Origin: Clostridium sp.
GTDB lineage: Bacteria > Bacillota > Clostridia > Lachnospirales > Lachnospiraceae
NCBI GenBank assembly: GCA_031275405.1
Contig: JAISOV010000047.1
Location: forward strand, 1 to 64,000
Direction of reading: 5' to 3'
DNA: 64,000 nt
This document shows, in pieces, positions 1 through 64,000 of the stretch. The notes under the pieces were generated by a model. The model worked only from the letters and a program-made list of their open reading frames with translations. It was not told where the DNA came from and did not search any database. The position numbers were made by a program, and so were the translations under genes. The stretch's first letter is position 1. Each line of letters starts with the position of its first letter.

Positions 1-1731
1 AAGATGGTGTCACTTGTCGCCCGGTTTGAGTATATGGTAACGGATTCGGAGCTGGAGGCGCTGGTACTGGAAAACAATCTGATCAAAGAGCATTCCCCCA
101 AGTATAATACGCTCCTGAAAGACGACAAGACCTATCCTTTTATCAAGGTGACGGCGGGGGAAGACTATCCCAGGATCCTGTTCTCCAGAGAGCTGCAGAA
201 AGGGCGCCAGGCCAACAAAGCCAAGTATTTCGGCCCCTACAGCAGCGCGGGAGCGGTAAAGGATACGATCGAGCTGCTGAACAAGCTGTATCAGCTGCGT
301 ACCTGTAGCCGGAGCCTGCCTAAGGAGATCGGGAACGGACGGCCTTGCCTGAACTATCATATGAAGCAGTGCCTGGCGCCCTGCCAAGGCTATGTCGGCA
401 AGGAGCAGTACCGGAAACAGGTCGCGGACGCACTGGAATTCCTGGGCGGGAACTACCGCCCGATCCTGGACCGTCTGGAGGGGCAGATGACGGCGGCGGC
501 GGAGCGGCTGGAATTTGAGGAGGCCGCCAAGTACCGGGATCTGTACCAGAGCGTCCAGAAAGTCGCCCAGAAGCAAAAGATCACGGACAGCGGCGGCGAG
601 GACAAAGACGTGGTCGGGGTGTACCGGGAGGAAGCCGAAGCGGTTGTCCAGGTCTTTTTTATCCGGAACGGGAAGCTGATCGGCAGGGAACATTATTATA
701 TGACGCAGGTGTCGGGGAAGACGGAACCTCAGATACTGGAAGACTTCGTGAAACAGTTTTATGCGGGAACCCCCTTTATCCCGAAAGAGCTGATGCTACA
801 GCATGAAATAGAAGACCATGACCTTCTGGAAAAATTCCTGACCCAGCGCAGGGGCGCACGGGTCTATCTGAAAGTGCCGAAAGCGGGAACGAAAGAAAAA
901 CTGGTGGAACTGGCGGCACAGAACGCGAAGCTGATCCTGAGCCAGGACCGGGAGAAACTGAAACGCGAAGAGGGCAGAACCATCGGCGCGGTGAAAGAGC
1001 TTGCCGCCCTGCTGGGGGTCGCACGGCTGAACCGGATGGAAGCTTACGATATTTCCAACATCAGCGGGTTTGAAAACGTGGGTTCCATGGTGGTATATGA
1101 AAAGGGGAAGCCGAAACGCAGCGATTACCGAAAATTCAAGATCAAGTCGGTCTCCGGCCCGGACGACTATGCCTGTATGAAAGAGGTGCTGACCAGGCGC
1201 TTCCGCCATGGGATGGAGGAAAGCAGAGAACTGGAAGAAAAGGAGCTGGGGCAGGAGTACGGAAGCTTCACGAGGTTTCCGGATCTGATCCTGATGGACG
1301 GAGGGCGGGGGCAGGTGAACATCGCGCTCTTGGTGCTGAAAGAACTGGAGCTTTCCATCCCGGTCTGCGGCATGGTGAAAGACGACGATCACCGAACCAG
1401 AGGGCTGTATTACAACAACGTGGAAATGCCGATCGACAGCCGCAGCGAGGGTTTCCGGCTGATTACCCGGATACAGGACGAGGCGCACCGTTTTGCCATC
1501 GAATATCATAGATCCCTGCGGCGGACTTCTCAGGTGAAGTCGGCGCTGGATGAGATCCCAGGGGTCGGCCCCGCCAGACGCAAAGCCCTGATGAGACATT
1601 TCCCGTCCTTGGAAGCGCTCAAAAAGGCGGAGGTGGAAGAGTTGCTGCAGGTACCGGAGATCCCCAGGAACGTGGCGGAGGAGATCCGCCGCTTTTTCGG
1701 GCAGGCAGAGACAGCGCATGGAAGAAATTAG
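1..1731 (+). CDS. uvrC: UvrABC excision nuclease subunit C, 5'-partial
   Basis: Subunit of nucleotide excision repair that makes both incisions around a lesion bound by UvrA/UvrB. The frame is open to the left edge and 576 residues are visible. About 40-50 N-terminal residues, including the GIY-YIG signature, lie outside the window; the first visible residues match the end of that domain ([23 protein letters not shown]). Next come a conserved cysteine-rich stretch ([15 protein letters not shown]), a UVR motif ([15 protein letters not shown]), the RNase H-like endonuclease domain ([25 protein letters not shown]) and a C-terminal helix-hairpin-helix pair ([19 protein letters not shown]). It converges on pflA across a bidirectional terminator. 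I see no internal damage. Confidence 0.97.
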
Positions 1732-1761
1732 GGGTGTTCCCTGCGGGCATTTTGGGAATCA

Positions 1762-1805
1762 AAAAAGTTACACTTGGATGGCCTGGCACCCTTGTGTAAC
1801 TTTTT
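1762..1805. terminator. Bidirectional terminator between uvrC and pflA
   Basis: AAAAAGTTACAC at 1762-1773 is the exact reverse complement of GTGTAACTTTTT at 1794-1805. The hairpin has T-runs in both directions, as expected between two convergent genes. Confidence 0.85.
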
Positions 1806-1816
1806 CTGGGAAATTC

Positions 1817-2671
1817 TTAATGCGTCTCTTCCATGGAAGGTATTTTTTTCATGGAAGGTATCTTTTCCATTTGTTCCGCCCGGCGTTTCCGGATCCCGTC
1901 CAGAATGATCTGCTTCTTTTCCGGGATCTTCTCTTTGTCCATAGGCGGAACGCCTTTCAGGCGATAGGGGATCCCAAGCTTCTCATACTTGCCCTCGCCC
2001 ATCGTGTGGTAGGGAAGGACGTCCAAGGCTTTCAGGTTGTGAAACTGCCCGATGAAATACCCCAGTTGGAACAAGGATTCCTCATCGTCCGTGAAGCCTG
2101 GAACCACGACATGGCGGATCCACATATCCACCTGCTTCTGATCCAGATAGGCGGCAAACTCCAGGATATGCCCATTGGGCTGTGAAGTCAGCTCCAGATG
2201 TTTCTCCGGGTCGATGTGCTTGATGTCCAGCATGACCAGATCGGTCAACGCCATCAGCCGGTCTATTTTTTCCATCAGGGTGCTGTTGGCCGGGTGGAAA
2301 GCAATGCCGGAGGTATCCAGGCAGGTATGGATCTTCTTGGCTTTTGCCAGGGCAAACAGGTCTGTCAGGAAATCCGGCTGCATGAGCGGCTCGCCTCCGG
2401 TGACGGTCAGGCCGCCGCCTTTGTAAAAGCCGAGGTTGCGCTCATACTGTTCAAGGATCTCAGCCGGCTCCATGAACGTGCCGCCGCTGAAATTCCAAGT
2501 GTCCGGATTGTGGCAGTAAGCGCACCGCATAGGACAGCCCTGGGTGAATACCACGAAACGTACGCCCGGGCCGTCCACGGTGCCGAAGCTTTCCAAGGAA
2601 TGGATTCTTCCAAGGGTTGGATTCTTCCAGTGGGATATAGTTCCTTCCTGGAATGTATTTCCTCCCTGCAT
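1817..2671 (-). CDS. pflA: Pyruvate formate-lyase activating enzyme
   Basis: Radical SAM enzyme (284 aa) that abstracts hydrogen from the PFL glycine to install the glycyl radical. The CxxxCxxC cluster motif is C46, C50 and C53 (QGCPMRCAYCHNPDTW), preceded by the family motif ESFGTVDGPGVRFVVF and followed by the SAM-binding TVTGGEP. It is the last gene of the pfl locus and starts 5 nt after the stop of the glycyl-radical-domain gene, with no good ribosome binding site of its own, so translational coupling is likely. Two oddities: about 20 residues precede the usual start region, encoded by a roughly 17-nt tandem repeat with TTCCAAGG cores, and the C-terminus is a direct repeat (KIPSMKKIPSM). 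Typical PflA is about 240-250 aa. Confidence 0.95.
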   Translation of the reverse strand: MQGGNTFQEGTISHWKNPTLGRIHSLESFGTVDGPGVRFVVFTQGCPMRCAYCHNPDTWNFSGGTFMEPAEILEQYERNLGFYKGGGLTVTGGEPLMQPDFLTDLFALAKAKKIHTCLDTSGIAFHPANSTLMEKIDRLMALTDLVMLDIKHIDPEKHLELTSQPNGHILEFAAYLDQKQVDMWIRHVVVPGFTDDEESLFQLGYFIGQFHNLKALDVLPYHTMGEGKYEKLGIPYRLKGVPPMDKEKIPEKKQIILDGIRKRRAEQMEKIPSMKKIPSMEETH

Positions 2672-2676
2672 GGCCG

Positions 2677-2919
2677 TCAGATATTCTCGTGGAAAGTGCG
2701 GGAGATCACGTCCGCCTGCTGTTCCGGCGTCAGCTTGATGAAGTTCACGGCATAACCGGATACGCGGATGGTCAGCTGGGGATAGTTCTCGGGATGCTTC
2801 TGCGCATCCAGTAAGGTATCCCTGTTCAGGACGTTCACATTCAGGTGGTGTCCGCCCTTTTCCGCATAGCCGTCCAATAAAGATACTAAGTTGTCAACTT
2901 GTGCTGTGTTCGTTGTCAT
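2677..2919 (-). CDS. Stand-alone glycyl-radical domain of pyruvate formate-lyase
   Basis: An 80-aa protein equal to the C-terminal end of PflB. It carries the radical loop [10 protein letters not shown] with the expected radical Gly55, preceded by [19 protein letters not shown] and followed by [14 protein letters not shown]. In ordinary PflB (about 760 aa) this segment is fused to the core; here it has its own ATG and an AGGAGG site 6-8 nt upstream. Core (679) plus this domain (80) gives the length of a normal PFL. E. coli GrcA (YfiD) is a known separate glycyl-radical domain, but it supplements a full-length PFL. Here I see no full-length PFL in the window, so this protein probably supplies the essential radical glycine in trans. 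It lies between the 72-aa gene and pflA. Confidence 0.93.
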
Positions 2920-2961
2920 CGTTTTTTCCTCCTGTTGTCTTGAAATGGTGAGAAGTTTTGT

Positions 2962-3180
2962 TTACTGGTAGTCGTCCAGACCCTCATGAAGGGTCGGCAC
3001 GCTGCAGGCCAAGGGTGTCCGGGAGCAGTCCGAGCAGCCCATCGTCTGAATGTCTTTCGGGGGCCTCCCCGGGCGGAAGGCAACCTCCGGGGAAGTCTCC
3101 ACATTGATATGCCCGACCCCTCTGGATATGTCGGCATCCAGCATTTTTACCAGGTCGTCAATCATTGCGTGGTCGTCCAT
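2962..3180 (-). CDS. 72-aa cysteine-containing protein in the split PFL locus
   Basis: Small protein of unknown function with a strong GAGGAGGG site 5-6 nt before its ATG, lying between the PFL core and the glycyl-radical domain on the same strand. Residues 6-27 (MIDDLVKMLDADISRGVGHINV) resemble residues 8-29 of the radical-domain protein ([22 protein letters not shown]), so it looks like a paralogue of that domain's front half. The radical loop RVSGY is absent. Instead the second half has C49, C52 (GCSDC) and C59 followed by SVPTLHEGLDDY. I infer a partner, chaperone or regulator of the split enzyme, perhaps metal or redox linked through the cysteines. No characterised family is recognised. 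Confidence 0.85.
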   Translation of the reverse strand: MDDHAMIDDLVKMLDADISRGVGHINVETSPEVAFRPGRPPKDIQTMGCSDCSRTPLACSVPTLHEGLDDYQ

Positions 3181-3286
3181 GGTACCCTCCTCGCTATCTT
3201 AGCAGTTTGGCCTACGCGCAAAATCAGCTTCGTGAGATCCTCCTGTCAGGCAGTCAGCTTCGCGGGATCTTTTTGCCGGGCCGCCG

Positions 3287-5326
3287 TCAGCTGTTCAGGT
3301 CGAGTTCAATATCGCCCGCGAATACTTTGTCTTCCTTGCCGAGCGCGCCGGGGATGACGGTAAAGGTATTGGAAATGCCGTCCTGCGCGTCGTTGAAAGG
3401 CAGTTTTGCCACGGAAGCAAGGGAAGCTACCGCGCCGCGAGTATCGCGTCCGTGCATGGGGTTCGCGCCCGGCGCGAAAGGCTGGCCCTTCTTGCGGCCG
3501 TCCGGGGTGTTTCCGGTCGCTTTGCCATACGTCACGTTGGAAGTGATGGTAAGGATGGAAGTGGTGGGAACACCCTCGCGGTAGGTGTGGTGCCTCCTTA
3601 CGGCAGTCATGAACCTGTGTACGATCTCCTGCGCAATGGAGTCTACGCGGTCGTCATCATTTCCATATTTAGGGAAATCCCCGGTGGTCTTGAAGTCCAC
3701 GATGATACCGTCGTCATCTCTGATGGCTTCCACTTTGGCGTACCGGATCGCGGACAGGGAATCCGCCACGATGGAAAGCCCGGCGATACCGGTGGCAAAA
3801 TAGCGTTTCACGTCTCTGTCGTGGAGAGCCATCTCCGCCCTTTCGTAACAGTACTTATCGTGCATATAGTGAATGACGTTCAGGGTGTTCACATAGACGT
3901 CCGCCTGCCATTCGATCATATCCAGGAATTTCTGCATGACATCGTCGTACTCCAGCACATCCCCTTCCACTTTGCGGTATCTTGGCCCGATCTGCTTCTT
4001 GGAAACTTCGTCCACGCCGCCGTTTAAGGCATACAGCAGGCATTTTGCCAGGTTGGCGCGAGCGCCGAAGAACTGCATTTCCTTGCCGATGACCATGGAG
4101 GACACGCAGCAGGCAATGCCGTAATCATCGCCGTGGGTCACTCTCATAAGATCGTCGTTCTCATACTGGATAGAGGAAGTCTGGATGGACATCTTCGCGC
4201 AGTATTTTTTCCAGTTTTCAGGCAACCTTACCGACCACAGCACGGTCAGGTTCGGCTCCGGGGAAGGGCCTAAGTTGGTCAGCGTGTGCAGATAGCGGAA
4301 GCTCATCCGCGTCACCATGTGGCGTCCATCAATGCCCACGCCGCCTAAGGACTCCGTAACCCATACCGGATCACCCGCGAAAATCTGGTTGTATTCCGGG
4401 GTACGGGCAAATTTGATCAGCCGCAGCTTCATAATAAAATGGTCTATGAACTCCTGGATCTGGTTCTCGGTGAAAGTTCCGTTTGCCAGGTCGCGCTGCG
4501 CGTAAACATCCAAGAACGTGGAAGTACGCCCAAGGCTCATGGCAGCGCCGTTCTGCTCTTTCACCGCGCAGAGATAGCCGAAATAGGTGGCCTGGATCGC
4601 TTCCTGCACGTTCGTGGAAGGCTTAGAAATATCACAGCCATAGGAAGCCGCCATCTGTTTCATTAATTTCAGGGCGACGATCTGCTCGGAAAGCTCTTCC
4701 CGCAGCCGGATCACGTCATCGGTCATGATACGCCCGGTGGAATCTTTCTGGGCCAGTTTATCTTCGATCAGCCTGTCGATACCGTATAGGGCGATACGCC
4801 GGTAGTCTCCGATGATGCGCCCGCGCCCGTAAGCGTCCGGAAGCCCGGTGATGATGTGGGAAGAACGGCAGGCTCTCATGTCCGCGTTGTAAGCGTCGAA
4901 GCAGCCCGCGTTGTGCGTCTTGCGGTGGGTGGAGAAAAATTCGCTGATCTCCGGATCCACTTCGTAGCCGTTGTCAGAGCAGGCTTTTTCCGCCATGCGG
5001 ATGCCGCCGTAAGGCTGTAAGGCGCGTTTGAAAGGCTTGTCGGTCTGAAAGCCTACGATTTTCTCCTTCGATTTGTCCAGATACCCCGGCCCGTGGGAAG
5101 TAATGGTAGAAACCACTTTCGTGTCCATGTCCAGGACGCCGCCCGCCTCCCGTTCCTGTTTCTGTAAATCAAGTACCTGCTCCCATAAATCTTTTGTATC
5201 CTGGGTAGGCCCGGCCAGAAAAGAATCATCGCCCTCGTATGGCTGATAATTTTTCTGGATGAAGTCGCGGACATTGACTTCATTTTCCCATTTGCCCCCT
5301 ACAAAATCCGTCCACTCTGCTCTCAT
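3287..5326 (-). CDS. pflB: Pyruvate formate-lyase catalytic core lacking the glycyl-radical domain
   Basis: Converts pyruvate and CoA to acetyl-CoA and formate. The 679-aa protein has the whole PFL barrel, including the adjacent catalytic cysteines (GIACCVSSM, residues 406-407) and the conserved [19 protein letters not shown] region. It ends at [17 protein letters not shown], just where other PFLs continue into the glycine loop. The stop is followed by 106 nt and then two small genes, the second of which encodes the missing domain. The start at 5326 is set by an AGGAGG site 8 nt upstream; an earlier in-frame ATG at 5365 lacks one. The conserved body shows no sign of decay, so the split appears functional. 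A consensus sigma70 promoter lies about 90 nt upstream. Confidence 0.95.
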
Positions 5327-5415
5327 CTGCAATTGCCTCCTGTCTGAATCGGAAAAACGGAACATTAATAGTGACTGGTATGGCTGGAATCCTGCGATTT
5401 TTCGTTTCTTAGTAC

Positions 5416-5444
5416 ATTATAGGGAAAGTCGGCCAGATAGTCAA
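5416..5444 (-). promoter_or_regulatory. Sigma70-type promoter of the pfl locus
   Basis: On the minus strand TTGACT (5439-5444) and TATAAT (5416-5421) are separated by 17 nt. The likely start near 5409 gives a leader of about 80 nt before the core gene. Confidence 0.8.
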
Positions 5445-5564
5445 GTTGGCCGGTGTACTTTTTCAGGTACAACTCGGTGTTTTACGGTTATTTTAGAAAA
5501 AATACAGAAGTTCTTCTTAAATAAGGCAATGGGGCAAGGCAGATACTTGGTTACTGCTCGGCAA

Positions 5565-5639
5565 GGATAGCTGACCACATTCAGCATAGCTGACCACATT
5601 CGGCATAGCTGACCGCCATCCGGCATAGCTGAATGGCGG
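5565..5639. repeat. Intergenic repeat, GGCATAGCTGA family
   Basis: About four copies of a 19-20-nt unit (CGGCATAGCTGACCACATT and variants). Related units occur at 7817-7860, near 42381-42408 and near 52842-52880. Confidence 0.75.
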
Positions 5640-5750
5640 CTTGGCGCGCGTCTCTCGTCATTTTGTGCGACATCCGCACTGCCCATCCGCTGCCATATAT
5701 GGCTATGCCTATACGTGGGCGTTCCCATACATGGGCATGGCCCCTCGTTG

Positions 5751-5914
5751 CTTCGCGGGAGATTCCTGCCGCATCGTAACGGTACCTGCCATTGGATTCC
5801 TGTTTGGCAGGGTCAGCCCTTGACAGCCTGTCCTTTTCGCGGTATAGTTTTCCTGGTAGCTGGTTTTATCAAAAAAGCAGTCATACCGCTGGTCGGCAGA
5901 AGTATCCCGCGAAG
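5751..5914. repeat. 164-bp element with 20-bp imperfect terminal inverted repeats
   Basis: CTTCGCGGGAGATTCCTGCC at 5751-5770 matches the reverse complement of 5895-5914 at 17 of 20 positions. The interior has no ORF of note. This is MITE-like geometry, but I cannot see a clear target-site duplication. Confidence 0.5.
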
Positions 5915-6197
5915 CTAACCGGCATGTCTGCATGTGGGCATATGAGTATTTTGCACAGACCGCGGGGATAGTATGCGCCAAGTTATCATCCCAGCCCTTG
6001 CTGGATATGCCAGGTGCAATCTGTGCGCATATCGTACAGCTTTGCGGAATGTGTTCAGCTGTCTTTGTTGAGCAGCGGCTGCCGTCTGGCCGGCTCTGCC
6101 AAACAGTAACGGTTAAGCTTGAGGGGTATAGGGAAACATGATACGGTAAGCCCGCAGGCTGCGGGATATGCCGATACGGCAGAAAGGAGAAAAGGTC

Positions 6198-6413
6198 ATG
6201 AGCGAAGCTGTGAAGGAAAATACGAGGCAGGTCTCCAAAGAAATGACGATAGGAGACCTCCTGCGTTCCGACCCGGAGGCGGCGGAAGTGCTGCTGGAAG
6301 CCGGAATGCATTGTCTTGGCTGCCCTTCCGCGCAAGGCGAATCTTTGGAAGAAGCGGCTATGGTGCATGGAATCGACATTGATGCTTTGATGGAAGCAAT
6401 CGAGGCAAGGTAA
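6198..6413 (+). CDS. DUF1858 domain protein
   Basis: A 71-aa cytoplasmic protein. The domain core [45 protein letters not shown] is typical of DUF1858, with a CxxC pair (HCLGCP). Family members are often found beside redox or iron-sulfur genes, but their biochemical role is not established. The start is set by an AGAAAGGAG site about 7 nt before the ATG; an in-frame ATG 30 nt upstream has none. It follows the repeat-rich gap and ends before a bidirectional terminator, so it is probably monocistronic. Confidence 0.88.
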
Positions 6414-6497
6414 GCGGGAAAGAGTGCCGGAACGGAAGCATGGAAGCGAGGGGGTCGGAAACCGGCAGGCGGAGAAAATCAGGAAAACAAGGCAATG

Positions 6498-6558
6498 AAA
6501 AAGGAACCGGCTCCTGCGGATGTGGGCTTGCTCTCCGCCGGAACCGGTTCCTGTTTTT
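6498..6558. terminator. Bidirectional terminator between the DUF1858 gene and mecA
   Basis: AAAAAGGAACCGG at 6498-6510 pairs with CCGGTTCCTGTTTTT at 6544-6558. A-run and T-run flank the stem, suiting both converging genes. Confidence 0.8.
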
Positions 6559-6566
6559 GGTAAGGC

Positions 6567-7316
6567 TCAGATCCTTGCCAGAGCCTGCAACGCGTTTTTC
6601 TTCAGGATCGTCTGGTAGTGTTCCTCTAAATAGGCGGTGCCGGACGGCAGGGATTTCTGGATACAGCCATATTCGGAAACCATGCTGCAAGCGCGGCTGA
6701 AATCCTCCGTATTCAGGTTTTTCGGAGTAAGTGTCAGCAGATATTTTCCGCTGGAGTCATCTTTATATAAGAAGCTGTTCCCTTTGTAGTTCTTTGCCAG
6801 CAGCCCGGCGATCGTAATGATCGGGTGCAGGGAATCGAAGAGGAAGATCCGGGTGAGATGTTTGTCGTTCTTCCCGCCGCCCCGGCGTCCGCCCCTCGGC
6901 AAGGCTTCCATTTCTTCCAGAGCCGCCCGGCGGCTCTCGTGGAGACGCTTGAACAGTTCCATCACCTCCTCGGCGTTATCTCCGACGTCATCGTCCGAAT
7001 CGTCATAATCTTCCTCGCCGTCCCCTGCGGAGGGGGCAAAACGGGAAAACCGGGTGTCCAGTTCTTCTGGATCTTCCACCTTCGTGATGATCAGGACAAT
7101 ACACTCCGCGTTCAAAGGAATAGCTTCGATCATCAAAGGAATATCTTCGGCTTCAAAGCCAAATTCATAATTCGCCTGCTGCATCATATCACGGAACAGG
7201 TTTTTGGCTTTCTCTGTTCCATAGGCAAGTTCGCTGATTTTTAACTCCCGGCTGGCCAAATCCTCCCTGGTCAGGGTGCAGCGAATCTGGTTTTCATTTA
7301 CTTTTTCTATTTTCAT
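6567..7316 (-). CDS. mecA: Adaptor protein MecA
   Basis: Adaptor that delivers substrates to the ClpC-ClpP protease. The 249-aa protein has the MecA layout: an N-terminal substrate-binding part (MKIEKVNENQIRCTLTREDL), an acidic low-complexity linker around residues 97-130 (DGEEDYDDSDDD), and a C-terminal ClpC-binding part (IFLFDSLHPIITIAGLL through YLEEHYQTILKKNA). Its AGGAAGGG site is about 8 nt before the ATG. A promoter lies about 190 nt upstream, so the leader is long and contains a copy of the gap repeats. What it regulates here cannot be told from the sequence. Confidence 0.93.
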   Translation of the reverse strand: MKIEKVNENQIRCTLTREDLASRELKISELAYGTEKAKNLFRDMMQQANYEFGFEAEDIPLMIEAIPLNAECIVLIITKVEDPEELDTRFSRFAPSAGDGEEDYDDSDDDVGDNAEEVMELFKRLHESRRAALEEMEALPRGGRRGGGKNDKHLTRIFLFDSLHPIITIAGLLAKNYKGNSFLYKDDSSGKYLLTLTPKNLNTEDFSRACSMVSEYGCIQKSLPSGTAYLEEHYQTILKKNALQALARI

Positions 7317-7499
7317 ACGACAACCCTTCCTTTCTGCGGTTACAGATGTAGGTATCGAGTGGCTACTGTTTGGCAGGAATATCCTGCAAAGTCAATATGC
7401 GCAAAACTATGGGGATCATGCGCATATGGTTACTGTTCGGCCGACCCTGCGGAACAGTAATGTTGAATGGTGTGTGAAAAGCTATGTTTCCATATACTT

Positions 7500-7528
7500 A
7501 TTATACGCTCATTTCGGCGGGCCGTAAA
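7500..7528 (-). promoter_or_regulatory. Candidate mecA promoter
   Basis: On the minus strand TTTACG (7523-7528) and TATAAT (7500-7505) are separated by 17 nt. The -10 is perfect and the -35 is weak. Confidence 0.55.
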
Positions 7529-7707
7529 GACTGCAATGAGGTATTATCGGCTGTAAAAACAGGAAAAATACATTTCTTGTGGAAAAATATTATCCTGTGA
7601 AAGGACTGCGTGTCTGGGTTAAAAATATCTTACACTTTTAAGACATTTTAGTCAATAAGCAGACAAAAAATTTTCAAATATTTAATATTTTGCAGCTGCG
7701 ATATGGC

Positions 7708-7738
7708 TTATCGGAAGCCGGGGAGCAGCTTCCGATAA
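7708..7738. repeat. GGAAGC hairpin, copy 1
   Basis: TTATCGGAAGC pairs exactly with GCTTCCGATAA across 9 nt and is followed by AAAAAACGC. A second hairpin of the same design with a similar flank lies at 38183-38207. It is not followed by a T-run, so it is unlikely to be a simple terminator. Confidence 0.65.
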
Positions 7739-7816
7739 AAAACGCTGTCTTTCCGCCGCATATTTTATATTTTCATATTTTGCCGTTGCGAGCCTACAGG
7801 CCGCAACTGTTGCTGT

Positions 7817-7860
7817 CAGCAAGGTCAGCTGAACACATTCAGCAAGGTCAGCTGAATGGC
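7817..7860. repeat. Intergenic repeat related to the 5565 array
   Basis: Two 23-nt units, CAGCAAGGTCAGCTGAACA and a variant ending GAATGGC, sharing the AGCTGA...CATT(C/T)AGCA core with the array at 5565. Confidence 0.65.
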
Positions 7861-7898
7861 GCAAGCTTATAAATTTTTAGAAACTTGTAATTTGGCTC

Positions 7899-7970
7899 TT
7901 GCCAAACTCCGAAAAATAGGTTATCATACCCTATAAGAGATGTTTCCGGTAATCTATGTACCGGAAGGAG
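7899..7970 (+). promoter_or_regulatory. Orphan promoter followed by a hairpin and an SD-like sequence
   Basis: TTGCCA (7899-7904) and TATCAT (7922-7927) are spaced 17 nt. About 10 nt after the predicted start, TTCCGGTA (7944-7951) pairs exactly with TACCGGAA (7959-7966), and AAGGAGG overlaps the 3' arm. No start codon lies at normal spacing after AAGGAGG, so this may be a non-coding or regulatory RNA, or the front of a lost gene. Confidence 0.35.
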
Positions 7971-8497
7971 GCAAGAAGTCCAGGTTCTGTTTTTATTTCG
8001 GATCGTTCTGTTCCGATTTATTCCCAAGGTTTATTCTATTATATGGCAGAATGTTTTTTTCTGACATTCGCCGGTATCAGAAAGGAAGGTCTTTCCACTC
8101 CTATTTTCGCTTATACAATTCAAACAAAACATATGATAAGAGATTCAGGATAAGGAATTTGTACCGCCGGAACGTCTCTATAGCATATCTATTCGGCCGT
8201 TGTCAGAAATATCAGCCTTTTCCCAAATAATACCTCGCACATTGATATATCACACAGCGCTGATTCGGGACATGCCGGTCTGCGGAAAACCTTTTGGAAC
8301 GCGGGGAAACAGAAGGGGAAGGGAATGGCGAAAAGCCGCGCTGGCCAGGGCCAGGAAGCCACTGGCTAAGGCCAGGAAGCCATTGGCCAAGCAAATGATC
8401 CGCAAGAGGATTGTTCGCCTACAGGGTGAACTGATTCGCGGGGAAAAGGACTGCCTCTCCTGCTGACGGGCAGTGCGGAAGTTTGTCAAATTTGATA

Positions 8498-8526
8498 ATG
8501 ACGCGGCCGAAATAGTCTGCTATAAT
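8498..8526 (+). promoter_or_regulatory. Candidate promoter of the GH18 gene
   Basis: Perfect TATAAT at 8521-8526 with a weak -35 (ATGACG) 17 nt upstream. It would give a leader of about 140 nt. Confidence 0.5.
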
Positions 8527-8670
8527 AAAATTTATTCAGATTGTATTTTGAGCGGACGAAGGCATGTCCGATGAAGAGCATAGGCTGTTAAGGCCATGGT
8601 CTGCCGAAAGGCGAAAGAAAAGCATGTCCGGCGGCTGGTATCCGGCTCAAGGCGGACAAGGAGTGTAACT

Positions 8671-10542
8671 ATGAAAAAAATAATTCCGGTACTGATAGCC
8701 CTTCTCTTGATCTTCCTGATAGGCGGGGTGACGTTTGGGAGAATCCTCATAGAGAAATATTCTTATTCTAAGGAGCGGGTGGATCTGGGAGAGTATTTCC
8801 AGGTGACGGGAGAAGAAGCCGCCATGATCCTACAGGACGAAATGACAGAGGAAAAAGCGCTGGTCAGGAATGGGATCTGTTACTTTGATCTGGAAACTGT
8901 CCATCGGTATCTTGATGAAACCTTTTACGCGGACGAGAGGGAGGGGCTTCTGCTCTATGCCGGAGCCAGAGAGATATGGTGCGCCAGGTTCGGAGAAAGC
9001 ACGATGCTGTCTTATGACACGGCGTGGGATCTGGAAAACGTGGGATCCGGGAATGACGGTTCCGGGAAAGATACGGCGCGGCCTGATACTGCGGACGCGG
9101 AGCCGGAGAATGGAGCTGCAGGCGGGAACGCGGACACGGGATCCGGGAATGGAGAGACCGGTGGAAATACGCCGTCTTTGGACGGCGCGCGGGATCTGGG
9201 GTATGTTCCTGTATTCGCGGAAAACGGAACCGTCTATGTGGCGGCGGATTATGTGAAGCAGTATGTGAATTTTTCTTATGAATTATATGAAAGGCATGTA
9301 CAAGTCAATACGGCATGGGATGTGGTTCAGCTGGCATCGCTTGAGAAAGATACGGCGCTGCGCCTGAAAGGAGGCATCAAAAGCCCGATTCTGCGTGACC
9401 TGGAAAAGGGGGAGCAGGTAGAGGTGCTGGAGCAGATGGAGACGTGGAGCAAGGTGAAGACGGCGGATTCCTTTATCGGCTATGTGGAGAACAGGCAGCT
9501 GTCCGCCAAGACGGCGGAGGTGGAAATTCCGGTGACGGAAGCGGCGCCGCAGGAATATACTTCCTTACGAATGGAGGGAAAGGTGAGCCTGGGTTGGCAC
9601 GCCATAGGAGGAAGCGGTGGCAATGACACACTGGAGAGCATGGCGGCTGGCGCGCAAGGGCTGAATGTGATAGCGCCTACCTGGTTCAGTTTGAGTGATA
9701 ACGAGGGGAATTTCAGCAGTTACGCAACAAAAGGTTACGTGGAAAAAGCCCATGCCCTAGGGCTGAAAGTATGGGGCGTACTGGACGACTTTAACTATGC
9801 CATGCAAGCAGGGGCTTCCGGCGTGGATATAGACGGGTCTGCCACCTTGTCTTCCACGAAAAAACGTATGAAGCTTGTGGAAAATATCGTGCAGGCGGCT
9901 TTGGACGTGGGCATGGACGGGGTCAATGTGGATTTTGAGCGGATCAATGCGGAAAGCGGCCCGCACTATATCCAGTTCTTGCGGGAACTGTCTGTCTACT
10001 GCCGCAAGAACGGTCTGACGCTGTCGGTTGATAATTACGTGCCGTTTGATTTCAATGATTATTACCGTCTGGATATACAGGGGAAAATCGTGGATTATGT
10101 GATTATCATGGGATATGACGAGCATTGGAGCGGCAGCGGCGATCCGGGCAGTGTGGCGAGCATTGATTATGTCCAAAACGGGATCCGGAAGACGGCGCAG
10201 GAGGTTCCGGCTGAAAAAATCGTCAATGGTGTGCCGCTGTATGCGATTCTATGGAAAATAGACGGCATGGAAGTAACGGACGAATATCTGACTGTCAGGA
10301 ACACGGAGGATTTCCTGAAACAAGTAGGAGCCGAGCCGGTCTGGGATGAGGAAGTCTGCCAGTATTATCTGGAATGGAGCAAGCAGGACGTGACTTACAA
10401 GATCTGGCTGGAAGAAGCCCGTTCTATTGAGGTCAAGCTGAATGTCATGAGCGTCCAGGGAATCGGCGGCGTGGCGGTATGGCGTCTTGGATATGGCACT
10501 CACGAAATCTGGAAGCTGATCAATACGTATGTACAAGGGTAG
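8671..10542 (+). CDS. GH18 family glycoside hydrolase, membrane-anchored
   Basis: Predicted extracytoplasmic peptidoglycan- or chitin-type hydrolase of 623 aa. Residues 4-25 form a signal anchor (KIIPVLIALLLIFLIGGVTF). A copper-amine-oxidase-like/SH3-type surface region follows, interrupted by a Gly/Asn/Asp-rich linker around residues 125-175. The C-terminal half is a GH18 barrel with the catalytic DxxxDxE motif (DGVNVDFE, acid Glu423) and late conserved VDYVIIMGYDEHW. Spore-germination proteins of the YaaH type have this catalytic domain, which suggests a spore or vegetative wall role, but that is inference. The ATG at 8671 has an AAGGAG site 9 nt upstream. The following amidase gene probably belongs to the same unit. 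Confidence 0.9.
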   Translation: MKKIIPVLIALLLIFLIGGVTFGRILIEKYSYSKERVDLGEYFQVTGEEAAMILQDEMTEEKALVRNGICYFDLETVHRYLDETFYADEREGLLLYAGAREIWCARFGESTMLSYDTAWDLENVGSGNDGSGKDTARPDTADAEPENGAAGGNADTGSGNGETGGNTPSLDGARDLGYVPVFAENGTVYVAADYVKQYVNFSYELYERHVQVNTAWDVVQLASLEKDTALRLKGGIKSPILRDLEKGEQVEVLEQMETWSKVKTADSFIGYVENRQLSAKTAEVEIPVTEAAPQEYTSLRMEGKVSLGWHAIGGSGGNDTLESMAAGAQGLNVIAPTWFSLSDNEGNFSSYATKGYVEKAHALGLKVWGVLDDFNYAMQAGASGVDIDGSATLSSTKKRMKLVENIVQAALDVGMDGVNVDFERINAESGPHYIQFLRELSVYCRKNGLTLSVDNYVPFDFNDYYRLDIQGKIVDYVIIMGYDEHWSGSGDPGSVASIDYVQNGIRKTAQEVPAEKIVNGVPLYAILWKIDGMEVTDEYLTVRNTEDFLKQVGAEPVWDEEVCQYYLEWSKQDVTYKIWLEEARSIEVKLNVMSVQGIGGVAVWRLGYGTHEIWKLINTYVQG

Positions 10543-10666
10543 GCTAACGTACATTTTTGCGGGTTCTCTTTCATATATATATGGTAAAACGGATACTGTC
10601 GTCAGTCGCGGCCTATGGGAGCCTGTTCCTGTTTTCAGATGGCCGGGCGGCAGCAAAGAAGCGCTC

Positions 10667-11584
10667 ATGAGTGATTTGCGGCAAAAAGCAAATTCCGAGG
10701 AAACAAATTCCAAGGAACCAGTTCCTTTCGATATGATTTCTACAGGGATAAATTTCAAGAAAAGAATTCCTAAGAAAAAAAATCCTGATCAAGCAAGCTC
10801 TGGGAAAATGCTTTCCAAGCAAGCTGTTTGTAACCAAGTCCTTTCTTTAGAGGGAGCTTCCGCCCAGATCACCTCCACCGAAAGAATTTCCAAAGAAATC
10901 TTTTCGGCTGTCATGGGAGTGTTGTTGGTGGTGTCCATGCTTTTCGTCGGCAGGGAAGCCGCCGTCTATGTGGGTTCTCAGAATGTCGTCGCGGAAGACC
11001 CGCGCCCCTGCGTGGTTGTTGACGCCGGACATGGCGGAATGGATCCGGGCAAAGTGGGGATCAACGGCGCGCTGGAAAAGGACCTGAATCTGGAGATCGC
11101 CCGGCTGGTGCGGATGTTCCTGGAAGCGGACGACATCCGCGTGGTAATGACCAGAGAAGCGGACGGCGGCTTATATGGCACAGGAGCCTCCAATAAAAAG
11201 GTGCAGGACATGAAGCAGCGGATTGCGCTGATCACGGAGACACAGCCGAATGTGGCGGTCAGCATTCATCAGAACAGCTATACGGAAGAATATGTCCGAG
11301 GAGCGCAGGTGTTTTACTATACCGGGAGCAAGGAGGGGCAGGCTTTGGCGGAAAGCATCCAGAAACGCATGGTGGCTACGCTGGATCCGGGGAACTCCCG
11401 GCAGGTAAAGGGCAACGACAGCTATTATCTGCTGAAAAAGACGGATACGCCGATTGTGATCGTGGAGTGCGGCTTCCTGTCCAACCAAGAAGAAAGCAGG
11501 AAGCTATGCGACCCTTTGTATCAGGAAAAAGTGGCGTGGGCGATCCATCTGGGGATCATCCAGTACCTGAACAGTCGGGACTAA
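10667..11584 (+). CDS. N-acetylmuramoyl-L-alanine amidase (Amidase_3)
   Basis: Zinc amidase cleaving the MurNAc-L-alanine bond of peptidoglycan; CwlD of spore formers belongs to this family. Zn ligands are visible: His in VVDAGHGGMDPG, Glu in GALEKDLNLEIA and His in VAVSIHQNSY; the catalytic Glu is in IVIVECGFLSN. A signal anchor lies at about residues 83-103 (VMGVLLVVSMLFVGREAAVYV). The 80 residues before it are a low-complexity Ser/Lys-rich region encoded by degenerate repeats with AATTCC(A/G)AGGAA cores. The start is uncertain: 10667 is the first ATG after the GH18 stop, with a weak RBS, and the frame is open back to 10529. It converges on a diguanylate cyclase gene with a 4-nt stop overlap. 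Confidence 0.9.
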   Translation: MSDLRQKANSEETNSKEPVPFDMISTGINFKKRIPKKKNPDQASSGKMLSKQAVCNQVLSLEGASAQITSTERISKEIFSAVMGVLLVVSMLFVGREAAVYVGSQNVVAEDPRPCVVVDAGHGGMDPGKVGINGALEKDLNLEIARLVRMFLEADDIRVVMTREADGGLYGTGASNKKVQDMKQRIALITETQPNVAVSIHQNSYTEEYVRGAQVFYYTGSKEGQALAESIQKRMVATLDPGNSRQVKGNDSYYLLKKTDTPIVIVECGFLSNQEESRKLCDPLYQEKVAWAIHLGIIQYLNSRD

Positions 11585-13197
11585 ATCTGGAACTCGCTTT
11601 CCGTCCAGTTGCCTGTAATAGCCGGTTCGTAGAGGACGACCTGGTTGCGGCCGTTGTTTTTGGCGGCATAGAGGGCGTCGTCGGCGTTCTTGAGAAGTCG
11701 GCCGAGAATGGTCTCGGTATCGCCGACGGTGCTGGCATCGCCGACGGCTACGCCGATACTGCAAGTGATGGTCAGGGATTGGTCTTCATAAATGCAGGGC
11801 GTGTTTTCGATGCTGAGACGGATACGTTCCCCGAGAGCCAAAGCGACATCCTTTCCGGCATTGCTCAGGAACACGATGAATTCTTCTCCGCCGTACCGTG
11901 CGACAATGTCATAGATACGTACCGAAGCCTTTACCTGTAAAGCCATCTGGCGAAGCGTTTCATCGCCCGCCAGATGGCCGTAGGTATCGTTGACCTTCTT
12001 AAAATAGTCCAGGTCGAACATCAGTATGCTATAAGGCAGCCTTTCCCGTTTCGAGCGTTCAAGGTTCATAGTGGCCAGCTCCATGAAGTGGCGGCGATTG
12101 TAGAGACCGGTAAGGGTATCCGTGTACGCGGCGTCTTTCAGCTGCTCCATCAGGCGGACGGTCTTCGTGACGTCTTGGATGATCACGACCCAGCCGAATG
12201 CGTTTTTTCCCAGCCGGATATCCGGCGTGCTGACCCAGGCGCTGTAGACATGGTTGGCCTTGTGCGGCAAGGTGAACTGTATTTCCCCATGGGTAGACGC
12301 GGCTGCCAGATCCTGTAGTCCTGTCGGCCATGAATCTACTTTCCGGATAGGCGTACCCTTGGGCAGCCGGTAAAGTCCGGGGAACAGAGTGCAGGCGCTC
12401 TCCCCGCAGCCTATGAAATTCATCTTGCGGTCTACATATACAAAGGTATCCCGCATAAGATCCAGCACGGTAGAATGCGCCAATGGCGCGAAATCGAACA
12501 GATAATCGCGCAGTATGCAAAAATGGAATACGAAAACCGCAATGACCAGTATAAACGGCGTCAGATCGATATTGGCGGGATTGGCAGACAGGACATAAGT
12601 AGTAACAATATAGAAGGCATTGGCAAGCAGCGGTATCAGTGACATGACTGCGATAGCGCCCAGAGGACGACGGTAGCTTTTGTTCCAAGTCAGGAAACGG
12701 TAAAACAGAAGAAGTAAGGATCCTGACATGCACAGCAGCGTGTAGACAAAGACGACATAATAGAGCGGGCCCTGTTCCGTCACCTGTAGGCCGCGGAGGA
12801 CATTTTCTCCGGTTCGGTAGGCGTATTCTTTGTAGAAAAGATGGTTATACTCGGTAGTCCAGATGAGGATGTTGAAAAGGACCGGGAAACTCACGACAGG
12901 CGTGACAATAAAACTGTTGCGGATATTCAGTTCGCAGTAGTTGGCAATGAAAACGAGGTATAAAGGCCCTATAAAAGTGCCACCCAGGTACATGACTTTG
13001 ATCGCGGTCAGAGCGCCGCCCAGGGAAGTGCTGGTAATCTCGAGACAGTAGCCGAGGACATAGAGGAAAACGCCTAGCAAGTAATATAAAAAAAAATATC
13101 TTTTTTCCCCGCGGTTATTCTGAAGCGTCACGACGACCATGAAAGCAGTGGCAAGCAATGCCATAAGGAAGAAGACCGTCATCATATTGTTCAACAA
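11581..13197 (-). CDS. Diguanylate cyclase with 7TM sensor region
   Basis: Makes cyclic di-GMP from two GTP. The 538-aa protein has about seven N-terminal membrane helices (residues about 5-220) of the histidine-kinase 7TM type, a PAS-like region (about 235-350; FVYVDRKMNFIGCGESA) and a C-terminal GGDEF domain (TDTLTGLYNRRHF, FDLDYFKKVNDTYGH, ARYGGEEFIVF). The RxxD inhibitory site (RIYD) sits five residues before GGEEF, so product feedback is likely. The start is a TTG at 13197, chosen because GGAGGG lies 6 nt upstream; the first ATG is 18 nt from it. It follows a second cyclase gene by 37 nt in the same operon. Its stop overlaps the stop of the convergent amidase gene. Confidence 0.92.
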   Translation of the reverse strand: MLNNMMTVFFLMALLATAFMVVVTLQNNRGEKRYFFLYYLLGVFLYVLGYCLEITSTSLGGALTAIKVMYLGGTFIGPLYLVFIANYCELNIRNSFIVTPVVSFPVLFNILIWTTEYNHLFYKEYAYRTGENVLRGLQVTEQGPLYYVVFVYTLLCMSGSLLLLFYRFLTWNKSYRRPLGAIAVMSLIPLLANAFYIVTTYVLSANPANIDLTPFILVIAVFVFHFCILRDYLFDFAPLAHSTVLDLMRDTFVYVDRKMNFIGCGESACTLFPGLYRLPKGTPIRKVDSWPTGLQDLAAASTHGEIQFTLPHKANHVYSAWVSTPDIRLGKNAFGWVVIIQDVTKTVRLMEQLKDAAYTDTLTGLYNRRHFMELATMNLERSKRERLPYSILMFDLDYFKKVNDTYGHLAGDETLRQMALQVKASVRIYDIVARYGGEEFIVFLSNAGKDVALALGERIRLSIENTPCIYEDQSLTITCSIGVAVGDASTVGDTETILGRLLKNADDALYAAKNNGRNQVVLYEPAITGNWTESEFQI

Positions 13198-13234
13198 TGC
13201 AATCCCTCCGTTCCGTTCGCTGCCTGCTGATGGC

Positions 13235-14566
13235 TCATCTTTGCAGATGACCTGGATATATACTTTCCGGCATAGGAGCGCCGGCAGCGTCCTTGGTTGC
13301 TTGGGGCTGGTCGCGGTTCTCTGGTTCCGGCGTCATGGGAGACGGACAGGGCTGAGAACCGGAAGTATTCTGTACGTCCCCTACGGGAAAGCCGTGTTTC
13401 CTATCAGGGTAAAATACGATGGTATCCCGGTTTTTTTTCGCTTCATAAAGAGCGATGTCAGCTTCGTTTAGAATGCTGGAAACAGAAGAGGACTTTGTCA
13501 TTTCCACAACGCCCATGCTCAGGGAGACGTTTAGTGTGACGCCGATTTCTTCTTCGCGGATGGTCGTGTCCTTGGCAGCCTGGACGATCCTGGGAAGCAC
13601 TTTCCGGGCAGCCTCCAGATTCATGCCAGGCATGACCGCACAGAATTCATCGCCGCCATAACGGGCGAAACAGTCGGATCTGCGCATCATCGAGTCAAGG
13701 ACGGCGGAGATGGCCGCCAGCACCTTGTCGCCGAAGAGATGGCCGTAAGTATCGTTTATTTCCTTGAAACAGTCAATATCAAGGATAAAGACGGTCACGG
13801 GATATTCCTTGCGTCTGATTGCCTTCAGATGGGTCTTTAGGGTATCGATAAAAAAGCTCCGGTTGTATGCGCCGGTCAGTCCGTCTCTCAGCACATGGTT
13901 CTCGATTCTGGAAGAAGAAAGCACCATGGCCATGGCGGCCAGGAACAGCAGCACGAATACGTCAAGGATGATCATGATCAGCTGGCTTCTCGTGACGGCG
14001 CTGTACTGCTGGAACGATATATCGGCGCCGACGATGGCGAGTACCTCTCCCGTCGCCGGATCATGGATCGGCGCATAGGCGGACATCAGGTTGCCCCAGA
14101 CTGTTTTCACGAAAGTTCCGACATACGGTTGCCCGGAATCATAGCAGATGCTGCGGGTAGACGTCAATGGCTCGACCACGCCCGGCGCGGCATACGTATC
14201 CGTTCCGGGAAGTTCGCCGTCAAACAGATACTGCATGGAATCCTCGGAAATTTTGTGTTCCACATACAGGAACGCCACGTTATCCTGGTTGCCGAACCGG
14301 ATGTTTTCCATGTTCTGTTTCATCTTCCGGTAGTATTCGCTGTCGGTGTCCAGGTCACGGACATAGATCTTGAGCGCGTCCGTATCCTGTTCAAAGAGCG
14401 TGGCGACAGAGATGGCGATTCCCAGACATTTCTTCCCCATTTCCTGCACGAGGGCCTGCTTGGTCATATGGTACAGGAACGTGCCGCAGAGGGCGGTAAG
14501 CACGACCAGACCTGCGAAGATAAAAAGAAAAATCCGGATCAGGATGGATTTTCTGGCGCGTAGCAT
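13235..14566 (-). CDS. Diguanylate cyclase with extracytoplasmic sensor
   Basis: A 443-aa membrane cyclase. Helix at about residues 7-30, a periplasmic-type sensor (Cache-like; YVGTFVKTVWGNLMSAYAPIHD, EVLAIVGADIS) and a second helix near residues 200-220, then GGDEF (RDGLTGAYNRSFF, LDIDCFKEINDTYGH, ARYGGDEFCAVM) with an RxxD site (RRSD). The last 50 residues are a Pro/Ser-rich tail. The ATG at 14566 has AGAGGAG 9 nt upstream; an earlier start at 14656 does not. It is the first gene of a two-cyclase operon with different sensors, which suggests integration of two signals into one c-di-GMP pool. No phosphodiesterase is in the window. Confidence 0.92.
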   Translation of the reverse strand: MLRARKSILIRIFLFIFAGLVVLTALCGTFLYHMTKQALVQEMGKKCLGIAISVATLFEQDTDALKIYVRDLDTDSEYYRKMKQNMENIRFGNQDNVAFLYVEHKISEDSMQYLFDGELPGTDTYAAPGVVEPLTSTRSICYDSGQPYVGTFVKTVWGNLMSAYAPIHDPATGEVLAIVGADISFQQYSAVTRSQLIMIILDVFVLLFLAAMAMVLSSSRIENHVLRDGLTGAYNRSFFIDTLKTHLKAIRRKEYPVTVFILDIDCFKEINDTYGHLFGDKVLAAISAVLDSMMRRSDCFARYGGDEFCAVMPGMNLEAARKVLPRIVQAAKDTTIREEEIGVTLNVSLSMGVVEMTKSSSVSSILNEADIALYEAKKNRDTIVFYPDRKHGFPVGDVQNTSGSQPCPSPMTPEPENRDQPQATKDAAGAPMPESIYPGHLQR

Positions 14567-14626
14567 AGAACGCTTCTCCTCTAAAGTGATCAAATCATGT
14601 GATGGAACGACAGTATATACATTTTT

Positions 14627-14656
14627 ATTATATACGCTAATGGCATGGCAATGCAA
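14627..14656 (-). promoter_or_regulatory. Candidate promoter of the cyclase operon
   Basis: On the minus strand TTGCAT (14651-14656) and TATAAT (14627-14632) are separated by 18 nt. Confidence 0.55.
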
Positions 14657-14726
14657 TGGGGATTTTAGTGTTTTTTTACGAAATTTCCCATTCCTTGATG
14701 ATTGTTGGAAAAACCTCTTTTTCTCA

Positions 14727-14755
14727 TTGAAAAGTCCGCTGTATTTTGATAAAAT
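14727..14755 (+). promoter_or_regulatory. Promoter of the sua5 operon
   Basis: TTGAAA (14727-14732) and TAAAAT (14750-14755) spaced 17 nt, about 45 nt before the sua5 start. Confidence 0.65.
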
Positions 14756-14805
14756 GCAGATAGGTGGCAGGGCTGCGGACAGCCTGCGGCGGAGGAATGC
14801 TTATT

Positions 14806-15918
14806 ATGATGGAAACAAAGATTGTCGCAGCGAAGACGGGCCGCGTGGACGAGAGCCTGCTGGAAGAAGCCGGGCAGGTGCTGAAAAACGGAGGGCTGGT
14901 GGCGTTCCCGACGGAAACCGTGTATGGACTGGGCGGAGACGCGTTCAATCCGGCTTCCGCCCGTAAGATCTACGCGGCCAAAGGCCGCCCCTGCGATAAC
15001 CCGCTGATCGTACATATCTGCCGTTTCGAGGATCTTTACGCAGTCGCCGCCAACGTGACGGAAGCCACGCGAAAAGCCGCCGCCGCTTTCTGGCCTGGCC
15101 CGCTTACGATGATCCTGCCCAAGAGGGCGCGGGTGCCGCTGGAAACCACGGGGGGGCTGGACACGGTGGCTGTCCGACTGCCTTCCCATCCGGTCGCCCG
15201 CAAGCTGATTGCCTATGGAGGCGGGTACGTGGCCGCGCCTAGCGCGAACGTTTCCGGGAAGCCAAGCCCCACTTCGGCCAAGCACGTGGCACAGGATCTG
15301 GAGGGAAAGATTGACTGGATCCTAGACGGCGGGGAGACGCGGATCGGCCTGGAATCCACGATTCTCGATATGACGATTTCCCCGCCGCAGATTTTAAGGC
15401 CGGGTTCGGTTACAAAGGAAATGCTGGAAACCGTATTGGGGCGCGTGGAGATGGAGCCGGGCCTGCTTTCCGGGGAAGGGTTTCGGAGGGAAGGCTTTCC
15501 GAGGGGAGAACTTCCAGAGGGAGAAGTTTCTGCGGAAGAGAAAGCGCCTAGGTCGCCGGGAATGAAATACCGCCATTACGCGCCGAAAGGGGAACTGACG
15601 ATTGTGTCAGGCCCGGCGGACAAGGTGGCTGCCTATATCAACGCCCGGGCGGCTCGCGGCAGACGCGAGGGGGAGAAGGTCGGCGTCATCGCCGCAGAAC
15701 AGACCTTGGACGCTTACCGGGCGGACGCGGTGAAAGCCGTGGGAAACCGGATGGACGAAGAAGAAATTGCCAGAAATCTCTACCGTATTTTACGGGAGCT
15801 GGACGAAGAAGCGGTGACGGAAATCTATTCGGAAGCGTTTCCGGCGCAGGGGCTGGGACAGGCGGTCATGAACCGGCTGCTGAAAGCGGCGGGATACCGG
15901 GAGATGGTGATTCGGTGA
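14806..15918 (+). CDS. sua5: Threonylcarbamoyl-AMP synthase (Sua5/YwlC)
   Basis: Makes threonylcarbamoyl-AMP for the t6A modification of ANN-decoding tRNAs. The 370-aa protein has the YrdC domain (about residues 12-200; GGLVAFPTETVYGLGGDA, KGRPCDNPLIVHI, AAPSANVSGKPSPT) and the Sua5 C-terminal domain. Between them lies a degenerate repeat of about 25 residues (EGFRREGFPRGELPEGEVSA) encoded by four 15-nt units at about 15475-15540, which I do not expect in the family. The start is set by GGAGG about 10 nt before ATG 14806. Its stop is followed closely by rpiB, so sua5-rpiB-upp form an operon. Confidence 0.94.
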   Translation: MMETKIVAAKTGRVDESLLEEAGQVLKNGGLVAFPTETVYGLGGDAFNPASARKIYAAKGRPCDNPLIVHICRFEDLYAVAANVTEATRKAAAAFWPGPLTMILPKRARVPLETTGGLDTVAVRLPSHPVARKLIAYGGGYVAAPSANVSGKPSPTSAKHVAQDLEGKIDWILDGGETRIGLESTILDMTISPPQILRPGSVTKEMLETVLGRVEMEPGLLSGEGFRREGFPRGELPEGEVSAEEKAPRSPGMKYRHYAPKGELTIVSGPADKVAAYINARAARGRREGEKVGVIAAEQTLDAYRADAVKAVGNRMDEEEIARNLYRILRELDEEAVTEIYSEAFPAQGLGQAVMNRLLKAAGYREMVIR

Positions 15919-15968
15919 AGAGCCGCCAAGCGAAGCCCCACGGCGGCGGGGCGGAAACGGAAGGGAAC

Positions 15969-16433
15969 ATGATAGCGATCGGAAGCGACCATGGGGGATT
16001 TGGGTTAAAACAGGCAATCATAGGCTACTTACAGGCCAAGGGGATCCCCTATGTGGACAAGGGGTGTTTCAGCAAGGCAGCCTGCGATTATCCGGAATAT
16101 GGACGAGCCGTGGCGTATGCCGTGGCGGGCGGACAATGTGAAAAGGGGATCGTGGTCTGCACGACGGGGATCGGAATCAGTATCACCGCCAACAAGGTGA
16201 AAGGGATCCGCTGCGCGTTATGCGGCGACTCTCTTTCGGCAAAACTGACAAGGCTCCATAACGATGCTAACGTGCTGGCCTTAGGCGGAGGGGTCATAGG
16301 GGAAAATCTGGCAGTGGAAATCGTGGATACCTTCCTGCGCACGGAATTTTCCAATGAGGAAAAGCATATCAGACGTATCGCGGGCCTGGAAACAGACAAC
16401 CTATCACTACCTTACACAAAGCGGGAGGAATAA
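15969..16433 (+). CDS. rpiB: Ribose-5-phosphate isomerase B
   Basis: Interconverts ribose 5-phosphate and ribulose 5-phosphate. The 154-aa protein starts with [15 protein letters not shown] and has the active-site segment [15 protein letters not shown], with the catalytic-base Cys, followed by RCALCGD and [18 protein letters not shown] at 15915 overlaps the sua5 stop in the same frame, but the added 18 residues are not family-like, so the ATG at 15969 with GGAAGGG upstream is preferred. upp begins 2 nt after its stop. RpiB enzymes can also act on other sugar phosphates (allose, galactose), which the sequence does not decide. Confidence 0.93.
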
Positions 16434-16434
16434 A

Positions 16435-17064
16435 ATGGCGAGAGTAGTCATCATGGATCACCCATTGATCCAGCACAAGATCGGATATATCAGGAGAAAG
16501 GAAACCGGAACGAAGGATTTTCGGCAGACGATCGGAGAGATTGCCATGCTTCTGAGCTATGAGGCCACAAGGGAGCTGAAGCTGAGCGAGGTGGAGATCG
16601 AGACGCCGATCTGTAAGGCGGCGGTGAAAGAACTAAAAGGGAAAAAAATGGCAATTGTTCCGATCCTGCGGGCGGGGCTGGGCATGGTGGACGGCGTCCT
16701 GCGGATGATTCCGGCGGCAAAAGTGGGTCACATCGGGCTGTACCGGGATCCCGCCACCCTGGAGCCGGTGGAATATTACTGCAAGCTTCCGGCGGACTGC
16801 GCGGACAGGGAGGTCTTCGTAGTAGACCCTATGCTCGCTACGGGGGGATCCTCGGCGGAAGCCATCCGCATGTTGAAAGACAGGGGCTGTAAGAATATCC
16901 ATTTCATGTGTATCATCGCCGCGCCGGAGGGCGTGCGCAGAATGGAGAACGCTCATCCGGATGTGGATCTGTATATCGGGGAGCTGGATGAGAGGCTGAA
17001 TGACCACGGGTACATCGTTCCGGGACTGGGAGATGCGGGCGACCGTATTTTCGGAACAAAATAA
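16435..17064 (+). CDS. upp: Uracil phosphoribosyltransferase
   Basis: Salvages uracil to UMP with PRPP. The 209-aa protein is full length, with the PRPP-binding motif [14 protein letters not shown], the catalytic-loop region ([13 protein letters not shown]) and the C-terminal uracil-binding [26 protein letters not shown] lies 4 nt before the ATG, overlapping the end of rpiB. The position beside rpiB and comEB makes a small nucleotide/pentose salvage cluster. Confidence 0.96.
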
Positions 17065-17234
17065 GGCGGGCGGAATGTTCCGTAAGCCTCTCTGAGGAAT
17101 TTTCGGCGGAGAAGTCTGGGAGGACAAGGTGGAAAGAATTGCATTTTCCCACCGGAGCTTTGTGCTACGCACAAAGTCTCCAGACTTTGGAAGGCGCCTG
17201 GTTATCACTATGAAAAAAGGATGGCTATTCAGAT

Positions 17235-17714
17235 ATGAAGCGAGAAGATTATATCAGCTGGGAGGAATATTTCATGGGCGTCGCCCGGCTGTCGGGACTG
17301 CGCTCCAAGGATCCGCATTCCCAGGTAGGAGCCTGTATCGTCAGCCCGGAACATAAAATCCTGTCCGTAGGCTACAACGGTCTGCCCCTAGGCTGTTCGG
17401 ATGACGATTTCCCGTGGGAAAGGGAGGGAGAGCCGCTGGATACCAAATATCCTTTTGTCACCCATAGCGAGCTGAACGCGATCCTGAACTACCGGGGCGG
17501 CTCTTTGGACGGAGCGGAGCTTTACGTGACTCTTTTCCCTTGCAACGAATGCGCGAAAGCCATCATCCAGGCGGGGATCCGGAAGGTCGTCTATGACAGC
17601 GACAAATATGACGGAACTCCGGCGAATATCGCTTCCAAGCGGCTGCTGCGCGCCGCCGGGGTGGCCTGTGAGCCGTACCGCAGAACCGGGCGGAGGATCG
17701 TCGTAAACGTATAA
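17235..17714 (+). CDS. dCMP deaminase (ComEB-like)
   Basis: Deaminates dCMP to dUMP, feeding dTMP synthesis. The 159-aa protein has the zinc-binding motif HSELNAI (the HxE form) and the PCNECAK pair, and an N-terminal KDPHSQVGACIVSPEHKILSVGYNG typical of deoxycytidylate deaminases. 170 nt separate it from upp, including a palindrome CTTTGTGCTACGCACAAAG; no clear promoter was seen, so co-transcription with upp is possible. Confidence 0.92.
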   Translation: MKREDYISWEEYFMGVARLSGLRSKDPHSQVGACIVSPEHKILSVGYNGLPLGCSDDDFPWEREGEPLDTKYPFVTHSELNAILNYRGGSLDGAELYVTLFPCNECAKAIIQAGIRKVVYDSDKYDGTPANIASKRLLRAAGVACEPYRRTGRRIVVNV

Positions 17715-17741
17715 ACGAAACAAGCTACTTGATGGAGGAAG

Positions 17742-18965
17742 GTGTTCACAGCGATGGGAAAGAAAGCCGGGAATCAAACAAACAAGGCGCCGTCCTACGG
17801 TCGCCGTCCGGGCGCCAGGCTGCGCGGCGTCTTAGGAGGGCTGGCGCTGGCGCTGTCGGTGAACGCGTTCCCCGTGGTTTCCCATGCGACCAGCAGCACA
17901 CAGCGAGAAATCGACCGGGTGCAAGGGGAAAAGAACGCCTTAGAACAGGGTCTGAACCAGAAGCAGGAAGAAGTAGGCGGAATGAAAGGGGAGCAGAACA
18001 GCCTGCAGGCGAAGCTGAACAGCCTGAACGAGCAGCTGACGCAGGTCAGCAGCAATCTGGCGTCCTTGGAGCAGCAGATCCGCGACAAGGAACAGGAGAT
18101 CGCGCTTACATTGGCGGCTTTGGCGCAGGCCAGGACTACGGAAGCCTGGCAATACGAATGCATGAAACGGAGGATCCGGAATACCTATGAGAACGGAGAA
18201 GAGGACTACCTGGGAATTTTCTTTGGCACGAGAAGCATTTCGGAGCTGCTGAACGCGGCGGACTACAAGGAACAGGTGGCCGCCTACGACCGGAGGAAGC
18301 TGGAAGAATACGAAGAGAACCGCAGATACATCGAAGAAGAGGAAGCCCGGCTCGAACGGGAAAAAAAGGAACTGGACGTCCTGAAGGTAAAGGCGGAGAC
18401 GGAGAAGAGCAAGGTGGCGGGGCTGATCAGCCAGACGAGCAGCCACATTGCCCAGTATGCGGATCAGATCAGTCAGGCGGAGGCGGAAGCGCTGGCTTAT
18501 GAAGCGGAGATCCGGAAAAAAGAAGAGGATCTGACCGCCCTGAAAAAGAAGCTGGCGGAAGAGCTGAGGCTGTCGCGGCAGGCGGCGAACGCCACCTGGA
18601 GGAGTATTTCCGAGGTCACTTTTGAAGAGGGCGACCGCTACCTGCTGGCCAACCTGATCTATTGTGAAGCCGGCGGGGAACCCTATGACGGACAAGTCGC
18701 GGTGGGGGCGGTGGTGATCAACCGGGTGCTAAGTTCCGTATTCCCGGATACGGTAGTCGGCGTGATCTATCAGCCGGTTCAGTTTTCCCCGGTGGCGAGC
18801 GGCAGACTGGGGCTTGCGCTGGCGCAGAACCGTGCCACCGCCAGCTGTTACCGGGCGGCGGATGAAGCCATGTCGGGCATGACGAACGTGGGGAACTGTG
18901 TCTTTTTCAGGACGCCTATAGAGGGATTGAGCGGTATCTCGATCGGAGGGCATATTTTCTATTAG
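17742..18965 (+). CDS. Secreted coiled-coil protein with SleB-type cell wall hydrolase domain
   Basis: A 407-aa exported protein. A signal peptide at about residues 20-50 ends near VVSHATSS. A long PcsB-like coiled coil follows (about residues 52-285, rich in E, Q and K). The C-terminal Hydrolase_2 (SleB/CwlJ) domain starts at ERDRYLLANLIYCEAGGEPYDGQ-like sequence, with catalytic Glu in YCEAGGEP and closing GNCVFFRTP and GGHIFY. SleB and CwlJ degrade spore cortex; joined to a coiled coil, this version may act at division or in germination. GGAGG lies 3 nt before a GTG (17742) and 15 nt before the first ATG (17754), so the exact start is unsure. Confidence 0.9.
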   Translation: MFTAMGKKAGNQTNKAPSYGRRPGARLRGVLGGLALALSVNAFPVVSHATSSTQREIDRVQGEKNALEQGLNQKQEEVGGMKGEQNSLQAKLNSLNEQLTQVSSNLASLEQQIRDKEQEIALTLAALAQARTTEAWQYECMKRRIRNTYENGEEDYLGIFFGTRSISELLNAADYKEQVAAYDRRKLEEYEENRRYIEEEEARLEREKKELDVLKVKAETEKSKVAGLISQTSSHIAQYADQISQAEAEALAYEAEIRKKEEDLTALKKKLAEELRLSRQAANATWRSISEVTFEEGDRYLLANLIYCEAGGEPYDGQVAVGAVVINRVLSSVFPDTVVGVIYQPVQFSPVASGRLGLALAQNRATASCYRAADEAMSGMTNVGNCVFFRTPIEGLSGISIGGHIFY

Positions 18966-19015
18966 AAATCCTAAGGAAAAGAGGGCGGCGGGGATCCTTC
19001 GGAAGCTGCCGCGCC

Positions 19016-19495
19016 TTACAGCCCCAATCGGTTCAGTTCGGTGGAAAGGCAGTCAAACCGATTTTGGTAGAGGATCCCGAGCAGACGGTTCAGACGGCGC
19101 AGGGCGGCGGTCAGACGACCTGCCGTGACCAGTCCGCTTTCCAGCGCGTCCGCCAACTCGTCCAAGTCCATGACCTGGATGGCGCCGTCCGGATAAAGGA
19201 TGACATCGACGATCAGGTCGGTGACGACCAAGGCGCCGGCGGCTTCGTCCTGCTCGTAGTCCACGATGTCGCAGTACCAATAGAGCAGGGTACCGTCCGT
19301 GCGATAGAACTTGCTGATCTTGTATCCTTCTTCCAGAAAATAACAGGAGCAGCCGCGGGAAAAGGAAATCTTGGGCTTCAACGTGTTCCAGGTCGTAATG
19401 ATCACGTCTGCGGTCTGCTTGACGATGACATCGTCTTTCAGGAAAATACATTCCGGAGGGATAAGGCGTTTCCGGTACAGTTTCAATACGCTCAT
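19016..19495 (-). CDS. DUF402 family protein
   Basis: A 159-aa cytoplasmic protein with the DUF402 fold signature: ISFSRGCSCYFLEEGYKISKFYRTDGTLLYWYCDIVDY and VVTDLIVDVILYPDGAIQVMDLDELADAL. Relatives include nucleoside tri/diphosphate phosphatases (Ntdp), but the activity is not certain here. ATG at 19495 has GAGGG 5 nt upstream; a GTG 12 nt earlier is possible. It is convergent with the SleB-like gene. Confidence 0.85.
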   Translation of the reverse strand: MSVLKLYRKRLIPPECIFLKDDVIVKQTADVIITTWNTLKPKISFSRGCSCYFLEEGYKISKFYRTDGTLLYWYCDIVDYEQDEAAGALVVTDLIVDVILYPDGAIQVMDLDELADALESGLVTAGRLTAALRRLNRLLGILYQNRFDCLSTELNRLGL

Positions 19496-19507
19496 GGGAT
19501 CCCTCAC

Positions 19508-19776
19508 TCTTATCGTGGCGGTCGTCCGGGCGGCGGGAAGCTTGGGAAAAGCTTCTGTTACCAGAATACTACTATAGATAGGGAAAGGAAGTCAACCGTT
19601 ATTTTTGACCGGCCGGGAAAAGAGGCTGCCGCATTTTTTCGGTTCCCATAGAGTGACAGCCGCAGTTCGCCAAAATGCTGATCGATCATTATGAGCCGGA
19701 TGATAGGAAGGCCATTCGGCAGTTTGTGCGGGAAAGCTGCATGGACGGCATGGACTTATGATTTTTTATTTCCTGC
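19508..19776. other. Gap with a possible gene remnant
   Basis: No complete gene. A short plus-strand frame at about 19664-19761 reads QFAKMLIDHYEPDDRKAIRQ and on to a TGA. It looks like a C-terminal coding remnant but has no start signal. I do not recognise the family. Confidence 0.3.
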
Positions 19777-19805
19777 TTGATTTTGTAAGGCAAAAGAATT
19801 ATGAT
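19777..19805 (+). promoter_or_regulatory. Candidate promoter of the xylulokinase operon
   Basis: TTGATT (19777-19782) and TATGAT (19800-19805) spaced 17 nt, giving a leader of about 115 nt. Confidence 0.55.
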
Positions 19806-19928
19806 AAATTCAGTATCACCGCTTACCGTGTAGCCGTTTCAGGAACTGTTACGGAGTCGCCTGTACCGATGAGCGAGCGGTTTTCGTCAGGACGGGGGGT
19901 ACCGTTCCGAAGGTGGGAAGGAGTTCAT

Positions 19929-21401
19929 ATGTTGTACATAGGCGTGGATTTGGGTACGTCCGCCGTAAAGCTGCTGCTGATGGACAGCGAGGGGCATATC
20001 CGCAATATGGTCTCTAAGGAATACCCGCTGTTTTTCCCGCAGCCTGGGTGGAGCGAGCAGAATCCGCAGGACTGGTACGAGCAGACCTGTATCGGGATCC
20101 GGGAGCTGATCCGGGATGAGGATAAGAGCCGGGTGGCGGGAATCAGCTTCGGCGGACAGATGCACGGGCTTGTCATTCTGGACAAGGACGATCAGGTCAT
20201 TCGACCTGCCATTCTGTGGAATGACGGCAGGACTTATGAGGAATGCGACTATCTGAATGAAGTCGTCGGAAGAGAGAAACTGTCACAGTATACGGCAAAT
20301 ATTTCCTTTGCCGGATTTACAGCGCCCAAGATTCTGTGGGTGAAGAACAAAGAACCGGAAAATTTCCAAAGAATCGCCAAAATCATGCTTCCGAAAGACT
20401 ACCTTGCCTATCAGCTGACAGGCGTCCACTGTACGGATGTGTCGGACGCTTCCGGCATGTTGCTGTTCGACGTGAAGAACCGCAGATGGTCCGGGGAAAT
20501 GTGCGGGATCTGCGGGATTCCTCCGTCTATGCTGGCAAAATGTTATGAAAGCTATGAAGCGGTGGGGACGCTGCTTCCGGAGATCGCGCGCAAGCTGGGG
20601 CTTTCTTCTACGGTCAAGGTGGCGGCCGGCGCCGGCGACAACGCGGCGGCGGCGGTAGGAAGCGGAACCGTAGGAGACGGCAGGTGCAACATTTCCCTGG
20701 GAACCAGCGGAACGATTTTTATTTCCTCTCCTCGTTTCGGCGTGGATAAATACAACGCGCTCCACTCTTTTGCCCATGCGGACGGGCATTACCATTTCAT
20801 GGGCTGTATGCTTAGCGCGGCTTCCTGTAACAAATGGTGGATGGACGACATTGTGGGTACGAAGGATTACGCCGCCGAGCAGGAGGGGATCACGAAGCTT
20901 GGAGAGAACCGCGTCTTTTTCCTGCCGTATCTGATGGGAGAGCGTTCCCCCCACAATGATCCCGACGCCAGAGGAACCTTCATCGGCATGACCATGGACA
21001 CTACCCGGGCGGACATGACCCAGGCGGTGCTAGAGGGCGTGGTCTTTGCCTTGCGTGATTCCTTGGAGGTGGCGAAATCCCTGGGGATCCGCCTGGAGCG
21101 CACGAAGATCTGCGGCGGCGGCGCGAGAAGTCCATTGTGGAAAAAACTGGTCGCCAATATCCTGAACCTGAAAGTGGACGTGATGGAATCGGAAGAAGGC
21201 CCGGCACTGGGAGCCGCTATGTTGGCGGCGGTCGCCTGCGGAGCGTATCCGGACGTGGAGACCGTTGCCGCCAAGGTGGTGAAAGTGGTGGAAACGATAG
21301 AGCCGGATCCGGTACTAGTGGAAAAATATGAAAGGCGTTATGGACAGTTCCGGAAGATCTATCCGGCGTGTAAGCCGCTGTTCGGGCTGCTGAAAGAGTA
21401 G
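19929..21401 (+). CDS. xylB: Xylulokinase (FGGY family)
   Basis: Phosphorylates D-xylulose to xylulose 5-phosphate. The 490-aa protein has the actin-like ATPase fold of FGGY kinases: LYIGVDLGTSAVKLLLMD, the family motif GISFGGQMHGLVILDKDD, ATP site NISLGTSGTIFISS, and KICGGGARSPLWKKLVANIL. GQMHG and WNDGRT favour xylulokinase over glycerol or ribulose kinase. GGGAAGGAG lies 5-6 nt before ATG 19929; the frame is open further upstream with no site. The sugar isomerase gene follows 21 nt later, so the two probably feed one pentose into the pentose phosphate pathway. Confidence 0.93.
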   Translation: MLYIGVDLGTSAVKLLLMDSEGHIRNMVSKEYPLFFPQPGWSEQNPQDWYEQTCIGIRELIRDEDKSRVAGISFGGQMHGLVILDKDDQVIRPAILWNDGRTYEECDYLNEVVGREKLSQYTANISFAGFTAPKILWVKNKEPENFQRIAKIMLPKDYLAYQLTGVHCTDVSDASGMLLFDVKNRRWSGEMCGICGIPPSMLAKCYESYEAVGTLLPEIARKLGLSSTVKVAAGAGDNAAAAVGSGTVGDGRCNISLGTSGTIFISSPRFGVDKYNALHSFAHADGHYHFMGCMLSAASCNKWWMDDIVGTKDYAAEQEGITKLGENRVFFLPYLMGERSPHNDPDARGTFIGMTMDTTRADMTQAVLEGVVFALRDSLEVAKSLGIRLERTKICGGGARSPLWKKLVANILNLKVDVMESEEGPALGAAMLAAVACGAYPDVETVAAKVVKVVETIEPDPVLVEKYERRYGQFRKIYPACKPLFGLLKE

Positions 21402-21422
21402 AAAGATGAAGGAGGATTCAAA

Positions 21423-22922
21423 ATGAGCAATTTACCACAGGCAAATTTACCACAGGTGAAAGTCGGTATCGTGGCGGTGAGCCGCGACTGTTTTCCGGAA
21501 AGCCTGTCCGTGAACAGAAGAAAGGCCCTGATCGCGGCTTACGAAGAAAAGTACGGCAAAGAGGGAATCTATGAATGTCCGGTCTGTATCGTGGAAAGCG
21601 AGATCCACATGGTACAGGCGCTGGAGGATATTCAGGCTGCGGGCTGTAACGCCCTTTGCGTGTACTTGGGCAACTTCGGGCCGGAGATTTCCGAGACCCT
21701 GCTGGCAAAGCATTTTGACGGCCCCGCCCTCTACATCGCGGCGGCCGAGGAAAGCCAGAATGATCTGTCGGGCGGGCGCGGCGACGCTTACTGCGGTATG
21801 CTGAACGCAAGCTACAACTTAAAGCTTCGCGGAGTGAGGGCGTATATCCCTGAGAATCCGGTCGGCACCGCAAAGGAATGCGCGGAGCTGCTGCATGAAT
21901 TCCTGCCTGTCGCAAGGGCGATCATCGGTCTGAGCGGACTGAAAATCATTTCCTTCGGCCCTCGTCCGCTGAATTTCCTGGCCTGTAACGCCCCGATTCA
22001 GCAGCTGTACAATCTCGGGGTGGAGATCGAGGAAAACTCCGAGCTGGATCTGTTTGAAAGCTTCCAGAAGCATGAGGGGGATGGAAGGATTCCCGCCAAG
22101 GTCAAGGAGATGGAGGAAGAGCTTGGCGCGGGCAACCGGAAGCCGGAAGTCCTGCCGAAACTGGCTCAGTATGAGCTGACCCTGTTGGACTGGATCGAGG
22201 CGCACAAGGGCTATCGGAAATACGTTGCGGTGGCCGGGAAATGCTGGCCCGCGTTCCAGACGCAGTTCGGCTTCGTGCCCTGCTATGTGAACAGCCGCCT
22301 GACAGGCATGGGGATCCCGGTTTCCTGTGAAGTGGATATTTACGGCGCGCTGAGCGAGTTCATCGGCACCTGTGTCAGCGACGACGTGGTGACTCTGCTG
22401 GATATTAACAACACCGTGCCGGCCGATATGTATCAGGAGTCCATCCAAGGGAAATTCCAGTATACTCACAATGACACGTTCATGGGCTTCCACTGCGGGA
22501 ACACCAACGCCAAGAAGCTTACCTCTTGCAGCATGAAGTACCAGATGATCATGGCGAGGGCGCTTCCGGAAGAAGTGACCCAAGGCACTTTAGAAGGCGA
22601 CATCCTGCCGGGCGACATTACGTTCTACCGTCTGCAGTCCACCGCCGACTGCAAGCTTCGCGCCTACATCGCGCAAGGCGAGGTGCTTCCGGTGGCTACC
22701 AGATCTTTCGGCGGTATCGGCGTGTTCGCCATCGGGGAGATGAGCCGCTTTTACCGCCACGTCCTGGTGGAGAAGAACTATCCGCACCACGGCGCGGTGG
22801 CGTTCGGGCATTTTGGCAAGGCTCTGTATGAAGTCTTCAAGTATATCGGCGTTCCGGTCTGCGACCTGAACTTTAACCAGCCAAAGGGAATGCTGTATCC
22901 GACGGAAAATCCGTTTGCGTGA
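21423..22922 (+). CDS. L-fucose/L-arabinose isomerase family protein
   Basis: A 499-aa aldose-ketose isomerase of the FucI/AraA superfamily. The early segment VGIVAVSRDCFPESLSVNRR and the C-terminal metal-site region (GEMSRFYRHVLVEKNYPHHGAVAFGH) fit the fucose-isomerase-like group. Its own AGGAGG site lies 7 nt before the ATG, and it is in an operon with xylB. Because the partner kinase is a xylulokinase, the substrate may be an aldopentose rather than L-fucose; the sequence does not decide. Cytoplasmic, no signal peptide. Confidence 0.88.
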   Translation: MSNLPQANLPQVKVGIVAVSRDCFPESLSVNRRKALIAAYEEKYGKEGIYECPVCIVESEIHMVQALEDIQAAGCNALCVYLGNFGPEISETLLAKHFDGPALYIAAAEESQNDLSGGRGDAYCGMLNASYNLKLRGVRAYIPENPVGTAKECAELLHEFLPVARAIIGLSGLKIISFGPRPLNFLACNAPIQQLYNLGVEIEENSELDLFESFQKHEGDGRIPAKVKEMEEELGAGNRKPEVLPKLAQYELTLLDWIEAHKGYRKYVAVAGKCWPAFQTQFGFVPCYVNSRLTGMGIPVSCEVDIYGALSEFIGTCVSDDVVTLLDINNTVPADMYQESIQGKFQYTHNDTFMGFHCGNTNAKKLTSCSMKYQMIMARALPEEVTQGTLEGDILPGDITFYRLQSTADCKLRAYIAQGEVLPVATRSFGGIGVFAIGEMSRFYRHVLVEKNYPHHGAVAFGHFGKALYEVFKYIGVPVCDLNFNQPKGMLYPTENPFA

Positions 22923-23118
22923 CGCCCGGGGGCTTACAGAGGACGGCTTCGGAAAGGATACGAAGAAGGGGCCTGATTCGGCGGACTTTGCCGAACAGTC
23001 CTATCAGGAGAAGTCCGCGGCTGAGTTTCTCTGCGGGCTTCTCCGTTTGGCGGTATTGTCTGATCTGCATGCCCGCGCAAGACGGCCTGACAGGAAAAGC
23101 GGGCAGATGGGAGCATGA

Positions 23119-24834
23119 ATGAAACGTAAGATCACGGGAACTCTGTCGGCGGTACTGCTCTGTCTGGTTCTGGCAGCCTGTCAGGGCGCGGCGGACGGCG
23201 GCACGGCGGAGGGCCTGGAAGAGACACAGGGACAGGCCGCTCCGGAGCAGGGGGGAAGCGCCGAAAGCCTTATGCGCGGCTACCACCGGGAGACACGGAT
23301 TCCGGACGACCGTTACCGTACTTTTTATGAAGTGTTCGTCTATTCCTTTTTTGACGGCGACGGCGACGGGATCGGAGATCTGAAAGGGCTTACCCGGAAA
23401 CTGGACTATATCAGCGGCGGCGAGGGAAGCGTACAGGACGGCCTGGGCTGTAACGGCATCTGGCTCATGCCGATCATGCCCTCCCCCACTTATCATAAAT
23501 ATGACGTGGTCGATTATCTGGACATCGACCCGCAGTATGGCAGCATGGAGGACTTTGAGGCTTTCATGGAAGCCTGCCGGGAGCGGGATGTTCATGTGCT
23601 GATCGATCTGGTTCTGAACCATACGTCTTCCGGGCATGAGTGGTTTCGATCCGCCTGTGATTATCTCAGGCGGATCGGCGGACAGGAGCCGGATCCGGCG
23701 CAATGTCCGTATGTGGAGTATTACCATTTCAGCAAAGAAAAAGCAAGCGGCCACTATCCCGTGGAGGGAACCGACTGGTACTATGAGGGAAGCTTCTGGA
23801 GCGAGATGCCGGATCTGAATCTGCAGTCGGAGGCGGTAAGGGCTGAATTTGAAAAAATCACGCAGTTCTGGCTGGACAAGGGAGTGGCGGGGTTCCGCAT
23901 CGATGCCGCGAAGGAGTTTGTGTCCGACCATACCGCACAGAATGTGGAGATTCTGTCATGGCTGGACGCTGCCGTGGCTTCCCAAAGGGAGGACGCCTAT
24001 CTTGTGGCGGAGGTGTGGACGGACATCGACACCTACCAGAAATACTATGCGAGCGGCATAGACAGCGTGTTCAACTTCGCGTTCGCGCAGCAGGGGGGAA
24101 TCATCGCTTCCGCTTTGAATCGGGCTTCGGGAGAAGGAGCGGTCAGTTACGGAAAAGCGGCTGCGGCCTTGGAGGGGCGTTTCGGGGCGTTCCAGCCGGA
24201 CTATGTGGACGCGCCGTTTTATACCAATCATGATACGGCGCGCAGCGCGGGTTATTATTCCGGCGAGGGCGGCACGGAAAAAACCAAGCTGGCACAGGCG
24301 CTGAACCTGATGATGACGGGGAACGTCTTTCTGTACTATGGGGAGGAACTAGGCATGAAAGGCGCCGGAAAGGACGAGAACAAGAGAGCGCCGATGTTCT
24401 GGCAGGAGGATCCGGACGGGGCCGGCATGTGTGAAGGCCCTGCGGACATGGATTCCGTCAAGATGAAATATCCGTCTTTGGAAGCGCAGAAAGCGGACGG
24501 GAACAGTATCTTCTGGTTCGTGAAGGAGGCAATCCGGCTGCGCAATACTTACCCCGCCATTGCGAGGGGGAGCGTCGCCTGCCTGGAAGAATGGTCGGAT
24601 GAAGCGGTCTGCGTGCTGCGCAAGGAGTACCGGGGGGAAGAACTGCTGCTTCTCTGGAACTTGGGAGCGGAAAGGGTACGGCTGGATCTGGGCGAAGTTC
24701 CTCTGGGCGGCGCGAGCGTGGCGGAGGGCGTGGTCGCGGGGGCGCTTCTGACCGGAACGGAAGATGTTGCGAAGGACGGAGGGCAGATCGTGCTGCCGCC
24801 GTATAGCATGGCGGTGTTAAAGGGTGCGGAGTGA
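23119..24834 (+). CDS. GH13 alpha-amylase family lipoprotein
   Basis: Surface-anchored alpha-glucan hydrolase of 571 aa. A lipoprotein signal (VLLCLVLAAC, lipid Cys at about residue 21) precedes an Ala/Gly/Glu linker. The GH13 regions are all visible: VHVLIDLVLNHTS, GVAGFRIDAAKEF with the catalytic Asp, YLVAEVWTD with the acid Glu, and FYTNHDTARS with the transition-state Asp. The C-terminus forms the usual beta-sandwich. It starts 196 nt after the isomerase with GGGAG upstream. Together with the sugar genes before it this suggests polysaccharide use, but a shared transcript is not shown. Confidence 0.92.
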   Translation: MKRKITGTLSAVLLCLVLAACQGAADGGTAEGLEETQGQAAPEQGGSAESLMRGYHRETRIPDDRYRTFYEVFVYSFFDGDGDGIGDLKGLTRKLDYISGGEGSVQDGLGCNGIWLMPIMPSPTYHKYDVVDYLDIDPQYGSMEDFEAFMEACRERDVHVLIDLVLNHTSSGHEWFRSACDYLRRIGGQEPDPAQCPYVEYYHFSKEKASGHYPVEGTDWYYEGSFWSEMPDLNLQSEAVRAEFEKITQFWLDKGVAGFRIDAAKEFVSDHTAQNVEILSWLDAAVASQREDAYLVAEVWTDIDTYQKYYASGIDSVFNFAFAQQGGIIASALNRASGEGAVSYGKAAAALEGRFGAFQPDYVDAPFYTNHDTARSAGYYSGEGGTEKTKLAQALNLMMTGNVFLYYGEELGMKGAGKDENKRAPMFWQEDPDGAGMCEGPADMDSVKMKYPSLEAQKADGNSIFWFVKEAIRLRNTYPAIARGSVACLEEWSDEAVCVLRKEYRGEELLLLWNLGAERVRLDLGEVPLGGASVAEGVVAGALLTGTEDVAKDGGQIVLPPYSMAVLKGAE

Positions 24835-24933
24835 GACATGGAAGCGGCGGGGAAGCAGGGGCGGCGAAGCGGATAAGTAATCCTAGGAGCGGCGGACAGG
24901 CCGGGGCGCGGTGGAGCAGGAGGCATATGCCAT

Positions 24934-26106
24934 ATGTCTGATTATAAGAAGCTTATGGATCGGCTGATCCGGCAGGAAATAGAGAAGGGAGAAATCCACG
25001 GAGCCAGTGCGCTGATCGTGCATAACGGCAAGGAAATCTATCACAAGGTATCCGGGTATGCGGACAAGGAAGCGGGCAGGCCGATGAGCCGGGATACGAT
25101 TTTCCGGCTGTACTCCATGACGAAGCCCGTTACCGCCTGTGCCGTCATGATTCTGGCGGAACGCGGGCAAATCGAACTATGGGAGAGAGTCGGCAAGTAT
25201 CTGCCAGGATTTACAAGACAGAAAGTGTGGAAGCCGGAGGGAGGGTTTGATGAGGCCAGGCGGGATATTACGATCTGGGATCTGCTGCACATGACTTCCG
25301 GAATCCCATATCCGGATGAAACCCATGAGCCGGGGCGGCGGATGGCAGAGGTGTTCCGCAGCTGTATCAGTCGCCGGAAAGCCGGGGAGCGGGTGGATAC
25401 CCAGGAATATATCCGGCTGGCGGCAGAAGTACCTTTGGTGTTCCAGCCGGGGGAAAAGTGGATGTACGGGCTTTCAGCGGATGTGCTGGGGGCGGTGGCG
25501 GAAGCGGCGGCAGGGAAACCCCTGGGTGAGTTTTTCAGGGAGGAATTGTTTCTCCCCTTGGATATGCCGGATACCGGGTTCTTCGTGCCGAAAAAGAAAA
25601 TGCCGCGCTTTGCCGGGAATTACAGCTGGTCGCCGGAAGAAAACAGGCTGACGCCTTATACGGACAGCCACTTAGGAGAATACTACGGGGAAGACGTCGC
25701 CTTTGAATCCGGAGGAGCCGGGCTGGTATCCACCATAGATGATTATCTGCATTTTGCACAGCTGCTGCTGAACAAGGGCGTTTATCAAGGAAAGCGGATA
25801 TTAGGACGTAAAACCGTTGAATTTATGACGCAGGACAGACTGACAGCAAAACAGAAACAGGACTTTACCTGGGACAGCCTGCTGGGGCATGGCTATAGCT
25901 GCTTTCTGCGCATTCTGGCCGATCAGGGGGCGGCGCTCAGCAACGCCGGACTGGGAGAATACGGGTGGGACGGCTGGACGGGCAATTTCTTCACGGTCAG
26001 TCCGGCGGATCATCTGATCATCCTGTATTTCATCCAGAAATGCGGCTCCGGCATGACGCCGATGATGAGGAAACTGCGGCTGGCGGCGTATGCGATGCTG
26101 GAGTGA
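24934..26106 (+). CDS. Beta-lactamase-like serine hydrolase
   Basis: A 390-aa protein of the class C beta-lactamase/esterase superfamily. The nucleophile motif SxxK is SMTK in IFRLYSMTKPVTACAVMI; the tyrosine motif YGLS lies in WMYGLSADVLGAVAE. No signal peptide, so it is probably a cytoplasmic esterase or peptidase rather than a resistance enzyme. The RBS AGCAGGAGG is about 10 nt before ATG 24934, in the same direction as the amylase gene 100 nt upstream. Confidence 0.9.
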   Translation: MSDYKKLMDRLIRQEIEKGEIHGASALIVHNGKEIYHKVSGYADKEAGRPMSRDTIFRLYSMTKPVTACAVMILAERGQIELWERVGKYLPGFTRQKVWKPEGGFDEARRDITIWDLLHMTSGIPYPDETHEPGRRMAEVFRSCISRRKAGERVDTQEYIRLAAEVPLVFQPGEKWMYGLSADVLGAVAEAAAGKPLGEFFREELFLPLDMPDTGFFVPKKKMPRFAGNYSWSPEENRLTPYTDSHLGEYYGEDVAFESGGAGLVSTIDDYLHFAQLLLNKGVYQGKRILGRKTVEFMTQDRLTAKQKQDFTWDSLLGHGYSCFLRILADQGAALSNAGLGEYGWDGWTGNFFTVSPADHLIILYFIQKCGSGMTPMMRKLRLAAYAMLE

Positions 26107-26178
26107 AGGAGGAAGGAGTGCCTGCGCCAACGCCGTAACGACCTCAGCCCGGCGGCGATGCCGGAGTAAGGGAGGGCG

Positions 26179-26292
26179 TCAGTCCTCCGAATCCTGGTCG
26201 GCGGCGACGGCGGAAACCACGGAAGAAACGACGGCGACGATCACCGCGAATAAAATGATGAGAAGTCCTCCTGCCAGTAAGATCCATTCCAT
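26179..26292 (-). CDS. 37-aa single-span membrane protein
   Basis: Small ORF with an excellent AAGGAGG site 9 nt before its ATG. It encodes MEWILLAGGLLIILFAVIVA and continues VVSSVVSAVAADQDSED: one hydrophobic helix (about residues 3-30) and a short acidic cytoplasmic or external tail. It lies 26 nt downstream of the hybrid kinase gene on the same strand, so it may be co-transcribed with it. Function unknown; no family recognised. Confidence 0.7.
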   Translation of the reverse strand: MEWILLAGGLLIILFAVIVAVVSSVVSAVAADQDSED

Positions 26293-26318
26293 TGCTATGA
26301 CCTCCTTGAAAATGAGAT

Positions 26319-27527
26319 TTATAAGTACGAGTTTAAGGTGAGCATCATTTCCTGAAAATTGTAAGGTTTCAAAATGTAGCCGTTCATCCCGGAAGCAAGG
26401 AACTGATGCAGCTGCTCCGGAAAAGTATGGGCCGTACAGGCGATGATGGGAATGCTGTCACAGCCTGGCTTTCCGGAAGCGCGGATCTTTTGGGCGGCGA
26501 CCAGGCCGTCCATGACCGGCATCTGCACATCCATCAGGATCAGCTGGCAGCGCTGAGGATTCTCCAGATAGAAATCCAGTGCTTCCTGACCGTTGTGGGC
26601 GTTGATAAGCCGCACTCCGGTGTCCCAGAACATATGCTCCAAGATTTCCTGGTTCATCTCATCGTCTTCAGCTAATAGGAAACATTTCCCTCTCCAGTCG
26701 TAATTTTCATCGTCTTCCGTTCCCGGCCGGACAGCGGGCTGGATCGGTCTGGTTGCGGAAATTTTTTCTCCCCAGCTGACCGGAAGCTCAAAAGCAAAGG
26801 TGCTGCCCTGGGAGAGGGTGCTGCTCACATGCAGTTCGCCGCCCATACGCGCAAGCAGCTTCCGGCAGATGGAAAGCCCAAGACCGGAGCCGTTGATCTG
26901 GGCGATGTTACTGTCGCCCTGCTCAAAAAACCGGAACAGCCGGGCAATCGCCTCTTCCGACATACCGACGCCGGTATCGGAGATTGCCACCTGCAGGACA
27001 CTGTGGCACTCGTCCTGGGTGTCATTCTGTACCGTGACCGTGATCCTGCCTCCGTCCGGAGTGAACTTCACGGCGTTGCCCAAGAGATTCGCGAAAATCT
27101 GGAAGAAGCGGAACCTGTCGCCGATCAGATAACGGGAAAGCGGCTGTGAAAGCTTTTTGAACAGGATCAGACGTTTGCCTTCGATTTCCTCCCGCATTGT
27201 ATTGATACCATGCTCCAATACGGACTCTAAGTCGAAGGGGAGGCTCTCCAGCTGCAACTTGCCCACCTCCATTCTGGATATGTCCAGAAAGTCGTTGATC
27301 AGGGTCAGCAGCTTATTAGAAGAAATTTCGATTTTGTTCAGGTAAGACCTGATTTCTGTAAGGCTGGTACTGCGCTTTGCCAGAGTGGTCATGCCCAGGA
27401 TGTCGCTCAAGGGAGTGCGGATCTCGTGGCTCATGCCGGTTAAAAACAGATCCTTAGCGCTCGTAGTGTTCAGTTCTTCCGGCGTGGCCTCCTGCCCGGA
27501 GCTGATGTTCTGATTCTGATCTTTCAT
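26319..27527 (-). CDS. Hybrid histidine kinase without a sensor domain
   Basis: A 402-aa soluble signalling protein. HisKA with the phospho-acceptor His34 (GMSHEIRTPL), an HATPase_c domain (FANLLGNAVKF N-box, ISDTGVGMS G1, GSGLGLSICRKL G2) and a C-terminal receiver (LLAEDDEMNQ, phospho-acceptor in LILMDVQMPVMDG, and Lys in YILKPYN). There is no transmembrane or PAS segment; only about 25 residues precede HisKA, so input must come from a partner protein. A GGGAGGG site precedes the ATG. No dedicated response regulator is adjacent; the 37-aa membrane peptide is the next gene downstream. Confidence 0.92.
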   Translation of the reverse strand: MKDQNQNISSGQEATPEELNTTSAKDLFLTGMSHEIRTPLSDILGMTTLAKRSTSLTEIRSYLNKIEISSNKLLTLINDFLDISRMEVGKLQLESLPFDLESVLEHGINTMREEIEGKRLILFKKLSQPLSRYLIGDRFRFFQIFANLLGNAVKFTPDGGRITVTVQNDTQDECHSVLQVAISDTGVGMSEEAIARLFRFFEQGDSNIAQINGSGLGLSICRKLLARMGGELHVSSTLSQGSTFAFELPVSWGEKISATRPIQPAVRPGTEDDENYDWRGKCFLLAEDDEMNQEILEHMFWDTGVRLINAHNGQEALDFYLENPQRCQLILMDVQMPVMDGLVAAQKIRASGKPGCDSIPIIACTAHTFPEQLHQFLASGMNGYILKPYNFQEMMLTLNSYL

Positions 27528-27737
27528 CCGGCCCTCCCAGATACGGTGAAGCTTTTCGTTTGCACACGGATCATGACGTGTAAAGCAGTCCTGGTCATCT
27601 GATTAAATTATGCATGGATTTGCCCGGCATGTCAAGTAAGAGAAAAAAAATGAAAAGACCTTCTGAAAAAAATCAGAAAGCGCCTGAAAAAAAGTGGTTT
27701 CTTGTAAAATGGATTATGTCCGCTGATCATTTTAGGG

Positions 27738-27766
27738 TTGCGCTTTTTGCTGGTTCATGCTATATT
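27738..27766 (+). promoter_or_regulatory. Candidate promoter of the GH25 gene
   Basis: TTGCGC (27738-27743) and TATATT (27761-27766) spaced 17 nt, about 120 nt before the chosen start. Confidence 0.45.
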
Positions 27767-27892
27767 TTATACGAAACTATCTTGGAGGGCTATGAGCTGC
27801 AATGGATTCAGGAAATGCATATCGGGCTGAAAAAGCTTTCAGCCTCCCTGATTTGTATGCTCTGCCCATCAAAGTGGGCGATGGGAGTCAAA

Positions 27893-29026
27893 ATGAAAAA
27901 CAGAGATAAGGATCTTCTGGAAAGCCTGAATCAGCAGTCCGGCGGGCAGGGCAGGAGGAAAAGGCAAAGAGGCGCCGGAACCTATGTACTGGGAACCTTT
28001 GGCTGTCTGGCGGTGCTGGCTTTGGTCATGTACTTAGGAACACGGCTGTATGCGTGGCTGGATCAGCTGGAAGAAAAAGAGGCGGGCAGCGTAAGTGCCG
28101 AGCAGGAAGAGGGACGTGTCTACACGCAGGAGGAACTGGACGCCCAGGTACAGGCGGCGGCAGAAAAAGCGGCGACGGAAGCGACCTTTCAGGAAAACCA
28201 ACGGATTTTAGGAGAACTGAAAAACAAGCTGAGCAGCGGAGAAACCACCGTAGAAACCCTGCGTCCTCTTTATCCGGAGGAACTGGTGCTGGTCAGCAAC
28301 GGGACGTTTCATTTTGTGCCGATCCGGGAAGATCTGCAGAAAAACGCCTTGACGCAGGAGAACCTGAACATACTGGAAAGCGGGGAATATCAATATCTGG
28401 AAAACGGAGAAGTGGTTTCCCATAAAGGAATAGATGTTTCCCGGCACCAGGGCGTCATCGACTGGGAAAAAGTAAGCGCGGCGGGCGTGGAATTTGCTTT
28501 TCTGCGCGTGGGCTACCGGGGCTACGGCAATGGCGCGATGGTGGCGGATGAACAGTTTGAAAGCAACATCAAAGGCGCCGTGGGGGCGGGCGTTAAAGTG
28601 GGGGTCTATTATTTTTCCCAGGCGGTCAGCGAAGAGGAAGCTTTGGAGGAAGCCGCTTTTGTGCTGGAGCAGATCGCGCCTTATAAGGTGGAATGCCCGG
28701 TGGTGTTCGATGTGGAAAAAGTAGCGGATGAAGGGGCGCGGATGAACCAGATCACGGTGGAAGAACGCACCCGGATCGTGCGGGCGTTCTGCGATAGGAT
28801 CCAGGAAGCTGGATATATCCCAATGATTTACCACAACATGGAAATGGGAGTCCTGCTGCTGGATCTGAGCGAACTGGAGGGCTATGAAAAATGGTTTGCT
28901 TATTATTCGCAGAATCTTTACTATCCCTATGCCTACCGGGTATGGCAGTATTCGGATACCGGCGTCGTGGACGGTATCGGTGGCCCGGTGGATCTGAACA
29001 TCAGCTTACGGATGTGGGAAAGCTGA
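27893..29026 (+). CDS. GH25 lysozyme-type muramidase, membrane-anchored
   Basis: Cleaves the beta-1,4 bond between MurNAc and GlcNAc. The 377-aa protein has a basic N-terminus, one signal-anchor helix (about residues 34-54; YVLGTFGCLAVLALVMYLGT), an acidic coiled linker, and a C-terminal GH25 domain (KGIDVSRHQGVIDWEKV with the catalytic Asp, AFLRVGYRGYG, PVVFDVEKV, WQYSDTG). The frame is open upstream to 27614, but the upstream residues do not resemble the family and a promoter lies inside that stretch. ATG 27893 has GGGAG nearby. A strong terminator follows the gene, separating it from spoVAA. Confidence 0.9.
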   Translation: MKNRDKDLLESLNQQSGGQGRRKRQRGAGTYVLGTFGCLAVLALVMYLGTRLYAWLDQLEEKEAGSVSAEQEEGRVYTQEELDAQVQAAAEKAATEATFQENQRILGELKNKLSSGETTVETLRPLYPEELVLVSNGTFHFVPIREDLQKNALTQENLNILESGEYQYLENGEVVSHKGIDVSRHQGVIDWEKVSAAGVEFAFLRVGYRGYGNGAMVADEQFESNIKGAVGAGVKVGVYYFSQAVSEEEALEEAAFVLEQIAPYKVECPVVFDVEKVADEGARMNQITVEERTRIVRAFCDRIQEAGYIPMIYHNMEMGVLLLDLSELEGYEKWFAYYSQNLYYPYAYRVWQYSDTGVVDGIGGPVDLNISLRMWES

Positions 29027-29102
29027 AAGAAACGGGAACGTTTTACAGCGGAAACGCTCCGTTTCCTCAGTCTGGGGCGAGAATGAAAAAAATGGATGTC
29101 AT

Positions 29103-29140
29103 CCGTCCGCGTAATCGGAACGCGGACGGTATTTTTTTTT
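29103..29140 (+). terminator. Terminator after the GH25 gene
   Basis: CCGTCCGCG (29103-29111) pairs exactly with CGCGGACGG (29121-29129), followed by a 9-T run. Confidence 0.9.
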
Positions 29141-29200
29141 GCGCAGCGGCGCAAAATAAATAGAAGCGGGCGGAAACCGGAGCCGGAAAGGAAACCAGAC

Positions 29201-29830
29201 ATGCCGAATGTAAACGTATATCTGAAATGCGACAGGAACGTGGAAACACAGAAGGAAGACGTTTTTCTGAAAGACCTGGGAACGCTGCGGTGTTCCGACA
29301 GCGAGATCAGCGCAAAGCTGAAGGCCCTCAAGGTCTGCCGTTTCGGGCAGGGTTCTGAAACGCGCTGCGTCGTCAGCGCGACAAAGCTGATTGAGTTGAT
29401 GGAAACTGCCTGTCCGAATATCAGCGTAGAAATCATCGGAGAAACGGATGTGCTGATTGAGCGGGTAACGGTGAACCAGTACAAAGGCTGGCGGCAGTGG
29501 CTGAAAATTGCTCTGGTCTGTCTGGTGAGCTTCTTCGGAACGGCCTTTACGATCATGGCTTACCATAACGACGTCGGGATTCAGGACGTTTTTGCCGAGA
29601 TCTACCGGATCGTCATGGACAGGGAGCCTGGCAGCTTCAACATTCTGGAAGTCTCGTATTCCATAGGGCTATCCTTAGGGATCATCGTCTTCTTTAACCA
29701 TGTAGGCGGCAGACGAATCACGAAAGACCCGACCCCCATCGAAGTGGCTATGCGCAATTATGAAGAGGACGTCAACAAGGCCCTGGTGGAGACGGCGGGA
29801 AGGGAGGAAAAGGAAATTGACAGCAAATGA
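29201..29830 (+). CDS. spoVAA: Stage V sporulation protein AA
   Basis: Component of the SpoVA system in the inner spore membrane that moves dipicolinic acid into the forespore and out at germination. The 209-aa protein has the conserved soluble N-terminus (VYLKCDRNVETQKEDVFLKDLG, ETDVLIERVTVNQYKGWRQWLK) and two C-terminal membrane helices (IALVCLVSFFGTAFTIM, YSIGLSLGIIVFFNHVGGR). AAAGGAAA precedes the ATG. The end overlaps spoVAB by 14 nt, indicating coupled translation. Confidence 0.92.
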   Translation: MPNVNVYLKCDRNVETQKEDVFLKDLGTLRCSDSEISAKLKALKVCRFGQGSETRCVVSATKLIELMETACPNISVEIIGETDVLIERVTVNQYKGWRQWLKIALVCLVSFFGTAFTIMAYHNDVGIQDVFAEIYRIVMDREPGSFNILEVSYSIGLSLGIIVFFNHVGGRRITKDPTPIEVAMRNYEEDVNKALVETAGREEKEIDSK

Positions 29831-30302
29831 AATCCTGCTCAGCCTGGCGGCTTTCAGTTTCGGCGTCCTGGCGGCTGCCGGTGTGTTTACGGTGCTGGCG
29901 GCGGTGGGTCTGGTTCCCCGGTTCGCAGGCAAGACGCATACGGCGAACAAGGTGTTCCTGTACGAAGAAATGGTAGTCGCCGGAACGATCATGGGGTGCG
30001 CGTTCAGCATCTTTGAAAAACACATCCGGGCGGGCGGATTTTTCAGGGAAGCCTTTCCGGCGATGGAAAGGATGTGGAACGGAATCGGAATGGTACTCTT
30101 GGTGTGCTTCGGAGTCTTTTCCGGTATGTTCATCGGCTGCCTGGCGCTGGCGATCGCAGAGATACTGGACAGTATTCCTATTTTTTCCAGAAGAATTGCT
30201 TTCCGACACGGCATAGGGATAGCAATCCTGTCCATGTCGGCGGGAAAGCTGTGCGGCTCGCTCTTTTATTTCTGGAAAGAACTGTACCGGGTATCCCAGT
30301 GA
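29817..30302 (+). CDS. spoVAB: Stage V sporulation protein AB
   Basis: Membrane component of the SpoVA dipicolinate channel system. The 161-aa protein has about four hydrophobic helices (ILLSLAAFSFGVLAAAGVFT, GMVLLVCFGVFSGMFIGCLA). The start is taken as TTG 29817, because GGGAGG lies 9 nt upstream inside spoVAA; no ATG is suitably placed. The next gene, spoVAC, is 192 nt away across a repeat, an unusual gap inside this operon. Confidence 0.88.
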   Translation: MTANEILLSLAAFSFGVLAAAGVFTVLAAVGLVPRFAGKTHTANKVFLYEEMVVAGTIMGCAFSIFEKHIRAGGFFREAFPAMERMWNGIGMVLLVCFGVFSGMFIGCLALAIAEILDSIPIFSRRIAFRHGIGIAILSMSAGKLCGSLFYFWKELYRVSQ

Positions 30303-30349
30303 GGCGGTTTCCGCATAAAATCCGTAAAACACCGCATACTAATGCAGCC

Positions 30350-30450
30350 ATGAATACGGTCGCAAGCGCCCGCGAAGCACGATCTGCGAAGCGGATGCAT
30401 GGTTCGCGTACATTCGTTAAGCGCCGCGAAGCGGTTCTGGGTACCGTCGT
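30350..30450. repeat. Copy of the GCGAAGCGGATTCATGG repeat family inside the spoVA operon
   Basis: Contains TGCGAAGCGGATGCATGGTTC and a second CGCCGCGAAGCGG, matching the cores at 49380, 57110 and 62463. Confidence 0.6.
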
Positions 30451-30494
30451 GCCAAAAGCGTGATTCTAAAAATGAGGCAGGAGAGGAAGCAGAT

Positions 30495-30953
30495 ATGGAC
30501 GAGAAGAAAAAACAGGAATATGAATCCTACGTGAAGCAAGTGACCCCGACGCACAACCTAGGGGTGCAGATGTTCAAGGCTTTTGTGACCGGAGGGATCA
30601 TCTGCGTCCTTGGGCAGGCGATCCTGAACATCGCCGCTAAGACGTTCCGGCTGGATCAGCAGACTGCCGGAAGCTGGTGTTCCTTGCTTCTGGTTCTGGC
30701 CGCGGTGGTTCTGACCGGATTCAATCTCTATCCGGGGATTGCCAAATGGGGCGGCGCCGGCGCCTTAGTGCCGATTACCGGGTTCGCCAATTCAGTGGCG
30801 GCGCCCGCCATTGAATTCAAGAAAGAAGGACAGGTATTCGGAGTGGGGAGCAAGATCTTTACGATTGCCGGTCCGGTGATCCTGTACGGGATTTTCGCCA
30901 GCTGGCTGCTAGGGCTGGGATACTGGATCCTGCAACGGTTGGGCGTGGTGTAG
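30495..30953 (+). CDS. spoVAC: Stage V sporulation protein AC
   Basis: Membrane protein (152 aa) of the SpoVA channel; in Bacillus it acts as a mechanosensitive channel for dipicolinate release. Conserved features: PTHNLGVQMFKAFVTGGIIC, LYPGIAKWGGAGALVPITGFANSVAAPAIEFKKEG, and a late helix. GGAGAGG lies about 10 nt before the ATG. Normally spoVAD and spoVAE follow; here the next gene is an unrelated transporter, so they must be elsewhere or missing. Confidence 0.93.
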   Translation: MDEKKKQEYESYVKQVTPTHNLGVQMFKAFVTGGIICVLGQAILNIAAKTFRLDQQTAGSWCSLLLVLAAVVLTGFNLYPGIAKWGGAGALVPITGFANSVAAPAIEFKKEGQVFGVGSKIFTIAGPVILYGIFASWLLGLGYWILQRLGVV

Positions 30954-30982
30954 GATAGCCTGTCGGAAGGAAAATTTTCCCT

Positions 30983-31011
30983 TTGATTTTCTCCGTGTCT
31001 GACGGTATCAT
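30983..31011 (+). promoter_or_regulatory. Promoter that may give a leaderless AEC transcript
   Basis: TTGATT (30983-30988) and TATCAT (31006-31011) spaced 17 nt. The ATG of the next gene begins 7 nt after the -10, at the predicted transcription start. Confidence 0.5.
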
Positions 31012-31017
31012 CATAAT

Positions 31018-31932
31018 ATGATTTTATTGCAGCAGATGATTGTCCTGTTCCTGCTGATGGCGGTAGGCTTCTTATGCAGGAAAAAAAGGCTTATTGATGA
31101 AGAGGCCTCAAAGAGGATTTCCGGGCTGGTGATCAACGTCGCCAATCCCGCTATGATCCTTTCCGCCGGGTTCCGGAAAGAGAACGCCGTCACGGGCGGA
31201 GAGCTGGCGGGTACGTTCCTGCTGGCGGCGGTGATCTTCGGGATCCTGATCGGAACGGCGCGTTTTTTGCCGCGCCTGTTAAGCTGCGATCGGGAAGATT
31301 ATGGCGTCTACAGGGTCATGACCGTGTTTTCCAACATCGGTTTTATGGGATTTCCCATCATCCGGGCGGTGTACGGTCAGGAAGCCCTGCTTTATGCTTC
31401 TGTTTTTTTGCTACCGTATAATATCCTGATTTATACTTATGGGATCCAAGCCGTGAAGCCGCGTTCCCGGAAAGAGCCGCTTCCATGGACAAAAATAGGG
31501 AATATCGGCGTGTATGCCTGTCTGGTGTGCATGGCGCTGTATATCCTGAATATTCCCGTACCGGTGTTTCTCCAGGACGCGGTCGGCCATTTAAGCGCTC
31601 TGACTGCTCCGCTGAGTATGCTGGTTATCGGCGGTTCCCTTGCCGGGCAGCGTTTCCGCAGCCTGTTTTCGGACAAAAGGCTGCTGGCGTTCTCGGCGGT
31701 GAAGCTTCTGCTGATTCCGTTGGTGGGGGTGAGCGTCATAAAACTTCTGGGTTTTGCGCCCATGCTCACGGGGGTCTGCCTGGTCGTCCTTTCCGCTCCG
31801 GTGGGAAGCATGATCGCCATGCTGGCGCGGCAGTATGACGGCGATTTTGAATTGGCGTCCAAGGGGATGGCACTGACCACTGTCCTATCGGTGGCGACGC
31901 TGCCGCTGCTGTCGCTGATATTACAGGTGTAG
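31018..31932 (+). CDS. AEC family transporter
   Basis: A 304-aa membrane protein of the auxin efflux carrier family, with about ten helices (LLQQMIVLFLLMAVGFLCRKK at the start, SNIGFMGFPIIRAVYGQEALLYASVF in the middle, VVLSAPVGSMIAMLARQYDGDFELASKGMALTTVLS near the end). Bacterial relatives move malate, malonate or other organic acids, but the substrate is not predictable. No Shine-Dalgarno precedes the ATG at 31018, and the best promoter would start the message at that ATG. A terminator follows. Confidence 0.9.
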   Translation: MILLQQMIVLFLLMAVGFLCRKKRLIDEEASKRISGLVINVANPAMILSAGFRKENAVTGGELAGTFLLAAVIFGILIGTARFLPRLLSCDREDYGVYRVMTVFSNIGFMGFPIIRAVYGQEALLYASVFLLPYNILIYTYGIQAVKPRSRKEPLPWTKIGNIGVYACLVCMALYILNIPVPVFLQDAVGHLSALTAPLSMLVIGGSLAGQRFRSLFSDKRLLAFSAVKLLLIPLVGVSVIKLLGFAPMLTGVCLVVLSAPVGSMIAMLARQYDGDFELASKGMALTTVLSVATLPLLSLILQV

Positions 31933-31965
31933 CCTGCGCCCATGTGGGCATACAACCTACCAATG

Positions 31966-31995
31966 AGAAAAGGCGGGATTGCCCCGCCTTTTCTT
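31966..31995 (+). terminator. Terminator after the AEC gene
   Basis: GAAAAGGCGGG pairs with CCCGCCTTTTC across a short loop; it may serve both strands. Confidence 0.8.
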
Positions 31996-32021
31996 CCCTC
32001 TATGGAAACTATCTCCCACCC

Positions 32022-32243
32022 TCAAGCAATCTGGAACCCCGTCAGCAGGTTCGTCAGGCCTTTCGCTTGCGCGGAAAGTCCCTGATCTGCGGCCAAGTTT
32101 TCCTGCGCTGCTGCGGACGCGTCCTGCACAGAGCAGGCGATCCGCCCGATAGCGCCATTGATTTCAAGCGTGGATCCAGATTGCTTTTCCGAAGAACGGC
32201 TTGGTTCTGTCGAAAGTTTCAGGCTTTCCCTTTTCTTTTCCAT
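32022..32243 (-). pseudogene. C-terminal remnant of a methyl-accepting chemotaxis protein
   Basis: The 73-residue frame ends LEINGAIGRIACSVQDASAAAQENLAADQGLSAQAKGLTNLLTGFQI, which has the spacing and residues of the last helix of chemoreceptor signalling domains. Nothing upstream on the strand encodes the rest of a receptor, and there is no start signal, so it is a truncated relic. No other chemotaxis or flagellar gene is in the window. Confidence 0.65.
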
Positions 32244-32399
32244 CCTGCGGTGATGACCATTCCTCTCTCGTAAAATAAGATCTTATGGTAAGTGTAAACC
32301 CTGTAGCCACAGGAACCTCAAGTATTTTTTTGATAAATATTCTATAAAAAAATATGAATAAATAATAAACTCCAGACAAATTTTGCATAAATTTTGCCT

Positions 32400-32428
32400 T
32401 TTACAAACTCAGAAAAAGAGAGTATGAT
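32400..32428 (+). promoter_or_regulatory. Promoter of the MerR gene
   Basis: TTTACA (32400-32405) and TATGAT (32423-32428) spaced 17 nt. It overlaps an upstream in-frame ATG, which supports the GTG start at 32460. Confidence 0.6.
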
Positions 32429-32459
32429 GGGGAAAGGATTCGAGAAAAGAGGAACGGAC

Positions 32460-33281
32460 GTGAAAAATAAAGATTTGCTGTCCATCAAGGAATTTTCGGA
32501 GTTTTCCGGCATCCCGGCATCTACTCTGCGCTATTATGACGACAGTGGGCTGTTTCATCCGGCGCTGCGCGGAGAGAACGGCTACCGCTATTATTCCCCG
32601 CAGCAGCTGACGACGTTGAATTTTGTCCATGTTTTAAGTAACTTGAAGGTTTCCCTTAAAACGATCAAGGAAGCGCAGCGCAGCCGCACCCCGGAAAGCA
32701 TTGCGATGCTGCTCTCACGCCAGGAGCAGCTGCTGGATACGCAGATCCGTCTGGCGCAGGACGCGCACGCGGTCATCCATACGTTCCTGCGTCTGCTCAA
32801 CGAGGGCATGAACGCCAGAGAAGACGAAATCTATGTCGCCGAAGAGCCAGCTATGTCTTTCGTCTTAGGGGATGTCAATGATTTTCGCGACGATGATTAT
32901 TTTTACGCAACGTTCGCACGCTTCTGTGCCTCTGCGGACCGGCTGCGGATCAACCTGAATTATCCGGTGGGCGGCTATTTTCAGGACATGGCGGCTTATC
33001 AGGCGCAGCCCTCCCGCCCGACGCGTTTCTTTTCCGCCGACCCTTTCGGCAGGGAGTCGAAGCCCGCCGGGAAATATCTGGTCGGCTTCGTGCGCGGCTA
33101 TTACGGCAACACGGGAGATCTGCCCCGGCGCATGAAAGAATACGCCGAAGAACATGGGCTGGTGTTTTCAGGGGCGGTCTACAACCTGTTCCTACAGGAC
33201 GAGATCAGCGTCCGCGATCCGGATCAGTATTTACAGAAGGTGTCCGCCGGGTTACAGTTTGGCAGGGGCGGCTGCGTATAA
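32460..33281 (+). CDS. MerR family regulator with effector-binding domain
   Basis: A 273-aa transcription regulator. The N-terminal winged helix is typical MerR (LLSIKEFSEFSGIPASTLRYYDDSGLFHPA, NGYRYYSPQQLTTLNFVHVL), followed by a coiled linker and a C-terminal GyrI/BmrR-like ligand domain, so it resembles multidrug-responsive BmrR. The GTG start has AAGAGGAA 6 nt upstream and fits the promoter at 32400; an ATG at 32424 would lie within the promoter. The target is unclear: no pump is adjacent, and carA follows from its own promoter. Confidence 0.9.
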   Translation: MKNKDLLSIKEFSEFSGIPASTLRYYDDSGLFHPALRGENGYRYYSPQQLTTLNFVHVLSNLKVSLKTIKEAQRSRTPESIAMLLSRQEQLLDTQIRLAQDAHAVIHTFLRLLNEGMNAREDEIYVAEEPAMSFVLGDVNDFRDDDYFYATFARFCASADRLRINLNYPVGGYFQDMAAYQAQPSRPTRFFSADPFGRESKPAGKYLVGFVRGYYGNTGDLPRRMKEYAEEHGLVFSGAVYNLFLQDEISVRDPDQYLQKVSAGLQFGRGGCV

Positions 33282-33322
33282 CACCGCGAAAACTTCATGC
33301 AAGATTTCCCATTTCCGCTAGG

Positions 33323-33351
33323 TTGCCCTTAAAAATGTTTTATGCTATAAT
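33323..33351 (+). promoter_or_regulatory. carAB promoter
   Basis: TTGCCC (33323-33328) and TATAAT (33346-33351) spaced 17 nt, giving a leader of about 190 nt that consists largely of repeat sequence. Confidence 0.7.
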
Positions 33352-33515
33352 TCGCGTAGGCAATGAGCCAAGTGCGCTTCACATATTTTGTGCCGCGGAG
33401 CGGCCAAACATCTGTGGAGCAGGCGTGGCCGGCGCCTGCCAACCACGATTTGCCAAGCGGCAGACATCGCGGAGCGGCCAAATGTCTGTGGGGCAGGCGT
33501 GGTAACGTAGGTTTC
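33352..33515. repeat. Repeat-derived carA leader
   Basis: Starts with TTCGCGTAGGCAATGAGCC, matching the element at 62432, and holds two copies of GCGGAGCGGCCAAA(C/T)(A/G)TCTGTGG with GCAGGCGTGG, 70 nt apart. No pyrimidine-type attenuator or PyrR site was recognised. Confidence 0.55.
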
Positions 33516-33550
33516 GTGGAAGGATTCCTACGCGGAAATGTGAGGTAGGC

Positions 33551-34759
33551 ATGAAAGCATTTTTGATCTTGGAAGACGGTACCGTGCTGGAGGGTACACA
33601 GATAGGCGCTCCGAAAGAGGTCGTCAGCGAGATTGTGTTCAACACCTCCATGGCTGGCTATCCGGAAGTCCTGACGGATCCGTCCTATGCGGGACAGGCA
33701 GTCTGTATGACATATCCGCTGATCGGCAACTATGGAATCTGCAGAGCGGACATGGAGTCCGCAAGACCTTGGCCGGATGGCTTCATCGTAAGGGAACTCT
33801 CCCGTATCCCCAGCAATTTCCGTTCCGATCTGACGCTGCAGCAGTTTTTAGAAGAATATGAAGTGGCGGGGATCGCCGGTATCGATACCCGGGCGCTGAC
33901 AAAGCTGCTGCGGGAAAAAGGCACCATGAACGGCATGATCACCACGAAGGAATATGGACGGCCGGACGAAGTCCTTCCCCGGCTGAAAGCTTATACTACA
34001 GGCAAGGTGGTGGAAAAAGCCTCCTGCCGCGCAACATACAGGATCGCGCCCAGCACCGTGCTTTCTGACAACGCGCCGTTTTCCGGCACCGCGAAGTTTG
34101 ACCGGACGGCCTACGAAAAAGGCAGCCGGGAAAGATCTCCCTCCACGGTACGGGAACTGACCGGAAGCGGGCTGAAAGTGGCGTTGATGGATCTGGGCGC
34201 GAAAGCCAACATCGGCGCGTCCCTGGCGTCCAGGGGGTGTGAAGTGATCGTCTATCCCGCCCTGACGTCGGCGGAAGAGATCATCGCCGCCGCCCCGGAC
34301 GGTATTATGCTAAGCAACGGGCCGGGCGACCCCAAAGAATGTGCCTCTATTATAGAAGAAATACGGAAGCTTTCCCATACCGAGATCCCGATTTTCGCTA
34401 TCTGCCTAGGACATCAGCTGATGGCGCTGGCCGCGGGGGCGGACACCTATAAGATGAAATACGGCCACCGGGGCGGGAACCATCCGGTGAAAGACCTGTC
34501 CACCGGGAGGGTCTACATTTCCTCCCAGAACCACGGCTATGTGGTGGATACGGACAGCCTGAGTCCGGAGATCGCGGTTCCCGCGTTTCGGAATGTCAAC
34601 GACGGCACGAACGAGGGGCTTGCCTACACCGGGAAAAACATCTTTACTGTGCAGTTCCATCCGGAAGCCTGCCCCGGGCCGCAGGATTCGGGCTTCTTGT
34701 TCGAGCGGTTCATCGCCGCCATGAGAAAAGAACGGCATGAATTGGAAGGAGCATGGTGA
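33551..34759 (+). CDS. carA: Carbamoyl-phosphate synthase small subunit
   Basis: Glutamine amidotransferase subunit (402 aa) supplying ammonia to CarB for carbamoyl phosphate, used in arginine and pyrimidine synthesis. The N-terminal CPSase small domain ([29 protein letters not shown]) precedes a class I glutaminase with the nucleophile Cys in [14 protein letters not shown] and the His/Glu pair in [11 protein letters not shown]. About 10-15 extra residues around residue 190-205 ([18 protein letters not shown]) may be a family variation. It overlaps carB by 7 nt. Confidence 0.97.
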
Positions 34760-37700
34760 TCAATATGCCAAGGAATCCAGCGGTAAAGAGGGTCATGGTC
34801 ATCGGCTCCGGCCCGATCGTCATCGGGCAGGCGGCGGAGTTTGACTACGCGGGAACCCAGGCCTGCCGCGCCTTAAAGGAAGAGGGCGTGGAAGTGGTTC
34901 TGGTCAACTCCAATCCGGCGACCATCATGACCGACCAGGACATTGCGGACAAAGTATACATTGAGCCTTTGACGGTGAAGGTTCTGGAAGGGATCATTGA
35001 AAAAGAAAAGCCGGACAGCCTGCTTCCTACCTTGGGCGGGCAGGCGGGGCTGAATCTGGGGATGGAGCTGGAGGAGTCCGGCTTCTTGGCCGCGCACGGC
35101 GTCCGGCTCCTAGGCACCACCGCAGCCACGATCCGTAACGCGGAGGGGAGGCAGGAGTTCAAAGACCTGATGGAGCGGATCGGGGAGCCTTGCGCCGCTT
35201 CCAAAGTCGTGGAAACGATAGACGAGGGCGCCGCGTTTGCTGTGGAAATCGGTTTCCCGGTCGTCCTGCGCCCTGCCTACACCTTGGGCGGCAGCGGCGG
35301 CGGCATTGCCCACAACCTGACACAGCTTCAGGACATTCTGGAAAAAGGGCTGCGCCTGTCCAGAGTGGGGCAGGTGCTGGTGGAACGCTGTATCGCGGGC
35401 TGGAAAGAAATCGAATACGAGGTCATGCGCGACGGCGAGGGCAACTGTATTACGGTCTGCAACATGGAAAACATCGACCCGGTGGGAGTGCATACGGGAG
35501 ACAGTATCGTCGTGGCACCCTCCCAGACCTTGAGCGATAAAGAGTATCAGCTGCTGCGTTCTTCCGCGCTGAACATCATCCATGAACTGCGGATCACGGG
35601 AGGCTGTAACGTGCAGTTTGCCCTCCATCCGACCAGCTTTGAATATTGCGTCATCGAAGTGAATCCGCGAGTGAGCCGTTCCTCCGCGCTCGCGTCCAAA
35701 GCGACCGGCTACCCTATCGCCAAAGTGGCGGCTAAGATTGCCCTCGGTTATGCTCTGGACGAAATCCCCAACGCCGTCACGGGCAAGACTTACGCCAGTT
35801 TTGAACCGGCGCTGGATTATTGTGTGGTCAAGATCCCTAGGCTTCCTTTCGACAAATTTATTACGGCAAAGCGTACCCTGACCACTCAGATGAAGGCTAC
35901 CGGGGAAGTCATGAGTATCTGCGACAATTTTGAGGGCGCGCTGATGAAAGCCCTCCGCTCTCTGGAACAGCAGACAGACAGTCTGATGAGCTGCGATTTT
36001 TCGGGACTGAGCCGGGAGGAACTGCGCGGCAGGCTGAAAATCGTGGACGACCAGCGTATTTTCGTGATCGCGGAGGGGATCCGCAAAGGGCTTTCCCTGC
36101 TGGAAATCAACACCTTGACACAGATAGACGTCTGGTTCCTGGATAAAATCGCTTCCCTAGTGGAGCTGGAGCAGACTCTGCGCTCGCAGCCGCTGACGGC
36201 AGGACTGTTAAAAGAAGCAAAGCGCATGGAATTTCCGGACGCGGTCATTGGGCGGCTCGCCGGATATACGGAAGTACAGGTCAGACAGCTGCGCCGGGAA
36301 AACGGCATAGAAGCCGTCTATAAAATGGTAGATACCTGCGCGGCGGAGTTCGAGGCCGCTACTCCCTATTATTATTCCGTGTACGGGGGAACGTGCGAAG
36401 CGCGGGAAGCTATGACCGCGCAGGCGCAGACCGGAGGGCAAGGCGCCGTAGCGGGAGAGGAAGCGCAGGTCGGCGGCGTGGAGAATCCTCCGCCTTCGGC
36501 GGCGCGTCCGCACCGGAAAAAAGTCTTAGTCCTCGGTTCCGGCCCGATCCGTATCGGGCAGGGGATCGAGTTCGATTACTGCTCTGTCCATGCCGCCTGG
36601 GCTTTTTCCAGGGCCGGGTATGAAACCATTATCATCAACAACAACCCGGAAACCGTCAGCACGGATTTCGACATTGCGGACAAGCTGTACTTCGAGCCGC
36701 TGACGGCGGAAGATGTGGAAAACGTCGTTCGTCTGGAGCGTCCGGAGGGAGCCGTGGTACAGTTCGGCGGGCAGACCGCCATCAAGCTGACGGAAAGCCT
36801 GATGAAGATGGGCGTTCCCATCCTGGGAACGAAAGCGGAGGATGTGGACGCGGCGGAAGACCGGGAATTGTTCGACAACATCCTCGAACAGGCACAGATC
36901 CCACGGGCGGCGGGGGGAACGGTCTTCACCGCGCAGGAAGCGAAAGCGGTGGCCAACCGCCTAGGCTATCCGGTTCTGGTCAGACCCTCCTATGTACTTG
37001 GCGGACAGGGAATGCAGATCGCCATCTGCGATGAGGACATCGAGGAATTTATGGCGATTATCAACCGCATTGCCCAGGATCATCCGATTCTGGTGGACAA
37101 ATATCTGGAAGGCAAGGAAGTGGAGGTGGACGCCGTCTGTGACGGCACGGACATCCTGATTCCCGGCATCATGGAACATATTGAACGGACAGGCGTCCAT
37201 TCCGGCGACAGCATTTCCGTGTATCCGGCGCCGACGATCCCGGCGGCGGTGAAGGAGAAAATCGCGGACTATACTGGACGGCTCGCCAAGGCCCTGCACG
37301 TGAAAGGGCTGATCAACATCCAGTTCATCGTGATCGGGGAAGAAGTCTATGTGATAGAAGTGAATCCCAGGGCCTCCCGAACCGTGCCTTATATCAGCAA
37401 AGTAACCGGGATCCCTATCGTGGATCTGGCGACGGAGGTCATCTTAGGGAAATCGATTGCCGAACTGGGCTGTCGGTCGGGCTTACAGCCGGAGAGTGAA
37501 TATTTTGCCATCAAGATGCCGGTGTTTTCCTTTGAAAAGATCCGGGGGGCGGAAATCAGCCTGGGGCCGGAGATGAAGTCTACCGGGGAATGTCTGGGGA
37601 TTTCCAAAAGCTTCCACGAAGCCCTTTACAAAGCTTTCCTCGGAGCCGGAGTGAATCTGCCCAGATACAAAAACATCATCCTCACGGTCAAAGACGCTGA

Positions 37701-38061
37701 CAAGGAAGACGCCGTCCGGATCGGCAGGCGATTTGAAAAGCTGGGTTATACCATCTACGCCACCCGAAGCACGGCGGCGGCGCTGAACCAGGCCGGGGTA
37801 AAAGCACGCAAAGTCAACAAGATTTCCCAGGAATCCCCGACCGTCATGGATCTGATCCTGGGACACCGGATCGATCTGGTCATCGATACTCCGACCCAGG
37901 GACGCGACAAATCCCGGGACGGTTTCCTGATCCGGCGCACCGCCATTGAAACGGGCGTACACTGCATTACCGCCATGGATACCGCCGCCGCCCTTTTGAC
38001 CAGTCTGGAGAACGCAAACAAGGAACTGACGCTGGTAGACATTTGCCGCTGTTCCTCCTGA
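34753..38061 (+). CDS. carB: Carbamoyl-phosphate synthase large subunit
   Basis: Synthesises carbamoyl phosphate from bicarbonate, ammonia and two ATP. The 1102-aa protein has two ATP-grasp halves, each beginning with GSGPI(V/R)IGQ (residues about 17 and 600), an oligomerisation segment between them, and the C-terminal allosteric MGS-like domain ([25 protein letters not shown]). Between the oligomerisation part and the second half, residues about 545-590 are an extra Ala/Gly/Gln-rich stretch ([20 protein letters not shown]) where other CarB proteins have only a few residues. ATG 34753 overlaps the carA stop; an ATG at 34765 gives the more usual MPRNP start. Confidence 0.97.
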
Positions 38062-38132
38062 AAAGAAGGGCCTGATCGAAGCGGGCGGATGAAAGCGCAA
38101 GCTTTAGATTCCAAAAGTGGCTGGAAAAACAG

Positions 38133-38161
38133 TTGTAGGAGGGAAAAGAAAGGTATATAAT
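38133..38161 (+). promoter_or_regulatory. Candidate promoter of the superoxide dismutase gene
   Basis: TTGTAG (38133-38138) and TATAAT (38156-38161) spaced 17 nt. The hairpin at 38183-38207 falls in the leader. Confidence 0.6.
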
Positions 38162-38182
38162 AATAGGACTTCATAGAATTTA

Positions 38183-38207
38183 TTGGAAGCTGCGGGGCGG
38201 CTTCCAA
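38183..38207. repeat. GGAAGC hairpin, copy 2
   Basis: TTGGAAGC pairs with GCTTCCAA across 9 nt and is followed by ATAAAAGACGCG, resembling the copy at 7708-7738. Confidence 0.6.
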
Positions 38208-38297
38208 ATAAAAGACGCGTTCTGCGCACCGCCATTTGATGACAGGAAGAAAATGAAAAAAGGTTTTGCGTCCGCAAAGCGGACAGAAAGGGGTCTT

Positions 38298-38927
38298 ATG
38301 CAAGACGAAGTATATCCATTCGTAATGCGTCCGCTGCCTTACGAGTATGACGGGCTGCTGCCGGTACTGGATGAGGTAACGCTACAGTTCCATCACGACC
38401 GGCATTACAAGACTTACGTGGACAATCTCAACAGTACGCTGGGGGATTACCCGGAGCTTCAGAAAATGAGCCTGGAAGAGCTGCTCATCCATGTGGAGGA
38501 TCTTCCTGCGGCGATCAGGACTTCCATCCGCAACAACGGCGGGGGAGTATACAACCATGAGCTTTATTTCGATTCGATGAAGCCTCCGGTCGGGCAGCAG
38601 CCGTTCGGCAGACTGGCGGAAGCCTTGAACCGGGATTTCGGTTCCTATGCCAAATGGAAAGAGCAGATGAAACAGGCGGCGGTGTCGAAGTTCGGCTCCG
38701 GCTGGGCATGGCTGGTGGCGGATGGAGCCGGGAAGCTGACCATACAGCAGACTTCCAACCAGGATGTGCCGGATCTGAGCGCCTATGCCCCGATTTTTCT
38801 GGTGGACGTATGGGAACACGCTTATTATCTTCAATACCAGAACCGCCGCCCGGAATATGTGGAAGGCTGGTTCCAGCTGATCAACTGGATGAAAGCGGAG
38901 AAACGCTATGAGGCCGCCCTGCGGTGA
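38298..38927 (+). CDS. Superoxide dismutase, Fe/Mn family
   Basis: Dismutes superoxide in the cytoplasm. The 209-aa protein shows the four metal ligands: His in LQFHHDRHYKTYVDNLN, His in GGVYNHELYFDSM, and Asp and His in IFLVDVWEHAYYLQY. The metal cannot be chosen by eye. GAAAGGGG lies 5 nt before ATG 38298. The queH start overlaps its stop (GTGA), so sod-queH-argS form one transcription unit under a sod-proximal promoter. Confidence 0.95.
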   Translation: MQDEVYPFVMRPLPYEYDGLLPVLDEVTLQFHHDRHYKTYVDNLNSTLGDYPELQKMSLEELLIHVEDLPAAIRTSIRNNGGGVYNHELYFDSMKPPVGQQPFGRLAEALNRDFGSYAKWKEQMKQAAVSKFGSGWAWLVADGAGKLTIQQTSNQDVPDLSAYAPIFLVDVWEHAYYLQYQNRRPEYVEGWFQLINWMKAEKRYEAALR

Positions 38928-39769
38928 GCCAAAGGCAGTATCATAAGGAACTAGAAGAAATCCTCGGAAAAGAAGGAAACATACGGAATGCCATGCAGAT
39001 TCCGCAGACGGGAGGCGGAGAGGGCGGAGCCGCCGCTCCCTCCACTCTCTTTCTGCACAGCTGCTGCGCCCCTTGCAGCAGTTCTGTGCTGGAGCTGCTG
39101 AGCCGTTTTTTCCGGATCACCGTTTTTTACTGGAACCCGAACATCCATCCGGAAGGAGAATACCGCAAGCGGGCTGCGGAGCAGAGACGCTTTCTGGAAG
39201 AATACCAGGCGGAGCGGACAAGCAGTTCCGGAGCGGGCAGGGAAACCTGTGGAAGAAGCTTCTGGGAAGAACAGGGACGGCACATGGAGCGGACGGACGG
39301 CTCCCGGGCAGCTCGCTTCCGGATCGGCCTGATAGAAGGACACTATGAGCCGGAGCGCTTTCTGGAACTGTCCAGGGGATTGGAGACTTGCCCGGAGGGC
39401 GGCGAAAGGTGCTGGCGCTGCTACGAATGGCGGCTTCGGGAAACCGCCCGGAGGGCGGCGGAAAACGGCTCTGATTTTTTCTGTGCCACGCTCACTGTCA
39501 GTCCCCTCAAGAACGCGGCCCGCATCAACGAGATCGGGGAGCGGCTTTCCTTGGAATACGGCGTCCGGTGGCTGCCTTGCGACTTTAAGAAAAAAGGCGG
39601 CTATCAGCGTTCTATAGAACTCTCGAAGCAATACGGGCTGTATCGGCAGGCGTACTGCGGCTGTGTGTTTTCAGACAACGCAAACGCCGCAAACCGCAGA
39701 AAGGAAGAACAGGAAACCAATGGAGAAGTTCATGGACATCTTGTCGGGGGAAATGCGCGGAACCTTTGA
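38924..39769 (+). CDS. queH: Epoxyqueuosine reductase QueH
   Basis: Reduces epoxyqueuosine in tRNA to queuosine. The 281-aa protein has QueH's cysteine motifs: adjacent cysteines HSCCAPCSSS, ERCWRCYEWRL and YCGCVFS, with conserved TLTVSPLKNAARINEIG and SDFKKK-like PCDFKKKGGYQRSIELS. The GTG at 38924 overlaps the sod stop; the following QYHKELEEILGKEG is family-like, supporting that start. Residues about 96-130 (TSSSGAGRETCGRSFWEEQG and on) look like an insertion between the first half and IEGHYEPERF. It overlaps argS by 50 nt. Confidence 0.92.
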   Translation: MSQRQYHKELEEILGKEGNIRNAMQIPQTGGGEGGAAAPSTLFLHSCCAPCSSSVLELLSRFFRITVFYWNPNIHPEGEYRKRAAEQRRFLEEYQAERTSSSGAGRETCGRSFWEEQGRHMERTDGSRAARFRIGLIEGHYEPERFLELSRGLETCPEGGERCWRCYEWRLRETARRAAENGSDFFCATLTVSPLKNAARINEIGERLSLEYGVRWLPCDFKKKGGYQRSIELSKQYGLYRQAYCGCVFSDNANAANRRKEEQETNGEVHGHLVGGNARNL

Positions 39770-41486
39770 AGCGGCAGGTTATGAGCCTCAGCTGGGCAAG
39801 GTCATGCTGTCCAACCGCCCGGATCTGTGCGAATTTCAGTGCAACGGCGCGATGGCGGGAGCGAAACGGTATCGGAAAGCCCCCGCCGCGATTGCGAGCG
39901 AGGTGGCGCAGAAATGCCGGGAGAGCCGGATATGGGAAGAAGTGGAGGCTGTGGCGCCCGGCTTTCTGAACATCAAAGTGTCCGAGGATTTCCTGGCCGC
40001 CTATCTGAGAGAAATGGGGGCAGATCCCCATTTTGGTCTGGACAGGCCTACGCGGCCCCGAAAAGTCCTCATGGACTACGGCGGCGCCAACGTGGCAAAG
40101 CCCCTGCACATCGGGCATATCCGTTCCGCCATCATCGGGGAGAGCCTCAAGCGCATTTTCCGCTATGCCGGGCATGAGGTGATCGGTGACATACACCTGG
40201 GAGACTGGGGTCTGCAGATGGGCCTGGTGATCACCGAGGTTCGGGAACGGCAGCCGGACTTGGTTTATTTTGACGAAGAGTATACGGGGGAGTATCCGAA
40301 AGAGGCGCCCTTCACGATAGAAGAACTGGAGCGGATCTACCCTGCCGCAAGCGTGAAGTCCAAGGAGGATGCCAACTACAAGGCCCGAGCGATGGAAGAC
40401 ACGTTCAAGCTACAGCAGGGAGTGAGAGGATACCGCGCCCTGTGGCGGCATATTCTTGAGGTGTCAAAGGAAGATCTGAAACGTAATTACGACAGCTTAA
40501 ATGTGGAATTTGATTTATGGAAGGGGGAAAGCGATGTCCATGAGCTGATTCCCGCCATGGTGAGCCGCATGAAGGAAGAGGGCTATGCCTATGAAAGCCA
40601 CGGAGCCTTGGTGGTGGACGTGGCGGAAGCTTCCGATACCAGAGAGATCCCTCCTTGTATCATCCTGAAATCCGACGGCGCGTCCCTGTACCAGACCACG
40701 GATCTGGCGACTCTGACGGAGCGGATGAGCCTGTACTGCCCGGATGAAATCATCTATATGACGGACAAGCGTCAGGAACTGCATTTTGAACAGGTCTTCC
40801 GCTGCGCCCGTAAGACCGGACTGGTGACGCCGCAGACGAAGCTGCGGTTCGTCGGCTTCGGCACCATGAACGGCAGAGACGGAAAGCCGTTCAAGACCAG
40901 GGACGGCGGCGTCATGCGCTTGGAAAACCTGATCCGGGAAACGAAAGAAGAAATGTACCGCAAGATCTGTGAAAACCGCGCCATCTCGGGAGAAGAAGCC
41001 TGGGAGATCGCGGACACCGTGGGAATCGCCGCTCTGAAATACGCCGATCTGTCCAATCAGGCGTCAAAGGACTATGTATTCGACATCGAGCGCTTTACTT
41101 CTTTCGAGGGGGATACGGGGCCTTATGTCCTATATACCATCGTGCGGATCAAGTCCATTCTGACAAGATTCAGGGAACAGGGGGGAGAGCTGGCGAAAGT
41201 CGGTCTGCGCCCCGCCGGGAATCCGGCGCAGAAACAGCTGATGCTTCTGCTTGCCCGGTTCAGCGCCATGATGGAAGCCGCCTGCGAGGAACTGGCGCCC
41301 CATAAAGTATGCGCCTACGTGTATGAACTGGCAAACACGCTGAACCATTTCTACCATGAAACCAAGATCCTGAGCGAAGAGGATCCGGAGAAAAAGGCCG
41401 GGATGATTGCTCTGCTGGTGCTGACACAGGATATATTGGAGACCTGTATCGGCGTGCTGGGCTTCTCCGCGCCGGAAAGGATGTAA
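39720..41486 (+). CDS. argS: Arginyl-tRNA synthetase
   Basis: Charges tRNA-Arg. The 588-aa class I synthetase has the HIGH motif (NVAKPLHIGHIRSAIIGE), the N-terminal tRNA-binding domain, a noncanonical KMSKS loop as usual for ArgRS (GTMNGRDGKPFKTRDGG), and the C-terminal DALR anticodon domain (ELANTLNHFYHETKIL). ATG 39720 lies inside queH, with AGGAAA about 4 nt upstream. Followed by a promoter and two tRNA genes. Confidence 0.96.
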   Translation: MEKFMDILSGEMRGTFEAAGYEPQLGKVMLSNRPDLCEFQCNGAMAGAKRYRKAPAAIASEVAQKCRESRIWEEVEAVAPGFLNIKVSEDFLAAYLREMGADPHFGLDRPTRPRKVLMDYGGANVAKPLHIGHIRSAIIGESLKRIFRYAGHEVIGDIHLGDWGLQMGLVITEVRERQPDLVYFDEEYTGEYPKEAPFTIEELERIYPAASVKSKEDANYKARAMEDTFKLQQGVRGYRALWRHILEVSKEDLKRNYDSLNVEFDLWKGESDVHELIPAMVSRMKEEGYAYESHGALVVDVAEASDTREIPPCIILKSDGASLYQTTDLATLTERMSLYCPDEIIYMTDKRQELHFEQVFRCARKTGLVTPQTKLRFVGFGTMNGRDGKPFKTRDGGVMRLENLIRETKEEMYRKICENRAISGEEAWEIADTVGIAALKYADLSNQASKDYVFDIERFTSFEGDTGPYVLYTIVRIKSILTRFREQGGELAKVGLRPAGNPAQKQLMLLLARFSAMMEAACEELAPHKVCAYVYELANTLNHFYHETKILSEEDPEKKAGMIALLVLTQDILETCIGVLGFSAPERM

Positions 41487-41549
41487 GGCGTAAGAGCGCA
41501 GACCATAAAACAGGGAAAAATTACCATGTAAAAAAATAAAAAAATCATG

Positions 41550-41578
41550 TTGACAAACTCTTTCCAACAGTGTATACT
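41550..41578 (+). promoter_or_regulatory. Strong tRNA promoter
   Basis: Perfect TTGACA (41550-41555), 17-nt spacer and TATACT (41573-41578), 32 nt before the first tRNA. Confidence 0.9.
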
Positions 41579-41610
41579 AGCGAAGTCGGTTGAAGCTGTA
41601 ACCGAAAAAT

Positions 41611-41683
41611 GGGATCTTAGCTCAGCTGGGAGAGCATCTGTCTTACAAACAGAGGGTCATAGGTTCGAACCCTATAGGTCCCA
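41611..41683 (+). tRNA. tRNA-Val (UAC)
   Basis: Seventy-three nt without encoded CCA. Acceptor GGGATCT pairs with AGGTCCC, anticodon stem TCTGT/ACAGA encloses loop CTTACAA with anticodon TAC, and the T-loop is GGTTCGAAC. Confidence 0.95.
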
Positions 41684-41748
41684 TTCCAACCTTTTATGCA
41701 TAGGCACAGACGGCGGAAAAGCAGAAGTGCTTATAAGGTTGGCTCGAT

Positions 41749-41822
41749 GGCGAGATAGCTCAGCTGGCTAGAGCACACGGTTCATACCCGTGGTGTCGAG
41801 GGTTCAAGTCCCCCTCTCGCTA
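41749..41822 (+). tRNA. tRNA-Met (CAU)
   Basis: Seventy-four nt. Acceptor GGCGAGA pairs with TCTCGCT, the anticodon loop TTCATAC carries CAT, and the T-arm holds GGTTCAAGT. The paired first base argues for an elongator rather than initiator tRNA; a lysidine-modified tRNA-Ile cannot be fully excluded. Confidence 0.9.
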
Positions 41823-41871
41823 CTCGCGAAGACCTTGGTTTCCAAGCTTTTGCAAGTGACCTTTAATGATT

Positions 41872-41910
41872 AGGGAAATCATTACATACCAGAATGATTT
41901 CCTTATTTTT
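41872..41910 (+). terminator. Terminator of the tRNA operon
   Basis: GGAAATCATT (41874-41883) pairs exactly with AATGATTTCC (41893-41902), followed by TTATTTTT. Confidence 0.9.
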
Positions 41911-42449
41911 ATGGAGTAGGACTTCTGCCCATTAGGCGCTTCATTAAGGGTTTCTTGCCGATTGGGGACTTGACCGGGAACGTCTTGCTGTATAAGAACC
42001 AGCCGATGGACAGGCATGGGCGTGTCAATGCACCGCTCCGCATGGAGACACCGACGTGTCGCCGCAAGTGATCGTTTGGACAGGATGGTACCGGGAAACT
42101 ATGACGGGTGTGCTCAGAGAAATGTTTTCGGCTGCTTTTGGGCGGCTGTGTTTCTTTGTGTAAAAAGGGATACGGCCAGGGAGCCGGGCCAGACGCGAGA
42201 CGGTCAGACGCGAACCGAGGAAGAAGCGGCGGGAAACCGCATTTTGTAACCGATACTTTGTAACCGACCGACGGAGGGCAGGTCAGGCGGTCAAGAAGCA
42301 GATCAAGTGGTCTGCGGAACCGGCGGGTCAGCGAAGGAGTTGGTCAGACGACCGATAGAGGAACGGATGGATCGGTCAGCCGAACACAGTTTCGGCATAG
42401 CTGACACTGGACAAAGCCTCCCGCTTTATGAGAAAGGATGCCATACCGA
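41911..42449. other. Long gap upstream of the DEAD-box gene
   Basis: No supportable gene. The last 250 nt are purine-rich with many GGTCAG words, and a GGCATAGCTGA repeat unit sits at about 42381-42408. A long regulated leader would fit a cold-shock helicase, but no specific element is recognised. Confidence 0.5.
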
Positions 42450-44729
42450 ATGAGTAATTTCACAGAAAACGAGAACATGGAACTGGACGACAGCAAGGAG
42501 CTGCATGGAAACGCGCAGTGGAGTGACACTGCGGAACCGGAAGAAGTCGAAGAACCGGAGGAATCCCAAGAATGGGAGGGCGCCGAAGAACCGGAGACTG
42601 CCGACGAACTAAGCGCAACCGAAAGATGGGGGGACGCCGAAGAAGCGGACGAGACGAGAAGAAGGCCGGAGAGCCAGGAAGCGGGCGAGACGAGAAGAAG
42701 GCCGGAGAGCCAGGAAGCGGGCGAGACGAGAAGAAGGCCGGAGAGCCAGGAAGCGGGCGAGGCGAGAAGAAGGCCGGAGAGCCAGGAAGCGGACGAGGCG
42801 AGAAGAAGGCCGGAGATTCAAGAATCAGACGACGGCGGGGAACTGGATCTGGAGGAACTGCTGGATCCTAGGGTGCTGCGCGCCATCCAGGAGATGGGTT
42901 TTGAAAAAATGACGCCGATCCAGGAAAGCGCGATCCCAGCTCTGCTGAACGGCAGGGACATCATTGGACAGGCACAGACCGGTACAGGGAAAACGGCGGC
43001 TTTCGGGATTCCGATGATCCAGATGGTAGATCCGCAGCTGCGCAGGTTACAGGCGATCATCCTGTGTCCTACCAGAGAACTCGCTATACAGGCGTCGGCG
43101 GAACTGCGCAATATCGCGAAGTATATGGAGGGCATTAAGATCCTTCCCGTCTATGGCGGGCAGGAGATCAGTCGGCAGATCAGCGGACTGAGAGGGGCGC
43201 AGATTGTCGTGGGAACCCCCGGGCGCGTGATGGATCATATGCGCCGTCACACCTTAAAGCTTGACGACATCAGCATGGTTGTTCTGGATGAAGCGGATGA
43301 AATGCTGAACATGGGCTTCCTGGAGGATATGGAACTGATCTTAGGCGAGATCACACAGGAACATCAGACGGCTCTTTTTTCCGCGACCATGCCTAGGCCC
43401 ATTCTGAATATTACAGGGAAATTCCAGAAAGACGCCAAGATGATCAAGGTGACGCCGGAAGAGCTGACGATTCCTCTGGTATCCCAGCGGTATTACCGGA
43501 TTAAGAACAAAGACAAGGACGCGGCCTGTATCCGACTGCTGGATTATTATCAGCCTAAACTGTGCCTGATCTTCTGCAACACCAAGATGAAAGTGGATGA
43601 ACTGGCGGAAAGCCTGAAAAAAGCGGGTTTTCACGCGGAGGCTCTGCACGGCGATATGTCTCAGCACATGAGAGACGCCGCGATGAACCGCTTCCGTAAC
43701 GGCGTCACCAATATCCTGATCGCCACGGATGTGGCGGCAAGGGGAATCGACGTCTATGACGTGGAAGCCGTCATCAACTATGATATTCCGCAGGATATAG
43801 AGTATTACGTACACCGTATCGGCAGGACAGGCCGCGCGGGCAGGACAGGCCGTTCTTTCACCTTTGTCAGCGGCAGGGAAATATACCGGGTGCGCGACAT
43901 CGAGAGATTCTGCCGTACGACGATCGAAGAAAAAAGAATGCCCGGCGCTTCCAAGGTCATGAGGGCGAAAGCCGAAAAACTGCTGGATCAGGTCTGGGAA
44001 CTGCGTCAGGATGCGGACATGGAACTGATGAAGAAATATCTTTCCCGCAAACTAGAGGCGGAAGACTGTGACGCGATGGAACTGGCGGCGGCGCTGCTGA
44101 AGCATTATGTGGGCAACGTGGGAGAAGAAATCGAAGTCGATGATTTTGAAACAAAACGTTTCGGACGGGGAAGAGACAGCCGGGGAGGACGCGGCGACGG
44201 TTTCGGAAGCCGCCGTAGCGGTCGCCGGGATCCCCGTTCGGGTCGCGAGGACAGGGGTTTCGGAAGCCGCCGTGAGGACAGGGGTTTCGGAAGCCGCCGC
44301 GAGGACAGGGGTTTCGGAGACCGCCGCGAGGACGGTTTTGAGGGCCGCCGCGAGGACAGAGGTTTCGGAGACCGCCGCGAGGACAGAGGTTTCGGAGACC
44401 GTCGCGAGGACAGAGGTTTTGGAGACCGCCGCGAGGACAGAGGTTTCGGAAGCCGCCGCGAGGACGGTTTTGAGGGCCGCCGCGAGGACGGCTTTGGGGG
44501 TACGCGCCGTGAGGATGGCTACAGAAGCGCAAGGCGTGAGGACGGTCTTGGGAGCGCGCGCCGGAATGATGATCTGGGAGGCCGCCGGGATTCCGGTTCA
44601 AGCCGTGAGGATGGTTTTGGAAGCCGCAGACGCGACGACCGGGAAACCAAGAGACCTTTCAGCCATGAGGAACGCGGCAGGGAAGAAAGAGGACGCAGGT
44701 CGATTCCGTTTCCTCTGAAGAAGAAATGA
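42450..44729 (+). CDS. DEAD-box RNA helicase with repetitive N- and C-terminal extensions
   Basis: ATP-dependent RNA helicase of the CshA/DeaD type (759 aa), for ribosome assembly and mRNA turnover. The core runs from about residue 135 to 510: AQTGTGKT (motif I), [18 protein letters not shown] (II), FSATMP (III), and the second RecA domain with [18 protein letters not shown] and [13 protein letters not shown] (VI). The acidic N-terminus holds five 12-aa repeats ([12 protein letters not shown]), and the last 180 residues are Arg/Gly/Asp/Phe repeats (EDRGFGSRR), the kind of tail that binds RNA non-specifically. AAAGGA lies 12 nt before ATG 42450; an ATG 12 nt earlier is too close to it. Confidence 0.94.
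42651..42830 (+). repeat. Five 36-bp in-frame tandem repeats in the helicase gene
   Basis: Each unit encodes E(T/A)RRRPESQEA(G/D); the first copies are nearly identical and the last diverges (PEIQESD). Copy number is likely to vary by slippage. Confidence 0.9.
44247..44560 (+). repeat. 27-bp (and 24-bp) in-frame repeats in the helicase tail
   Basis: About nine EDRGFG(S/D)RR units mixed with shorter EDGFEGRR units, decaying towards the 3' end. Confidence 0.9.
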
Positions 44730-44763
44730 TAAGCCGTCCATGCCAGCGGCAGACAGGAGCAAG

Positions 44764-45330
44764 ATGAGAATCGGAACGGGATATGACGTACACCGGCTGA
44801 CGCAAGGAAGGGATCTGGTTCTGGGCGGGGTGAAGATCCCCTATGAAAAAGGTCTGTCGGGGCATTCTGACGGGGATGTGCTGATCCACGCGATCATAGA
44901 TGCTCTGTTTGGCGCGGCGGCAATGGGCGACATCGGGAAGCATTTTCCCGATACGGATCCGGCATACGAGGGGATTTTTTCCGTGAAGCTGCTGGAAAAG
45001 ACGAGGGAAATACTGGAAGAGAGCGGCTATCTGATCGAGAATCTGGATGCTGTCGTGATCGCCCAGGCTCCGAAGCTGCGCCCTTATGTGGACGCCATGC
45101 GGGAGAACATCGCGGCGGCTTTGCAGATTGAAGCCGGGCAGGTGAACGTGAAAGCCACTACCGAGGAAGGACTAGGATTTTCTGGAAGGGGAGAAGGGAT
45201 TGCCGCTCAGGCGGTCTGCCTGGTCACAAGCCCTTTTGACTTAAACGTACAGAGCGTACAGCCTTTTCCCGCAGCGGCAGGCTGTATCAATGGCGTAGGC
45301 TGCGCGGGCTGTCCGGGGAGACGTATTTAG
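44764..45330 (+). CDS. ispF: 2-C-methyl-D-erythritol 2,4-cyclodiphosphate synthase
   Basis: Fifth enzyme of the MEP isoprenoid pathway. The 188-aa protein starts [12 protein letters not shown] with the metal-binding D-x-H, continues [29 protein letters not shown] (second His) and [12 protein letters not shown], and ends its core at [26 protein letters not shown]. The family is normally about 157-162 residues; here some 28 more follow, including three cysteines ([14 protein letters not shown]). The upstream CAGGAGC site decides the start. It follows the helicase closely. Confidence 0.94.
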
Positions 45331-45645
45331 CGAAGCCAGAGGAAGGTATCAACGCTGTTGTTCAGCAGGAAGCTCCCGCGAAGTCAATTTTGTGTACTGT
45401 TTTGCACAAAATTGCGAACATGGAATGCGCCAAGCTGCTATTCGGCTGTTTTTGCTGAATAGCAGCTTGTGCGCATGTGTTTCTGTTCGTCTGTTCCTGC
45501 CGGACAGAAACGTAGTATTCTTGGAATGCGCAGATCAGACGGCGGTCATAATGCTTTTTCCAGGCGCATATATTTTGAAAAAGGGCAGGAGTCTTGCCTT
45601 TGCGGACAAAACATCCCGCTTTTTTCAGAGAGGGTCAGTAGAAGC
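45331..45645. repeat. Gap with three nested hairpins
   Basis: No gene. CAATTTTGTG (45385-45394) pairs with CACAAAATTG (45405-45414); AAGCTGCTATTC (45432-45443) pairs exactly with GAATAGCAGCTT (45457-45468), with GCGC arms extending the stem; GTTTCTGT near 45479 pairs with ACAGAAAC near 45504. TCCCGCGAAG at about 45374 recurs at 5905. Confidence 0.6.
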
Positions 45646-46386
45646 ATGGAAAAGCGGACGGTTTGTCGCAGACGGTGGAAGAAATATTTTCCATGGAGCT
45701 TCCGGCATAGAAAAGTAGCAATCCTTCTCGTGGAATGCGGGATGTGTCTGCTGCTTTTTGTTGTATTCCTTTCTGAGCGGGGGGGCGTATTTCCCACGAA
45801 TGCCCAGGCGGGGAAGGCATGGGAAGAGGAAACGAAGAAAGTCGCGATCACTTTTGACGACGGGCCGCACCCGATCTATACGAAACAGCTTCTAGACGGA
45901 CTTGACGAGCGGGGAGTCAAGGCGACCTTTTTTGTGACGGGAATCAATGCGGAGAGATACCCGGAGATCATCCGGGAAATCAGTCGGCAAGGACATCTGA
46001 TCGGGAACCACACTTATTACCATACCCAGCTGACCGGCGGCAATCTGGAAACGTTCAAAGAGGAGATCTTCAAGACCAACGAACTGCTCAAAGAGCTGAC
46101 CGGGGAAGAAATCCTATATATCCGCCCGCCTTATGGCAGCTGGAACAAGGCCGTGGAAAAAGACCTGAATATGTTCCCGGTGCTGTGGAGCGTGGATCCT
46201 CTGGACTGGTGTTCCACCAGCGTGTCGTGTATCGTACAGAGCGTGATGGCGAAAGTCCGGGAAAACGATGTGATTCTGCTGCATGATCATTACCCCTCTA
46301 CCGTGACGGCGGCCCTGAAGATCGTTGACAAGCTGACTGCCCAGGGCTATCGGTTTGTGACGGTAGATGAGATTCTGTTTGACTAG
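45646..46386 (+). CDS. Polysaccharide deacetylase (NodB domain), membrane-anchored
   Basis: A 246-aa deacetylase, probably acting on peptidoglycan or another GlcNAc polymer outside the membrane. A basic N-terminus and one helix (about residues 24-45; VAILLVECGMCLLLFVVFLS) precede the NodB domain: VAITFDDGPHP with the catalytic Asp pair, the metal histidines in IGNHTYYHTQ, IRPPYGSWNKAV, and LLHDHY with the general-acid His. PdaA/PdaB-type proteins of spore formers look like this, and one could act in cortex maturation. ATG 45646 has AGAGGG about 12 nt upstream. The frame is open to 45469, but that region is repeats. Confidence 0.9.
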   Translation: MEKRTVCRRRWKKYFPWSFRHRKVAILLVECGMCLLLFVVFLSERGGVFPTNAQAGKAWEEETKKVAITFDDGPHPIYTKQLLDGLDERGVKATFFVTGINAERYPEIIREISRQGHLIGNHTYYHTQLTGGNLETFKEEIFKTNELLKELTGEEILYIRPPYGSWNKAVEKDLNMFPVLWSVDPLDWCSTSVSCIVQSVMAKVRENDVILLHDHYPSTVTAALKIVDKLTAQGYRFVTVDEILFD

Positions 46387-46499
46387 ACAATTTTTATTTT
46401 ATGTAGTCTTGTGCTATTCATGAAAGAAAGTAAGATCTTATGAAAGAATATCATGTGAAGCCGTCTCAAAAAATAATCTTTCAGATAGAATATGGTATC

Positions 46500-48128
46500 C
46501 TAAAATTCTATGATCTCATCGGCTAAATCAAATAATCTATCATCATGGGTAATTAGGATTACGATTTTATTTTCTGCCTTTCCGGCTAATTCCTTTTTGA
46601 ACGTTTGAATACTTTCCACGTCCAGAGCACTGGTAGGTTCATCAAATATCATCACATCGACATCCTTCAGCAACGATCTGCATATTGCGATCTTCTGTTT
46701 TTCGCCTCCGGATAAAGTGTTGTTCTTGGTATTTACGACGGTTCCATATCCTTCCGGCTTGTCTGCTATGAACTCCAATAACTTATGATCCCGCAGTTTT
46801 GACTGCCCATGATGTTTAGCGTCTGTACTGCCATAAAACAGATTGTCCAAGATCGTTCCGTCCAATAGATACGGTTCCTGCTCGGTGAAGGCAACGTGAT
46901 CTTTCAGCATTTTCTCTACATTTACGTTACATAATGATATGCCATTGATCCGGATCTCGCCTATATCAGGTTTGAGCAGCCCCAATACCGTGTTTACGAA
47001 GGTTGACTTACCAGACCCGTTTTCACCGCGTAAAATATAAATCTTTCCCCTTTCAAACCGGATGCTCTTGCCGCTGATCACATAGCCTTCATCATAGCCT
47101 ACAGAAACATCTTCCGCAGTAATAGCTTCGATGTCACGGATTTCATCCGCTCCGTTTTTGTCGAGCGGAATATGGAACAAGTCCTGAATCCTGTCTCTGG
47201 AAACATGATAAGCTTCCCTCGCTTTACCAAATTCGGTCAGTTTTTGAGCCGTGGATAACAGAAGCTGAATGTATACGATCATGACGGCAATCTTACCTAG
47301 GCTGATCTTATCCTGAGAAATCAGCACAGTCAGACAAAAAATTCCGATACCATAGCCTGCCCTGCTTATAAAATTGCCCATATTGCTGATAGCGAAATGA
47401 GTCCGCAAATAGTTCATTGACTTCATAAAATAGTGAGTGACTACCTTTGTAAATTCACGATCAGTCTCTTCAAACCAGGAATTCAATTTTATCAGCCGCA
47501 CATTGAAAATCTGGCTGCTCAACATAGAAAAGAAACCGCTCTGTGCTTCCAGCATTTCATAGTTATATTGATAAAGCAATTTTCTGACCGCAAAATAAAG
47601 AAGATTATACAGACTCAGAAGGCCGACTGATAAAGCGCCTAACATGATATGGACTTGAAACAGTATGGCGGCAACTGACACGATAGTAAAAACGTTCGTA
47701 AGAAAATCCGGTAATTTCTCAATCAGATAATCTCCGATACAGACCGAATCATTATTGATCCTTTGCGCTAGGTAAGCATCGTGATACTTAGCGATTTCAC
47801 GATATATCGAGTGCTTGACATGGTTCATGGTATCATATTCTATCTGAAAAGTTATTTTATTAGACAGCTTCACATTATATTCATTCGTGATAAAAAATAA
47901 TAGGAATTCCGATAAAACCATAGCTGCAAAAAACAGCGCATAAAAAGTAATACTATGATGGGCTTCATAAAAAATCTTATCGATGCAATAGCTTAGATAA
48001 AAAGGTATCGCTAAAAATAAGCCCGTATACAGGATTCTTAGGAACAGATAAAAAACAAACGCCCTGCTGTACTGACTGAGATAATTTCTTATATGATAAG
48101 TTTCAGGCCGCGATTCCCTATCTATCAT
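46500..48128 (-). CDS. ABC exporter half-transporter (fused TMD-NBD)
   Basis: A 542-aa transporter with an N-terminal six-helix domain and a C-terminal ATPase: Walker A GENGSGKST, signature LSGGEKQKIA, Walker B VMIFDEPTSALD and His-loop ITHDD. It lies in a visibly AT-rich stretch unlike its neighbours, pointing to recent acquisition. Peptide, bacteriocin or lipid export are all possible; no peptide gene is recognised next to it. ATG 48128 with GAGGTGGG upstream is preferred over ATG 48140. A 56-codon open frame with no start overlaps its beginning, and a 120-bp fragment of a second copy lies at 49194. Confidence 0.92.
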   Translation of the reverse strand: MIDRESRPETYHIRNYLSQYSRAFVFYLFLRILYTGLFLAIPFYLSYCIDKIFYEAHHSITFYALFFAAMVLSEFLLFFITNEYNVKLSNKITFQIEYDTMNHVKHSIYREIAKYHDAYLAQRINNDSVCIGDYLIEKLPDFLTNVFTIVSVAAILFQVHIMLGALSVGLLSLYNLLYFAVRKLLYQYNYEMLEAQSGFFSMLSSQIFNVRLIKLNSWFEETDREFTKVVTHYFMKSMNYLRTHFAISNMGNFISRAGYGIGIFCLTVLISQDKISLGKIAVMIVYIQLLLSTAQKLTEFGKAREAYHVSRDRIQDLFHIPLDKNGADEIRDIEAITAEDVSVGYDEGYVISGKSIRFERGKIYILRGENGSGKSTFVNTVLGLLKPDIGEIRINGISLCNVNVEKMLKDHVAFTEQEPYLLDGTILDNLFYGSTDAKHHGQSKLRDHKLLEFIADKPEGYGTVVNTKNNTLSGGEKQKIAICRSLLKDVDVMIFDEPTSALDVESIQTFKKELAGKAENKIVILITHDDRLFDLADEIIEF

Positions 48129-48288
48129 AACCCACCTCATAACGCAAAAACTCTCTGACGTTTCTGTTTGTTCTTTTGTATCTTTCTATCAGCTCTTTTG
48201 TAAAAAGTGAATCGTCAACACTCGTTTCATTCCAAAACTGATCATATGGAATGTCGGTTATTCCGTTTTTGTCAAACGTAGCATAATT
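48118..48288 (-). pseudogene. Unidentified C-terminal coding fragment overlapping the ABC gene start
   Basis: A frame open for 56 codons reads NYATFDKNGITDIPYDQFWN and ends EFLRYEVGYDR before TAG, overlapping the ABC start by 11 nt. It has no start codon and is preceded by an in-frame stop, so it looks like the 3' end of a lost gene that was once coupled to the transporter. Confidence 0.45.
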
Positions 48289-48331
48289 CTACCAGATAGG
48301 TTTTTCAATACTTATGATTCATAATCCTGCT

Positions 48332-48499
48332 TTACGTTTCATCAATAGTCCTATTTACAAAGCTGTTCAGACTTTCACCTTTTTTCAGCATGGAGTTGTA
48401 AATCGGCTTTCTTACCTTTGTCAACTTTTCATCCAATCCGGTCATATGCTTTTTCATTGTATTTGCGTACAGCTTTTTTTGTGATTCTGTAATTGCCAT
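48332..48499 (-). pseudogene. Decayed small Arc/CopG-like protein gene
   Basis: Starts MAITESQKKAVRKYNEKAYD, the usual N-terminus of a short Clostridia protein of the Arc/CopG-like type. A TGA interrupts the frame after ...DRIG, and the rest (KVDKGKKADLQLHAEK, then ESLNSFVNRTIDET) continues only after a 1-nt shift in an A-run. Confidence 0.7.
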
Positions 48500-48500
48500 T

Positions 48501-48748
48501 TTACATCTTCACCCCATTATCATACAATTCATCACAAGATAAATCTATTTCATCATTCCAACTGATGCCATAACCGCCAACATCAACTTTGACCTGTTCA
48601 GACAAGCCTTTCATCAAAGACAGAGACTTGAACGATTCCCATTTATCAAATAGCGGCTGTACTGGGTATTTTTGCATTCGCCATTTTGAAAATGAACCGA
48701 CAAATAATCATCCGGCAATGGTTGAACTGTTTGCACTTTGTAAAACAT
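48501..48748 (-). pseudogene. Frameshifted DUF2442 gene
   Basis: MFYKVQTVQPLPDDYLSVHF and QNGECK match the DUF2442 start, then the frame must shift near 48660 to continue VQPLFDKWESFKSLSLMKGL, ...VDVGGYGISWNDEIDLSCDELY. The stop is TAA just before the next gene. DUF2442 commonly pairs with DUF4160, as here. Confidence 0.75.
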
Positions 48749-48759
48749 AATTTTCACCC

Positions 48760-49015
48760 CTATTCAAGCGGCGGTAACGGCTTGAAATTCTGTGTGTTCC
48801 ATATTTCAAGCAAGTCCGCTTTATGCTGTTCCATCCATTCGCGCACCAAAGACAAAGCTTTTGGCGGCAAATCCCCTTCAAGCATTTCTAATGTCTGAAT
48901 GTCAATCGCACCAATATATTCACCATAAACAGCATGAATATGCGGCGGGTTATGTTCGCTCTGCTGAACATACATCTTAGATAATCAATCCATAAAACCT
49001 TGCTATTACTGGCAT
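48760..49015 (-). pseudogene. Frameshifted DUF4160 gene
   Basis: The true start, with AGGTGA upstream, encodes MPVIARFYGLII and then hits TAA; one extra base shifts the frame. The downstream frame gives MYVQQSEHNPPHIHAVYGEY, ...LEGDLPPKALSLVREWMEQH, the conserved DUF4160 body. A 71-aa product could still start at 48975. Confidence 0.75.
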
Positions 49016-49193
49016 TTTTTCACCTGTTTTCAGTTAGCTGGAAGCGGGTTGTTATTTCCCTATTTTCTTTCTTATTGTAACGCAAGGTGATACTAACGTC
49101 AATAGGAAGATCCTGAAAAAGATGATGCCGCGCACTGGATCTCCCATAGAAGAAAGCGAAATGGAGGCAGCAGAAAGGAGTTGATCGCCATGG

Positions 49194-49314
49194 CCATCAG
49201 ATCATTTCCGATACAGACCGAATCATTGTTGATCCGTTGCGCTAAGTAAGCATCGTGATACTTGGCAATTTCACGATATATGAAGTGCAGGACATGGTTC
49301 ATGAGGGTATCATA
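49194..49314 (-). pseudogene. Fragment of a second copy of the ABC exporter gene
   Basis: Encodes HFIYREIAKYHDAYLAQRIN and NDSVCIG, nearly identical to the transporter segment encoded at 47721-47838. Similarity ends sharply at GGTATCATA (49306-49314), where a repeat element begins. Confidence 0.85.
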
Positions 49315-49404
49315 CGCGTAGGCAGCGAGCCGAGCGGCTGCGGAGCAACCATTTGGCGAGCGCCCGCGAACCATGAGTCCGCGAAGCGGATTCATGGTAT
49401 CATA
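49306..49404. repeat. Repeat element joined to the ABC fragment
   Basis: Begins GGTATCATACGCGTAGGCAG and ends GCGAAGCGGATTCATGGTATCATA, so GGTATCATA occurs at both edges. Same family as 62432-62498; it has a longer centre. Confidence 0.7.
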
Positions 49405-49482
49405 GAAAGACGGCTGATGTTCCTGTCACCGGCTTTTTTCAGGAGGAACCAATGCCTGGGATTTACATAAATTGATAGTAAG

Positions 49483-49560
49483 ATATTACGCGTAAGCAGC
49501 GAAGCCGACCAGGGTGTACGCGCAGAACCGCGATCTGCCAAGCGCTTTCGTGGCAGCAGG
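49483..49560. repeat. Related repeat unit upstream of the amidase-domain gene
   Basis: TTACGCGTAAGCAGCGAAGCC shares the left part of the family; the right part (GATCTGCCAAGCGCTTTCGTG) is diverged. Confidence 0.45.
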
Positions 49561-49568
49561 AGTATCCG

Positions 49569-50078
49569 ATGAAATATAACAGGAGAAAGGCTGTGGAATA
49601 TGCCCATAAATGGGCTTTTGGCCGTAATCCCCGGTATCTGGATTTTTCGGGGCTGGGAGGGGACTGCACCAACTTTATCTCCCAGTGTCTGTTGGCGGGA
49701 GGGCTGCCGATGAATTACCGGAAGAATTTCGGCTGGTATTATCATTCGTCCTATGACCGTGCGCCCGCCTGGACTTCCGTACAATATTTTTATCAGTTTC
49801 TGACAGACAATCAGGAAGCGGGGCCGAAAGCGGATGAGGTTCCGTTAAAGGACGTACAGATCGGGGATGTGGTTCAGCTGTCGTTTGACGGGGCGGTGTT
49901 TCACCACTCCCTGCTAGTGGTGGAAGTAAAGGCTCCGGACACGACGGGAGAGGGAGGTTCGGCGGTTCCCGGCATGGATCAGATCCTGATCGCGACGCAT
50001 ACGGACGACAGCGATTACCGGCGGCTTTCCACTTATACGGCAATGCGGAGCTATCGGTGCCTGAAAATTCGTGGATGA
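49569..50078 (+). CDS. Amidase-domain protein (Amidase_6-like)
   Basis: A 169-aa protein consisting of the cysteine/His amidase fold of the Amidase_6 family: YNRRKAVEYAHKWAFGRNP, the nucleophile segment GGDCTNFISQCLLAGG, and the catalytic His in FHHSLLVVEV, ending ATHTDDSDYRRLSTY. No signal peptide is evident. Relatives occur in spore formers and are thought to act on wall material, but this is not established. CAGGAG lies 7 nt before the ATG. The following radical SAM gene starts 75 nt later and is probably co-transcribed. Confidence 0.9.
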   Translation: MKYNRRKAVEYAHKWAFGRNPRYLDFSGLGGDCTNFISQCLLAGGLPMNYRKNFGWYYHSSYDRAPAWTSVQYFYQFLTDNQEAGPKADEVPLKDVQIGDVVQLSFDGAVFHHSLLVVEVKAPDTTGEGGSAVPGMDQILIATHTDDSDYRRLSTYTAMRSYRCLKIRG

Positions 50079-50152
50079 AGCCGCAAGGCGGGTGTATCAC
50101 AGATAAAACGTTCCGTTTAATCAGAAAAAGCTGGAAAGGAATGGTCATCAAC

Positions 50153-51448
50153 ATGGAACTGAATGCATTTTTGAATGGAGGAATCAGGAATATCATAAAA
50201 GCGACCGGCCGTTTTTATCTAGGCAGCAGGAGAGGGCAGACCTTCCTGCTGAAAGCGGCGGGCAATATCAGAAGAAACGCAAAGATAAGGGAGCGGAAAA
50301 GAGAGGAAGGACTGCACGTGCCGCCTTTTCTGATCGCCAGTATCGCCTCTACTTGCAATCTGCGCTGCGAGGGCTGTTACGCGTGGGCGAACGGGGGCTG
50401 CCATGCCCACGGAGACGCTCAAAGCATGGTAATGGAGGTTTCCGACTGGGAACGCGTCTTCACCCAGGCCGCCGACCTTGGAGTGTCTTTTATTTTACTG
50501 GCGGGCGGCGAGCCGCTGCTGCAGCGCCGGATCATCGAAAAGGCGGCGCGGTGCGACAGGATCATCTTCCCTGTTTTTACAAACGGAACTTTGCTGACCG
50601 GAGAGTATCTCGACTTTTTTGACCGGAACCGGAACCTGATCCCGGTCATCAGCATGGAAGGGGAGGACGAAAGGACCGACGAACGCCGGGGCAAAGGAAT
50701 GGCCGAGAAAGTGTGGCAGGCAGCAGGGGAACTGAAAAAGCGCGGCATTCTTTATGGGGTGTCTGTGACTGTGACGAGGGAAAATGTGGAAGAACTGATG
50801 GCGGCTTCCTTTGTGGAAGGACTACAGAAAAAGGGCTGCGGGCTGGTGTTCTATGTGGAATATGTTCCGGTGGAAAAAGGAACGGAAGACCTGACACTGA
50901 CGCAGAAGGAACAGGCCAGGTTGCAGGACTGGGTGCTTAGGGAGCGCCGGAAGAGGAGGAAGAAAGGGCTGGTTCTGCTGTCTTTTCCGGGAGATGAAGA
51001 AGCCATGGGCGGTTGCCTGGCGGCGGGCCGGGGATTTTTCCATATTAATTACAGCGGCGGCGCGGAGCCTTGTCCGTTTTCGCCGTATTCTGAAGAAAAT
51101 CTGAAAGAACAGTCCTTGGAAGAGGTGCTGCGGTCGCCGTTTTTTGAAAGAGTACGGGAGATCAGCGGTTCAGAGGCCCTGTTCCACAAAGGCGGCTGTG
51201 CTTTGTTCCGTCACCAGGAAGAAGTGGAAAGCGCGGCGGGAAAAAAGGAAAACACGACGGGAGAAAGCGAAAGCGCGGCGGGAAAAAAGGAAAACACGAC
51301 GGGAGAAAGCGAAAGCGCGGCGGGAGAAAAGGAAAGCGCGGCGGGAGAAAAGGAAAGCGCGGCGGGAGAAAAGGAAAGCGCGCCAGAAGGAAAAGAAAAT
51401 GCGTCGGCCGTTCCCGAGTCTGTTGAGAAAAAGGAATCACAGGCATAA
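50153..51448 (+). CDS. Radical SAM protein with SPASM/twitch-like C-terminus and repetitive tail
   Basis: A 431-aa enzyme binding a 4Fe-4S cluster at C68, C72 and C75 (ASTCNLRCEGCYAW). The SAM site GGEPLL follows, and a later cysteine region (GGCLAAGRGFFHINYSGGAE and PCPFSPYSEENLKEQS, then GGCALF) could bind an auxiliary cluster. Such enzymes modify peptides or mature protein cofactors, but no substrate is recognisable. The last about 70 residues are tandem repeats of E(S/N)(A/T)(A/T)G(K/E)(K/S)E type with no structure. ATG 50153 lies 12 nt after AAAGGA; an ATG at 50141 is too close to it. Confidence 0.88.
   Translation: MELNAFLNGGIRNIIKATGRFYLGSRRGQTFLLKAAGNIRRNAKIRERKREEGLHVPPFLIASIASTCNLRCEGCYAWANGGCHAHGDAQSMVMEVSDWERVFTQAADLGVSFILLAGGEPLLQRRIIEKAARCDRIIFPVFTNGTLLTGEYLDFFDRNRNLIPVISMEGEDERTDERRGKGMAEKVWQAAGELKKRGILYGVSVTVTRENVEELMAASFVEGLQKKGCGLVFYVEYVPVEKGTEDLTLTQKEQARLQDWVLRERRKRRKKGLVLLSFPGDEEAMGGCLAAGRGFFHINYSGGAEPCPFSPYSEENLKEQSLEEVLRSPFFERVREISGSEALFHKGGCALFRHQEEVESAAGKKENTTGESESAAGKKENTTGESESAAGEKESAAGEKESAAGEKESAPEGKENASAVPESVEKKESQA
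51229..51400 (+). repeat. In-frame tandem repeats in the radical SAM tail
   Basis: Two units of about 54 bp (AGKKENTTGESESA) followed by three 24-bp units (AAGEKES). Confidence 0.85.
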
Positions 51449-51504
51449 TCAGAATTTCCGGGGCATAAAATTCCCATAAGAGCAATCTTTTTCTTGGAGG
51501 AAGC

Positions 51505-52137
51505 ATGAGAAATTCTGATCATGACGGCAGGTCGCAGGGCGGCTATTACCAAGGCCCTCAAGGCACTGTGGACGCCCAAGGCTTCCTGCTCAAGCAAGGC
51601 AGTCCGGGAACGCAGGGCGCGCTGGGCAGCATGGAACAGAGCGGGAACCTGCGCGTGAATGGCTCCCCCTGCGCTCTACAGGCACAGTGTCTGCGTACCG
51701 TGCCGGCATTCTTCAATGCGGTCTACAATGGGGGAGCGCAGGATGTTCCTCCGGAGGGGGAAGTGGTCTTTCTCCTGGCATATCAGTCCGGCGACTTCCT
51801 CTTTGCCCCGAACACCTCGGTCATCACGGTCAACACCTCCGGTATTTACCGGATTGATTATAGCCTTACTCTGCGTCCGACTATAGGATTGCTGAATGCC
51901 GCGTATGCGGTGGCGATCTCCGAAGCAGACCATCCGTTTTCTTTCTTTGGAACGTATTCAGACGGATTGGGAAGCACGGAGAGGCTGCAAGTCGGGGGTA
52001 TGTTCCTGACGGATATTCGTGCGGGAGAAACGGTGATATTACGGAATAAATCTTCCACCTCCAACCATCTGTCTGGTATGGGCATAGAGGTTCAGACGAT
52101 CAACAGGGCTTCTATTCTGATCCAGAGAATTGCGTGA
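51505..52137 (+). CDS. BclA-like surface or spore protein
   Basis: A 210-aa protein with a short Gly/Gln-rich start (YYQGPQGTVDAQGF, SPGTQGALGS) resembling a degenerate collagen-like stretch, and a C-terminal beta-rich domain (LLAYQSGDFLFAPNTSVITV, SGIYRIDYSLTLRPTIGL, HLSGMGIEVQTIN) like the trimerising C-terminal domain of exosporium protein BclA. No signal peptide, as expected for a spore-surface protein assembled from the mother cell. GGAGGAAGC precedes the ATG. Location on the spore is inference. Confidence 0.72.
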   Translation: MRNSDHDGRSQGGYYQGPQGTVDAQGFLLKQGSPGTQGALGSMEQSGNLRVNGSPCALQAQCLRTVPAFFNAVYNGGAQDVPPEGEVVFLLAYQSGDFLFAPNTSVITVNTSGIYRIDYSLTLRPTIGLLNAAYAVAISEADHPFSFFGTYSDGLGSTERLQVGGMFLTDIRAGETVILRNKSSTSNHLSGMGIEVQTINRASILIQRIA

Positions 52138-52208
52138 AAGAAGCGGCGCGGACACATAGCTGCCGGGCATATACGAGACCGTGGCGCGGCATGGTCTTGT
52201 GTTTCGCT

Positions 52209-52796
52209 TTATCGTAAATGTTCCAGGAGAATTTTTATCCCCATAACGATCAGCAGGCTGCCGCCCGCCAGTTCGGCTTTCCCCTTGTAGCGAAATCCGA
52301 ACAGATTGCCGACTTTTACCCCCGCCGTGGAGAAGAGGAAGGTGGTAATGCCGATGAAAGCCACAGCGGGCAGGACATCCACTTGCAGGAACGCGAAGGT
52401 CACGCCGATGGCCAGGGCGTCGATGCTGGTGGCGATGGCCAGGGGAAACATTGCCTTGGGAGACAAGGAGGCATCGAAAGCGGCGTCTTTGGGGATGGGG
52501 GATGTGGAAAATTTTTCTTGTTTCGGTTGCTTCGCATCCTTGATCATGGAACCGCCGATCAGGGAAAGCAGGACGAACGCGATCCAGTGGTCGATGGAAG
52601 TGATATAGCGTTCAAAACGGCTACCCAGAAGATAGCCCAAGAAAGGCATAAAGGCCTGGAAACCGCCGAACCACAGCCCTGTCAGAACTGCGTGGCGGAA
52701 AGCGGCTTTTTTCAAGGAAAGCCCTTTGCAAACGGACACGGCAAAGGCATCCATAGATAACCCGATGGCGATCAGGAAGAGGCTGAGTAAATTCAT
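52209..52796 (-). CDS. mntP: Manganese efflux pump MntP
   Basis: A 195-aa membrane protein with six helices and the duplicated MntP motif: IGLSMDAFAVSVCKGL in the first half and ATSIDALAIGVTFAFLQV in the second, each with the essential Asp. AGGAG is 8 nt before the ATG. mntP is often controlled by a yybP-ykoY riboswitch; I could not recognise one in the 125 nt upstream, which instead holds gap-repeat units. Confidence 0.94.
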   Translation of the reverse strand: MNLLSLFLIAIGLSMDAFAVSVCKGLSLKKAAFRHAVLTGLWFGGFQAFMPFLGYLLGSRFERYITSIDHWIAFVLLSLIGGSMIKDAKQPKQEKFSTSPIPKDAAFDASLSPKAMFPLAIATSIDALAIGVTFAFLQVDVLPAVAFIGITTFLFSTAGVKVGNLFGFRYKGKAELAGGSLLIVMGIKILLEHLR

Positions 52797-52924
52797 GACG
52801 GTCTCCTATGTGTCGCATAGTGATTACCCGGCAAGGACAGCTGGTTCTATTCGGCAAAGGCTGCTCCCTCTCAGCAGTCATGCCGCATACGTGTGCGCTG
52901 CTTTATCTTTTGTGGGAAACTGAT

Positions 52925-52971
52925 AAAAAATACGGTCGTTTGCCAGTTTCCGGACAAAAGACCGTATTTTT
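52925..52971. terminator. Bidirectional-looking terminator
   Basis: AAAAAATACGGTC (52925-52937) pairs with GACCGTATTTTT (52960-52971). On the minus strand it could end the cold-shock transcript before mntP. Confidence 0.75.
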
Positions 52972-53111
52972 GATGTGCCGACCATAATCACCGACCGTCG
53001 CATGACGGCTGCACGTGACACCAGAATCGTGAAACGATCCTGGTAAGAGCATAACCCATCCGGCGCATCCTATCCTGCGGACAGGATATACGGATCGTTT
53101 CGCAATCATAA

Positions 53112-53145
53112 CCCTTCCAGAGGCCGCACGCGGCTTCTGGAAGGG
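53112..53145. repeat. Strong hairpin downstream of the cold-shock gene
   Basis: CCCTTCCAGAGGCCGC and GCGGCTTCTGGAAGGG form a 15-bp stem with one mismatch. No T-run follows on the minus strand, so it may stabilise the 3' end rather than terminate. Confidence 0.6.
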
Positions 53146-53220
53146 CTGCCGCTTGCCCTGCAAGCTGGCCGCCGGAAATCGGCACGGGCAATGCCCTCCG
53201 CATACGGATCCCTGCGTAAG

Positions 53221-53433
53221 TTATGCCAGGGAAACGTTCGTAGCGCGGATCTTGCTTTTGTTCTGAGGATCGCTTTCTGTGTCGAAAACAACTCTCTGGC
53301 CTTCTTCTAAGGACTTGAAGCCAGTAGCGTTGATCGCTGAGAAATGTACGAATACTTCCTCTCCGGTTGCTTCGTTGGTGATGAAGCCATAGCCTTTCTG
53401 TGCGTTGAACCATTTTACTGTACCACTGTTCAT
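53221..53433 (-). CDS. Cold-shock domain protein
   Basis: A 70-aa RNA chaperone with one cold-shock domain: [19 protein letters not shown] with RNP1 (KGYGFI), and [10 protein letters not shown] with RNP2 (VFVHFS). AAGGAGG lies about 8 nt before ATG 53433; the frame is open further upstream but that is untranslated leader. The leader is about 145 nt and holds a 15-bp stem, as often seen for cspA-type genes. Confidence 0.95.
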
Positions 53434-53499
53434 GTGTGAGTACCTCCTTTTATTTTGGCAAAAGCCTTTTTGCGATTCTAAAACGTATGACAATAAAAT

Positions 53500-53552
53500 C
53501 ACATATTTTTGTAAACCATCAGCAAAGTAGCAATGACTTACAAAAATATGTG
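53500..53552 (-). promoter_or_regulatory. Long perfect stem in the cold-shock leader
   Basis: CACATATTTTTGTAA (53500-53514) is exactly complementary to TTACAAAAATATGTG (53538-53552), with a 23-nt loop. An AU-rich stem in the leader is a plausible temperature-responsive element. Confidence 0.65.
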
Positions 53553-53584
53553 AGATCAATGACTTTCATTTAGAATACATCTGG

Positions 53585-53613
53585 ATTATAACACCCCGTT
53601 TCGGCAGTGTCAA
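53585..53613 (-). promoter_or_regulatory. Consensus promoter of the cold-shock gene
   Basis: On the minus strand TTGACA (53608-53613) and TATAAT (53585-53590), both perfect, are spaced 17 nt. Confidence 0.92.
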
Positions 53614-53730
53614 GTGTTTTTTCAAAAAAAAAAATAAAAAAATGCTGGAAATTTCTGGATCATACTGAACAGCCCTGAACGAGCAGTGACAATTTCTGCC
53701 GCTTTCGCGTATCTTGTCATGAAAACAAAT

Positions 53731-53759
53731 TTGTAATTCTTTTTACAGTGTGATACAAT
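53731..53759 (+). promoter_or_regulatory. Candidate promoter of the CPBP gene
   Basis: TTGTAA (53731-53736) and TACAAT (53754-53759) spaced 17 nt. Confidence 0.6.
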
Positions 53760-53825
53760 ACCCGCGAAGGCTATGATACCCGCGCCGGTTTCCGGCGGGC
53801 GAAGCGAAACGAACGGAGAGGGAAC

Positions 53826-54497
53826 ATGTTGGCGGATAAGAACCTGAAAGGCTTTATCCTGTTGGAGATGGCAATCGTATATTTTATAGAGCTGATACTG
53901 GTGATGTTTTCTCCGTCTATCATCCGCCTGGGCAACAGCGCGGCGGCGCAGATGTTCCTGATGGTCGCGGTCTGTGTCGGGATGACGGGGGCGGCGTGCG
54001 TTACTTTCTTTGCCGGGCGGTGGAAAGACACGGATCTGGGATTCTCGCGCAAAAAGATGGGAAAACAGCTGCTGATCGGGCTTGCGATAGCCGGAGCTAC
54101 GGTCGGTGTCGGAACGGCGCTGTCTCTGCTGTCGGAGGGCGGAAAAAATGATCTGCTCCGTTACCGGTCTCTTTCGTGGCCGGTTCTGCTGTTTTATCTT
54201 TTTTTTGCGTTCTGGTGCGTGGGTTTCGGGGAAGAGATCGTCTTCCGGGGGTATTTTTACAGCAGGGCGAAAAATGTGTTCTCAGCGGCCTGGCTGCCTA
54301 TGCTGCTGTCGGCGGTTCTGTTCGGACTCCTGCGTTATCCGGCAACGCTCAGCATGGCCAGCGTGGTGTCCGGCGGCGCGGCGGGTCTGCTCTATGGGGG
54401 CTGTAGGTGGAAAATAAAGGACTGCTCCCTGCTTTCCGTCGGCCTTGCCCACGGCCTGCATGAAGCGGCGCTGGTTCTGCTGGCGGCCTGGCTCTGA
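53826..54497 (+). CDS. CPBP intramembrane protease-like protein
   Basis: A 223-aa membrane protein of the CAAX/Abi (CPBP) family. Motif 1, EExxxR, is GFGEEIVFRGYF, and the last motif histidine is in GLAHGLHEAAL. Motif 2 is normally FxxxH; here FGLLRYPATLS has Arg where the His should be. If the family active site is as usual, a ligand is missing, so activity may be altered. GGAGAGGG lies just before the ATG. Processing targets are unknown. Confidence 0.85.
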   Translation: MLADKNLKGFILLEMAIVYFIELILVMFSPSIIRLGNSAAAQMFLMVAVCVGMTGAACVTFFAGRWKDTDLGFSRKKMGKQLLIGLAIAGATVGVGTALSLLSEGGKNDLLRYRSLSWPVLLFYLFFAFWCVGFGEEIVFRGYFYSRAKNVFSAAWLPMLLSAVLFGLLRYPATLSMASVVSGGAAGLLYGGCRWKIKDCSLLSVGLAHGLHEAALVLLAAWL

Positions 54498-54532
54498 CGC
54501 CGGACGATAGGAAGATACAGGAGGGAATCGAT

Positions 54533-55441
54533 ATGCTCATCGGAGGAATCGAAGCGGGAGGAACGAAAATGATCTGCGCGGTCGGGAACGAGGACGGAAG
54601 CCTCAAGGACAAGGTGTCCTTTCCGACCCGCCGCCCGAGGGAGACGTTTGCGGATGTTATGGATTATTTTGGGAAGTGGGAGATTGAGGCCCTGGGGATC
54701 GGGTGCTTCGGGCCGGTGGATCTGAACAGAGCCTCTAAGACTTATGGCTATATTACGACCACGCCGAAGCCGGGATGGGAAAACTGCGATGTAGTGGGTA
54801 CGTTCCGGAGGGCGTGGAACATCCCGGTGGGGTTCGATACTGATGTGAACGGCGCCGTTCTGGGCGAAGTGACCTGGGGGGCTGCGAAGGGCTGCGACCC
54901 GGCGATCTATGTTACAGTGGGAACCGGCGTGGGGGTGGGCGTCTACTGCAACGGCAGGCTGCTGCACGGACTGCTGCATCCGGAAGCCGGACATATGCTG
55001 CTTGCCCGCCATCCGCAGGACACCTACGGCGGAAAATGTTCTTTCCATCGGAACTGTCTGGAAGGGCTGGCGGCAGGCCCGGCCATCGAAGCCCGCTGGG
55101 GCAGTAGGGGGCAGGAACTGGCCGGCCGCGACGAGGTGTGGGAGCTGGAAGCCTACTATGTGGCACAGGCGGTCGCCAATTACATACTGGCTTATTCCCC
55201 GGAAAAAATCATTCTCTGGGGCGGCGTCATGCACCAGGAGGGCCTGCTGGAACGGATCCGGGCGCGGACGCGGGCATTCCTCAACGGATATCTGCGGCAC
55301 GGGAGCATTCTGGAACACATGGAAGACTATCTCGTCGCCCCCGCCCTCGGGGAGGATCCCGGTATCAAGGGCGCCATCCGTTTAGGGGCGCTGGCATTAG
55401 AAGAAACCAACAGAAAGGCGGACAGAAGCGGACATGAGTAA
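54533..55441 (+). CDS. ROK family fructokinase
   Basis: Phosphorylates fructose to fructose 6-phosphate (302 aa). N-terminal IGGIEAGGTKMICAVG is the ATP-site segment of ROK kinases; GTGVGVGVYCNG and the HPEAGHMLLARHP zinc-binding region with CSFHRNCLEG place it with the bacterial fructokinases. AGGAGGG precedes the ATG. It overlaps the next gene by 8 nt, so both are co-translated. Confidence 0.92.
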   Translation: MLIGGIEAGGTKMICAVGNEDGSLKDKVSFPTRRPRETFADVMDYFGKWEIEALGIGCFGPVDLNRASKTYGYITTTPKPGWENCDVVGTFRRAWNIPVGFDTDVNGAVLGEVTWGAAKGCDPAIYVTVGTGVGVGVYCNGRLLHGLLHPEAGHMLLARHPQDTYGGKCSFHRNCLEGLAAGPAIEARWGSRGQELAGRDEVWELEAYYVAQAVANYILAYSPEKIILWGGVMHQEGLLERIRARTRAFLNGYLRHGSILEHMEDYLVAPALGEDPGIKGAIRLGALALEETNRKADRSGHE

Positions 55442-55994
55442 GATACCGACGCCTGCCGAAGCGCAGGCAATCCTGGAAAAGTACAACCAGGAGGAGTTCC
55501 ATCTGAAACACGCGAAGATCGTCGCGGCGGTGCTTCGTTTCTTCGCGGAAGAATATGACCCGCAGCGGCGGGAGTTCTGGGAGGCGGTCGGGCTTCTGCA
55601 TGACATCGACTTTGAGCGGTATCCAGAGCAGCACTGCATAAAAGGCGTGGAGCTGTTACAGGAAAACGGCGTGGACGAAAGCGTGATCCATGCCACGATG
55701 TCGCACGGGTGGGGGATCGTGGACACCGTTTACGAGCCGACCCATATCATGGAAAAAGTCCTTTTCGCCACCGATGAGCTGACCGGACTGATCGGCGCGG
55801 CGGCTCTCATGCGTCCCTCGAAATCGGTGCAGGATCTGGAGCTTAGCTCCGTAAAGAAGAAATTCAAGGATAAGCGTTTCGCGGCGGGCTGCTCCCGTGA
55901 CGTCATCCGGAAAGGCGCGGAAATGCTGGGCTGGGAGCTGGACGACCTGATTCAAAGGACGATTCTGGCCATGCGCACGATCGAGGGGATGTGA
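55434..55994 (+). CDS. HD domain hydrolase
   Basis: A 186-aa metal-dependent phosphohydrolase. The HD pair is in EAVGLLHDIDFERYP, and later histidines (HCIKGVELL, HATMSHGWG) fit the HDIG layout. Substrates of this family vary (nucleotides, cyclic dinucleotides), and none is indicated. It overlaps the fructokinase stop. Confidence 0.88.
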   Translation: MSKIPTPAEAQAILEKYNQEEFHLKHAKIVAAVLRFFAEEYDPQRREFWEAVGLLHDIDFERYPEQHCIKGVELLQENGVDESVIHATMSHGWGIVDTVYEPTHIMEKVLFATDELTGLIGAAALMRPSKSVQDLELSSVKKKFKDKRFAAGCSRDVIRKGAEMLGWELDDLIQRTILAMRTIEGM

Positions 55995-56040
55995 AAAGCG
56001 GCCAAACGGGAGCCTGGAGAAAAAACTGCGGCGTTCCTGA

Positions 56041-56069
56041 TTGATTTTTTGGAAATAGCGTGTTATTAT
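56041..56069 (+). promoter_or_regulatory. ptb-buk promoter
   Basis: TTGATT (56041-56046) and TATTAT (56064-56069) spaced 17 nt. Confidence 0.65.
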
Positions 56070-56157
56070 TTTAACGAGCCGGGAAACGGCATTTTTTGAG
56101 AAGCAAGTACTTTTTATTAGGAAGAAAAGCACAAGCGCGGGAGGAAGGACAGCAAAA

Positions 56158-57063
56158 ATGAAACAGGGTTTTGATCATATCGTGTCAAAAGTCAAGGAAT
56201 GCGGCGTCAAGAAAGTGGCGGTGGCGGCGGCGCAGGATGAAGCCGTATTGGAAGCGGTAAAGGAGGCCAAGCGACTGGGGATAGCGGATGCCGTCCTGGT
56301 GGGAGACGAGGGGGAGATCCGTAAGATAGCGGCTGCCATCCGGATGAATCTGTCCGACTATGAAATCATCCACGAGCCGGATGTCATACAGGCGTCCTTA
56401 AAAGCCGTGAAGCTGGCGCATGACGGAAAAGCGGATATGTACATGAAGGGTCTGATGGATACGAAGAATTTCCTCAAAAGCGTCTTGGATAAGGAAGCCG
56501 GGCTTCGTACCGGCGGCGTCCTTTCCCATGTGAGCGTGTTCGAGATCCCCGGCATAGATCGTCTGCTTTTCCTGGCGGATGTGGCGTTCATGCCTTACCC
56601 CAGCCTGGAAGATAAGATCCGTATCATCGAAAACACCATCCCGGTGGCGAACGCCTGCGGCGTGGCGCTGCCCAAAGTGGCGCCTCTCGCCGCCGTGGAA
56701 GTGATGAACCCGAAAATGCAGGTCACGGTAGACGCCGTGGAACTGACCAGACTGAACGAAGAGGGAAAAATCCCCGGCTGTATCATAGACGGACCTTTAT
56801 CCCTGGATCTTGCCATTGACCCGGAAGCCGCCAGGCACAAGGGGGCGACCGGCCGCAAGATCCAAGGCGATGCGGACATCCTGCTTTTCCCGGACATCCA
56901 CGCCGGGAACCTGGTGTACAAGAGCATTGTGCATCTGGTAAAAGTGAAAAACGGCTGTATCATGACCGGCACAAAGGTTCCGGTGATCCTCACCAGCCGT
57001 TCCGATACCTTTGAAACCAAGGTGAACTCTCTGGCACTGGCGGCGGTAACGGCAAGAACCTGA
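56158..57063 (+). CDS. ptb: Phosphate butyryltransferase
   Basis: Converts butyryl-CoA to butyryl phosphate, the first step of the kinase route to butyrate and ATP. The 301-aa protein shows family segments: KADMYMKGLMDTKNFLKSVL, GGVLSHVSVFEIPGIDRLLF, DGPLSLDLAIDPEAARHKG, and ILLFPDIHAGNLVYKSIVHL. GGGAGGAAGGA precedes the ATG. buk follows across a 231-nt repeat. Branched-chain acyl-CoA specificity is possible. Confidence 0.94.
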   Translation: MKQGFDHIVSKVKECGVKKVAVAAAQDEAVLEAVKEAKRLGIADAVLVGDEGEIRKIAAAIRMNLSDYEIIHEPDVIQASLKAVKLAHDGKADMYMKGLMDTKNFLKSVLDKEAGLRTGGVLSHVSVFEIPGIDRLLFLADVAFMPYPSLEDKIRIIENTIPVANACGVALPKVAPLAAVEVMNPKMQVTVDAVELTRLNEEGKIPGCIIDGPLSLDLAIDPEAARHKGATGRKIQGDADILLFPDIHAGNLVYKSIVHLVKVKNGCIMTGTKVPVILTSRSDTFETKVNSLALAAVTART

Positions 57064-57089
57064 ATGCAGACCGGCATTCTCCCGCTTCC

Positions 57090-57294
57090 GGCACGCAGAG
57101 GGCCAAGCGGTCGCGAAGCGGATTCATTATCTCCTATCCGCAGGATAGGATACAGGCCGAATGGCCAAGCCCTTGCCATGACTGCGGAGCAGTCATGGTC
57201 TCCTATCCGCAGGATAGGATACAGGCCGAATGGCCATGCCCTTGCCATGACTGCGGAGCAGTCATGGCATCATAATATCAGGAGGATGAGACAT
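57090..57294. repeat. 69-bp tandem duplication with two hairpins between ptb and buk
   Basis: 57130-57198 and 57199-57267 are nearly identical direct repeats. Each holds TCCTATCCGCAGGATAGGA and CCATGACTGC...GCAGTCATGG, two perfect hairpins. Before them lies CGCGAAGCGGATTCAT, the core of the family seen at 49380 and 62463. The frame stays open across the whole stretch but has no ribosome binding site until 57280. Confidence 0.85.
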
Positions 57295-58386
57295 ATGGCA
57301 CGGAAAAGTCTGATTATCAATCCGGGTTCCACTTCCACCAAGATCGGTGTGTTTGAAGAGGAGACCCTGCTGTTTGAGGAGACCCTGCGGCATTCCACGG
57401 AGGAGATCGCCGGCTTCGAGTCCATTCCGGCGCAGAAGGATTTCCGCAAGCGGCTGATCATGGAGCTGCTGGAAAAAAAGAATTTCGACCTTCGGTCTTT
57501 GGACATGGTAGTGGGCAGGGGCGGTATGCTCAAACCGATTCCGGGCGGAACCTATGCGGTCACGGACGCTCTGCTTCATGATCTGGAGGCGGGGGCGCAG
57601 GGGCAGCACGCTTCCAACCTGGGCGGGATTCTGGCAAGGGAGATCGGGGATTGCGTCGGTGTGCCGTCCTACATCGTGGATCCGGTGGTCGTGGACGAAC
57701 TCATGCCGACGGCGCGGTATTCCGGCGTTCCCGAGCTTCCGCGTGTCAGCATTTTCCATGCCCTGAATCAGAAGGCGGTGGCAAAGCGCTACGCAAAGGA
57801 GAACGGGAAGCGCTATGAAGAGCTGCGGCTGATCGTAGTACATATGGGCGGCGGGGTATCGGTGGGCGCCCATGAATACGGGAGAGTCGTCGATGTGTTC
57901 AATGCCTTGGACGGCGACGGCGCTTTTTCCCCGGAGCGGGCGGGGGCGGTGCCTAGCGGCGCGCTGATCAGGCTCTGTTTTTCCGGCCGCTATACGGAAA
58001 AAGAGGTATACCGCAAAATCTGCGGCGGCGGCGGCTTCAACGCCTACCTAGGAACCAACGACATGCGCGAAGTGGCGCGCCGGGAAGCGGAGGGCGATGA
58101 AAAGGCGGGGGAAGCGAAACGGGCGTTCATCCTGCAGGTGGCCAAGGACGTCGGATCCGTCGCCTGTGTGCTGAACGGGAAAGTGGATCAGATCCTTGTG
58201 ACCGGAGGGATCGCCTACAATGTGTCTGTCGTGGACGCCATTCGGGCAAAAGTGGGCTGGATCGCTCCCGTCGCCGTGTATCCGGGCGAGGATGAGCTGC
58301 TTGCTCTGGTGCAGGGCGGGCTGCGGGTCATGGACGGCACGGAGCGGGCGCGGGAGTATGAAGGTGATGGACACGGGTTCTGCTGA
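57295..58386 (+). CDS. buk: Butyrate kinase
   Basis: Transfers phosphate from butyryl phosphate to ADP. The 363-aa acetate/butyrate kinase has the actin-like fold: [17 protein letters not shown] (phosphate 1), [35 protein letters not shown], and [16 protein letters not shown] is 9 nt before ATG 57295. The C-terminal 12 residues ([12 protein letters not shown]) run into sequence of an acetyltransferase fragment, so the native end may have been replaced. Confidence 0.94.
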
Positions 58387-58561
58387 GTTTGTCGCCGCCG
58401 CGCCGGAAGATCGAGGACAGGGTATTGCGGCGGCTTTGATTTCGCATATTATGGAGGATATGCCATATCAAAGTGATGTACTTGAAGCGGCGGACGCCGA
58501 CGAAACCGCCGTTCGGTTATACCGGCGGTTGGGCTTTGCCGAATTTATGCGGACGAAGTGA
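58358..58561 (+). pseudogene. C-terminal fragment of a GNAT acetyltransferase
   Basis: Reads [20 protein letters not shown] then VLEAADADETAVRLYRRLGF, the acetyl-CoA-binding motif A and the C-terminal part of GNAT enzymes. The N-terminal half is missing and the frame overlaps the buk end by 29 nt. Confidence 0.7.
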
Positions 58562-58624
58562 CTCGCTTCCGAAACAAGCGGCGTGAATGAATTTAGATAC
58601 CTGAAAAAGGAGCGGAAATCCCCT

Positions 58625-59326
58625 ATGATTACTGTACAAAACGTATCGAAATATTATGGAAAACTTCTCGCCGTCGATCATATTTCTCTCACGGTGAATC
58701 CCGGTGAGTTAACCGTCCTGCTCGGGCCTAACGGCGCGGGCAAATCCACCCTGATAAAATCGGTCTGCGGTCTGCTTCGCTATCAGGGAAGCATTACCGT
58801 GGGCGGGTCTGATAACCGTTCCGCTGACGCAAAAAGAATACTCGGATATGTGCCGGAAATGCCCGTGCTGTATCCTATGCTGACCGTTTACGAGCATTTG
58901 GAGTTTATTGCCAAAGCATATCGTCTGCAAGGGTGGGGTTCGCTTGCGGAAGAGCTTTTGCGGCGGTTTGATCTGTGGGATAAAACCGCCAAGCTCGGCA
59001 AGGAGCTGTCCAAAGGCATGCAGCAAAAGGTGAGTGTGTGCTGCGCCCTGCTGCCCAATCCCAAGGCGGTGATTCTTGACGAGCCGCTTGTGGGACTTGA
59101 TCCTCACGGCATCAGGGAAATCAAGGCTGTCATTGCCAACCTGAAACAAAGCGGCTGCGCCCTGCTGATCTCGACGCATATGATTGAGAGCATGGAAGAT
59201 AACTGGGACACCACCTATATCCTCAAGGACGGCCAAGTCGCCGCAGTCTGTCGGCGCGGCGAGCTTCCGGAAGGCAGGACGCTGGAAGATATGTACTTTG
59301 CGATCACGGAGGGAGAAGGGGAATGA
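58625..59326 (+). CDS. ABC transporter ATP-binding protein
   Basis: A 233-aa ATPase: Walker A GPNGAGKST, degenerate signature LSKGMQQKVSV, Walker B AVILDEPLVGLD, and His-loop ISTHMI. AAGGAGCGG lies about 12 nt before ATG 58625. It overlaps the permease gene by 4 nt, giving a two-gene exporter. Substrate unknown. Confidence 0.92.
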   Translation: MITVQNVSKYYGKLLAVDHISLTVNPGELTVLLGPNGAGKSTLIKSVCGLLRYQGSITVGGSDNRSADAKRILGYVPEMPVLYPMLTVYEHLEFIAKAYRLQGWGSLAEELLRRFDLWDKTAKLGKELSKGMQQKVSVCCALLPNPKAVILDEPLVGLDPHGIREIKAVIANLKQSGCALLISTHMIESMEDNWDTTYILKDGQVAAVCRRGELPEGRTLEDMYFAITEGEGE

Positions 59327-60906
59327 GTCCGCTTATTTATATTGTTCGCAAGAGTTTGAAAAACACCATACTTGGCATACTGAAAAGCCCCGGAAAGCTC
59401 GCGCTTTGGCTTATCACAATTGCGTTGCTGATAGGTACTGTAGTCCTGTCGCTCTTTATGAGCGCAAGCAGGTCGCCCGACACAATCGCTCCGCTATTTT
59501 GGTTTACCGGCATTTTGTTTTTGTATATCACGCTGTTTGTCATCCTTGCTATCTTACAGGGATTGTCCGGCGGCGATACGCTGTTTGAAATGAACGACGT
59601 GAATCTGCTGTTTGGCTCGCCTGTAAATCCTCGCGCCATTTTGCTATACGGTGTCGTCAAAATGTCTAAGACGGCATTTCTCGGGAGCTTTTTCATACTG
59701 TTTCAGGCTACGTCACTCGCCAATTTCGGCGTAAGCTACGGCGGCGTACTGCTGACCTTCGCCGGTGCGATTCTGAGCATTATGACTCTGACCGTCGCGT
59801 CGCTCGTCATATACGGCAAGACCAACGGCAAGCCCCGCCGCAAGCTGGCTGTAAAACTCATGACGGCGGTGCTTTTCGTTCCGCTGATTGCGTTTGCGGT
59901 GGTTCAGTATTTCACCACGAATCACGCGCTTGTGACGATGGAAACAGTCATTGGTTCACCGTTTTTACGTTTTGTTCCTGTCGCGGGTTGGACGGCAAGC
60001 GGCGTGACGGCGTTTCTGTCCGGGCAGATTGCCCAGGGCTTCTGCTGGTTCGGCGCGAATCTGCTGCTGATGTGCGGAATGGTAGCCTATCTTCTGCTGT
60101 TTACCCCGGACTATTATGAGGATGTACTAGTGGCGACCGAAACGGCGTATGAGAAAAAACGCGCTCTTGCCGAAGGGAATCTCCATTCGGCGAACGTCTC
60201 GAAAAGAAAGGTCAAGGTAACGAAAACCGGGATTGCGCTGCGCGGAGCGGCGGCTCTTTTCGGCAAACACACACGTGAGAGCTTTCGCGAAAACCGTTTC
60301 GGTTTCCTGACGCTGCCGTCCGTGCTGATAGCGGCGGGCGCGATTGTTTTCGCGGTGCTGTTCGGCGATATTTCTATTCTTTTATACAGCCTGCCGTGGG
60401 CGCAGATCTTTCTGATCGGAACGGGGCGCGGGTTGAAAGACCTTTATTCGCACTACATCTATATGATTCCCGAATCGTCCTTCCGGAAGATCATCTGGAG
60501 CAACATGGAGATTTTGGCGCGGACGCTGATGGAAAACGTGCTGATGTTCGTCGTCGCCGGACTCATCTTGCACACGCACATTTTGTACATTGTGGTCTGT
60601 ATTGTAGTCTACACGCTCTTCTCGTATCTGCTGGTCGGCGTGAACTACGCGATCATGCGTTTTACAGGCGCGGATGTGAGTTCGGGAATGCTGCTCTTCA
60701 TCTATTATCTGGCCGTGGTGCTGGCGATAGCGCCCGGCGTGGCCGCAGCGGTCGTGGTCGGCGTTTTTGTCGGCGGCGCGGCAGGGTATCTGTTCGGATT
60801 CACTGTGTTGGCGGCGTGGGAGCTATTGGCGGGCACTATCTGCTTCGCGTTGTCGAAGGGCGTTTTGCACAGCTGCGATATGGCAATGATGAGGACGAAC
60901 AAGTAG
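59323..60906 (+). CDS. Putative ABC exporter permease
   Basis: A 527-aa membrane protein with about 12 helices in two blocks around a cytoplasmic middle (residues about 265-325). It matches the large putative-ABC-exporter family found with a separate ATPase: FEMNDVNLLFGSPVNPRAILLYG near the start, PWAQIFLIGTGRGLKDLYSHYIYMIPESSFRKI later. The adjacent ATPase and an MFS pump 13 nt downstream suggest a joint export or resistance role. Substrate unknown. Confidence 0.85.
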   Translation: MSPLIYIVRKSLKNTILGILKSPGKLALWLITIALLIGTVVLSLFMSASRSPDTIAPLFWFTGILFLYITLFVILAILQGLSGGDTLFEMNDVNLLFGSPVNPRAILLYGVVKMSKTAFLGSFFILFQATSLANFGVSYGGVLLTFAGAILSIMTLTVASLVIYGKTNGKPRRKLAVKLMTAVLFVPLIAFAVVQYFTTNHALVTMETVIGSPFLRFVPVAGWTASGVTAFLSGQIAQGFCWFGANLLLMCGMVAYLLLFTPDYYEDVLVATETAYEKKRALAEGNLHSANVSKRKVKVTKTGIALRGAAALFGKHTRESFRENRFGFLTLPSVLIAAGAIVFAVLFGDISILLYSLPWAQIFLIGTGRGLKDLYSHYIYMIPESSFRKIIWSNMEILARTLMENVLMFVVAGLILHTHILYIVVCIVVYTLFSYLLVGVNYAIMRFTGADVSSGMLLFIYYLAVVLAIAPGVAAAVVVGVFVGGAAGYLFGFTVLAAWELLAGTICFALSKGVLHSCDMAMMRTNK

Positions 60907-60919
60907 GAGGGAAACTGTT

Positions 60920-62164
60920 ATGAACCCCTGGAGGCGCAACGCGATACTCCTGATCGCCGGGCAGTTTTTGTCTATGTTCGGCTCTATGCTGGTGCAGCAC
61001 GCCATCACTTGGCATATTACGCTACAGACAAAGTCTGGCCTGATGATGGCCGTCTTCACCTGTGCCGCGCTGCTGCCCATGGCTTTCCTCGCCCCGTTTG
61101 CGGGAGTGTGGGCGGACAGATACAACCGAAAACACCTTGTGAACCTTTCCGACGGGGCGATTGCTCTTGTTACCCTTGCGGTTGCTCTCCTATACTTTTC
61201 CGGCTTTCAGAGCATTTGGATTTTGCTGGCGGTGGTGCTGGCAAGAAGTGCGGGACAAGGGATACAGCAGCCGGCGGCGAACGCGCTGATTCCGCAGCTT
61301 GTGCCCAAGGAGCAGCTGGCGCGGTTCAACGGCCTGCAAAGCGCGTCGCAGTCTCTGACCATGTTTGCCGCGCCTATGGCAAGCGGAGCGCTTCTGACTT
61401 TTCTGCCGCTTGAGTATATCTTCCTGATTGATATTGTCACCGCCGTTATCGGCATTGCCATCGTCTTCTTTTGCGTCAGACTGTCACACGCGCCAAAGGC
61501 CGAGGAGCGAAATACTGGCGTAAAGGTCTATTTTCATGAAATGACGGAGGGTTTACGCTATATCGGCGGTACGGCCTGGCTGAAAACGTTATTCATCGCC
61601 TTTGCGCTGTTTTCGGTGCTGGGGTCTCCCGCCGCTATGCTCACGCCGCTTCAAGTGGCGCGCACCTTCGGGGATGATGCTTGGCGGCTTGCGGCGATTG
61701 AAATCCTCTTTGCAGTGGGCATGACAGCGGGTGGCATTGTCATGTCCGTTTGGGGCGGCTTCAGAAACAAGGCGGATACCATGATCTTTGCGTGGCTGGC
61801 CTTCGGTGTAACCACAGTCTTATTCGGCCTGATTCCCAATTTTTGGGTTTATCTTGGCATCATGCTCCTGTGCGGATGTACCGTCCCCCTGTTCAATACC
61901 ACCAGCATGACGCTCATGCAGACGAAAATCCCGCCGGAGCTGATGGGGCGGGTGTTCGGCGTGACGACCATGTTCAGCGGGCTTGCCATGCCTGTGGGAA
62001 TGCTGCTGTTCGGCCCGCTTGGAGACAGCGTAAAAATTGAATGGCTGCTCATCGTCACCGGTGCAATCCTCATTTTAGGAGGCTTCGTCATGCGCGGGCG
62101 TAAAGAGCTTTTGCGTATATGCGGGGAATTGTCCGCGCCGCAAACGGAGCTTGATTCAGAGTGA
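60920..62164 (+). CDS. MFS efflux transporter
   Basis: A 414-aa 12-helix major facilitator. AILLIAGQFLSMFGSMLVQHAITWHI, the motif A loop (GVWADRYNRKHLVNLSD) and the repeated PLFNTTSMTLMQTKIPPELMGRV are typical of the drug or macrolide efflux (Mef-like) group. GGAGGG precedes the ATG. No regulator is seen in the block. The drug is not predictable from sequence. Confidence 0.88.
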   Translation: MNPWRRNAILLIAGQFLSMFGSMLVQHAITWHITLQTKSGLMMAVFTCAALLPMAFLAPFAGVWADRYNRKHLVNLSDGAIALVTLAVALLYFSGFQSIWILLAVVLARSAGQGIQQPAANALIPQLVPKEQLARFNGLQSASQSLTMFAAPMASGALLTFLPLEYIFLIDIVTAVIGIAIVFFCVRLSHAPKAEERNTGVKVYFHEMTEGLRYIGGTAWLKTLFIAFALFSVLGSPAAMLTPLQVARTFGDDAWRLAAIEILFAVGMTAGGIVMSVWGGFRNKADTMIFAWLAFGVTTVLFGLIPNFWVYLGIMLLCGCTVPLFNTTSMTLMQTKIPPELMGRVFGVTTMFSGLAMPVGMLLFGPLGDSVKIEWLLIVTGAILILGGFVMRGRKELLRICGELSAPQTELDSE

Positions 62165-62373
62165 ACATGGAAATGAAACAAGGTGCGGCCATCCTTCGTG
62201 ATGATGAAGTGCTTGTCATTGACGCGCAATCCATGCTGCATGTCATCGCTGCCATACAATCTTTTTACGACTGTGACCGCTTCGCGATCTATAAAACAGC
62301 CATTACGTACCAACGGTTACGGCACAAGCCTCATCGGTATCGCCGGCGCGGAAGAAGCCTCTTGAAGTCATGA
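62161..62373 (+). pseudogene. Truncated DUF4180 gene
   Basis: The frame starts with GTG overlapping the MFS stop and reads ILRDDEVLVIDAQSMLHVIA and AIQSFYDCDRFAIYKTAIT, matching the first half of DUF4180. After about residue 48 it becomes basic non-family sequence and stops at 70. Confidence 0.65.
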
Positions 62374-62431
62374 GTACCGCGTAAAACCAACGCTTTCTGT
62401 GCATTTTACCTTGCCTTTCACGCCATTTTGT

Positions 62432-62498
62432 GGTATCCTACGCGTAAGCAATGAGCCAAGCGCCGCGAAGCGGATTCATGGTATCCTATGCGTAAGCA
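62432..62498. repeat. Best-preserved member of the GGTATCCTACGCGTAAGCA family
   Basis: GGTATCCTA(C/T)GCGTAAGCA occurs at 62432-62450 and 62480-62498, 29 nt apart; the middle holds GAGCCAAGCGCCGCGAAGCGG and ATTCAT. Confidence 0.8.
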
Positions 62499-62499
62499 A

Positions 62500-62686
62500 A
62501 AAAAGTTGCGGAATCTCGGCAAAAGATTCTCAAGCTGATGTCTGAGAAACCATCCATTCGTGCTAAGAAAATCGCCGAAGCTGTTGGTATGACGCCCCGT
62601 GGCGTTCAAAAAATATCAAAGCTCTCCAGGACGCAGGCTTCGCAAAGCGCGTGGGCGCGGCGAAAGGCGGTCATTGGTTCGTATGA
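62500..62686 (+). pseudogene. Winged-helix C-terminal remnant, frameshifted
   Basis: VAESRQKILKLMSEKPSIRA and KKIAEAVGMTPRGVQK are followed, one base short in an A-run at about 62610, by NIKALQDAGFAKRVGAAKGG and HWFV stop. This is the winged helix typical of the C-terminus of AlbA_2/AAA_4-type ATP-binding regulators. The rest of the gene is absent, and a repeat element abuts it. Confidence 0.65.
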
Positions 62687-62789
62687 AACAGCGGGAGCGC
62701 GCCGCTTCGGTGCGTGTCATAGAGTTGGGTGAAAGGCATGGCGCCGCCCTGCCCCTGCATACAAGCGACCCCGAAAGAGAGGAAAACCC

Positions 62790-63386
62790 ATGGAGCCGAG
62801 AAACGCCACAGTGAAAAGAGCCACGAAAGAAACGAGGATCGAGCTGACTTTCTGCCCGGACGGGGCGGGGAAAAGCGAGATCTGCACAGGGATCGGTTTT
62901 TTTGATCATCTGCTGCAAGGCTTCGCCCGCCATGGGCTGTTTGACCTGCGGATACAGTGCGGAGGGGATCTGGAGGTGGACACCCACCACACCATCGAGG
63001 ATGTGGGGATCGTCCTGGGAACCGCCATGCAAGAGGCGCTGGGAGACAAATCGGGCATTCAGCGCTATGGCAGCGCGATCCTGCCGATGGATGACGCCCT
63101 GGTGCTGTGCGCCGTGGATCTGTCGGGGCGTCCTTACCTTTCTTTTGAAGCGGAGTATACCGTGCCGAAGATCGGAGACATGGATACGGAGATGATCCGC
63201 GACTTCTTTTATGCCGTGTCCTATGCGGCGAAAATGAACCTCCACATCAAGCAGATCAGCGGCTTCAATAACCACCATATCGCGGAATGCAGTTTCAAGG
63301 CTTTCGCGAAAGCTTTCCGGCTGGCGGTCCTGCCGGAGCCGAAGCTGGAGGGCGCATGGACTACCAAGGGAACTCTGGGGCCTTAG
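62790..63386 (+). CDS. hisB: Imidazoleglycerol-phosphate dehydratase
   Basis: Sixth step of histidine synthesis. The 198-aa protein has the metal-binding repeats: GFFDHLLQGFARHG, DTHHTIEDVGIVLG, LDLSGRP-like VDLSGRPYLSFEAE, and GFNNHHIAECSFKAFAKAF. AGAGGAAAA precedes the ATG. No other his gene is in the window, which is unusual, so the his operon may be scattered or broken here by the insertion upstream. Confidence 0.96.
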   Translation: MEPRNATVKRATKETRIELTFCPDGAGKSEICTGIGFFDHLLQGFARHGLFDLRIQCGGDLEVDTHHTIEDVGIVLGTAMQEALGDKSGIQRYGSAILPMDDALVLCAVDLSGRPYLSFEAEYTVPKIGDMDTEMIRDFFYAVSYAAKMNLHIKQISGFNNHHIAECSFKAFAKAFRLAVLPEPKLEGAWTTKGTLGP

Positions 63387-63475
63387 GGATCATGACGGTG
63401 GCGAAAACAAGCCGCTCAGAAGCACGTTTCTCTCAGTACCCTGCGCGCCGGAAGCGAAGGAAGACTGATCTGCGT

Positions 63476-64000
63476 TCAGATGGGGCTAAGGCGCCTGTCC
63501 GCCCTTTTGGCCCTCTTTCCGTCCAGCCACAGCAGCAGATACGCCAGCCCAAGAAAGAACACCGTCAGCAGGCCGACGTACAGCGCGACCCAGCCTTTTG
63601 AGATCTCAAAATCCAGGAAGAAGTAAGGGTAGTGCTTTATGGCCGAAGAACCCGTGTGGGAATAGGTCATCCCCAGAAGCCCCGCGACCGTTGACTGTAA
63701 GAAATATCCGAACGGAAAGATGGCAAAAAGCAGCGGATCCTGTTTTTTCATTTTCCCCGGTACCCCGAAAAAGAAGTGGTCGAACACCATCATCAGCGGC
63801 GTCACAGCGTGTATCTGTAGGTTGGAGTATGTAAAAAGACCGCCCTCGTAAATCGGGGCGAGCATTCCCCAGAACACAAAGAATGTCACCAGGATGGCAA
63901 GCGAGACAATCGCGGAGAACCTTTCAAAATAGCTTGCCCTGCCGACCGCTCCGTTCTTCGCGAGGTCGGCGGCTGTCTTGGCCAGCAGCAGCCCCAGTGT
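63476..64000 (-). CDS. Pr6Pr-like integral membrane protein, 5'-partial
   Basis: The frame is open to the right edge; 174 residues are visible. Four hydrophobic helices include VSLAILVTFFVFWG, then FTYSNLQIHAVTPLMMVFDHFFFG, DPLLFAIFPFGYFLQSTVAG, and a last helix before a basic tail. The NLQIHAVTPLMMVFDHF and HYPYFFLDFE segments resemble the Pr6Pr family. Function unknown. It converges on hisB. Confidence 0.75.
   Translation of the reverse strand, partial: TLGLLLAKTAADLAKNGAVGRASYFERFSAIVSLAILVTFFVFWGMLAPIYEGGLFTYSNLQIHAVTPLMMVFDHFFFGVPGKMKKQDPLLFAIFPFGYFLQSTVAGLLGMTYSHTGSSAIKHYPYFFLDFEISKGWVALYVGLLTVFFLGLAYLLLWLDGKRAKRADRRLSPI

Follow-up and report, generated by a model that had tools for sequence, protein, structure and literature searches.

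In split pyruvate formate-lyase (PFL), a conserved cysteine (Cys) tail comes either from a small separate protein, here called x, or from the PFL core itself, which is a new result and both the strongest and the least expected one of this analysis. PFL is one of the chief enzymes by which gut anaerobes turn pyruvate into acetyl-CoA and formate. Oxygen destroys its glycyl radical, and many gut bacteria make this oxygen-sensitive enzyme in separate pieces. Work on how obligate anaerobes cope with oxygen has dealt chiefly with repair through spare parts. In split PFL, the finding that a conserved Cys tail sits either on the core or on a separate radical-domain mimic suggests a so far unrecognised step in how this enzyme is handled, and it provides exact residues as targets for mutation. 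The window, meaning the whole analysed stretch of 64,000 nucleotides from a Clostridium sp. of the family Lachnospiraceae, carries a split PFL locus in which x is a protein of its own.

The split PFL locus

The locus lies on the minus strand in the order core (3287..5365), x (2962..3180), radical domain (2677..2919) and activase (1817..2671). The core of 692 aa matches TIGR01255 with 1084 bits over model positions 2-665 of 744 and has no radical domain of its own, the match stopping at position 665 and the gene at 3287. Core residues 14-682 were aligned to residues 7-681 of 1h16, which places the end of the core near residue 681 of E. coli PFL, followed by a short Cys-free tail. The alignment to solved PFL chains also identifies the active-site Cys-Cys pair of the core (IACCVSSM, aa 419-420, 4106..4111 on the minus strand), equivalent to C418/C419 of E. 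coli, the role of which in PFL is described elsewhere (PMC12338860). Two of the solved PFL chains, 38la_A and 38lb_A with 687 and 739 residues, have no radical-domain match and are possibly split or truncated enzymes themselves.

The radical domain adjoining the core is a free-standing 80-aa protein of the GrcA3 type with the RVSGY loop at aa 52-56 and a score of 163 bits against NF038360 (cut-off 158). The NCBI name “autonomous cofactor” implies a spare part. However, a second full Gly_radical match was not found in the host genome (84% complete), in which the 80-aa protein holds the only complete glycyl radical loop of its kind, so that it seems to be the normal radical subunit of the split enzyme instead. 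We therefore correct the reading implied by the name: with no second radical domain turning up for the core, the protein appears to be an ordinary subunit, provisionally in view of the completeness of the genome. Additional lone radical-domain genes with no core nearby were observed at four loci (L159, L160, L161, L162) in genomes equipped with the split operon as well, and these are possible true spare parts. The activase PflA, the PFL-activating radical SAM enzyme of 284 aa, was assigned with 292 bits against TIGR02493 (cut-off 231.75).

The gene of x spans 2962..3180 on the minus strand including the stop codon, encodes 72 aa from an ATG start and has the ribosome-binding site AGGAGG at 3186..3191 (minus strand), a few nucleotides upstream of the ATG as read from the sequence, which bears out the open reading frame proposed in a first-pass annotation made from the letters alone, where no strand had been given. 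The usual length of x is about 66-67 aa, and the copy in the window is longer by about five residues, which lie in a variable linker. No Pfam family was matched and NCBIfam has no model of its own for x. Against Pfam Gly_radical (PF01228) no match exceeded the gathering score, the best among 44 members having an E-value of 0.01, and the GrcA3 model NF038360 gave 14.4 bits over residues 5-28 only, which does not reach its curated cut-off of 158. Likewise, a search of solved structures with the x profile found no relative, and the openly licensed literature on split PFL, small Cys-bearing partners and deactivases contained no description of x. The earlier statement that no protein like this has been described thus agrees with these sources, and x is a probable accessory protein of split PFL that neither the openly licensed literature nor Pfam nor NCBIfam describes.

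A radical-domain-like front half and a Cys tail

The front half of x (aa 1-29, 3094..3180, minus strand) consists of a helix and a GxGHxNVxV strand, the homologues of which lie at the front of the radical domain. This had been proposed at first sight from a comparison of the two neighbouring proteins, and it is now supported by single-sequence BLASTP (E-value 2e-5), by profile-profile comparison with hhalign (probability 96.4%, E-value 1.2e-9 over 32 columns) and by the GrcA3 model, which touches 39 of 44 x family members at E-values up to 0.1, with a best value of 1.3e-6. The paralogy is therefore partial and covers about the first 30 residues. Mapped to 1h16 via the radical domain, the half corresponds to approximately residues 683-709 of E. 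coli PFL, the region with strand beta10, which in repaired E. coli PFL is supplied to the barrel in trans by YfiD (PMC8683613). Among 100 aligned x sequences, G23 is conserved in all, D15 in 99, and H24 and N26 in 98 each. The RVSGY loop and the C-terminal helix are absent from x and from all 100 aligned homologues, so a glycyl radical cannot be carried by x, and its identification as a Gly-variant radical enzyme was rejected on account of the missing loop.

In place of the loop, x has a Cys tail (aa 44-70, IQTMGCSDCSRTPLACSVPTLHEGLDD, 2971..3051, minus strand), which is supported by its conservation, its dN/dS of 0.048 and a motif that also occurs at the ends of x-less cores. Its three cysteines, C49 (3034-3036), C52 (3025-3027) and C59 (3004-3006, in C59-x-V-P-T), are as the first-pass annotation described them, and their conservation in the 100 aligned sequences is high for C52 and C59 (97 each), P62 (97) and T63 (95) and lower for C49 (73). 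Three cysteines are found in 67 of these proteins, two in 30 and four in 3. Three x proteins end before C59; the short x of L139, L140 and L141 stop just after C52 (GCTDCAK, GCTTCSQ), and their cores are Cys-free.

In all 166 radical domains measured, the strand Asn and the radical Gly are 28 residues apart, and from the strand Asn to C59 the spacing is also 28 residues in 46 of 97 x members and 27-29 in 79 of them, although this value is not rigid in the family and amounts to 33 residues in the window's x. Since the modal spacing equals that of the radical domain, C59 could sit at the place of the radical Gly, which is suggestive only.

Exchange of the Cys tail between x and the core

When the gap between core and radical domain was inspected in loci without x, the cores were seen to end differently from those of x-containing loci, and a second batch of x-less loci was fetched as a test. 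Altogether, 44 of 45 x-less split cores end in an extended tail with two or three Cys, compared with 0 of 97 x-containing cores (Fisher's test 4e-36, a value that ignores shared ancestry). The part after GALGK has a median length of 34 aa in x-less and of 15 aa in x-containing cores. The exception is L281, an x-less split core that is also without the Cys tail. A profile of the x tail scored at least 5 bits on 25 of the 45 x-less core tails and on none of 900 shuffled tails, with a best score of 33 bits for L297, the core of which ends in CGDMACKVPTLHKGIDD. The x-less core tails (L144-L158, L270-L300) form two subtypes, ACxIPN(L) and DCACCEPN, and the divergent ones, such as DCACCEPN, are equated with the x tail by position and cysteines only. 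Only two Cys are held by 27 of the 44 Cys-bearing core tails, and solved structures searched with the core-type tail contained no relative.

Since the x-less relatives hold the Cys tail covalently on the core C-terminus, x gives in trans what they hold in cis. In a core tree of 138 core bodies, which was built with a quick method and has many weak branches, about 15 switches between cis and trans were counted, at least four of which are forced by well-supported branches. Such an exchange of a separate protein with a core extension suggests a single job for both at the core, with the Cys tail as their common working part. The core tails have no radical-domain-like half, which makes it more likely that the Cys tail is the working part and that the front half is a docking handle. 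For the same reason, the core tails do not demonstrate that x uses the radical-domain site.

Two intact PFLs, L302 and L303 (G120, G416; 774 and 786 aa as open frames), contain an insert with Cys where the core passes into the radical domain, which may represent an intermediate or a re-fusion. The intact PFLs L301 and L304 have no such insert.

Family, distribution and selection

A first search for x found it in 13 of 61 relatives. Within the host family, the profile search that had been suggested for the 72-aa sequence, once run, matched strongly in 100 of the 397 genomes sampled, which makes x a conserved family. A class-wide sample of 391 Clostridia genomes contained 10 strong matches, mostly from the host's own family or order, and none was obtained outside the class Clostridia in a profile search of a 299-genome phylum sample. 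Relatives are encoded in at least 408 stretches of named genomes, mostly Lachnospiraceae and including Acetatifactor muris DSM 23669.

As to whether x is always next to split pfl genes, core, x and radical domain follow each other on one strand in 94 of the 100 x loci, with the activase next in most of them. Of the six stand-alone copies, five are in genomes with a PFL core elsewhere (683-714 aa frame), and the sixth genome, in which no PFL was found, is 67% complete. A PFL-independent role of x was considered and rejected, as the stand-alone copies still co-occur with a PFL core. Among the stand-alone genes at L104, L128, L097 and L107, where the split core is located elsewhere in the genome, x lies near proline biosynthesis genes (proB-like) in two genomes and beside a MoxR-type ATPase-like gene in one genus, as judged by eye from the sequence.

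Purifying selection on x is strong. The overall dN/dS is 0.087, compared with 0.065 for the radical domain, and by region it is 0.092 for the docking half, 0.46 for the linker and lowest, at 0.048, for the Cys tail, the pairs not being independent. A chance open reading frame is rejected by the overall value together with the relatives in named genomes, and the reading of x as a pseudogene was likewise considered and rejected. Neither homologues widespread without any PFL nor a random pattern of codon substitution, both named in the first-pass annotation as outcomes contrary to its reading, appeared. Its interpretation is supported in part, namely for the partial paralogy, the cysteines in place of the radical loop and the tight linkage to split PFL, while the occupation of the radical-domain site as a placeholder is a proposal.

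Proposed role of x and alternative explanations

In all probability x is a partner of the split PFL core, and it is very likely that it is functionally equivalent to the cis tail of the core. As far as can be judged from sequence, we somewhat favour an accessory subunit whose radical-domain-like half serves for docking and whose thiol tail is thereby brought to the core. The first 30 or so residues copy the helix and the beta10-type strand that build the radical domain into the core barrel, and they would probably dock x on the core, so that the front half is most simply seen as a docking handle borrowed from that domain. After oxygen cleavage of E. coli PFL, the Gly-less segment 696-733 that remains is required for YfiD binding and activation (PMC8683613), and since the split core ends near residue 681 and therefore lacks this segment, a trans-acting occupant of that site is plausible. 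AlphaFold predictions on read-through chains of core and x (15 rows) and of core, x and radical domain (9 rows) had a pLDDT of 33, too low to be usable.

The working part would be the conserved tail with C52, C59 and usually C49 and the motif AC-x-V-P-T, most likely guarding the entrance of the active site with its thiols for as long as the radical domain is not in place, be it prior to assembly, in the course of activation by PflA or following cleavage by oxygen. Such a tail would cover the barrel until the radical domain docks, and its thiols might pair up with the active-site cysteines of the core, reduce them or supply a hydrogen atom. We infer docking, site and chemistry, and the guard chemistry in particular is put forward tentatively, at less than even confidence. 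More speculative still is the idea of a thiol module in split PFL that is not known from other glycyl radical enzymes, taking the form either of a Gly-less radical-domain mimic in which a Cys reaches as far as the radical Gly does, or of a core extension. This module might switch the enzyme reversibly from a radical-free state that is safe from oxygen to the active one and back. If true, this module would be a built-in protection, in contrast to the after-damage repair known from YfiD.

As one of several possible modes, x could also be a placeholder or chaperone of the barrel, which lends strand beta10 to the core and keeps it folded and safe from proteases until it is displaced by the radical domain, the cysteines being secondary; in trans, it would do the job of residues 696-733 in oxygen-cleaved E. 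coli PFL. That just the helix and the strand are what x retains of the radical domain fits this mode, as do the findings that cleaved E. coli PFL is highly prone to proteolysis and that a cut at residue 695 makes YfiD binding too weak to measure and lowers activation 32-fold (PMC8683613), the split core stopping even earlier. Nevertheless, we regard it as unlikely, because x-less split cores have no beta10-like element and yet work with a bare Cys tail, because selection is strongest on the tail and not on the docking half, and because the E. coli core cut at 695 was reported to be properly folded once activated (PMC8683613). Somewhat less likely again is a radical quencher or deactivase, the tail thiols of which would give a hydrogen atom to the glycyl radical at rising oxygen and thereby spare the chain from cleavage. 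For this mode, x offers two near-invariant thiols, a modal spacing that would place C59 at the position of the radical Gly, and constant company of a radical-bearing partner; in the 44 x-less species, however, the thiol tail is permanently fused to the core and would have to be held off the radical during turnover.

A metal- or Fe-S-binding small subunit comparable to BssB/BssC of benzylsuccinate synthase (BSS) or HpdC of hydroxyphenylacetate decarboxylase is suggested by the occurrence of a small Cys-bearing protein in the operon of a glycyl radical enzyme, with three Cys in 67 of 100 members, but is very improbable given that the two Cys of 30 of 100 x proteins and of 27 of 44 core tails are too few for a four-Cys cluster and that no such family was matched in sequence. 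Finally, the partial paralogy with the neighbouring radical domain might be taken to mean that x is a functionless remnant or by-product of radical-domain duplication. This can practically be dismissed in view of the low dN/dS, the presence of x across deep branches of the core tree and the matching core tail that replaces a lost x.

Comparison with known systems

The accessory subunit proposed here can be compared with several known proteins. The autonomous glycyl radical cofactors GrcA3, YfiD-GrcA and T4 Y06I (NF038360, TIGR04365; PDB 6OWR) are, like x, small, free-standing and built on the C-terminal segment of PFL, and they have the helix and the GHxNV strand in common with x, which differs in that it has the Cys tail instead of the RVSGY loop and the C-terminal helix. 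Residues 696-733 of oxygen-cleaved E. coli PFL, like x, bear beta10 and lack the Gly, and they lie at the radical-domain site (PMC8683613), which is also the putative site of x; the E. coli segment, however, is a damage product in cis, whereas x has a gene of its own and a conserved Cys tail.

The beta and gamma subunits of BSS and HpdC resemble x as small Cys-bearing partners encoded within the operon of the enzyme, and BSS beta regulates thiyl radical formation (PMC12590467). Unlike x, with its two or three conserved Cys and a front derived from the radical domain, they bind [4Fe-4S] clusters in a HiPIP-like fold, and the four Cys ligands of such a cluster are available in only 3 of 100 x proteins. 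The aminoacyl radical enzymes with Ala, Ser or Thr for Gly depart, like x, from the canonical radical Gly, but they still have the radical loop, with the entire domain on a single chain, whereas x is without the loop (PMC11528403).

Other features of the window

Upstream of the pfl operon, a small open reading frame at 6168-6413 on the plus strand encodes 81 aa and is, as judged by eye, of the DUF1858 type with a CxxC motif. Tandem repeats of in-frame length are present at 42642-42816 and 44244-44543, with units of 36 bp and 27 bp.
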